A DNA stretch of 33,310 bases from Bacteroidota bacterium. GTDB lineage: Bacteria > Bacteroidota > Bacteroidia > Bacteroidales > UBA5342. This document shows positions 1 to 33,310 of the stretch, piece after piece. The DNA lies in assembly GCA_003249935.1 (NCBI GenBank), contig QKHT01000237.1, positions 1 through 33,310 of the forward strand. The letters run 5' to 3'. How positions within the stretch are numbered: the first letter of the stretch is position 1; each line of letters opens with the position of its first letter. The position numbers were made by a program, and so were the translations under genes. The notes under the pieces were generated by a model. It had not been told where the DNA came from, did not search any database, and saw only the letters and a program-made list of their open reading frames with translations.

Positions 1-230
1 GCCTGTTTTACCATGGGTTGGTTGAAATGGCATGGAGATAGTGCCTCTTTCACTTCGGCCGATCGCGACACAATAATGCTGTATAGTTGCATGTTGCCGG
101 TGGTGGATGCACGGCAGCCGGCTTCGAGAATGGTATTTAAGTGTGCTTCCGAAATCTCCTTATTGCTGTATTTTCGAACCGTAGCATGGTTCATTAATGT
201 TGAAATAGTCGCATTCATGTAATGTATCAT
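1..230 (-). CDS. Nitroreductase family protein (N-terminal part, cut by window edge)
   Basis: This minus-strand frame runs off the left edge of the window. Only the first 70-odd residues are present. They contain a stretch reading VRKYSNKEIS followed by LEAGCRASTTGNMQLYSI, which is characteristic of the N-terminus of NfsA/FRP-type flavin-dependent nitroreductases or NAD(P)H oxidoreductases. In that family this region contributes FMN-contacting residues (the Arg-Lys-Tyr segment and the Ala-Ser/Thr-Thr-Gly-Asn loop). The most upstream in-frame ATG, at 228-230, overlaps the stop codon of the preceding DUF3078 gene in a TAATG arrangement, which suggests translational coupling. A second in-frame ATG at 216-218 is also possible and fits the usual family start slightly better. 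The family reduces nitro compounds, quinones or flavins with NAD(P)H; the substrate cannot be inferred here. Confidence 0.8.
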   Translation of the reverse strand, partial: MIHYMNATISTLMNHATVRKYSNKEISEAHLNTILEAGCRASTTGNMQLYSIIVSRSAEVKEALSPCHFNQPMVKQ

Positions 231-1714
231 TAAAATCTGTATGAAAAACCAAGACTGAAAAGCTCTTTAAATTGCAGTCTTTTACCATAAATTGGTTTGT
301 TTTTATCGTTGGTGCCAACAATTAGTTTCACATCGTCGTCGTATTTCATGTTCCATGCAAAACGGGCCGAAAGCAGGTAAGTGATTTTATAATCGATAAT
401 GGTTTCCCAATCGAAATCGACATTTTCGGGTTTGTTTATATAATTGGAAAAAAGATACAATTTTGACGAGAGTACACCCTGGTCGTTAAAAGCCCATTTG
501 AGTTGTGTTTTGATGTATCCACCCAACTCCTGATAACTTCGGCCTTGGGTGATACCCATTTTTGTGAGGTCGATGTTTTTATCCAAAGCGGCAAACGTAA
601 GTTTGTACGTCATGGGCGATACAAAAACCGATAGTAACTGTTTGTGTTTAAAATCCATCCCCAGCGACGAAAGTACTTTTGCCGGTGTAAAAAAGGATGC
701 CACCGGCTGCGTTTTGCTTTTATTTATATCGTAAGTATCGAAAATCTGTGTTTGCAGGTCGATATTTCCGGAGATATACCAGTTTTCGTAGGCTTTGTAT
801 CCTATTTTGGTGCTGGCTCTGAAGTTGTCTTCGTTTTTTACCAAATCTTCGGCCTCTTGCTTTTGAAAGCCAAGCTTATATTCGAGATCGTTTTCCCACA
901 AAAAATTCTTTGTTTCATAGTTACTTTCGTGGGTGTACACTGCCAGCATCGAAATGGAATTTTGTCCGCCTTTATCCCAGTAAGTAATAGCCGATTGGTT
1001 CATAAAAAGCGATGCATTTCGTTTGGTCGACCACAGATTTTTATCAATGTTTACGGCTTTTAATTTTTCCTGCTTCTTAATTGCAAGTTTGTTATCCATT
1101 ATAAACATTTGCCGTATATCGTTGGTAGAGAATGTATTTTGGTTAATCTTAATCTCGGGTGCATCTGGTAGTAAATCCCAATGTGTAACAATTACCGATG
1201 GGGCTTGCATACAAATATTCGCTGTGGTTTGTGCGAATATCTGGTAAGGCGACAACGCTTCAATACTATCAGAAAAGCTGAAAGGGTGGTTCAGTCCAAA
1301 ACCTTTTCCGAAATAAGTTTCGGCCGAAACCGGTTTGTAAAGTTTTTGATAATGTGGTTTAAACGCAACATTCTTATAAATGTAAGGATTGGCCTGTTTC
1401 CAGTATCGGTCTATGGTTATTTGGGTGAACCGGTTGAACCGCTGATTCCTGAGTTGATCGAATATCGAGGTGTCTTTTGATATAAGCAGGTAGCGATTCG
1501 AAAAAATGTAACTGAAAATAGTATCCGGTTCTGCATTTGTTATTCTATCGTGCCGATTTACATGCCGCACCGGTGGCAACGATTCTGCGAATTGACTATT
1601 AATGGTGAAATTGTTGCTTATAATGGCATTACCGGATTGTTCCTGTGTAAAACCAGCGGAAGTTATTGCCGCAAGTCCTATTGTAATTATTAATCCCTTT
1701 CGAAAATCGCTCAT
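230..1714 (-). CDS. DUF3078 domain-containing outer-membrane protein
   Basis: This 494-residue protein begins with a signal peptide (hydrophobic residues about 7-21, ending near AGFTQ). It has no recognisable enzyme motif. The second half carries the pattern of the Bacteroidetes-specific DUF3078 family: a segment around residues 235-260 with WDKGGQNSIS, then alternating aromatic-rich strands, and a final strand ending SLGFSYRF. That ending, with a terminal aromatic residue, is typical of outer-membrane beta-barrels. It is therefore probably an outer-membrane barrel of unknown function. The first 200 residues are less conserved and probably periplasmic. The downstream nitroreductase start overlaps the stop codon. 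A candidate Bacteroidetes -7 element lies just upstream, at 1736-1743. Confidence 0.75.
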   Translation of the reverse strand: MSDFRKGLIITIGLAAITSAGFTQEQSGNAIISNNFTINSQFAESLPPVRHVNRHDRITNAEPDTIFSYIFSNRYLLISKDTSIFDQLRNQRFNRFTQITIDRYWKQANPYIYKNVAFKPHYQKLYKPVSAETYFGKGFGLNHPFSFSDSIEALSPYQIFAQTTANICMQAPSVIVTHWDLLPDAPEIKINQNTFSTNDIRQMFIMDNKLAIKKQEKLKAVNIDKNLWSTKRNASLFMNQSAITYWDKGGQNSISMLAVYTHESNYETKNFLWENDLEYKLGFQKQEAEDLVKNEDNFRASTKIGYKAYENWYISGNIDLQTQIFDTYDINKSKTQPVASFFTPAKVLSSLGMDFKHKQLLSVFVSPMTYKLTFAALDKNIDLTKMGITQGRSYQELGGYIKTQLKWAFNDQGVLSSKLYLFSNYINKPENVDFDWETIIDYKITYLLSARFAWNMKYDDDVKLIVGTNDKNKPIYGKRLQFKELFSLGFSYRF

Positions 1715-1735
1715 CGTTTACTATAAAATCGGTTG

Positions 1736-1743
1736 CAAAATTA
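1736..1743 (-). promoter_or_regulatory. Candidate -7 promoter element upstream of the DUF3078 gene
   Basis: On the minus strand this reads TAATTTTG, an exact match to the Bacteroidetes -7 consensus TAnnTTTG. It lies 21 bases upstream of the DUF3078 start codon. No convincing -33 TTTG element is present at the usual spacing, so the call rests on the -7 box and position only. Confidence 0.35.
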
Positions 1744-1862
1744 GTTATCCTTACAGACAATACGGGATTTTTGGCTACAAATTTTATGCCTAATCTCTAA
1801 AAACAGATCGATCCGGAGCTGTTTTCAAAGTGGCGCAGCGTGTTTTTGTATAAAATTATGTA

Positions 1863-3080
1863 CTATTCCGCTGATATTTTGTATGCTTTAATTTTATTTT
1901 GGTTGCGCAATAGTAGTAACCCATTGGCAATTACAGGATGCGAAAACTGTTGCGAACCATTAAAGGCCTTGAACTTACTAACGATCTCAAATTTTTCGGG
2001 CGATGGTTCAACCAAGGCCATATCGCCATTGTCGGCAAAACAGTAGAGCAAGCCGTCGGCCATAACTATGCTGCCAATGCCAAAACTGCGGCTGATATAT
2101 TTCGTAGTGCCTGTGGTTAAATCGATACAGGCCCAGTTTCTTTTTTGAATGGCCGAACCATAAGCAAAACCATTGTGAACAATATAACCGCCAATCTGAA
2201 TGTCGAAAGCTTCGTTTTGCCATTTTATAGTTGGTTTCAAGGCGGTTGCATCTAATGATATTAGTTTTGAACCGGTAGCATAAGGGCTGGTTATAAAAAC
2301 CGAACCGGAGGCTTGGTCGTACCAGGGGGTGTTGCAATTGTCGGTCCATTTTTGGGTGCTGGCCATGGTAAACAATGTATCGGCCTTTTCGAAATCTAAA
2401 GCATAAAAGAAATCTTTGGTCATGTTGAGCCATATTTTCCGACCGTTGTGTTCAACTAAACGGGCACTGCAATAAGCCGAATTTTCGCCACGACCCGGTG
2501 CTTTGCGCAATAGTTTTCCGGTTTTTGTGTCTAAAACCGCCATTACAGTCGAGCCTCCCGGAGTAAAAACTACTTCGTTACCTGCAACCAAAGGCAATTC
2601 GCAATATCCGAAGTTGGGGATTGGTGTGTTCAAGGTAGCGCGTAGGTCTGTTTGCCACACAATTTTTCCGGTGGATATATCGAATTTGAGTGCCAAACCG
2701 CGTCCGCTAAGAAAATAGAGAGCCCCGTTATCGTATGCCAAATTGCTTCTTGCGCCCGGAAAACCTTGAGTCCATTCGAGTCCGTAAGCGGTTTGCCACA
2801 GTTTTTTGCCTGTCATATCGTAGCACATCACGTAACCGGTTGAGTCTATCATGCCGGCAGTGTACACCTTGCCGTTAATCATTGCCGGCGAAGTATAGCC
2901 GAGGCCGGCCGTGGAATCGCTCCAAACCAGTTGCGGGCCCTCGGCAGGCCATGATTTTAGCAGGTTGGTGGCGGTGTATTTTCCATCGCGATCGGGGCCA
3001 CGCCACGTGGTTACGGCCTGTGCGTTCGAAAGCGTGGTTACTGCCCAAATGAGTACTAAAAGTTTTATCGATGTCTTCAT
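1863..3080 (-). CDS. Secreted PQQ-binding-like beta-propeller protein (paralog 2)
   Basis: This 405-residue protein has an N-terminal signal peptide (MKTSIKLLVLIWAVTTLSNA) and then the opening WRGPDRDGKY, which is typical of secreted PQQ-like/BamB-like WD-type beta-propellers in Bacteroidetes. Blade-like repeats with Gly-Lys-x-[VL]-W-x-T patterns recur through residues 80-380 (GKKLWQTAYG, GKIVWQTDL, TGKLLRKAP). The protein is much shorter than true PQQ-dependent dehydrogenases and shows no heme c motif, so a structural, binding or assembly role is as likely as catalysis. It is a tandem duplicate of the next upstream gene (3105-4325), separated by 24 bases and sharing most blade sequences. The two are probably co-transcribed. 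The real ligand is unknown. Confidence 0.8.
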   Translation of the reverse strand: MKTSIKLLVLIWAVTTLSNAQAVTTWRGPDRDGKYTATNLLKSWPAEGPQLVWSDSTAGLGYTSPAMINGKVYTAGMIDSTGYVMCYDMTGKKLWQTAYGLEWTQGFPGARSNLAYDNGALYFLSGRGLALKFDISTGKIVWQTDLRATLNTPIPNFGYCELPLVAGNEVVFTPGGSTVMAVLDTKTGKLLRKAPGRGENSAYCSARLVEHNGRKIWLNMTKDFFYALDFEKADTLFTMASTQKWTDNCNTPWYDQASGSVFITSPYATGSKLISLDATALKPTIKWQNEAFDIQIGGYIVHNGFAYGSAIQKRNWACIDLTTGTTKYISRSFGIGSIVMADGLLYCFADNGDMALVEPSPEKFEIVSKFKAFNGSQQFSHPVIANGLLLLRNQNKIKAYKISAE

Positions 3081-3104
3081 ATTGTTGTTCCTTTATTTTG
3101 GTTG

Positions 3105-4325
3105 TTATTGGGCGATATTGTACACTTTAATCCGGTTTTGATACCGCAGATACATGCGGCCGTTGGCGATAAGCGGATGTGTAAACTGCTGTGCACCGGT
3201 AAACGCCTTGAATTTGCTCACGATGTCGAATTTTTCGGGGGTTGGTTTTACGAGGGCCATGTCGCCGGTTTCGGAATAGCAGTACAACATATCGTCGGCC
3301 ATAACCATGCAGCCAACAGGCATGCCTCTGTCGGTATATTTAGTTGTACCTGAGGCAAGGTCTATGCACATCCACAATTTTTTGCCATTGGCCGGGCCGT
3401 AAATATTCCCGTTATAAACGATAAAACCGCCAATTTTTACGTCGAACGCCGGGTTGTTCCACTTTTCGGTGTACGATGTGCCATCATCGGAAAGCTTTAG
3501 CATTCTGGCCCCGAATTTAGAATATTCCGAAACGAACACCTCGCCTGTGGCAGGGAAATAGTATGGGGAGTTGGAATTGTCGGTATTGCGGGCCTGATAG
3601 CTTATTGTAAACAATGTATCGGCAGTGGTATAATCCACAGCATAAAGGTTTTCTTTTGTAAGGTTGAACCATATTTTACGGCCATTGTGGTTTACGAGTA
3701 TGGCACTGCAATAACCCGGCACGTCGTTCAAAGCGGGTGCTTTACGAAGTATTGAACCGTTGTTTTTATCGAGTACGGCCATCGAGACCGTGGTGCCGGG
3801 CATAAATGTTACCTCGTTGCCATCTATTACCGGCATTTCGCAACTGCCAAACTTCGGTGAGGGGGCATTGCAAACTTTGGTAAAATCGGTTCGCCACAGC
3901 ACATTGCCCGTTTCGGCATCAATCTTTACAGCCTCGCCAATGCCGGTAAGATAGTAAAATGCGCCATTATCATATTTAAGATTGCCACGTGCGCCAAGGT
4001 AGGTTGTGGCGGTATATTCGGTGCCGTAAGGTTTTTGCCAAAGCTTTTTACCATCCATGTTGTAGCACATCAGGTAGCCGGTGTTTCCAATCATGCCGGC
4101 ACAATAGAGTTTGTTGTTTACCAATACCGGTGTGGTATAACCAATACCGGCGGTGGTGTCGCTCCATACCAATTGCGGACCATTTTCGGGCCATACTTTA
4201 AGCAGGTTTGTTTCGTTATAAATGCCATCGGCAGCCGGGCCGCGCCATGTTACAATTGTTTTTTGGGCTGAACCATTTAGTGCCAAAAGGCAAAATAGGG
4301 CCAATGCGCTTATTTTTCTGTTCAT
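3105..4325 (-). CDS. Secreted PQQ-binding-like beta-propeller protein (paralog 1)
   Basis: This 406-residue protein starts with a signal peptide (MNRKISALALFCLLALNGSAQ). It continues with WRGPAADGIYNETNLLKVWP, the entry strand shared with secreted quinoprotein-like propellers. Repeats such as GKKLWQKPYG and GNVLWRTDF mark the blades. It aligns by eye end to end with its downstream neighbour at 1863-3080, including the closing blade (FEVVSKFKA-like, then QQF-HP-IANG), so the pair arose by tandem duplication. No heme-binding CxxCH is present. Being first of the pair and facing away from the small plus-strand gene at 4487, it probably carries the promoter for both. Function is unknown; an extracytoplasmic binding or dehydrogenase-like role is possible. 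Confidence 0.8.
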   Translation of the reverse strand: MNRKISALALFCLLALNGSAQKTIVTWRGPAADGIYNETNLLKVWPENGPQLVWSDTTAGIGYTTPVLVNNKLYCAGMIGNTGYLMCYNMDGKKLWQKPYGTEYTATTYLGARGNLKYDNGAFYYLTGIGEAVKIDAETGNVLWRTDFTKVCNAPSPKFGSCEMPVIDGNEVTFMPGTTVSMAVLDKNNGSILRKAPALNDVPGYCSAILVNHNGRKIWFNLTKENLYAVDYTTADTLFTISYQARNTDNSNSPYYFPATGEVFVSEYSKFGARMLKLSDDGTSYTEKWNNPAFDVKIGGFIVYNGNIYGPANGKKLWMCIDLASGTTKYTDRGMPVGCMVMADDMLYCYSETGDMALVKPTPEKFDIVSKFKAFTGAQQFTHPLIANGRMYLRYQNRIKVYNIAQ

Positions 4326-4486
4326 TGTGTGTATTTCAATTAGTTTTTCCGGATGCTAAGATATTGATTTTGGCAAAAAATGCACGATACCCAAAGAAAT
4401 AATCATGTTTTCTCAGCAATTTATTGGTACTTAATGCTATTTTCGTAATCAATATGTACAACATTTATACTTTAAAATAATTGATT

Positions 4487-5020
4487 ATGGAAAATGCAAG
4501 TGTTGGTTCGCGCGTAAAGCACGACCGATATGGCGAAGGGATGGTAAGCCGTGTGAATTTAACCAATTACGAAATTTTTTTCGAAAAAGGGGGTAAAATA
4601 AACATCAGTTTCGAGAGCAGTGAGCTCACTGTTTTAGAGCGGCCGGAAAACACACCCGCCCCCATAGTGGTAGATGCCAAAAAATTAAAAATGGCTATGC
4701 AAGCCTTTTTCGATGAATATGAACCACTTCCCAAACCGGTTGAACTGGGTGATAAGTGGAATGGCGGAACGCTTATCATTCAACCGGCCGATACCACACT
4801 GCAAGCAAAAGAGGTGCCGATCGATACGTTTTTTCACAAAATAGTGATGATGCGCGACAAGATACGGGTTTTGGAACAAAACATTAATGCGCATACCAAA
4901 CTTACCGACGAAGACAAGGTAAACCTGCAACAATATATTTCGCGGGTATATGGCAGCATGACCACTTTTAATATTTTGTTTAAACACAAGGACGATTATT
5001 TTACCAGCAAAGGCGAGTAA
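4487..5020 (+). CDS. Conserved hypothetical protein with UvrD-tail/Tudor-like N-terminus
   Basis: I chose the ATG at 4487 (177 residues) rather than the TTG six bases upstream. Residues 5-20 (GSRVKHDRYGEGMVSRV) resemble the small SH3/Tudor-like domain found at the C-terminus of PcrA/UvrD helicases and in other transcription-linked proteins, where the pattern V-x-H-x-x-[FY]-G-x-G-x-V recurs. The middle (about 70-110) is unremarkable. Residues 115-170 are predicted helical and charged (KIVMMRDKIRVLEQNINAH), possibly a short coiled coil. There is no signal peptide or membrane segment, so it is probably cytoplasmic. It is the only gene of its strand here, and it converges on the methyltransferase gene over a shared terminator. 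A nucleic-acid or RNA-polymerase-associated role is a guess. Confidence 0.65.
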   Translation: MENASVGSRVKHDRYGEGMVSRVNLTNYEIFFEKGGKINISFESSELTVLERPENTPAPIVVDAKKLKMAMQAFFDEYEPLPKPVELGDKWNGGTLIIQPADTTLQAKEVPIDTFFHKIVMMRDKIRVLEQNINAHTKLTDEDKVNLQQYISRVYGSMTTFNILFKHKDDYFTSKGE

Positions 5021-5037
5021 AACGGTTCAGCCATAAA

Positions 5038-5072
5038 TAAAAAAACACCTCCATGTTGGGGTGTTTTTTTTA
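5038..5072. terminator. Bidirectional intrinsic terminator
   Basis: Positions 5041-5049 (AAAAACACC) pair with 5060-5068 (GGTGTTTTT) around a short loop. The stem is flanked by an A-run on one side and a T-run on the other, so it can act on both strands. It sits exactly between the convergent genes ending at 5020 and 5075. Confidence 0.85.
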
Positions 5073-5074
5073 TG

Positions 5075-5800
5075 CTATTTTACGGTGAGTTTGGCCAAAT
5101 AAGCATGGTTGTCGTCGCGGCAAACCACTTCGATATCGAAACCTGCCTGCTCGGCGTAATAGGCCAGCGTGTCGTCGTCGATGTAAAACCAGTTGAACGA
5201 TTCGCCCACAATATTTTTGTATTTAAAGCTGAACCGGAACTGGCCGTAATAGTCGTTGGCTAAGTCGATATCCACATTGCCATCTTCCTCGTAAAGGTAT
5301 TTTACGTCCGAACCATCGGCCAAAATCATGCCGCCGGGGTTGAGCATGGTGCGGAGCTTGTCGAGCAGTGCCGGCAATTGCTCTACGGTTCCGGCCAAAC
5401 CAAAACCGTTCATCATGAGCAGAATGGTGTCGTAGGTGTCGAAGGCCGGAATTTCGAAAAAGTCGCCTTCGATAATTTGTTTTATGCCACGCTCACGCAT
5501 CACACGGCAGGCACCGGGGCTCCATTCGTGGGCGGTAATGTTGTGCCCTTTACTTTGCAGGTAAAGCGCGTGACTGCCGGCTCCGGCACCAATGTCGAGC
5601 ATGTGTCCCGATGCCAGCTCCATCGCTTTTTGTTCGGGAAGCGGCATTTGGTCGAACGACCTGAAAAAGTAGCTTACATCTACCTCGTCGTCTTCGAATG
5701 CATCGGATTGAACCGTAATGGTCTCATTTATTGCGCCTGCCATATAGTCGAGCAGGGCGGCTCCCAACGGGTCGGGAGCATTTATTCCAATATTTTGCAA
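5075..5800 (-). CDS. Class I SAM-dependent methyltransferase
   Basis: This 241-residue protein has motif I of class I methyltransferases at residues 67-80 (MLDIGAGAGSHALY). An acidic end of the second strand follows (HEWSPGAC), and a later LLMMNGFGLAGT segment fits motif IV. This is the Rossmann fold that binds S-adenosylmethionine. The N-terminal 60 residues are acidic and helical, and the C-terminus ends with beta-strands typical of small-molecule methyltransferases. The substrate cannot be told. Its start lies inside the end of the upstream patatin gene (19-base overlap), so the two are translationally linked. A shared terminator lies just after its stop codon. Confidence 0.85.
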   Translation of the reverse strand: MQNIGINAPDPLGAALLDYMAGAINETITVQSDAFEDDEVDVSYFFRSFDQMPLPEQKAMELASGHMLDIGAGAGSHALYLQSKGHNITAHEWSPGACRVMRERGIKQIIEGDFFEIPAFDTYDTILLMMNGFGLAGTVEQLPALLDKLRTMLNPGGMILADGSDVKYLYEEDGNVDIDLANDYYGQFRFSFKYKNIVGESFNWFYIDDDTLAYYAEQAGFDIEVVCRDDNHAYLAKLTVK

Positions 5801-6546
5801 AATTCGTCGATTTTTTCGCGCGCAGCAGCACGCCCGAGTTCATATATTTCGTTGTATTTTTTTAGCTCAAGTAAATCGTAGTCGGCCGTTTGACTGGGTT
5901 CAATCACCAAATCGCACAGCGACATGCCATATTTTACGTTTTGTTTGATGGTTAAGGCCTGAACCCGTTTTAAAACATCGGCAAAGCTACCAAATTCGTT
6001 GATATATGCCGAATGGTTGACGTGTACGCCCAGTATTTTATCGGCTTTACCAACAAGTGCATCGGCGGGCATATTGTTTACCATACCGCCATCGAGGTAA
6101 AGCCGGTTCCCCATTTTTACCGGTTCGAACACAAAAGGGATACTGGCCGAAGCCACGATGTATTCGATAAATAGCCCCGACGAAAAGAGTTCGGCTTCGC
6201 CACTGTTGAGGTTGGTGGCACATACGGTAAGTGGTATTTCGAGGTCTTCGAATTTGATGTCGCCAATGTATTTGTCGAGCAGATTGCGGAGGAAATCCAT
6301 GTTAAGGATGCCACCTTTGGTCGATTTTCGGAGGTTGTAGAAGCTGTATAGCTTTTCGTTCTGAAGAATTTCGATGACATCTTTGGGGCGGTATCCGGCG
6401 GCAATAAACACGCCCATAATGGCCCCCATCGAGGTGCCGCTAATGGCTGTTGGCTTTAGATTATACTCGCCGAGTACATCCATTACGCCCAGATGTGCAA
6501 AACCGCGGGCACCGCCGCCGCTGAGAGTGAGTGCAAAAGTTTTCAT
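5782..6546 (-). CDS. Patatin-like phospholipase family protein
   Basis: This 254-residue protein shows the full patatin catalytic set. The oxyanion loop GGGARG is at residues 10-15, the nucleophile elbow GTSMG has Ser39, and the catalytic Asp is in DGG at about 152-154. These form the Ser-Asp dyad of patatin lipases (RssA/YlbK-like). There is no signal peptide, so it probably acts in the cytoplasm or at the inner face of the membrane on phospholipids or other acyl esters. The length matches the bacterial RssA type, which lacks a barrel domain. It overlaps the downstream methyltransferase gene by 19 bases. Upstream, the POT terminator lies about 40 bases before the start, so this pair probably has its own promoter, although I found none with a good consensus. 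Confidence 0.9.
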   Translation of the reverse strand: MKTFALTLSGGGARGFAHLGVMDVLGEYNLKPTAISGTSMGAIMGVFIAAGYRPKDVIEILQNEKLYSFYNLRKSTKGGILNMDFLRNLLDKYIGDIKFEDLEIPLTVCATNLNSGEAELFSSGLFIEYIVASASIPFVFEPVKMGNRLYLDGGMVNNMPADALVGKADKILGVHVNHSAYINEFGSFADVLKRVQALTIKQNVKYGMSLCDLVIEPSQTADYDLLELKKYNEIYELGRAAAREKIDEFCKILE

Positions 6547-6577
6547 ACCGTACCTTGTAGCTTTGGTTCAACCGAAA

Positions 6578-6613
6578 TTAAAAACAGAGACCCGCACCGT
6601 GTGCAGATCTCTG
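6578..6613 (-). terminator. Intrinsic terminator after the POT transporter gene
   Basis: On the minus strand, CAGAGA (6613-6608) pairs with TCTCTG (6590-6585). An inner GCAC/GTGC stem closes a small loop, and a run of five Ts follows. It lies 26 bases past the transporter stop codon and before the patatin gene. Confidence 0.8.
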
Positions 6614-6638
6614 TATATTTGTTTTAACTGTTACCTAT

Positions 6639-8417
6639 TTACGATGCAGCGCGTTCGAGCCGTTTCATTATGGAGAAGATGAAGATGGCCGAGGCCACAC
6701 AGCAAAGAATAAAAATGCTCCAAAGTTGCCATAAGGCGATTTTATCCCAGAAGAAGGTGCCGACAAACAAAAACTTATTGCCCACGGCCGTTGCCAATAG
6801 CCAGCCGCCCTGCATAAGGCCCTGAAAACGCGATGGCGAAACCTTCGATACAAACGAAAGGCCCATTGGACTAAGGAATAGTTCGGCCACGGTAAGTACG
6901 AGGTAGCTGTTGATAAGTACGTATGGCGAAGCGCGATCGGGCGATGGCGCACCAAGCAGCTCGAATGGCGATTGTAACCCAAGCGATCCGAACAACATAA
7001 CCATGAATCCGACCGCTGCGATAATCATGCCAATACCAATCTTTTTGGGCGTGGAAGGTTCGATACCTTTGTTGTTCATCCATGTAAACAGGCCCATAAT
7101 TACCGGTGTAAGAAATACGATAAACAGCGGGTTGAAGTGCTGGAATGTTTCGGGTTGAATGTTGTTAACCTCGGGGTATTGGCTTACAAAATAGTAGGCT
7201 AATGCACCGCCAGCCAACGACAAGGTAATGCCGGTGATGCGGTTTTTAATGGTTTCGACCTTTTTGGTGGCCAGATAAAGGCCAAACAAGCCAATCACGA
7301 CCGAAAGCAGCGATTTAAGATCGAAGAAAATATTGGTAATCATGCCCACGGTTGTGGCTGTAAAGTCGCGGGCAAACAACGTCATGGTAAGGCCGTTTTG
7401 GTGAAACGACATCCAGAAGAAGATAACCACCAGAAATACCATCAGAAGTGCTTTGATGCGCGGCCGCTCTTCTTTTGTTGAGATGACCCAAATCCAGGCT
7501 ACAAACCCGATAAACAAACTTGTGGCCAAAGATATATCGTAGCTTTTGGTGCCGAGAAATATGAGTAGTAATGAACCGATAAAGGCACCAAGTGCGGTAA
7601 GAACGTGCATGGGGTTGGTTTTAATTTTTTCGCCGCCGGTAGCCGTCGATTTTTCTTTGTTTGGCAGCATACCTTTGAAAACCAGGAATACTACCATCGA
7701 AATGATCATGGCACCTGCGGCAACACCAAAGGCATAGTTGTATCCTGTGGCAAACACTTTAAGGTATTGCATGGCAAATACTTTAAGGTCGGTAACCGGT
7801 GTGCCTATACTGGCCTTTTCGGCTAAACTGAACAGGGTTGAACTATCGGCCAGTTGCCCTTTAACAAATTGATGGCAGAGAGAGGGTAAAGATCCATCGT
7901 AGGCAAATCCCTCTGTTTTAAGGTACCAGTTACGAATGGACGTGGCCGCACTTGGTGCAAAGAAAGCACCTACGTTTATGCCCATATAAAACACCATATA
8001 GGCACGGTCGCGTAAGTGGGCATATTGCTCGTTATCGTACATCTGACCAACTAAGGCTTGCAGGTTGCCCTTGAAAAAACCGTTGCCCAACGCAATGGTA
8101 AACAATCCGATTACGGCAAACGACAGCGGCATACCGGGTATGGCCATAATGATGTAACCCAATAACATGGTTACTATACCTATGGTAATGGTGCCTTTGT
8201 AGTTGCCGGTTTTGTCGGCCACAATGCCGCCAATAAGTGCCAGGGCATATATCCCGAAATAAAACCAGCTATAAATACTTCCGGCACTTTCGGCATTCAG
8301 GTCGTATTTGGCCTGAAGAAACAGAACCAGAATGGCCATCATGGTGTAAAAACCAAACCGTTCGCCCATGTTCGAGAAAAAGGCGACCAACAGTCCTTTG
8401 GGGTGATTTTTAAGCAT
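6639..8417 (-). CDS. Peptide MFS (POT/PTR family) proton-coupled oligopeptide transporter
   Basis: This 592-residue polytopic membrane protein has about 12-14 hydrophobic segments. The first helix carries GERFGFYTM, the second half of the POT family ExxER[FY] motif. The PTR signature FYMGINVGAF is present around residue 145, after GNGFFKGNLQALVGQMY. These features identify a POT/PTR major-facilitator transporter, which imports di- and tripeptides with protons across the inner membrane. A long loop at about residues 170-225 separates helices in the middle, as in Bacteroidetes members. The first Glu of ExxER is replaced by Asn16 (NMGER). The gene appears monocistronic, with its own terminator and a candidate promoter at 8458-8465. 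Confidence 0.9.
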   Translation of the reverse strand: MLKNHPKGLLVAFFSNMGERFGFYTMMAILVLFLQAKYDLNAESAGSIYSWFYFGIYALALIGGIVADKTGNYKGTITIGIVTMLLGYIIMAIPGMPLSFAVIGLFTIALGNGFFKGNLQALVGQMYDNEQYAHLRDRAYMVFYMGINVGAFFAPSAATSIRNWYLKTEGFAYDGSLPSLCHQFVKGQLADSSTLFSLAEKASIGTPVTDLKVFAMQYLKVFATGYNYAFGVAAGAMIISMVVFLVFKGMLPNKEKSTATGGEKIKTNPMHVLTALGAFIGSLLLIFLGTKSYDISLATSLFIGFVAWIWVISTKEERPRIKALLMVFLVVIFFWMSFHQNGLTMTLFARDFTATTVGMITNIFFDLKSLLSVVIGLFGLYLATKKVETIKNRITGITLSLAGGALAYYFVSQYPEVNNIQPETFQHFNPLFIVFLTPVIMGLFTWMNNKGIEPSTPKKIGIGMIIAAVGFMVMLFGSLGLQSPFELLGAPSPDRASPYVLINSYLVLTVAELFLSPMGLSFVSKVSPSRFQGLMQGGWLLATAVGNKFLFVGTFFWDKIALWQLWSIFILCCVASAIFIFSIMKRLERAAS

Positions 8418-8457
8418 ATTTTGCGTGTTATAAATGTTAATAGTGTTTCGTGAAAAA

Positions 8458-8465
8458 CAAAAATA
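8458..8465 (-). promoter_or_regulatory. Candidate -7 promoter element for the POT transporter gene
   Basis: The minus strand reads TATTTTTG here, an exact match to the Bacteroidetes -7 consensus TAnnTTTG, 40 bases before the start codon. The -33 region at about 8484-8490 lacks a clear TTTG, so the assignment is tentative. Confidence 0.4.
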
Positions 8466-8596
8466 GAATGTTTTACTTAATTATTGGCCATTGAATATAA
8501 GGTTTTAAACGATTCGAGGATTATTTGGTTAAAAAACGCAATTCGCTGTGATTTTTGTCATGTTGGGGAGGAGACCGGAAACGGGAAAGGGGATGG

Positions 8597-8863
8597 TTGC
8601 AACACTTTTGCAAGCGATGTATTTTTTTATTGCTGCAACACTTTTGCAAACATGAAATGAGTGCGGTTTGCCCTTGCAAAACTTTTGCAAACATGAAATG
8701 AGTGCGGTTTGCCCTTGCAAAACTTTTGCAAACGTGAAATGAGTGCGGTTTGCCCTTGCAAAACTTTTGCAAACGTGAAATGGGTGCGGTTTGCCCTTGC
8801 AAAACTTTTGCAAACGTGAAATGAGTTCGGTTTGCCCTTGCAACACTTTTGCAAACATAAAAT
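8597..8863. repeat. 41-base tandem repeat array built on a 17-base palindrome
   Basis: The core TTGCAAAACTTTTGCAA is a perfect 8+1+8 palindrome. Copies or close variants start at 8597, 8633, 8674, 8715, 8756, 8797 and 8838. From 8633 on the spacing is exactly 41 bases, while the first interval is 36. The 24 bases between cores are also nearly identical from unit to unit (a CATGAAATGAGTGCGG-like stretch with A/G changes), whereas the spacer after the first core is unrelated. The outer copies (8597, 8633, 8838) carry the variant CAACAC, while the four inner copies carry CAAAAC, as expected of a locally expanded minisatellite. Because 41 is not a multiple of three, the array is open in several frames without being a gene. 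Confidence 0.9.
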
Positions 8864-9026
8864 TTTGTTCGCGGGTAAGCTTTTTGGTTTATTGCAGCGT
8901 TAACTGAGTTTGTTCTTCTTTTACACCTATTATTTTGTGGTTGATAAGCAATTGCTGATTATAACTAATTACTGTTTGCAGCGCACATGTATGATTTTTT
9001 TCATTATTTTTAAGTTGTAAGCAATA

Positions 9027-9034
9027 TACTTTTG
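9027..9034 (+). promoter_or_regulatory. Candidate -7 promoter element for pruA
   Basis: TACTTTTG matches the Bacteroidetes -7 consensus TAnnTTTG exactly, about 93 bases before the pruA ATG. The expected -33 region (about 9002-9008) is A/T-rich but has no TTTG. The leader contains a small AGGTT/AACCT hairpin near 9073. Confidence 0.35.
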
Positions 9035-9126
9035 CATGACAACTAAAAACGCAATTTACTGCGCTGATCCGGTAGGTTAAAAACCTCCGGGTCTTTTTTA
9101 AAATTACAATTCTAAAAATTATCAAT

Positions 9127-10758
9127 ATGCCCAAAGGAATATTTCACGTGCCGGTGGCTTATAACGAGCCGATTTTACAGTATGTACCCGGTTCACCCGA
9201 AAAAACAACATTAAAAGCCACGATTGCCGAAATGCGCCGTGTGGAAGCAGATATACCCATGTATATTGGCGGCAAGGATGTACGAACCACAAAGCGGGTT
9301 AGGATGGCCCCCCCGCACGATATAAAACATACTTTGGGTTATTATCACGAAGGCGATGCTACCCATGTGCAAATGGCTATTGATGCTGCACTTGCAGCAA
9401 AAGCCGATTGGGTGGCTTTGGGCTGGCAACATCGTGCGGCCATATTTCTGAAGGCTGCCGAGTTGATTTCGGGGCCATATCGTGCGAAAATTAATGCCGC
9501 CACCATGTTGTGCCAGTCAAAAAATGCGTATCAGGCCGAAATAGATGCGGCGTGCGAAATGGCCGATTTTTTAAGGTTTGGCGTGCAATGTATGGTCGAG
9601 ATTTACAATATGCAGCCACAATCGGCCAAAGGTATTTGGAATTATAGCGAATACCGTCCGCTCGAAGGGTTTATTTTTGCACTCACACCATTCAATTTTA
9701 CATCTATTGCCGGTAATTTACCCGCCGCGCCTGCAATGATGGGAAATACGGTGGTGTGGAAACCAAGTAAAACAGCGGTGTATTCGGCTCAGGTTCTGAT
9801 GGAGATTTTTATCGAGGCCGGACTTCCTGCAGGCGTTATTAATATGGTAACCTGCCCGGGACCCGTGGCGGCCGATGTGGTTTTTGCACATCCCGATTTT
9901 GCAGGCTTTCATTTCACCGGTTCAACCGGCGTATTTAATACCGTATGGAAAACCATTGGCGAAAATATACCCAAATACAAAACATATCCGCGCATTGTGG
10001 GCGAAACGGGTGGCAAAGATTTTATTTTTGCACATCCTACGGCCAATGTTAAAGCGGTGGCAACGGCTATTACACGCGGCGCATTCGAGTACCAGGGACA
10101 AAAATGTTCGGCCGCTTCGCGCGCTTATATTCCGGCTTCAATTTGGAATGAGTTGAAAAATTATATCGACAACGATATGAAGGCCATAAAAATGGGGCCG
10201 CCCGAAGATTTTACAAACTTTGTGAATGCCGTTATTGATGAGGCATCGTTTAATAAATTGGCTGCCACAATAGATGCAGCCCAAGCATCGGCCGATGCTG
10301 AGGTATTGTGGGGGGGCGGTTACGATAAATCGGTAGGTTATTTTATCGAACCCACGATTATTTTGGCCAAAAAACCCGATTATACCACCATGCTCGAAGA
10401 GCTTTTTGGTCCGATCCTTACGTTGTACATTTACGACGATGCCAAACTGGAAGAAACACTCGATGTGTTGGATCAAACGTCGTTTTATGCACTTACCGGG
10501 GCTATTTTTGCACACGACCGCTATGCGGTGGAGCATTTGACTACAAGGCTGACCAATTGCGCCGGTAATTTTTATATTAACGATAAGCCCACCGGTGCCG
10601 TGGTGGGTCAGCAACCCTTTGGCGGTTCGCGCGCATCGGGCACCAACGACAAGGCGGGTTCGGTATTTAACCTGCTTCGGTGGGTGTCGGTTCGAACCAT
10701 TAAAGAGTGCTTTGTATCGCCAACCGATTTCACTTACCCGTTTATGGGCGAAATATAG
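9127..10758 (+). CDS. pruA: L-glutamate gamma-semialdehyde (1-pyrroline-5-carboxylate) dehydrogenase
   Basis: This 543-residue aldehyde dehydrogenase of the PruA branch oxidises L-glutamate-5-semialdehyde to glutamate with NAD+, the second step of proline (and arginine/ornithine) breakdown. Key residues are visible: Glu293 in GETGGKD and the catalytic Cys327 in GQKCSAASRAY. The NAD-binding segment is WKPSKTAVYSAQ at about 211-222, and FTGSTGVF is at about 263-270. The length and the start MPKGIFHVP match free-standing PruA of Bacteroidetes and eukaryotic ALDH4A1, which lack the proline dehydrogenase domain of enterobacterial PutA. No proline dehydrogenase gene is next to it. A strong terminator follows about 40 bases after the stop. 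The gene is probably monocistronic and the product cytoplasmic. Confidence 0.93.
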   Translation: MPKGIFHVPVAYNEPILQYVPGSPEKTTLKATIAEMRRVEADIPMYIGGKDVRTTKRVRMAPPHDIKHTLGYYHEGDATHVQMAIDAALAAKADWVALGWQHRAAIFLKAAELISGPYRAKINAATMLCQSKNAYQAEIDAACEMADFLRFGVQCMVEIYNMQPQSAKGIWNYSEYRPLEGFIFALTPFNFTSIAGNLPAAPAMMGNTVVWKPSKTAVYSAQVLMEIFIEAGLPAGVINMVTCPGPVAADVVFAHPDFAGFHFTGSTGVFNTVWKTIGENIPKYKTYPRIVGETGGKDFIFAHPTANVKAVATAITRGAFEYQGQKCSAASRAYIPASIWNELKNYIDNDMKAIKMGPPEDFTNFVNAVIDEASFNKLAATIDAAQASADAEVLWGGGYDKSVGYFIEPTIILAKKPDYTTMLEELFGPILTLYIYDDAKLEETLDVLDQTSFYALTGAIFAHDRYAVEHLTTRLTNCAGNFYINDKPTGAVVGQQPFGGSRASGTNDKAGSVFNLLRWVSVRTIKECFVSPTDFTYPFMGEI

Positions 10759-10795
10759 TGCTTATTCTATTTTTATTTTACAGGAACACAATGTG

Positions 10796-10834
10796 GCAAC
10801 CCGAAGTCGTAAGTCTTCGGGTTGTTTGTTTTTA
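10796..10834 (+). terminator. Intrinsic terminator after pruA
   Basis: AACCCGAAG (10798-10806) pairs perfectly with CTTCGGGTT (10815-10823) around an eight-base loop, and a T-rich tail (GTTTGTTTTT) follows. Confidence 0.9.
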
Positions 10835-10916
10835 TGGGTGACTGAAGGTTGCTTTTATTGGGTTGTATTATTGATGTGGAAAGGGTAGAGGTAAAGGTTG
10901 AACCGGATGCCGAACT

Positions 10917-12611
10917 TTATGGTAACGAGCCGTTAACTGTTTTAAAAGGTAGTGTAAAATAAAATGCCGAACCTTTTCCCGGTTCCGATTCAAGGCGCAT
11001 TTCGCCTCCTAACAGATTGGTAAATGCTTTTGATATGGCTAATCCCAAACCGGTTCCACCATAACTTGACTGTATCGACTGGTCGGCCTGAATAAACCGG
11101 TCGAATATTTTCGTTTGATGTTCGTGTTTAATGCCAATGCCGGTATCTTTGACAAAAAATTCCAACACGGGTTCAGCCAAAATTAAAACTTGATAACCAA
11201 ATTCTATGGAGCCTTGGTGTGTAAATTTAAGCGCGTTGGTCATAAGGTTTGATAGTATTTGAGTCAGTTTTGTTTTGTCGGTTAATATTTCCGATTTCTC
11301 GTCGGAGAGTGCTCGTTTGGCAATAAGTAAAATATTTTTGTTGGTTGCCTGTGCCTTAAATGTTGTTAACAGTTCGATGATTATACTGTTTATGTTAACC
11401 GGCATGATATGAACTTTTTCCTGATTGGTTTGTACAGCCGACATGGTAAGTATATCGTTAACAATGGCCAGTAACTGATTACTACTGTTTTGAATTACTT
11501 TAATGTAGTTTTTCCGGTCATCTTCGGTAATATCCTTAAACGCCAATGCATCTGAAAAACCACAGATGGCATTGAGTGGCGTTCGTATTTCGTGCGACAT
11601 GTTTTGCAAAAAGGATGTTTTAAGACGTTCACTCTCTTCAGCCTTTTCTAAAGCCTTCATTAACGCTATTTCCGATTGTTTCATTTCTGTAATATCCTGA
11701 GATATGATCTGAACGCCAAGCACTTCGCTTTTACGGTTTTTTATGGTGGTAAATGTGCTTAAAAACCATTTTTCGGTGGTTGGCAATATAACCCGATCCT
11801 CGTAATTGATGGATTTTTCGGATGTTATTGCTTTTTGAATGCGCGTATAGTATCGCTCTGCCTCTTTTTTAGGGAATAATTGGAATACCGATTTGCCAAT
11901 AAAATCGACCGGATTGCCATTCATATGGTTTGCAGCAACCGAATTATAAGAAAGTACAAAGCCGTCGCGATCATAATAGCCGATACCCAGGCCGGCATTT
12001 TCGTGAAGCAACCTGTATTTTTCTTCGTTCTCCTCGGCTTTTTCTTTTGCTTCCTGTAATTGGATATTACGCTGTTTTAGTTCAACAGTTCGGTGGTCGA
12101 CTTCTGTTTCTAAATTATGAAACAGATATGAATTGCGAATAATTAACCCAAATACTGCCGATAGTTTTTCCAACAGATTAATGACCGATTCGATGCCGGA
12201 AAGGTCCATTACTTCGAGTAATATGATTGAACCGATTGTTTTCTGACTTGTATTAATTGGTATGGTAATGGCATTTTTTATTTCGAAATCTTTGAACAGA
12301 TGGGTTATTTCCGGCTTATTCGTCTGATCAGAGAGGTATTTGATAGAAGTAAATTGAAAACTTAATTCGCATAGCTTTAAAAATGAAGACGTTTTTATTA
12401 TTTCGGTCCGTCGTTTTGGAAATACGCTGTATATTTCCGGCTCTCCATTTTCTTTTTGTATGGCAATAACTACTGTTTTAGTGCCAATTAATTCCCGAAT
12501 CTGATGGGTTAGGTACTCTGCCAACTGGCCCGGATTGTCGGCCATTTGCAGAACATTCTGCATGATGTCGTAATAAACGTATAAAAAAGTTTTATCTTTC
12601 ATCAGAACCAT
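10917..12611 (-). CDS. Soluble GAF-PAS sensor histidine kinase, last gene of the corrinoid operon
   Basis: This 564-residue protein has an N-terminal GAF-like domain (about 15-160), a linking coiled coil (165-195), one PAS domain (197-315, starting YRLLHENAGLGIGYYD), a HisKA domain with the H-box SHEIRTPLN (phospho-acceptor His340), and a HATPase domain. In the HATPase domain, NLMTNALKF is the N-box, DTGIGI the G1 box and GGTGLGL the G2 box. There is no signal peptide, transmembrane helix or receiver domain, so it should be a cytoplasmic sensor that phosphorylates a separate response regulator not encoded nearby. Its start overlaps the DUF1638 gene by 20 bases (11 if the second ATG at 12602 is used). 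It is therefore co-translated with the corrinoid genes, and its input is probably linked to their state. The signal is unknown. Confidence 0.9.
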   Translation of the reverse strand: MVLMKDKTFLYVYYDIMQNVLQMADNPGQLAEYLTHQIRELIGTKTVVIAIQKENGEPEIYSVFPKRRTEIIKTSSFLKLCELSFQFTSIKYLSDQTNKPEITHLFKDFEIKNAITIPINTSQKTIGSIILLEVMDLSGIESVINLLEKLSAVFGLIIRNSYLFHNLETEVDHRTVELKQRNIQLQEAKEKAEENEEKYRLLHENAGLGIGYYDRDGFVLSYNSVAANHMNGNPVDFIGKSVFQLFPKKEAERYYTRIQKAITSEKSINYEDRVILPTTEKWFLSTFTTIKNRKSEVLGVQIISQDITEMKQSEIALMKALEKAEESERLKTSFLQNMSHEIRTPLNAICGFSDALAFKDITEDDRKNYIKVIQNSSNQLLAIVNDILTMSAVQTNQEKVHIMPVNINSIIIELLTTFKAQATNKNILLIAKRALSDEKSEILTDKTKLTQILSNLMTNALKFTHQGSIEFGYQVLILAEPVLEFFVKDTGIGIKHEHQTKIFDRFIQADQSIQSSYGGTGLGLAISKAFTNLLGGEMRLESEPGKGSAFYFTLPFKTVNGSLP

Positions 12612-13197
12612 TGCTTATAGGTAGGTTACTTGCAATAAGCGATAAAATCGTTTTTTCGAGTTCGGTAATCGAACTGTTGTAAATTTCTAACGGCAGGCCA
12701 ACAAAATCGGCTATTTCATTGAGCAAATGGTTGTTTGTAGGCGTATAACCCGTATTTACGTAAACTAATTTTTTGTGCATTTCGCTCATAAACGGCTTAA
12801 TTTGTTTGGACTCTTTAAATCCCATATACTCTTTAAAAACCTCTTCCCATCGTACGGCCCATTCGGGCAATAAAATAAAGGCACCCTCTTTGCGTATTTT
12901 TCTGTAATGGTCTGAACCTAAAAATATTTCGCAACAGTTAATGCCGGGTGTTCTTGTTACATTTTTGTTTACCTCGTAATCTACCATTCGGGCATGACAA
13001 TCGCCAAAGGCCAGTATAACTCTCAAATTCTTGTAATGGTTGAGTTTTTTGTCGAGTACTACTTTTAGTTTTTCGGGATACATGTGCAACATCGAATTGA
13101 CATAAACCACCGGTACATTCACTTTGCCCTCGCTGATGAGATGGTCGAGCTCGTTTTTAAAAATACTACATGCAATTATAATTGTGTTTCCTTCCAT
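12592..13197 (-). CDS. DUF1638 domain-containing protein
   Basis: This 201-residue cytoplasmic protein matches the DUF1638 pattern. It has an N-terminal strand with a cysteine (IIIACSIFKNEL, Cys10), then LHMYPEKL around residues 37-44, FGDCHARM (Cys67) in place of the usual YGxCG-like segment, and NCCEIFLGSDHY (Cys88, Cys89). The clustered cysteines and His38 could bind a metal or a cofactor. In methanogens and anaerobic bacteria this family is often encoded beside corrinoid proteins and methyltransferases, but its biochemical role is not established to my knowledge. Here it sits between the UroD-like gene (21-base gap) and the histidine kinase (overlap), which supports a shared pathway. It may be a corrinoid-handling, reductive-activation or adaptor protein. 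Confidence 0.75.
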   Translation of the reverse strand: MEGNTIIIACSIFKNELDHLISEGKVNVPVVYVNSMLHMYPEKLKVVLDKKLNHYKNLRVILAFGDCHARMVDYEVNKNVTRTPGINCCEIFLGSDHYRKIRKEGAFILLPEWAVRWEEVFKEYMGFKESKQIKPFMSEMHKKLVYVNTGYTPTNNHLLNEIADFVGLPLEIYNSSITELEKTILSLIASNLPISNGSDER

Positions 13198-13218
13198 TAT
13201 TCCATGTTATTGGTGCCA

Positions 13219-14229
13219 TTATTTGTAATTGCGTATTGTGTTTACGACTGCTTTAATCGTTTGTACCGGTGTTTGATACGGTATATCGGCATTTGAAGTG
13301 GCAAAGATAAAATGAGGGTCGTGTTTTCTGTTGTCGAGAATTTTAACACATTTACTTATTGCTTTTTCTTCGGACATATTAACAAAGTCGGGGCCATCGA
13401 AATTACCCATGAGTACAATATTGTGGTTTGTAATACTTCGTGCTTCTTCGAATTTTTCGGTTGGTTCGAGTACTATTGCAATTACGTTGGGTAGCTTTGC
13501 AAAACGGTCGGCAAAGCCAAGTATTTTTGCTCCGCCATTATGGATAACAATGGGACCGTTAATCCGGCTAAAAGCTTCGGTAAGGTATGGTATCAGGTTC
13601 GAAAATATTTTTTCGGTGATAATCATTGGTGTAGTAAAATTGACCGGTACAACTAAAAAGGTGGCACCACGGTTCAAAAATTCATTGCCCATTTTTACAA
13701 AATGATCTGAAGTAATGCGCATGATTCTATCTGTTTCCTGCGGATGAAACAGTAGCGTATCGATCCACATTTCCATACCCATAAGCAGAGCAGGTAAATC
13801 GGTTGGCGCATGGATGGGCGAACCAATGGCGTGTGTATGTTTGTATTTGCGCGACAAATTAGAAATGCCCTGAAGGAAAAATTGAATAGCATCGGATGTG
13901 TCAAAATCGGGTTCGACCAAAAGATTTGTTTGTGATAATTTGGTAATCATTGGCTTACGAACATTTGGCGCGTATTTGTCGAGGAATATGAGTTCGGAAC
14001 CGAAAGCTTCGGCTTCGAGCGGAAATGAAAATGGCGAAATAAGGATATCGGGATTAAAATGTTCGACTACAGCCTCTTGGCCTTCGAACCACATTTGGGG
14101 GCTGCGATAATATTCGGATGTTTTGCATTTAATGAGGCTTGCACCATACAACGAAAGCAGCATTGTAAAAGGCATACAATCGGTTGGTTCGCCTGTTAAT
14201 GTGCACATTATACGTTCGAGACTTGTCAT
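13219..14229 (-). CDS. Uroporphyrinogen decarboxylase (UroD/MtaA-like) family protein
   Basis: This 336-residue TIM-barrel protein belongs to the UroD superfamily. It has the N-terminal LTGEPTDCMPF (family pattern L-x-G-x-x-x-D-x-x-P), a central IGSPIHAPTDLPALLMG, VIHNGGAKILGFADRF around 228-243, LMGNFDGPDFV, and a C-terminal IPYQTPVQTIKAVV. By neighbourhood it belongs with the corrinoid methyltransferases (MtaA/MtbA/CmuA-like) rather than heme synthesis. In those enzymes a zinc ion held by His-x-Cys and a later Cys activates a thiol. Here the His is kept (His230), but the first Cys aligns with Gly232 and the second with Ala314, so zinc-thiolate chemistry looks lost or altered. The residue assignments are by eye. 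It lies 19 bases after the corrinoid protein gene. It may move or sense a methyl group on cobalamin. Confidence 0.8.
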   Translation of the reverse strand: MTSLERIMCTLTGEPTDCMPFTMLLSLYGASLIKCKTSEYYRSPQMWFEGQEAVVEHFNPDILISPFSFPLEAEAFGSELIFLDKYAPNVRKPMITKLSQTNLLVEPDFDTSDAIQFFLQGISNLSRKYKHTHAIGSPIHAPTDLPALLMGMEMWIDTLLFHPQETDRIMRITSDHFVKMGNEFLNRGATFLVVPVNFTTPMIITEKIFSNLIPYLTEAFSRINGPIVIHNGGAKILGFADRFAKLPNVIAIVLEPTEKFEEARSITNHNIVLMGNFDGPDFVNMSEEKAISKCVKILDNRKHDPHFIFATSNADIPYQTPVQTIKAVVNTIRNYK

Positions 14230-14248
14230 GGTATATTGTATTATAGCG

Positions 14249-14917
14249 TCATTTTTGCTTCATTTTCATTAATCTGTCGAATAATTCAGGCGCATTTATC
14301 GCTGTATCAGCAGTGCCATCGCCGCCTATTTCGCCCACAAGTTCGGGGCGAAGTTTAAATACTGCTCCACCAACCGCCATTTTTACTTTTTCCGACAACC
14401 CTGCCTGTTCGATGCCCTGCCGGACTTTTATAATGTTTTTGGCGGTTGTAAACATCATGGCCGAAATGGCTATGATGTCTGCACGATGTGCAATGGCTTG
14501 TTCGATAAATTGTTCGGCCGGAATGTCTGAGCCCAAATCTATAATATTCCATCCCGCCGCTTGCGCATAAATACCTACCAACCGGCGACCTAATGGGTGA
14601 AAATCGTCTTCAATATTTCCGAGAATAATGGTGCCCTTGGTTTCAGATTTGTTTGTTCGAAATGTTTCGTCGGTCGATGCAATCAGATAAAATTCTTCGG
14701 CAACTTTTCCGCTCAGGTAACCATGTGCAAGCGAGAGTTTTCCCTGCATCCATAATTTGCCCCAATGCACCAGCATTGGTTCCAATACGTTAAAAATTAC
14801 TTCCTTAAATGTAGTTTCGTAAGCCCAGTCTGTGAGCATTTTAACCGCAGAATCTTTTTCCCCTTCACTAATTAGTTCTGCAAGAATCTTTTGTTTTTCA
14901 GTGATTTCCATAAACAT
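14249..14917 (-). CDS. Corrinoid (cobalamin)-binding protein, MtbC/CarH-like
   Basis: I start at the ATG at 14917; an ATG at 14911 and a TTG at 14923 are alternatives. Residues 1-90 form a helical cap domain of the type found in methionine synthase, methanogenic corrinoid proteins and CarH photoreceptors, with HWGKLWMQGKLSLA around 51-64. From about residue 95 a flavodoxin-like B12-binding domain follows. It carries DxHxxG at 105-110 (DFHPLG), whose His107 should ligate cobalt from below, then an SAMM segment and a Gly-Gly loop (VGGAVF) near 186-191. It is the first gene of a four-gene operon with a UroD-like protein, a DUF1638 protein and a histidine kinase. In the cap, the Trp of the CarH-type W-x9-E-H signature is kept, but the Glu-His pair is Gly66-Tyr67. 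Confidence 0.88.
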   Translation of the reverse strand: MFMEITEKQKILAELISEGEKDSAVKMLTDWAYETTFKEVIFNVLEPMLVHWGKLWMQGKLSLAHGYLSGKVAEEFYLIASTDETFRTNKSETKGTIILGNIEDDFHPLGRRLVGIYAQAAGWNIIDLGSDIPAEQFIEQAIAHRADIIAISAMMFTTAKNIIKVRQGIEQAGLSEKVKMAVGGAVFKLRPELVGEIGGDGTADTAINAPELFDRLMKMKQK

Positions 14918-15122
14918 TCTCAAAATTGCTTGTGCAAAACGATTTCTACATAAAGTTAGTGAAAATATTAAATAATTGTTATTTTATTGAGTTTAAATAT
15001 TAAGTAATGAATGAATTTTAGAATATATTAATGACTGTTGCCCCCGGTTTGCACTCGTTCCGTTGTAATAATGGGAATTTATAAACGAAATAGCAAAGTG
15101 AACAATACGTTTGTATCGATTT

Positions 15123-15893
15123 TTATTCGCCCCTTAATTGGTGGAAAAATTCCTGCGATTGTTCCGCTTTGATGGTTCGTATGTCTTCTTCTATTTTCCA
15201 GAATAGATAACTGTTATCGTAACTGCAATTGTAACAGGGCTTGTAACGATAATAGACAAGTGAACCAAAATATAATTGTTTTTTATAAAATTTGAATTTG
15301 TGAGGTAAGCATTCATTGCTTTTTAAGGTGTTTATAAACGAGATAGAAATGTATGGGCACATTGTACTATCGATACTGATATCCATTTTATTATATCCTC
15401 TTGGGTAAAGGGTATAGCTTTTTCCTTTTAATGGTAAATGCCAATAAGTTGAATCTTTTGTTACAACAACCGAAGGGTTATTGCAACAAATGATTGAATC
15501 GCAATCTACTTTTTTAAAATAGGAGTCTAATACTTCAAGTGAACAAAAAGAAAGGTCATTTAAAATTCCACATTCATAATTTTCAAATGTTAAATATTCG
15601 GGTTCTTTATTCTTATCCAAATAATGCAACGTTATTTTATTGCCTTTTGCGGTCCATAGTCCGGTTTTTATAAAGCGGGATAAGAAAATTTCTGATCCTT
15701 TTTTTGTGTCGAAATATGAGTTATACTGAATGAAGATAAAGCTTGAATCGGTTAATAGTTGAATTGAAGACTGTGGATGATCCCAATCAACGTATTGCCC
15801 GACAAAATTAGGTGATTTAACCATTTTGCACGAAAACAAGCTTGCAGACAAGCCTATCAATATCCGGAATAGCCAATTCAATCGCTTCATCAT
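15123..15893 (-). CDS. Hypothetical cysteine-rich lipoprotein
   Basis: I prefer the ATG at 15893 (or the adjacent one at 15890). The N-terminus then reads as a lipoprotein signal: basic residues, a hydrophobic stretch and a lipobox LFSC. The mature protein of about 235 residues is rich in aromatic residues and cysteines, including CDSIICCNN near the middle and YKPCYNCSY near the end. I recognise no family. The gene is visibly more A/T-rich than its neighbours and stands alone between the corrinoid operon and the carbohydrate cluster. An envelope location is well supported, but the function is unknown. The paired cysteines could form disulphides or bind metal. Possible recent transfer is inferred only from base composition. 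Confidence 0.6.
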   Translation of the reverse strand: MMKRLNWLFRILIGLSASLFSCKMVKSPNFVGQYVDWDHPQSSIQLLTDSSFIFIQYNSYFDTKKGSEIFLSRFIKTGLWTAKGNKITLHYLDKNKEPEYLTFENYECGILNDLSFCSLEVLDSYFKKVDCDSIICCNNPSVVVTKDSTYWHLPLKGKSYTLYPRGYNKMDISIDSTMCPYISISFINTLKSNECLPHKFKFYKKQLYFGSLVYYRYKPCYNCSYDNSYLFWKIEEDIRTIKAEQSQEFFHQLRGE

Positions 15894-15965
15894 TGTGTCA
15901 ATTTTGCGTAAAATGCTAATTTTCACTAAATAATTTTATCGAAAACTCTTCGAAACTATAATTTT

Positions 15966-16002
15966 GGCCTTGGAAATGGGAAATACACCCATTACCAAGG
16001 CC
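15966..16002. terminator. Long hairpin at the 3' end of the carbohydrate cluster
   Basis: Bases 15966-15980 pair with 15988-16002 over 15 positions with a single A/A mismatch, closing a seven-base loop. It lies 34 bases beyond the stop of the gene ending at 16037 and about 70 bases before the lipoprotein gene start. No T-run follows on either strand, so it could be an atypical terminator, an mRNA-stabilising 3' hairpin, or a protein-binding site. Confidence 0.5.
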
Positions 16003-16036
16003 ATTATCCTATTGATTTATTTTGCAGTTATTTTAA

Positions 16037-18730
16037 TTACTGTTTTACAAACTTCATTACACGGTTCAATCCACCAAATTTTATAAAATAAACCCCGGTG
16101 CTCAGTTGGTCAATATTTATTTTGGCTGAACCATTTGCCGTGTTTAGCACGTGCGATTGCACAATCCGGCCGGTTTTATCTACAATTTCGTATGGTGTCT
16201 TCTGGTTTTTGGTTGAACCGATGCGGAGATTCAGAATGTTGCGTGCCGGTACCGGAAACAGTTCGATATTATCGAAATTGTTAGCCATTTGTTTGCCCAC
16301 TGCCACCGACGAAGTACCAAAGAGTAATATCTTGCTCTCGCGCGATGCCAGTTTAATTTCGGTGACCGGTGCATTGTTGTTTTCGGGATCGACATATATG
16401 GTGTCGATGCCGGCAATTTGCGACAGTGGCACCGAAACGCTCATATCGGTTTGAAACGGGTTCACCAATACAATCCCGTTGCTAAACTGGCGAGCGTACA
16501 GATTCTGACTACCTACACGGTATTGCGTAAATGCGGCGTAGCTTTTCGAAACCTTTGGTATGCCGATCGGATAGTAAAAAAATGGTTCAACCATAATACT
16601 TACCGACGAGCCGTTTTGTACCATTGGCGATATGCCCATGCGGCACGAAATGCTGCTGTCGGCGGCTACGTTTACGCACATCAGGTACGAGGCGTAGCAA
16701 TATTTGTTGAAATTGTAACGCGTTTCGGTGGTTAAATCGGCCGCAAACCATTGGTTTTTATATCCGGCATTAATGGTCATGGGTTGGTTTGGTAAGTTGT
16801 TTTGTGCCAATAATGCAATGGCTTTGCAATTGCTTTCCCAGCTGGTGCCCATGTACCACTCCAAAAAATGGCCGTTGTTGCCCACGGTTTTGTACACATC
16901 GGCAGTGGTTACCGGCACGCCGTCGTTGTCGACAGTACCTGCCGCATCGGTCATGTGTCCCCAACTGTTTTCGTGGCAAAAACCATCGAGAACTTTTGGA
17001 TGCTGGGTTGTTTTTACCATCATGTAGCCACGGTCGGCCGAGGTGAGCGAATTGCTGTACAGCACATTATTGCCATATATTACCGGAAAATATCCCATAC
17101 GCGCATAAAACGTATTGTACAAATAACTCATGGCATCCTTGCTGAACTTTATAATGTCGTCGCTGCTCAACGTGCTGTTCTTCGCGTGGTTCCAAAGCGT
17201 ATAGTTGCCGGCAAGCATACTTTCGGCATCTAACTGACCCACCAGAATATCGATCCATATACCATCGCTGTTGCCGTTTTCGGCAAAAGAAATCATATTG
17301 TTAAGCATTGTACCTTTTCGCAGACCCCAAACAGGACTAAAATAAGAGAGGTTGCTGTTGTTGCCTCCCGGAATTGGTGCAATGCCATAAAGCGGTGCTG
17401 TTATGGTTGAACCACTTGCATAGGCTGCCGGGGTGGTGCCGTCCATGCCGCGTTGTACTTTTACGGTAATGGGGTAGGTGGTGGTGCTGCTAACGGTTAT
17501 AATTTTCATCAATTCGTTGTTTATACGCACCCAGGTTGTAAAATTGCCTGTTTCGCTGGCTAATAGCCCAAGCCCTTTATTGTCCGAAGGCTTAGTAATT
17601 GTAAAAACAGAATCGTTTGCTCCAATTGATGCCGAAAGGGTGCCACAACGGTAGTAAAGCATGTTGTTGAGTTTATCCGCTTCCATCAGCGCACTTTTTG
17701 CAGTCCATCCGCCTTGGTAAATAATCACCTGAAATGCGCTGTTGGCTGCATGCAGGTTGTTGCTGGTGGTTTTACTGTTGTCGACCCCGCTTCCGCCAAT
17801 AATGTAATCCAACGCATTGGTAAGCGTACTGATGTTTGCGGCAGAGTAGCTCAAACCGCTGTTCCACATGTGACCGTAGAGCGGGTAGGGCGTGGCATTA
17901 TCGCCATATTTCGATATGCGCGTGGTAACTTTTTTTATCTCCTGAATAGTGTCGAGCAATATGATTTCATTTTGCCCTGCTGAAGAAACGGTAATTTGCC
18001 GGGTCTGTTTTTTGTACCAGTCTTTAACAACAGTAATCGTGTATGGCGTGGCTTGCGAAACAAGTTTTAGTATGGCTGAACCGGTGTTGTCGCTAATGGC
18101 GGTTTGGATCGAACCATCTATGGATATTTCTGCGCCCTGAACCGGCAATCCTGTGGCGGTGCTTTTTATCGAGAGGTTGAGATCGACGGCATGTTGCGCT
18201 TCGAAAATAACTTCCGAGACTTTCAATTCGCTTACGGCTCCTTTGGTTCCAACACAAATATAAATGGCGGTGGCATTATCGGGCATCAGTACATTGAAAG
18301 TTTTCGTTACATTTTGTTCCGAAACATCTGTGGTCAGCGTATTCCAAATGCCTGAATTGTTTTCGCAAAAGGGTTTGAGGTTGGATGCACCGGTTGTGAA
18401 CGTGGGGATGGATAGAGGTGTCCCTTTTTCAATGGCAAAACCGTAGCCTGTGGTTTGCTTTACGACTGTCGATTTAAATTTTACAGAACAAGTGTAGACT
18501 TTGCCCGGGACAATGCCCGGGACTTTTTGATACAATACACCATTTTCTGAAAAAAGTCGCGCATAATGGTCACTGCCATCCGTACCCAATTCGGTATTTA
18601 CTGTGGTGACCCATGGGGTAAGGCTGCCACCATTGGCTTCGAAATCGCCATTGGTAAGCAGGTTTTGACTCATTATATTTAATGAATATAAAAGTCCGAT
18701 TAATACGATGGCTAAAAGTCTGTTATTCAT
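16037..18730 (-). CDS. Large secreted carbohydrate-active protein with CBM-like domain and type IX sorting tail
   Basis: Starting at 18730 gives an 897-residue protein with a clean signal peptide (MNNRLLAIVLIGLLYSL, then NIMSQ). Residues 20-180 (NLLTNGDFEANGG, then the YTCSVKF strand) match the CBM4/9-like beta-sandwich pattern. About residues 180-260 look like a carboxypeptidase-regulatory-like Ig fold. The central 260-750 region has TIM-barrel features, with acidic residues at strand ends (NSDGIWIDILVGQLDAE and GYFPVIYGNN), resembling putative glycosidases of the GHL15 type. I cannot assign a family with certainty. The last 75 residues (LFPVPARNILNLRI to the final VKQ) are a type IX secretion sorting domain, so the product should be exported to the cell surface. 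It is the last gene of the cluster, 76 bases after a GH43 fusion. Confidence 0.75.
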   Translation of the reverse strand: MNNRLLAIVLIGLLYSLNIMSQNLLTNGDFEANGGSLTPWVTTVNTELGTDGSDHYARLFSENGVLYQKVPGIVPGKVYTCSVKFKSTVVKQTTGYGFAIEKGTPLSIPTFTTGASNLKPFCENNSGIWNTLTTDVSEQNVTKTFNVLMPDNATAIYICVGTKGAVSELKVSEVIFEAQHAVDLNLSIKSTATGLPVQGAEISIDGSIQTAISDNTGSAILKLVSQATPYTITVVKDWYKKQTRQITVSSAGQNEIILLDTIQEIKKVTTRISKYGDNATPYPLYGHMWNSGLSYSAANISTLTNALDYIIGGSGVDNSKTTSNNLHAANSAFQVIIYQGGWTAKSALMEADKLNNMLYYRCGTLSASIGANDSVFTITKPSDNKGLGLLASETGNFTTWVRINNELMKIITVSSTTTYPITVKVQRGMDGTTPAAYASGSTITAPLYGIAPIPGGNNSNLSYFSPVWGLRKGTMLNNMISFAENGNSDGIWIDILVGQLDAESMLAGNYTLWNHAKNSTLSSDDIIKFSKDAMSYLYNTFYARMGYFPVIYGNNVLYSNSLTSADRGYMMVKTTQHPKVLDGFCHENSWGHMTDAAGTVDNDGVPVTTADVYKTVGNNGHFLEWYMGTSWESNCKAIALLAQNNLPNQPMTINAGYKNQWFAADLTTETRYNFNKYCYASYLMCVNVAADSSISCRMGISPMVQNGSSVSIMVEPFFYYPIGIPKVSKSYAAFTQYRVGSQNLYARQFSNGIVLVNPFQTDMSVSVPLSQIAGIDTIYVDPENNNAPVTEIKLASRESKILLFGTSSVAVGKQMANNFDNIELFPVPARNILNLRIGSTKNQKTPYEIVDKTGRIVQSHVLNTANGSAKINIDQLSTGVYFIKFGGLNRVMKFVKQ

Positions 18731-18806
18731 AATAGTATATCTTTTGTTTCTATTTTTACCCATTGAATAATTCAATAATTCGGAATATTTACAACCTTGA
18801 TATAGT

Positions 18807-20780
18807 TTATTCGAAAACCTGTACTTCTTCTTTACCCGGAAACTGGTACAGGGGATCCTTTGCGCTGATCATGATTTGTCCCTCAATAATTTTTACATCC
18901 AAAGGCACAAGCGTAAGGCCTTGTTTGTTAATCGTATAGGCATTTTTGCTGAAATCGGTTGTTTTTATTTCGGCCTCAGTTAAAGGCGGAACGTTGGCAT
19001 TGTAGAATGCAGTACACCACCAGCGTCCTTTTTTATCTTTAAAAATAGTACCATGACCCAGAAACCGACCTAAAAATTTACGTTCGCCATAAGGTCCTTC
19101 GAGCTTGTCGGACACACAATAGTACAAGTTATAAGTGCCTTTTCGCATATTATCGGTACTCCAGGCGGTGCCGTAAAACACATATTTTCCACCTATTTTT
19201 AGTATTGCAGCACCTTCGTGTCCCATCTTTCGGTTCGATGGATTGATACTAATGGATTTACCTGCGTATCCCGAAAGATCGTTTTTTAGTGGTGTAAGTT
19301 CCGCGCATTTCGAAATCATCCAGATGCTTTTGTCATCATCTACAAATAGCGTAGGGTCATGTTGTGCGCCAAAGTCTTTACCCCAATCGGTAAACGGCCC
19401 TTTTAATTCCTTGCCTTTTGGGGCTAAAACCAGATTTCCAATGCCGGCATTAGAAGTGTGCAAAACAACCCAGCGACCATTAATGAAGTGCATTTCGGGT
19501 GCCCAAAGCTTTAATGTGCTATCGGGAAATTTGTTGGATGTATCTTTATTTTTTGCCACAAGTTTCTCGAGATATAGATTGTAAATCGACCCATCTTTCA
19601 TGGAGTATGGAAACCCAACAAACTTCCAATCGGCCAGATCGGCACTTTTGTAAACCGGCATTTTAATGCCTTCGGAATTTTCGGTATATTGTGTACATGT
19701 TAAGTAATAGAAGCCATCGGGACCAATCGTAATATAAGGGTCGCGCATCCAATCGTCAAATATGTGTACGGCTTTATCGTGTGCTTCAATTTGCGCTAAA
19801 ATTTGTTTCTTATCCGGCTTTACCGTACTTTCCGGTTCATTACAATTTACAAATTCTATCTTGCTGTTTGTATTTCCTCTTATCTCAATGCTTTTGGGCA
19901 GCGGACAGCTTCCCTCAATTTTGAGTGTTGCGTTGCTCAATCCTTCTTTTCCCGGGCGACCAATCGTGTACATCACACTTTCCTTTTTCCCGGGATTTAC
20001 TTTACGGTTAAAGGTGCCTTCAAATTTAAGGGTCATTGTCTCCGGCCCCTTGCCTTTACCCGCCCAACTAACAATCCCATGGTTATAATCCGTGGCCGAA
20101 TTGTCTATCACTGTACAGTTTCTTATAGTGCAAACAGAACCTAAAGGTACCGAACCTCCCCAACTTGTCATAAACGGACCGCCATTTTTGTTATGCACGA
20201 TGGTTGTGTTTTCCACTAATTTACATTCATTGGTATACAAAGCATCGTCATAAACATCAATATAGCAATCTTTTACTACTGTTTTTCCAATGCCGCCATG
20301 AATGCCATCGGTGGTGTACGTTTCGGTTCCTGCAATCATATTACAGCGTTCAACCGTTACATTACCAAAACCACCATGAATATGAAATTTCATAGGTTTG
20401 GTAATTTTTAGATCGTGCACATACAAATCAGGATCTTTATCGCAACGAATGGCCGAATACGACCGCCCTTTTATGCCATCGTCGGTTGGCCGTTTTCCGT
20501 TTCCCTGAATTACTGAAGTTTCACGACTTTCGCCTGCAATCTCAATGGGAGCAGTACGTTTTGGCATGTAAAAACTGCCGGTAATAGTTACTCCTTTTTT
20601 TATGATTACCTTATTCCAACTTTCCGGAATCTGAAATTTTGGTCCGATGGTGGTATCGGCACTAAAAACAGCCACGCCATTATGAACCGTTAGTTTCTGT
20701 GCATCCGATTGATTAGAAAAAATTATTGAAATGAACATGCTCAATATAAAAATTGAGGTTCTGATAATTGTTGTATGCAT
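18807..20780 (-). CDS. Fusion of beta-helix domain and GH43-like five-bladed propeller
   Basis: This 657-residue secreted protein has a signal peptide at residues 1-28. Residues 30-320 form right-handed beta-helix coils (repeats such as VERCNMI, VKDCYIDVYDD and IRNCTVIDN), as in pectate-lyase/GH28-like folds. Residues 340-650 are a GH43-like propeller. Its three carboxylates are visible: Asp in MRDPYITIG (base), Asp in QHDPTLFVDDD (pKa modulator) and Glu in GHEGAAILK (acid). GH43 enzymes remove arabinose, xylose or galactose side groups or cut arabinan, and the specificity cannot be told. Whether the beta-helix is catalytic or binding is unclear: its DVYDDALYTNE segment hints at acidic active-site residues. 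No sorting tail is present, so it is probably periplasmic. Confidence 0.85.
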   Translation of the reverse strand: MHTTIIRTSIFILSMFISIIFSNQSDAQKLTVHNGVAVFSADTTIGPKFQIPESWNKVIIKKGVTITGSFYMPKRTAPIEIAGESRETSVIQGNGKRPTDDGIKGRSYSAIRCDKDPDLYVHDLKITKPMKFHIHGGFGNVTVERCNMIAGTETYTTDGIHGGIGKTVVKDCYIDVYDDALYTNECKLVENTTIVHNKNGGPFMTSWGGSVPLGSVCTIRNCTVIDNSATDYNHGIVSWAGKGKGPETMTLKFEGTFNRKVNPGKKESVMYTIGRPGKEGLSNATLKIEGSCPLPKSIEIRGNTNSKIEFVNCNEPESTVKPDKKQILAQIEAHDKAVHIFDDWMRDPYITIGPDGFYYLTCTQYTENSEGIKMPVYKSADLADWKFVGFPYSMKDGSIYNLYLEKLVAKNKDTSNKFPDSTLKLWAPEMHFINGRWVVLHTSNAGIGNLVLAPKGKELKGPFTDWGKDFGAQHDPTLFVDDDKSIWMISKCAELTPLKNDLSGYAGKSISINPSNRKMGHEGAAILKIGGKYVFYGTAWSTDNMRKGTYNLYYCVSDKLEGPYGERKFLGRFLGHGTIFKDKKGRWWCTAFYNANVPPLTEAEIKTTDFSKNAYTINKQGLTLVPLDVKIIEGQIMISAKDPLYQFPGKEEVQVFE

Positions 20781-21029
20781 CTTAATATCAATATAATAGA
20801 TTAATTTACAATTTTTTTTTGAATTTCATTATTTGTTCGTCCGTATTTAGAAAGCACGCACCATCTGTTGTTTAACTTTTGTAGATAAGCGTTGTGGCAA
20901 ATGTCCTTTGCATATGTAATTGCATGGTATGCAATAAAAATGAATAAGGTTCTTTCTTTTATACTTCGATACGTATTATTGTTAAATTAGTAAATACACC
21001 AAAAACCGAAATCCACAATCCACAATGAA

Positions 21030-23102
21030 TTATTTAACCGGCATAACACCCTCAGTTGTTTGTATCAACATCTTTAAAGTACCATCGGGGTTATAAAAGA
21101 GGTCGTCCACGCACACATTCCGTCGGTTTCCCTGACCCTTTTCGTGCCAACTGTTCGTAAAGTTGCCCACATGGTAAAAGTAGTACCAACGGCCTTTGAA
21201 TTTTACCATCGAATGGTGATCCTGTGCTCCCTGGGGACGAGCATTTACGGCTCCTTTGAATTCGAATGGACCGTAAGGATTGTCGCCAATAGCATAATAC
21301 CCCTGATTTACTTTATCTTTCCAATCGGTCCACGAATAGTAGTATTTACCGTTATATTTATGCATATACGGTCCTTCACGGAAATTATCAGAACCGTAAT
21401 CAATGGTGCGAGGTTTTTCAGCCAATGTAAGCATATCATCAGATAGTTTTGCTACCAACGCGCTACCAAAGTAAAGATAAGCCTGTCCATCGTCATCCAC
21501 CAAACACATCGGATCTATGCCACTTGTACCTTCCATATAAGTTGGTTCAGCCATAAATGGCCCTTGCGGGTATTTTGAGGTGGCTACACCGGTTTTCCAT
21601 TGCATCGTTTTATCCATGTGTGGAAAATAGAGATAGTAAGTGCCATTCTTATATGCAGCACCGGGTGCCCACATCCAACCGCCATCGTCGGTTCCCCAAT
21701 GCACATCTTTCGAATGGAGAATTTCGCCATGGTCGATCCATGTGGCCATGTCGGAAGTGGAAAAAACATGGTAGCCATCCATTTTAGAGTATCCGTGACC
21801 AACTTTTTTTTGAGTTATTGGGTCCGAATCGTGGTCTTGCGAGGTGTAAATCCAAAGGCGACCATCTTCCCATACGTGGGCATCGGGGTCGGCTGTTCGG
21901 ATATGGCGCACCAACGGATTGCCTTTGGCTTTAAAAATCAGGGGATAATATAAATCTTCCGGCTTTAAAGATGTTTGGTTATTTGCTACAATATTACTGA
22001 TAGCCAAAAGTTCATCGAGCATATAAGGAGCTTGTTTCCGAAAAACATCCCTGCCATGTTGTTCTTGTTGCTTAGTGATTTGACCATTGTTGTTAAAATC
22101 GTTTAAGGATAAACCGTAAGTGCCTAAAATGGCATAAATGCTTGCAATGTCTGAGCCATCGGGCCGATTTTGAGTAAAGTTCGACGAAATAAACATTTCG
22201 CCCATCATGCTCTTTTTAAACAGTGCTGCTTTAGGATGTCGGTATCCTTGGGGTGCAAAATAGGGGACAGAGCCTTCTACAATACCATCCTGACCTATTG
22301 CACCAACATCAACAAACCGAAAACCGGCATTGGGTTTTGCGGCTTCATCGTGCAGAAATTTGCAAGCCCGGCAATCTTCGTTACAATTGGCTACGCCGGT
22401 TTTTATCTTTTCTACCGAATCGGTTCTGCAAGGCGATGGGTTGTGTTGGTTAAAATACGATGCCAACCAGTGAGATACCACAAAAAGGTTTTGCAGGGCT
22501 TGGTTTTGATTATTTGCTTGCAGATGTTTGATGGCTGTTGCCACTTCGGTTGCAGGCCCCCAAACCATTACATATAATGGGTTTTTGGCAGAATATTTTT
22601 CGCTTTTGAGTTCTAAAACCAACTCGCGAACTGTTTCCGGCAGTTTATTAATATCCTTGTAGCTATCGCTGGCATCGAAACGTTTGCCTTGTGTTGAGGC
22701 AAGACGCAGTGCAGCAGCTAATTCGTCGGCCGACGGGTAGCCGCCAATGCCATTTTCGCCGTTCCAATATTCTACATCGTGCTTGTAGGCGGGCAAAAAG
22801 CGTGCACGAAATTCGGCGACAGCGTTGGTACTTCTGTCTGAAGGAGCCCAATCGGAACCCACCACAATGCGCACGGTATTGAACCGATTGGCCAGCATCA
22901 GGTAGTTGGCAACGGCACAATAATCGTCGGGATCGCTCTCGGTATTTAATTGCGATTGGGTTTCGGTTTTATGATTCCACTCCGACTCGCCGGTTTTAAT
23001 GCCGGTAAAATCGGAAGTGAGCCAAATGTTGGGCTTTTGAGCCGTTGCAATCGCAGAACCGACCACAACAAAAAGTATTAGTAATTTGAATTTAATGTTC
23101 AT
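21030..23102 (-). CDS. Fusion of DUF1593/nucleoside-hydrolase-like domain and GH43 domain
   Basis: This 690-residue protein has a signal peptide (residues 1-21). Residues 23-390 match the nucleoside-hydrolase-like fold of DUF1593 proteins. They open with WLTSDFTG and carry an acidic ESDPDDYCAV cluster near 55-64, the counterpart of the calcium-binding Asp cluster of nucleoside hydrolases. A calcium-loop-like segment DFNNNGQIT lies near 340. Residues about 400-690 are a GH43 propeller with the expected Asp (ADPDAHVW), second Asp (SGIDPMCLVDDD) and Glu (REGPYMHK). The fusion could pair hydrolysis of an N- or O-glycosidic bond with removal of side sugars. It has no sorting tail and is probably periplasmic. 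It is separated by 242 bases from the upstream sulfatase and 249 from the downstream gene. Confidence 0.87.
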   Translation of the reverse strand: MNIKFKLLILFVVVGSAIATAQKPNIWLTSDFTGIKTGESEWNHKTETQSQLNTESDPDDYCAVANYLMLANRFNTVRIVVGSDWAPSDRSTNAVAEFRARFLPAYKHDVEYWNGENGIGGYPSADELAAALRLASTQGKRFDASDSYKDINKLPETVRELVLELKSEKYSAKNPLYVMVWGPATEVATAIKHLQANNQNQALQNLFVVSHWLASYFNQHNPSPCRTDSVEKIKTGVANCNEDCRACKFLHDEAAKPNAGFRFVDVGAIGQDGIVEGSVPYFAPQGYRHPKAALFKKSMMGEMFISSNFTQNRPDGSDIASIYAILGTYGLSLNDFNNNGQITKQQEQHGRDVFRKQAPYMLDELLAISNIVANNQTSLKPEDLYYPLIFKAKGNPLVRHIRTADPDAHVWEDGRLWIYTSQDHDSDPITQKKVGHGYSKMDGYHVFSTSDMATWIDHGEILHSKDVHWGTDDGGWMWAPGAAYKNGTYYLYFPHMDKTMQWKTGVATSKYPQGPFMAEPTYMEGTSGIDPMCLVDDDGQAYLYFGSALVAKLSDDMLTLAEKPRTIDYGSDNFREGPYMHKYNGKYYYSWTDWKDKVNQGYYAIGDNPYGPFEFKGAVNARPQGAQDHHSMVKFKGRWYYFYHVGNFTNSWHEKGQGNRRNVCVDDLFYNPDGTLKMLIQTTEGVMPVK

Positions 23103-23151
23103 ACCAAAGTAGATTATTATTTTTATATTATTCTTATCGAAGTTGATTCCT

Positions 23152-23331
23152 TTAAATTAGCGAAATTCTGAACCGCAGCATTGCGAAATTCGATGTTCTA
23201 TTGTTTCCTTTGGCTGTTTCGATCGCATCGTTAAGGATAAAAATTTCGCCTATATTGGTCCGGTTTATCGCATCGGGCGACGACAGCGCATGACCGCAAT
23301 GTCCGGATGTAAAAAATCTTTTTTTAACCAT
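23152..23331 (-). CDS. Possible small ORF (59 aa), or gene remnant
   Basis: An ATG frame of 59 codons fills most of the 242-base gap between the sulfatase and the nucleoside-hydrolase/GH43 gene, on the same strand. It starts 13 bases after the sulfatase stop. The product begins MVKKRFFTSG and ends MLRFRISLI. There is no signal peptide and I recognise no domain. It could be a small operon protein, a relic of a larger gene, or chance. Confidence 0.3.
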   Translation of the reverse strand: MVKKRFFTSGHCGHALSSPDAINRTNIGEIFILNDAIETAKGNNRTSNFAMLRFRISLI

Positions 23332-23344
23332 AATTCAATATTTA

Positions 23345-24760
23345 TTATTTTACTGCTCCCTGATGTTTGTATGGCGTGCTTTGTTTATCCATAATTTTGG
23401 TCAATTTTTCGACTAATTGTGGTTGCTCGGCCGCAATATTATTCGATTCGGAAACATCGTTTTTAAGATTATAAAGCTCAACGTTTCGCTTTTGTGGCGA
23501 TGTAAATTCATATCGGATTAGTTTCCAGTCGCCTTGACGAATAGCTTGCATGGGATTACGATCGCCGCTATAATATTCCCAATATAAAAAGTTGGCATCT
23601 TTTTGTTTTTTATTTAGCAACGATGGCAGCACTGATCGTCCGTCGGATGTTTTTGGTTTTTTTGCACTTGCTATTGCGGCAAATGTTGGCATTAAGTCGT
23701 ACGATATCCACGGCATGTCGCTAACAATATTTGCCGGTATTTTCGATGGCCACCATGCAATCATTGGTTCGCGAATTCCCCCTTCGTAAAGCGTCGATTT
23801 TCGTCCACGAAATGGTTGGTTGCTGTTAAAAATGGTGGACCCATTTGCGCCGCCGTTGTCGCTGGTAAAAAGTACAATGGTGTTTTTTTCGATGCCAAGG
23901 GTTTTGAGTTTTTCGAACAAAATACCCATTTGTTTATCGAGCAAAGTTACCATGGCTGCATATCCTTTGTCTGATTTCGACCAATCCTTATTGCTGTAAA
24001 TACCATAATCAGGAATCTCATATTTTTCGTCGGGAAGTGCTTCACCGTTGGTGTGCGGCAGTGTTGTTGCATAATATAAAAAAAATGGATTCGCTTTATT
24101 ATTCTCGATAAACTTAACGGCCTCGTCGAAGATGATATAGGCCGAATAATCCACTTTTTTGGAAGCATACGCCAATGGATAATCAATGAAATTCACTTTT
24201 ACAGGTACAATTTCATTGCGCAAGCGAATGGTGTCGCGATTATGCCAAAGAATATCGGGAAAGTAATTGTGCGCCAAGCATTGACAATAATATCCGAAAA
24301 ACTGATCGAATCCCTGTTTTTGCGGATCGCCCTCGTTTCCCGGTGCTCCAAGCGACCATTTGCCAAAACATCCGGTGGTGTAACCAACCTGTTTAAGCAT
24401 TTCGGGAATGGTAAATTCGCTGTCGGGAATGGGGATTTGTCCGTGAGGCATTTGGTTCGCATTGTGACGGACTTCGGCATGGCCGGCATGTTTGCCTGTC
24501 ATTAAATTACATCGCGAAGGTGCACAAACAGGACTGGCAACATAAAAATTGGTAAAACGAATCCCTTCTTTGGCCATTCGATCGATATTTGGCGTTTTTA
24601 TCTCCGTCTGACCATAACAACCCAAATCGTGATAGCCCAAATCGTCGGCAAATACAAAAATGATGTTCGGTTTTTGTGTTGCCGAAATTTGAAAGCAACC
24701 TCCTGTCAGTCCAATTAATCCTATTGCTGAGGCTTTTAAATTAATATTGTCTACCATCAT
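23345..24760 (-). CDS. Sulfatase (formylglycine-dependent, S1 family)
   Basis: This 471-residue protein shows the metal-binding FADDLGYHD (Asp39, Asp40) and the sulfatase signature CAPSR with Cys79, which is converted to formylglycine by a maturase. Later motifs fit the family: GKWSLG in the middle, FTSDNGG for the remaining metal ligands, and RGRKSTLYEGGIREP near residue 315. It hydrolyses sulfate esters, here most likely on sulfated sugars released by neighbouring enzymes. The N-terminus is hydrophobic with TGGC at residues 19-22, so export, possibly as a lipoprotein, is likely but not certain. Its ATG overlaps the stop codon of the upstream beta-helix gene by four bases (ATGA), a sign of tight co-expression. 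No sulfatase maturase lies in the window. Confidence 0.92.
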   Translation of the reverse strand: MMVDNINLKASAIGLIGLTGGCFQISATQKPNIIFVFADDLGYHDLGCYGQTEIKTPNIDRMAKEGIRFTNFYVASPVCAPSRCNLMTGKHAGHAEVRHNANQMPHGQIPIPDSEFTIPEMLKQVGYTTGCFGKWSLGAPGNEGDPQKQGFDQFFGYYCQCLAHNYFPDILWHNRDTIRLRNEIVPVKVNFIDYPLAYASKKVDYSAYIIFDEAVKFIENNKANPFFLYYATTLPHTNGEALPDEKYEIPDYGIYSNKDWSKSDKGYAAMVTLLDKQMGILFEKLKTLGIEKNTIVLFTSDNGGANGSTIFNSNQPFRGRKSTLYEGGIREPMIAWWPSKIPANIVSDMPWISYDLMPTFAAIASAKKPKTSDGRSVLPSLLNKKQKDANFLYWEYYSGDRNPMQAIRQGDWKLIRYEFTSPQKRNVELYNLKNDVSESNNIAAEQPQLVEKLTKIMDKQSTPYKHQGAVK

Positions 24761-27700
24761 TTACGATTAAGAATAGATACTTTCGAATGTTTATTTTCGC
24801 AACTCACAATGTAAACACCGGAAGGTAATGCCGTAACGTCGACAATATGTTTGGTTGTCCGCAATACGATTTGTCCTAATTTGTTACACACTATAACCTC
24901 CGCGAGTGGATTATTTTTTACAATCGAAAATTGAGTCGATGCTGGATTTGGAAACACAATGAGAGTCTGATTATTCGCAATATGCTGTTCAATTGCAACG
25001 GGATTTCGTAAGTGATCGACCCCAAAATTTATTGTGTCTGTAAGTACAGTATTCGGATCGATAACATTTGTTAAATTGAACGAATTGGTTCCTGCTTCGA
25101 AAATGACCTCAATTTTGTGATCGGAAGTAACATTGGTGAGGCTAACAACCGGCAGTGGGCCAACCGATTGATAATCGACCATCACATCTTTAATCTTATA
25201 TCCTGCATTTGGTTCGATGGTTACCGTTTGGTTTGTTCCGTTTGGAACGGCAATGTCGCCCTTTGGAAATACAGAACCTCCTGCATTGGCTGTTGCACGC
25301 ATGGTGTGTACCTTACCAACGGCTTCGAATTTTATGTTGTAGGTTGTTGCCGGATCGATATAAAAGTACTTCGATTTGTTGTAGTCCAATACCAATTCTC
25401 CTGCAACAATCAGATTCCTGAACGTAATATCGTGCACGGTGGCTTTAATTCCATCTTTTATGAACCCTTCGATACGGTTATTTTTTTTAGTGCCGTTGGT
25501 TGTAATAAATGGTTGTTCGACTTTAATGTTTTCGAAAAGAAAGTTTTTTATCTCGCCCGGATCGGTTGGTTTCCATGCATCGCCACTTGTTGGATCGTAA
25601 CTAATACGCAAAATACAGAGCAACGTCGTGTAATCTTCTAAATAGAGATTTCGGATGGTATCATTCTTTTGATTTGAACCTTGTTTAATGTTCGATCCTA
25701 TAACGGCTTGATTGCCAACAGTGTTTTCTGGGCGTTCCCATTCGCTGTTCACAAAATAAATATTGTCGTAAGTGGCATCTCCACCATCGTAACTTCCCCA
25801 ACCCAAAATACCAAACGCACCGTTTCGCATGGGCCATTCAACACTGTTTTTATACACATGATTGCGATCGGCATAGCTTCGGTCGTCCTGTGTTTTGGTA
25901 AACATCTCTTCGATATACGAACCTGCTCCAACGCGTGTACCATCCTGATTGTATGACCAGCCAATAATTTTTACGTTTTTAAAATAGCTTCGGCTACGTG
26001 TTGGAATTGAATGGTGGGTCGGGTCGATAATCGTAATCCCCTCGATATGGCAATCGTCGGATTCGTAAAACGCAAGGAATGCCTCTTTTTTGCCCGTCTC
26101 GTCGAGCAATTCGTGAAACAACATGTCCCATCCCGAAACAATGCCCCGACCATAAAGCCAAATGCCGCTTTTTCCGTGCGACCAAATAGCACCGCGCACA
26201 TAAGCACCACCTTCAAGGTAAATTTTCTGATTGTTTTTGGTTAAGTCGATAACCCCACGTTTAAACACCTTTTTCAAATTCCAATCGCCCGGGCGAAAAT
26301 AGATTAAGTTGGCATTAACAATGGTTGCACTGTCGGTTTGATCGCTATAAAAAACAGTTCCGACAGCGGTTGTGTCGGGTTTATACACTTCGGGCTTATC
26401 GGCAAAAAGCACCAATCCATGTTTTACTGCCATCTGACCACCAAGAGGTTGTGCATCGAGATTGTCGTTTGCTACAAAGTTGATGCTGATGTAATTGGGT
26501 CGATTGGGTTGGTGTTTTAATTTGAATTTTACGGTACGTCCATCGAAATAAAATGGATTTATACCATAAGCTTTGGGTTGAATTTCGACGCGCGATGCGG
26601 TAGTTCCATATATTTTTGTTGCTTCAACGGTTATTTCGTCGGTAAATTCGAACTGGCAAAAGTTAAATGTTCGGTCGTACAATTCGTTCATTACACCATT
26701 ACCGCCATTATCGTCGGGATACTTTGATGCGCGTGTATCGGGAATACTTTTATGCATAAACATATCGTATAGTTTACCGTTTTGATAAACTTTTACCGAG
26801 TAGAGCTCCGAATGTAAATTGTTATTGGATGCTACGGTTGCAGGCCAGTTAAATGTTTTAACATGTGGCAATTTGGTTATCGGATTCTCGTTGAAAAAAG
26901 TAAATTTCTCAATCGAACCAATGGTATCGGTTTGAGGTAAATCGATTGTTAAGATATAGGTTCCATCCGCAATAGTTCTTGTGATAGGCACATACATCCA
27001 TCGCGATTCGGCATTTTCATCGGCATCACTCACAAATTGAATGCCGTTTGCAAGGTCAAATGTTGCAACATTTTTATTCGTAAGCTGATCTGTAATTTTT
27101 ACCGATCCATTTTTTAACTGGTTTTTTGCATTCGCTAATCCTTTAAAAATAAAATAGTATGGTAGTTTTCCTTGAAATTTTGTGGTGTAATTATACCATG
27201 CTCCGTTGGCTTTCATGGTTTGCGTTGCCAAAGCTAATTTTGCAACATTCCACGCTGGATTGTCGATATACGATCTGATATTTTCACCGCCCGGCACTTT
27301 ATTCATGTTATAAACACCGATTGTAACTCCACTGTCGGCAGCGAAACTCATCACGCTACCCACTTTGTCGTATTCATAAATTGAAATGGTGTCTTTCAGT
27401 GCATCGAAAGTTGTTGTTCTATATGGTTTTCCTTTATACGCTTCAGGTGCTTTGTTGAATGTAAAAACTCCCCACGACGAATAGCTATAACTAATTAATG
27501 GCGACGACAATTCCACTACATAAGTTCCCTGAGCTAAGTTAATATTATCGAGTAGTTTAAACCAATTCGACTCTGTTGCACCGCCGCCAATACGCATTAC
27601 ATTGTTCGAAACAGCTCCAACAGCCGGCATAGTGGCCGATAAGTCGATGTTTTTCGAGAATATAACTTTCGAAATGTCTTTGGGGTCGAGAATCTTGATT

Positions 27701-28185
27701 GTAAATTTTTGTGATCCTTGTGCAAAGGTGTTTATATTCGATCGAAAAATAAAATTGTAGCTGTTTTCATCGAAGTCTATAGTGTATCTTACCCACTGTC
27801 CGCCCTGACGCCAAAGATTACTGCCACCATTCCATCTTATAGGAGCATATCGGTTTATTGTAGTCGCATTGCTTTTTGTGTCGTATCCACGTTTATCCAT
27901 CCCACCGCCATCAGTTGCATTTGCCTGATTATAAATGCCAAAAACTAAACCACTGTCGGCTTTGAAATTTGGACCGGAAACGGATGCGATGTCAAAATTA
28001 TATCCGGTTACAACACCCGGGACATCCATTTCTAATAACGATTGATTGGTTATAACCGTTCCCGGCATTTTGTATTTGGCTCCGGCGATGCCATTGGCAT
28101 AACCAATTCCTGTATAAACCTGACTATTTGCCGATAAATGGGCAATTAGTATAGATGCGATGAATAATGTTAATCGAGTTTTCAT
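24757..28185 (-). CDS. GH49/GH28-like beta-helix glycosidase with type IX sorting tail
   Basis: Starting at 28185 gives 1142 residues with a signal peptide (MKTRLTLFIASILIAHLSANS). Residues 20-460 appear to be two related beta-sandwich modules (each with YTIDF/YTTKF and FIFR/FIFK strands), probably carbohydrate-binding. Residues about 470-960 contain a strand domain and a right-handed beta-helix. The helix has NQDGTRVGAGSYIEE near 747 and TQDDRSYADRNHVYKNSVEW near 765, which resemble the three catalytic aspartates of GH49 dextranases (clan GH-N with GH28). Next comes a GGSVFPKG-type bacterial repeat domain (about 955-1035), and finally a type IX sorting domain (VFPNPASTQFSI onward). It should be a surface endo- or exo-glycosidase. 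The exact family and substrate are uncertain; dextran is not implied. Confidence 0.8.
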   Translation of the reverse strand: MKTRLTLFIASILIAHLSANSQVYTGIGYANGIAGAKYKMPGTVITNQSLLEMDVPGVVTGYNFDIASVSGPNFKADSGLVFGIYNQANATDGGGMDKRGYDTKSNATTINRYAPIRWNGGSNLWRQGGQWVRYTIDFDENSYNFIFRSNINTFAQGSQKFTIKILDPKDISKVIFSKNIDLSATMPAVGAVSNNVMRIGGGATESNWFKLLDNINLAQGTYVVELSSPLISYSYSSWGVFTFNKAPEAYKGKPYRTTTFDALKDTISIYEYDKVGSVMSFAADSGVTIGVYNMNKVPGGENIRSYIDNPAWNVAKLALATQTMKANGAWYNYTTKFQGKLPYYFIFKGLANAKNQLKNGSVKITDQLTNKNVATFDLANGIQFVSDADENAESRWMYVPITRTIADGTYILTIDLPQTDTIGSIEKFTFFNENPITKLPHVKTFNWPATVASNNNLHSELYSVKVYQNGKLYDMFMHKSIPDTRASKYPDDNGGNGVMNELYDRTFNFCQFEFTDEITVEATKIYGTTASRVEIQPKAYGINPFYFDGRTVKFKLKHQPNRPNYISINFVANDNLDAQPLGGQMAVKHGLVLFADKPEVYKPDTTAVGTVFYSDQTDSATIVNANLIYFRPGDWNLKKVFKRGVIDLTKNNQKIYLEGGAYVRGAIWSHGKSGIWLYGRGIVSGWDMLFHELLDETGKKEAFLAFYESDDCHIEGITIIDPTHHSIPTRSRSYFKNVKIIGWSYNQDGTRVGAGSYIEEMFTKTQDDRSYADRNHVYKNSVEWPMRNGAFGILGWGSYDGGDATYDNIYFVNSEWERPENTVGNQAVIGSNIKQGSNQKNDTIRNLYLEDYTTLLCILRISYDPTSGDAWKPTDPGEIKNFLFENIKVEQPFITTNGTKKNNRIEGFIKDGIKATVHDITFRNLIVAGELVLDYNKSKYFYIDPATTYNIKFEAVGKVHTMRATANAGGSVFPKGDIAVPNGTNQTVTIEPNAGYKIKDVMVDYQSVGPLPVVSLTNVTSDHKIEVIFEAGTNSFNLTNVIDPNTVLTDTINFGVDHLRNPVAIEQHIANNQTLIVFPNPASTQFSIVKNNPLAEVIVCNKLGQIVLRTTKHIVDVTALPSGVYIVSCENKHSKVSILNRK

Positions 28186-28231
28186 TTTTTTTACTACTAA
28201 ATTACGATTCAAATCAATATAATACAATCTT

Positions 28232-29119
28232 TTATTGTTTAGGAACAGAGATTCCTTCTGCTGTTGGCGTAACAATATTTATTGTGCCATCGGCATTAAA
28301 AGTTAACCATTCGGCTCTGATACGGCGGTTGCAGGTTGTACTCTCGTTTGGTGCCCATTCGTGATAAAACAAAATCCATTGACCTTTATAATTCACAACA
28401 GAATGATGATTGTTTCCGCCATAGGGCTTCATTATTTCGCCACGATACCGGAATGGGCCAAGCGGTGATTTTCCCGTGAAATAAACCAGATTGTTGAATT
28501 TTTTGGCATAGGTGAAATAGTAAATGCTATCGCGTTTAAATACATAAGTTGCTTCGTATTTATCAGGTACTTCGCCAATTTCGAGTGTTATTGGTTTGTC
28601 GCTTTTGAGTGAAATCATATCGTCATTCAACAGATATGCTTTGTTTTGCGAATAAAGATACGATTGGCCATCGTCGTCGTTAAAAATTGCAGGATCGTGC
28701 ATTGCAACTAACCGTTTACCGGTCGACTCGGTATAAGGCCCTTCGGGATTTAAACTGGTTGCAACACCAACGCCTCCTTTCCCATTTCCGCCATTTTGAA
28801 AATAATAGTAGAAATAGTATTTCCCGTTTTTATAGGTAATATCGGGTGCCCAGGCATTATTTACACCCCATCCCGACATTTTTGCATCGAAAATAACACC
28901 ATGGTCTGTCCAGGTTTTCAAATCGGTGGTGGACCAACAGTTCCATGTTTTTTGATCGTTCCAATTTTTAAGATCGTTGGTTGGAAATACAAATAATCTT
29001 CCATCATGTGCTACAATTCCCGACGGATCGGCCGCCCAAAAAAGTGGATTTTGTGCAGATAATTGCAAAAATGCAATGCTTACAAATGCAATTGAAAATA
29101 AGTTACTTAACTTGTTCAT
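28232..29119 (-). CDS. GH43 family glycosidase
   Basis: This 295-residue single-domain enzyme has a signal peptide (residues 1-22). The GH43 catalytic triad is visible: Asp31 in WAADPSGIV (general base), Asp142 in MHDPAIFNDDDG (pKa modulator) and Glu189 in KYEATYVF (general acid). Blade sequences such as WAPDITYKNGKYYFYYY and HHSVVNYKGQWILFYHEW are typical of arabinofuranosidase, xylosidase or exo-galactanase members. It is compact, with no extra C-terminal sandwich. It probably trims arabinose, xylose or galactose from oligosaccharides in the periplasm. It overlaps the upstream TolB-like gene by 17 bases and precedes the large beta-helix gene by 46 bases, so it lies within one operon. Confidence 0.9.
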   Translation of the reverse strand: MNKLSNLFSIAFVSIAFLQLSAQNPLFWAADPSGIVAHDGRLFVFPTNDLKNWNDQKTWNCWSTTDLKTWTDHGVIFDAKMSGWGVNNAWAPDITYKNGKYYFYYYFQNGGNGKGGVGVATSLNPEGPYTESTGKRLVAMHDPAIFNDDDGQSYLYSQNKAYLLNDDMISLKSDKPITLEIGEVPDKYEATYVFKRDSIYYFTYAKKFNNLVYFTGKSPLGPFRYRGEIMKPYGGNNHHSVVNYKGQWILFYHEWAPNESTTCNRRIRAEWLTFNADGTINIVTPTAEGISVPKQ

Positions 29120-30200
29120 AATTATTCGAATAATTTATTTTTTTACCTTGTTTTATTAATTTCGCTTTGGCTTTTTCGGCTTTTTTAAAGTCCCAAATCA
29201 ATATACCATGGCCTATGCCAGTGGTTTCTCCAACTAAACAGTATTGAAAGGCCATGTATTTTCCATCGTCGCTAACAACAGGGTTTGTTGCTCTGAATTT
29301 TTGCTCATCGTTAAAGAAAGTAAGCCGTTCCATTGTGCCCGAACCATCGAGTGCCAGTTTATACAGGTCGATATAATCCCAAGTGGTATGTCCGGTTTCA
29401 CGTTTCGGGAAATGACGTGTACTCTCGACCAATGTGTTTTTCCCATCAGGGAATATGCCTTCGGGTTCGTCGTAACGGTCGGCACGGTGCGAGTAGTTCA
29501 CTATTTTACGGGTTTTCAGGTCGATGCCCATAACCTCCGCTTCGTACTCAATTTTCGGATAGTGTGCATTGAATATCAGCTCATTGTCGTAAGGTGGACG
29601 GAAGTTCTGAGTCTCTAAATGCCAGTTGTGTACCTCGGCGGGCAAATCGACCGAGCGAACCAAAGTGTCGATTTTCGAGAGTTTTGGAATGCCGTTTTCG
29701 TATACCACATCGGCCATAAAAATATCGTCGATGGTCCATGCTATTTTCATCTGTTTGCGCGAACAGGTTGGCCCTTCTTTGCAAAATGCGCCAAGTGGCG
29801 TTGGTGGCGATTGCAAATCTTTTTTAAGAACCCATAATTCAGCATTTTTTGGACTGCGGCTTTCCCATGCGTTCTGCGGGTCGAACTTGCGGGCTCCAAC
29901 CAACAAATAGTCGCCATTTGCCAAATATAAAGCACGCAAAAATCCCGAATGAAAAAAATGATGTGTTAAAGGACGTAATTTCCCGGTCGCCACTTCAACC
30001 TCATACACATCGCCAAACGATTTTTCGATAAAAATCAGGTGCTTGCCATCGTGCGACCAGTCGCAACGTTCGCCAAAAGTGGTAATTTGTTTTACATGGC
30101 CTTGCGATAGTTCTTTTGGAACTTCTTTATACACAGTCATTTGCGAAAAAGCCAATGTGCTAAGTGTTAGTGAAAATACGATTAATACGAATGATTTCAT
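29103..30200 (-). CDS. Secreted TolB-like (PD40) beta-propeller protein
   Basis: I use the ATG at 30200 (365 residues), because it gives a signal peptide (MKSFVLIVFSLTLSTLAFSQ) and starts 16 bases after the preceding stop. The body contains TolB/WD40-like blades: CDWSHDGKHLIFIEK, EVEVATGKLRPLTHH, PEGIFPDGKNTLVES and NPVVSDDGKYMAFQY. The length and fold resemble both generic PD40 propellers and oligogalacturonate lyases (PL22). Several histidines (for example HHFFHSGF and HNWHLET) could support the latter, but I cannot place the metal ligands with confidence. The position among glycosidases suggests binding or processing of oligosaccharides. Location is probably periplasmic. Confidence 0.7.
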   Translation of the reverse strand: MKSFVLIVFSLTLSTLAFSQMTVYKEVPKELSQGHVKQITTFGERCDWSHDGKHLIFIEKSFGDVYEVEVATGKLRPLTHHFFHSGFLRALYLANGDYLLVGARKFDPQNAWESRSPKNAELWVLKKDLQSPPTPLGAFCKEGPTCSRKQMKIAWTIDDIFMADVVYENGIPKLSKIDTLVRSVDLPAEVHNWHLETQNFRPPYDNELIFNAHYPKIEYEAEVMGIDLKTRKIVNYSHRADRYDEPEGIFPDGKNTLVESTRHFPKRETGHTTWDYIDLYKLALDGSGTMERLTFFNDEQKFRATNPVVSDDGKYMAFQYCLVGETTGIGHGILIWDFKKAEKAKAKLIKQGKKINYSNNYEQVK

Positions 30201-30216
30201 TGTTGTTCTTCTAAAA

Positions 30217-33069
30217 TTATCTACTTGTTCCAATCACAATTTCGACTGTGTTCGACCATGTTACCAAGCCTTTGGCGGTAATATGCGTATTAATACGGTG
30301 TACCCCGTTGGGAAGGAATTTAATTACAAATTCGTTTTTACGAACCTGTTCAGCTTCGACTTTTTTACCTGCAATGTAGATCTCTACCTTTTCGTTGGGG
30401 TCCGATTGAGGGGTATGTACTTTAATCACAATGTCCTTACCCGAATCGAACACATCGCCATTGGTGGGGCTGAGTATACGAAATGCGCCTAAGTCGTTGT
30501 TTGTGGTATAAGTTACATCGGCAATGCGCGATTGTGCCTTTTTGTCACCGGTTTCTTTCATGGTTTTATGAGGCACACTTACAACAATATAGGGGTCGGT
30601 GGTTTCAAAATCGGGATAAATCCGTCCGTTCCCTTTGTTGTCGATCACTTCAATTAAATACATAAAATCCCAAAGTGCACCGGTTTCTTTGCTGTATTCA
30701 GTTACGAAGTCGATATTTTCGGCCGAAATTTCTGCCGTAAAGTTGTTTCCGTTGGCTTTCATTTCAGCAATTTTGTAATCCTGAAACTGAGTTACACCCC
30801 GATAGAGTACACGCGCCATTTTAACTCCCGAAAGGTCTGTAATGTTGGCAGTTATGGTCAATTTTTTTCCGGGTTCAACAAATTTTATTGCGGTATGAAC
30901 CACTTTAGGAGCTTCGCGGTCGGTAGTATTCCGAAAATCAATGGCAGGAGCTACTGTTTTGTTTTTTACCTCAGAGTTTTTGAGTTGTTCAAACGCTTTT
31001 TCGAGAAGTGCCAATTCGCCTGTCCAATGTCCGGCATCGCTTACGCTAAAGTTGAGGTCGGTTCGATACACGTTGCCCACTGTGGCAACCACATTGCGAT
31101 ATTGTTGCAGTGCCCGTCCATCGTAATATATTGCCGTATCGAGTGCTGCGCCGCTTTTGTCGAGTTGCAGATACATTTGGTAAGCAATGGCAGCCTTGAT
31201 TCGCTCAGCATGAAAACGAGCCATATCCGCCATAATCTGCATATCTTTTAGTGTGGCAACGTATTCCTTGTTTCGGTTCGAACCGATGTTTTGTTCGGCA
31301 AGCGCAATGTTGCGGTCAATTTCGTTGGCTGTTTTTACATACCAATCGGCATTTTGCAATGGATGAACCCGCGCCGAAAACTCGCCTTTAATGCGCATTT
31401 CGGCCGCTTCGCCGAAGCTTACAAATGTTTGAATATCGAGTGGAAGTATTTTAGAATAAGCTTCGAGTGTGGCTTTTCCGTTCATTCCGCTTCCGCTTCC
31501 CCATTCGGGTACACCGCGTGCTTCCTGAAAATCGGGCATGGCACTGCTTATAATACGTGGAATAATGCGGCTGCTTTGCGCCAGGGCTTCCATTACATAC
31601 GGTGCAGCTGCTTTGCCAAAACGTTTTTCGAATTCGCGAAGAAACACTTCGTCTTTGGTATCGGGATTATAACCTAATCGTCCAATCATAAGGTTTTGAG
31701 ACCAGTAACGTTGAAACTCGAAATCGGCATAGTTAAAATTTTCGGTTAATGCTCTTTGTGAACCATCGCCCATTGCTTCGGCTCCTTCAATTTCCATAAA
31801 TTCAAAGATGCCGGAATTGTTGTACAGTTTGGTGCTTAAAGCAAAGCGGCGTGCCCAATCGGTATCGCCCCAAACGGTTAGTTTTTGCGAACCTCCGTTC
31901 CATACCCGGTAAAGCATGTCGTAGTTTTTGGGGTACGAAAGTAGGTCGGCATAGCTGTGTCGACGGTCGGTTTGATTGGGTTTTTGAATATGAGCCGGAT
32001 GAAAAGGCATGCCCATTTGCTCGGCACTGAATTTGGTTTCGATGGCAAAGTCCATTCCTTTTGCCACACCAATACTGATGATGGTGTCGGGCAGACCTTT
32101 GGCACGCGGGTATATACGCAGTTTCCGTCCCGATTTGTTGATGCCGTCGTACACACTTGCCCAGAATTTGGAAAGTACGTCCATTTCACGCGGCAATCCC
32201 GACTCCCAATGCATGCGGAACTGAAAGGCATCGAATGGTACTAAGTTGATAATTTTGGCGATGGCCTTTTCGGTATAACCGGCAAGGCGGTCGGCATCGT
32301 CGGGATTGCTCACGTGATCCCAAATGCCAAGCGTAATTTTTATGCCATGGTCATGTGCATTTTTTACAATACTATTGAGTGCGGCCAGGTTTCGTTGTTG
32401 CTCTTCGGCCGAAACCACTATACCGCCGGTAGTGTTCGAAGGTTGCCCATCGATCTCAAAAAACAAGGTGTAAATGGGCGCGCGGAATTTAAAAATGAGA
32501 TTGTACGAATTGATGCGACTTGCGGCCAATTGCTCAAACAAGGCATCCCAATATTTGGGATCGTGAAAATAGCCCGTACGCACATGTTCGGACCTTACGT
32601 AGGTAGAGAGCGAACGCTCGGTGCAAAAAGGCTTTTCGCTTACTTCTTGTATCGAAGTATTGATGTCGGCATCTTTTGGCAATGCTTCTATTTGCGATGC
32701 CAATTCGAGCAAGGCATACATTGCTCCGGTTGCGTCGGAACCGGTAGCTACCAACAAATTTTCTCCTGTTTTTTTAATAAGTACTGCTTCGGTTGCTTTT
32801 TGAATTTCGGACGAATGGGGCTCAATAAGCGGGTTGTTTTGGGGCAACCCCGCTGCAATAACCGTACCTGTAATGCTTTTTGCAACGGTTTGACTTTCCA
32901 CTACATTATACCCCCGGCCCACTAATACCTGTTTCAGTTTTCCTATTCCATAATGAACCGGACTCGGTTGCCCCTGTGGCATAGAAATGGTGACCTGTTT
33001 TTGTGCATTCAAACTTAACTGACTGATTGCCAGAAGAAATATTACAATTGATATACTTAACTTTTTCAT
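30217..33069 (-). CDS. Large putative glycoside hydrolase, GH20/GH67-like architecture
   Basis: The ATG at 33069 (950 residues) gives a signal peptide (MKKLSISIVIFLLAISQLSLNAQ) and starts 7 bases after the upstream DUF1080 gene. Residues 25-140 resemble the alpha/beta domain that precedes GH20 and GH67 catalytic barrels (GYNVVES, TGSDATGAMYALLELASQIE). Residues about 150-520 look like a TIM barrel (LAASRINSYNLIFKFRAP, IKITLGIWDHVSNPDD, FQFRMHWESG, LTVWGDTDWARRF, FEFMEIEGAEAMGDG). Several carboxylates sit at strand ends and could be catalytic. The C-terminal third is helical and then beta-sandwich. Alpha-glucuronidase or hexosaminidase-like activity is possible, but I cannot name the family with certainty. 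Confidence 0.7.
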   Translation of the reverse strand: MKKLSISIVIFLLAISQLSLNAQKQVTISMPQGQPSPVHYGIGKLKQVLVGRGYNVVESQTVAKSITGTVIAAGLPQNNPLIEPHSSEIQKATEAVLIKKTGENLLVATGSDATGAMYALLELASQIEALPKDADINTSIQEVSEKPFCTERSLSTYVRSEHVRTGYFHDPKYWDALFEQLAASRINSYNLIFKFRAPIYTLFFEIDGQPSNTTGGIVVSAEEQQRNLAALNSIVKNAHDHGIKITLGIWDHVSNPDDADRLAGYTEKAIAKIINLVPFDAFQFRMHWESGLPREMDVLSKFWASVYDGINKSGRKLRIYPRAKGLPDTIISIGVAKGMDFAIETKFSAEQMGMPFHPAHIQKPNQTDRRHSYADLLSYPKNYDMLYRVWNGGSQKLTVWGDTDWARRFALSTKLYNNSGIFEFMEIEGAEAMGDGSQRALTENFNYADFEFQRYWSQNLMIGRLGYNPDTKDEVFLREFEKRFGKAAAPYVMEALAQSSRIIPRIISSAMPDFQEARGVPEWGSGSGMNGKATLEAYSKILPLDIQTFVSFGEAAEMRIKGEFSARVHPLQNADWYVKTANEIDRNIALAEQNIGSNRNKEYVATLKDMQIMADMARFHAERIKAAIAYQMYLQLDKSGAALDTAIYYDGRALQQYRNVVATVGNVYRTDLNFSVSDAGHWTGELALLEKAFEQLKNSEVKNKTVAPAIDFRNTTDREAPKVVHTAIKFVEPGKKLTITANITDLSGVKMARVLYRGVTQFQDYKIAEMKANGNNFTAEISAENIDFVTEYSKETGALWDFMYLIEVIDNKGNGRIYPDFETTDPYIVVSVPHKTMKETGDKKAQSRIADVTYTTNNDLGAFRILSPTNGDVFDSGKDIVIKVHTPQSDPNEKVEIYIAGKKVEAEQVRKNEFVIKFLPNGVHRINTHITAKGLVTWSNTVEIVIGTSR

Positions 33070-33076
33070 TGCAATC

Positions 33077-33310
33077 TTATTTAATCTCGCGTACTTCGAT
33101 ATCTTTAAAACGTAAAAAGTTATCTCCATTCATGTGCAGTTGCAGAGCAATGTGACCTTTCATTCCAACCTTACGTGTTACATGGGCTTTATCGTTTAAA
33201 ACCCCGCTACCATCATAATCCGAAACCACCATATTATTTACGATAGTCTTTATATGTTCCCCATTGCAAATAATAGTCATGTCGTTCCAACCTTGTTGCT
33301 CGTCTTCGAA
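33077..33310 (-). CDS. DUF1080 / 3-keto-disaccharide hydrolase domain protein (C-terminal part)
   Basis: The frame is open to the right edge, so only the last 77 residues are seen. The fragment reads WNDMTIICNGEHIKTIVNN, then GHIALQLHMN and FKDIEVREIK at the end. This is the characteristic closing part of DUF1080 concanavalin-like domains, known for 3-keto-glucoside or 3-keto-disaccharide hydrolases and for sugar-binding modules. It is the most upstream visible gene of the carbohydrate cluster, and its stop lies 7 bases before the next start. The signal peptide and any extra domains are outside the window. Confidence 0.85.
   Translation of the reverse strand, partial: FEDEQQGWNDMTIICNGEHIKTIVNNMVVSDYDGSGVLNDKAHVTRKVGMKGHIALQLHMNGDNFLRFKDIEVREIK

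What the first reader, a model, noticed from the sequence alone, without database searches (positions are those of the whole stretch)
10917..14917. Four-gene corrinoid / UroD-like / DUF1638 / histidine kinase operon: a possible cobalamin-based signalling module
Seen: four minus-strand genes with gaps of 19 and 21 bases and one overlap, encoding a B12-binding protein, a UroD/MtaA-like protein, a DUF1638 protein and a soluble GAF-PAS histidine kinase. Known: the first three families occur together in corrinoid methyltransferase systems, usually with a substrate-specific methyltransferase (MttB, MtaB, MtbB) and a reductive activator (RamA). Neither is visible here, and the operon ends in a kinase. 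Inference: the corrinoid set may sense a methyl donor, light or the cobalamin state and pass it to the kinase, rather than feed carbon metabolism.
Basis: partly seen in the sequence, partly recalled or inferred. Interest (0 to 1): 0.78.

Follow-up and report, generated by a model that had tools for sequence, protein, structure and literature searches.

The report
Corrinoid trio feeding a histidine kinase
Bacteria from several phyla keep the same four genes together, three that look like parts of a vitamin B12 methyl-transfer machine and one signalling kinase, which suggests that an old metabolic machine was turned into a sensor.

Summary
In detail: four minus-strand genes at 10917-14917 (corrinoid protein, UroD/MtaA-like, DUF1638, GAF-PAS histidine kinase). 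Their order is conserved in 29 further loci, whose titles name seven phyla. Corrinoid, UroD-like and DUF1638 genes lie together in 30 of 30 loci, and the kinase N-terminus follows in 29; the exception ends at its contig edge. In 393 genomes of the order, a profile of the kinase's GAF domain found close matches only beside this trio (9 full length, 1 contig-cut). GAF divergence tracks the trio (r 0.93-0.96; kinase core 0.62-0.76; 13 loci). No MttB, MtaB or RACo gene was found in the held flanks. The UroD-like protein lacks both zinc cysteines of MtaA in 30 of 30, while the corrinoid DxHxxG motif and three DUF1638 cysteines are invariant. This best fits a dedicated sensory cassette in which the kinase's GAF domain reads the corrinoid state of the trio. 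The signal is unknown: a methyl donor or redox state is likelier than light (photoreceptor EH motif 0 of 28). Nothing is tested biochemically.

The parts
14249..14917 (-). Corrinoid protein: helical cap plus B12-binding domain (B12-binding match 14297-14632), DxHxxG motif present. ATG 14917; TTG 14923 is an alternative start.
   Evidence: Pfam B12-binding 1.2e-21 and B12-binding_2 3.7e-5; DxHxxG in 28 of 28 module rows; own group in a tree of 46 B12 proteins
13219..14229 (-). UroD/MtaA-like protein (TIM barrel by family) without the zinc cysteines of MtaA
   Evidence: Pfam URO-D 1e-44; profile aligned to MtaA 4ay7; His kept 30 of 30, Cys at both ligand columns absent 30 of 30
12592..13197 (-). 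DUF1638 protein, alpha/beta model, invariant C10, H38, C67, C88
   Evidence: Pfam DUF1638 1.6e-27; residues in 30 of 30 rows; model pLDDT 93.2
10917..12611 (-). Histidine kinase, GAF-PAS-HisKA-HATPase_c, no receiver domain
   Evidence: Pfam; GAF by structure
12030..12602 (-). Module-specific GAF region of the kinase
   Evidence: Match of profile A4, 1.5e-71; in 393 genomes of the order, close matches only in the 10 genomes with the trio
10795..10826 (.). Terminator-like hairpin between the kinase gene and the convergent aldehyde dehydrogenase gene
   Evidence: 12 pairs; number of such sites not above shuffles

Best explanation
The four genes are a dedicated cytoplasmic sensory cassette. The corrinoid protein carries cobalamin (inferred from DxHxxG and domain match). 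The UroD-like barrel docks on it and binds or transfers a methyl-type ligand, but is unlikely to be an MtaA-type zinc:thiol methyltransferase because both zinc cysteines are gone. DUF1638, with three invariant cysteines, keeps or resets the cobalt redox state (inferred from its genetic link to corrinoid reactivation in Phaeobacter). The state of the corrinoid complex, methylated or not, Co(I) or Co(II), is read by the specialised GAF domain of the kinase, which changes autophosphorylation and phosphorelay. Shown here: gene order, spacing, co-divergence, loss of the zinc cysteines, GAF type found only beside the trio. Inferred: cobalamin binding, complex formation, direction of the signal, nature of the stimulus.
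For: In 29 of 30 loci, titled as seven phyla, the four genes lie in order on one strand. The kinase overlaps DUF1638 in 15 of 28 fetched loci and follows within 24 bases in 10 more. Close matches to the GAF profile occur in exactly the 10 of 393 genomes that hold the trio (nine at 1.6e-58 or better, one contig-cut at 2.1e-25); next best 3.4e-13, partial (trio genomes). Pairwise distances of the GAF region correlate with the trio at 0.93-0.96, the kinase core at 0.62-0.76 (13 loci). All 21 kinases scanned match a phosphoacceptor and an ATPase domain, and 13 a receiver domain. Zinc Cys absent 30 of 30. No MttB, MtaB, RACo, hydantoinase-type, pterin methyltransferase or CobW hit in 30 loci. UroD-like and DUF1638 are fused in L044/L081. 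In Phaeobacter, DUF1638 and a RamA-like protein both have methionine-synthesis phenotypes (PMC5764234, passages).
Against: No experiment, no known stimulus, no response regulator gene seen in the operon; no second kinase core in the 33-kb window. Two related loci hold the trio without a kinase (L049, L051), so its original job may be enzymatic. The GAF profile was built from module members, and only some first-look candidates per genome were scored. The kinase core also correlates with the trio (p 0.002 or less), and of the 13 loci tested 10 are titled Bacteroidota besides the window itself. 14 of 29 fetched genomes have a RACo activator somewhere, MTTB occurs in 3 of 30 and MtaB in 4 of 30. 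Two of the three other UroD proteins of the window genome keep only the first zinc-site Cys, so partial loss is not unique to the module. All named genomes but one are MAGs, so single phylum labels may be binning errors.
Confidence: 0.72

Rival explanations
1. A metabolic corrinoid methyltransferase with its own ordinary regulator: UroD-like is the substrate methyltransferase, DUF1638 the reactivator, and the kinase only controls expression of the operon, as is proposed for the kinase MecA of the mec dichloromethane cassette.
For: A kinase beside corrinoid genes is known in the mec cassette (PMC9768040, passages). The trio occurs without a kinase in L049 and L051. 29 columns of the 10-row UroD alignment are invariant, ten of them polar, so a pocket may be retained.
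Against: No methyltransferase or activator of the tested families lies in the held flanks, and no flank family other than a kinase/receiver-like cluster is shared by more than three loci. 13 of 21 kinases carry a receiver domain and Pfam shows no DNA-binding output in any of the 21. The GAF region co-diverges with the trio, as for binding partners.
Confidence: 0.2
2. A cobalamin photoreceptor: light cleaves alkylcobalamin in the corrinoid protein and the kinase reports it.
For: The cap has the GxxW motif in 28 of 28; photocobilins 8j2x and 8j2w are among the PDB matches.
Against: The EH pair and the GxxH glycine of the published signature (PMC11796333, passages) are absent, 0 of 28, while 8 of 8 CarH-like controls have EH and 7 of 8 the glycine; its GxxxP part was not counted. 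GxxW is also present in 3 of 4 MttC controls, so it is not diagnostic. The tree puts the module apart from CarH-like and photocobilin-like rows.
Confidence: 0.06
3. A sensor of corrinoid availability or of a gas or redox signal (O2, NO, CO) that acts directly on cobalt, with the UroD-like protein as a non-catalytic scaffold. This is a narrower form of the best explanation and overlaps with it.
For: The zinc cysteines are lost, and three Cys and one His of DUF1638 are invariant, which suits a metal or redox site; GAF domains are common redox and gas sensors (established knowledge).
Against: The invariant polar residues of the UroD-like protein argue for a retained ligand pocket. Nothing here tests redox directly.
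Confidence: 0.3

Closest known systems
MtaA/MtbA methylcobamide:coenzyme M methyltransferases with MtaC/MtbC corrinoid proteins
   Same: UroD family protein beside a DxHxxG corrinoid protein; the module profile matches MtaA 4ay7 at 2.1e-14
   Different: Cys at both zinc-ligand columns absent in 30 of 30; scores far below the NCBIfam cut-offs (best 77.7 against 244 bits); a kinase in place of a substrate methyltransferase
RamA/DUF1638-linked corrinoid reactivation in Phaeobacter and Ruegeria (PMC5764234, PMC12478193; passages seen)
   Same: DUF1638 near corrinoid genes; in our alignment its three Cys are shared with the MTTB-set DUF1638 proteins
   Different: No RACo beside the module; none found in 16 of 30 module genomes
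CarH and photocobilin cobalamin photoreceptors
   Same: Cobalamin-binding domain with GxxW cap, linked to signalling
   Different: No EH pair, no GxxH glycine; separate group in the tree
mec cassette of dichloromethane fermenters (PMC9768040; passages seen)
   Same: Histidine kinase next to a corrinoid protein and UroD-family proteins
   Different: mec has an MTII, several UroD-family members and a response regulator; its kinase is reported to carry a PocR domain; no DUF1638 in the passages seen

Membership tests
MtaA-type methylcobamide:thiol methyltransferase | UroD family domain | tested here: met
   Pfam URO-D 1e-44; MtaA 4ay7 match 2.1e-14
MtaA-type methylcobamide:thiol methyltransferase | Zinc ligands His-x-Cys and a distal Cys (ligand roles recalled; residues visible in 4ay7 as HIC and PGC) | tested here: not met
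   His 30 of 30, first Cys 0 of 30, distal Cys 0 of 30; 7 rows have a Cys elsewhere in the two stretches, not at the ligand columns
Corrinoid-dependent methyltransferase system (MttB or MtaB type) | Substrate methyltransferase close by | tested here: not met
   No MttB or MtaB hit in the held flanks of 30 loci; genome-wide MTTB 3 of 30, MtaB 4 of 30, own genome none. Distance of those genes to the module beyond the held flanks unknown; MtmB, MtbB and O-demethylase types not tested
Corrinoid-dependent methyltransferase system (MttB or MtaB type) | RACo/RamA-type reductive activator close by | tested here: not met
   None in the held flanks of 30 loci, none in own genome; elsewhere in 14 of 29 genomes
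Methyltransferase-type corrinoid protein | DxHxxG motif with cap and B12-binding domains | tested here: met
   28 of 28 rows; Pfam for the window protein
Methyltransferase-type corrinoid protein | Binds cobalamin and carries a methyl group | not testable with these tools
   needs purified protein
Cobalamin photoreceptor (CarH, photocobilin) | GxxW, EH, GxxH, GxxxP signature (PMC11796333) | tested here: not met
   GxxW 28 of 28, EH 0 of 28, GxxH glycine 0 of 28; GxxxP not counted
Two-component histidine kinase | HisKA or HisKA_2 plus HATPase_c | tested here: met
   21 of 21 kinases scanned at E up to 0.001; HisKA under Pfam's cut-off in four (L068, L072, L079, L086)
Two-component histidine kinase | Cognate response regulator | tested here: inconclusive
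   Receiver domain within the kinase in 13 of 21, none in the window's kinase; a separate receiver protein directly downstream in L083
DUF1638 | Pfam DUF1638 match over cut-off | tested here: met
   96.8 bits against 27

The most novel reading that the evidence does not exclude
A new kind of signalling input: a whole corrinoid methyl-transfer complex, stripped of its zinc thiol site, repurposed as the sensor head of a two-component kinase, so that the methylation or redox state of cobalt is itself the message read by a GAF domain. The cassette occurs in genomes titled as seven phyla.
Probability: 0.42. Interest if true: 0.9.

Novelty: new variant of a known kind. Interest (0 to 1): 0.77.

Why it matters
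Cobalamin is known in signalling mainly as a light chromophore and a riboswitch ligand (recalled). A conserved cassette that couples a methyltransferase-type corrinoid complex to a histidine kinase would let anaerobes sense one-carbon compounds or redox state through cobalt chemistry. It would also give DUF1638, a family for which Price et al. had no specific functional proposal (PMC5764234, passages), a defined set of partners. One carrier, Desulfopila aestuarii DSM 18488, is a named strain rather than a MAG, so the idea is directly testable.

Tried and rejected
Light sensing: first suspected from the Trp in the cap and the photocobilin matches; set aside because GxxW also occurs in MttC and the EH pair is missing.

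Viral collection: the single UroD-like protein found no confirmed relative in viral contigs.

Fold of DUF1638: a confident model gave no clear match (Foldseek best E 5.4e-3; best VIA-align Z 8.3 over 101 residues), so no function was drawn from fold. A fold that is not listed is not excluded.

Sequence search of the single UroD-like and DUF1638 proteins in the PDB: no match at 0.001 for the first, one chance-level match at E 0.95 for the second.

Two-component neighbours: one linked group of flank proteins that contains kinases and receivers spans 13 of 29 loci (members not checked one by one), but 22 of 36 outgroup loci (L087-L122) also have a kinase-core hit somewhere in the locus, so this was not used as evidence. 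In the outgroup the window's GAF region and two DUF1638 queries hit 0 of 36, the corrinoid queries 2 of 36.

Other hits in module flanks: one MetF-like gene (L075) and one weak methyltransferase hit (L082).

Limits of the counts: some queries came from the loci themselves (kinase N-termini of L072, L079, L081, L083, L086; DUF1638 of L072, L079, L084); these proteins had already matched the window proteins. L074 holds only the last 31 residues of the corrinoid protein and L080 only part of DUF1638; DUF1638 is split in L048/L085; the kinase is cut by a contig end or broken in several loci (L058, L060, L061, L066, L067, L073, L077). Held flanks are short in many loci: at least 1 kb on both sides in 19 of 29, at least 3 kb in 13. 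The genome-contig scan used two peptide patterns, so it is not exhaustive.

Rows dropped: the co-divergence test used 13 of 30 loci (complete genes and a recognisable H-box). The B12 tree used 28 of 30 module rows (L061 and L074 too short). Alignment A3 used 27 of 30 DUF1638 rows and A4 28 of 29 kinases. Three weak DUF1638 hits (G166, G257, G296) were not inspected.

Literature: ten searches of the PMC open library (two returned no paper) showed no title or abstract describing this four-gene module; bodies of the listed papers were not read beyond the passages cited, and most subscription papers are not held.
Full report
What is there. The window is contig C139 of a 4.27 Mb draft genome (97.5% complete). 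The four minus-strand genes exist as described and their families are confirmed by Pfam: B12-binding with a weak B12-binding_2 cap, URO-D, DUF1638, and PAS, HisKA and HATPase_c. Gaps are 19 and 21 bases and the kinase overlaps DUF1638 by 20 bases. The kinase has no receiver domain.

Conservation in the order. In 393 genomes of the order, DUF1638 matched 22; ten of them, the window's included, are close, and each of the ten has corrinoid, UroD-like, DUF1638 and kinase genes in this order, the kinase cut by a contig end in L040 and L046. The two other genomes of the window's family had no match, so the cassette is patchy. In L044 the UroD-like and DUF1638 proteins are fused; in L048 DUF1638 is split into two frames. 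Nine further weak DUF1638 loci were fetched. Two (L049, L051) have corrinoid, UroD-like and DUF1638 genes without a kinase. The other seven lie in related gene sets; a protein of the MTTB-like cluster is visible in five of the seven, and in the other two (L053, L055) DUF1638 lies near the contig end (Pfam checked for L050 only). Three weak hits were not inspected.

Conservation beyond the order. A scan of the 84,980-species genome collection with the UroD alignment, using two peptide patterns, gave 65 loci: 29 at 31-69% identity, and 36 at 23% or less that are a different group. By record title the 29 are Bacteroidota (17), sulfate-reducer genera of Desulfobacterota (3; phylum for one, recalled for two), Spirochaetes (2), Riflebacteria, Nitrospirota, Clostridia, Ignavibacteriae (1 each) and three unnamed bacteria. 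tblastn found at least part of the corrinoid and DUF1638 genes in 29 of 29 and the kinase N-terminus downstream in 28 of 29; in the 29th (L080) the contig ends inside DUF1638 (some queries came from the same loci, but these proteins also matched the window's). The kinase overlaps DUF1638 in 15 of 28, follows within 24 bases in 10 and within 49-232 bases in 3. By title all 29 are MAGs except Desulfopila aestuarii DSM 18488 (L076).

The kinase belongs to the trio. A profile of the GAF region searched in the same 393 genomes gave full-length hits in nine genomes that carry the trio (1.6e-58 or better) and a contig-cut hit in the tenth (2.1e-25); the next hit is a partial 3.4e-13. The profile includes members of these loci, and only some candidates per genome were scored, so the test shows that no further close relatives surfaced rather than proving that none exist. 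Pairwise distances over 13 complete loci correlate at 0.92-0.95 within the trio, 0.93-0.96 between the trio and the GAF region, and 0.62-0.76 between the trio and the kinase core; the core's correlation is also significant (p 0.002 or less), so the claim rests on the difference. The domains after GAF vary, and 13 of 21 kinases carry a receiver domain. This is the pattern expected if GAF is the interface to the trio and the rest is exchangeable.

The trio is not a standard methyltransferase set. Aligned to MtaA (4ay7), the UroD-like protein keeps the zinc-site His in 30 of 30 but has Cys at neither ligand column (0 of 30). Of the three other UroD-family proteins of the window's genome, two keep the first Cys only (HSCG in the 357-aa protein on C30 and in the 344-aa protein on C155) and one keeps both (FVCG and PGC in the 454-aa protein on C30). 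The corrinoid protein keeps DxHxxG (28 of 28). DUF1638 keeps C10, H38, C67 and C88 (30 of 30), and its three cysteines are shared with the nine other DUF1638 proteins aligned. No MttB, MtaB, RACo, hydantoinase-type, pterin methyltransferase or CobW hit was found in the window or in the 29 fetched loci; held flanks reach 3 kb on both sides in 13 of 29. A MetF-like gene (L075) and a weak methyltransferase hit (L082) were the only other matches. Genome-wide, RACo is in 14 of 29 carriers and not in the window genome, MTTB in 3 of 30 and MtaB in 4 of 30.

Phylogeny of the corrinoid protein. In a tree of 46 B12 proteins the 28 module rows form one group (support 97/96), next to the kinase-less L049 and L051, apart from MttC/MetH and from CarH-like and photocobilin-like rows; the program warns of long branches, so the deeper order is unsure. 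The published photoreceptor signature (PMC11796333, passages) is only partly present: GxxW 28 of 28, EH 0 of 28, GxxH glycine 0 of 28; GxxxP was not counted.

Mechanism. Shown: gene order, spacing, co-divergence, a GAF type seen only beside the trio, loss of the zinc cysteines, retained cobalamin motif and DUF1638 cysteines. Known from others: mutants in DUF1638 and in a RamA-like gene of Phaeobacter are rescued by methionine, and the authors link both to B12 reactivation without a specific proposal for DUF1638 (PMC5764234, passages); both proteins are more abundant in Ruegeria grown on N-osmolytes (PMC12478193, passages). Inferred: the UroD-like barrel presents or transfers a methyl-type ligand to the corrinoid, DUF1638 maintains the cobalt redox state, and the GAF domain reads the state of this complex. 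I give 0.72 to a dedicated sensory cassette. Of stimuli, a methyl donor or the cobalt redox state are the leading guesses; neither is tested.

Counter-evidence. Trio genes without a kinase exist (L049, L051), so the ancestral role may be enzymatic. A kinase beside corrinoid genes is already known in the mec cassette (PMC9768040, passages), where regulation of expression is proposed. No response regulator lies in the operon. Nothing here shows cobalamin binding or kinase control. Most carriers are MAGs, and single phylum labels could be binning errors.

Novelty. Ten searches of the open PMC library listed no title or abstract that describes this module. Two-component kinases and cobalamin sensors are both known; this combination of parts appears new. 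I rate it a new variant of a known kind, with a real chance of being a new kind of input.

Noticed in passing
L039:3161-6927 (own genome contig C227): A 352-aa protein with a phycobilisome/globin-like domain followed by cap and B12-binding domains, with GxxW, EH and GxxH motifs; best PDB match photocobilin 8j2w (7.3e-24), apparently with the domain order swapped. It is followed at once by a 396-aa histidine kinase and a 503-aa receiver-kinase: a likely cobalamin photoreceptor kinase locus in the same genome.
   Followed up: partly
L037:852-5875 (own genome contig C30): UroD-like (HSCG kept), corrinoid protein, UroD-thioredoxin fusion, CobW, and a stand-alone methionine-synthase activation domain: a corrinoid gene set of metabolic type in a genome without RACo.
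   Followed up: partly
L049:5956-8434 and L051:3116-5748: Corrinoid, UroD-like and DUF1638 genes without a kinase in two genomes of one family; their UroD-like proteins also lack the zinc cysteines. A possible non-signalling relative.
   Followed up: partly
L050:4212-12386: DUF1638 in a gene set with two MTTB genes, a hydantoinase-like protein, a pterin-binding protein and a SAM methyltransferase; related sets in L052-L057. The hydantoinase-like protein may replace RACo there (guess).
   Followed up: no
L044:7429-9051 (same contig as L081): UroD-like and DUF1638 proteins fused into one 540-aa protein, directly followed by the kinase.
   Followed up: yes
L083:6671-8244: Spirochaete version: the kinase is of HisKA_2 type and a stand-alone receiver protein follows it directly.
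   Followed up: no
window 5075-5800: SAM-dependent methyltransferase-like protein with weak similarity to the corrinoid-protein-associated CpaM model (3.9e-4, 19.9 bits against a cut-off of 180).
   Followed up: no
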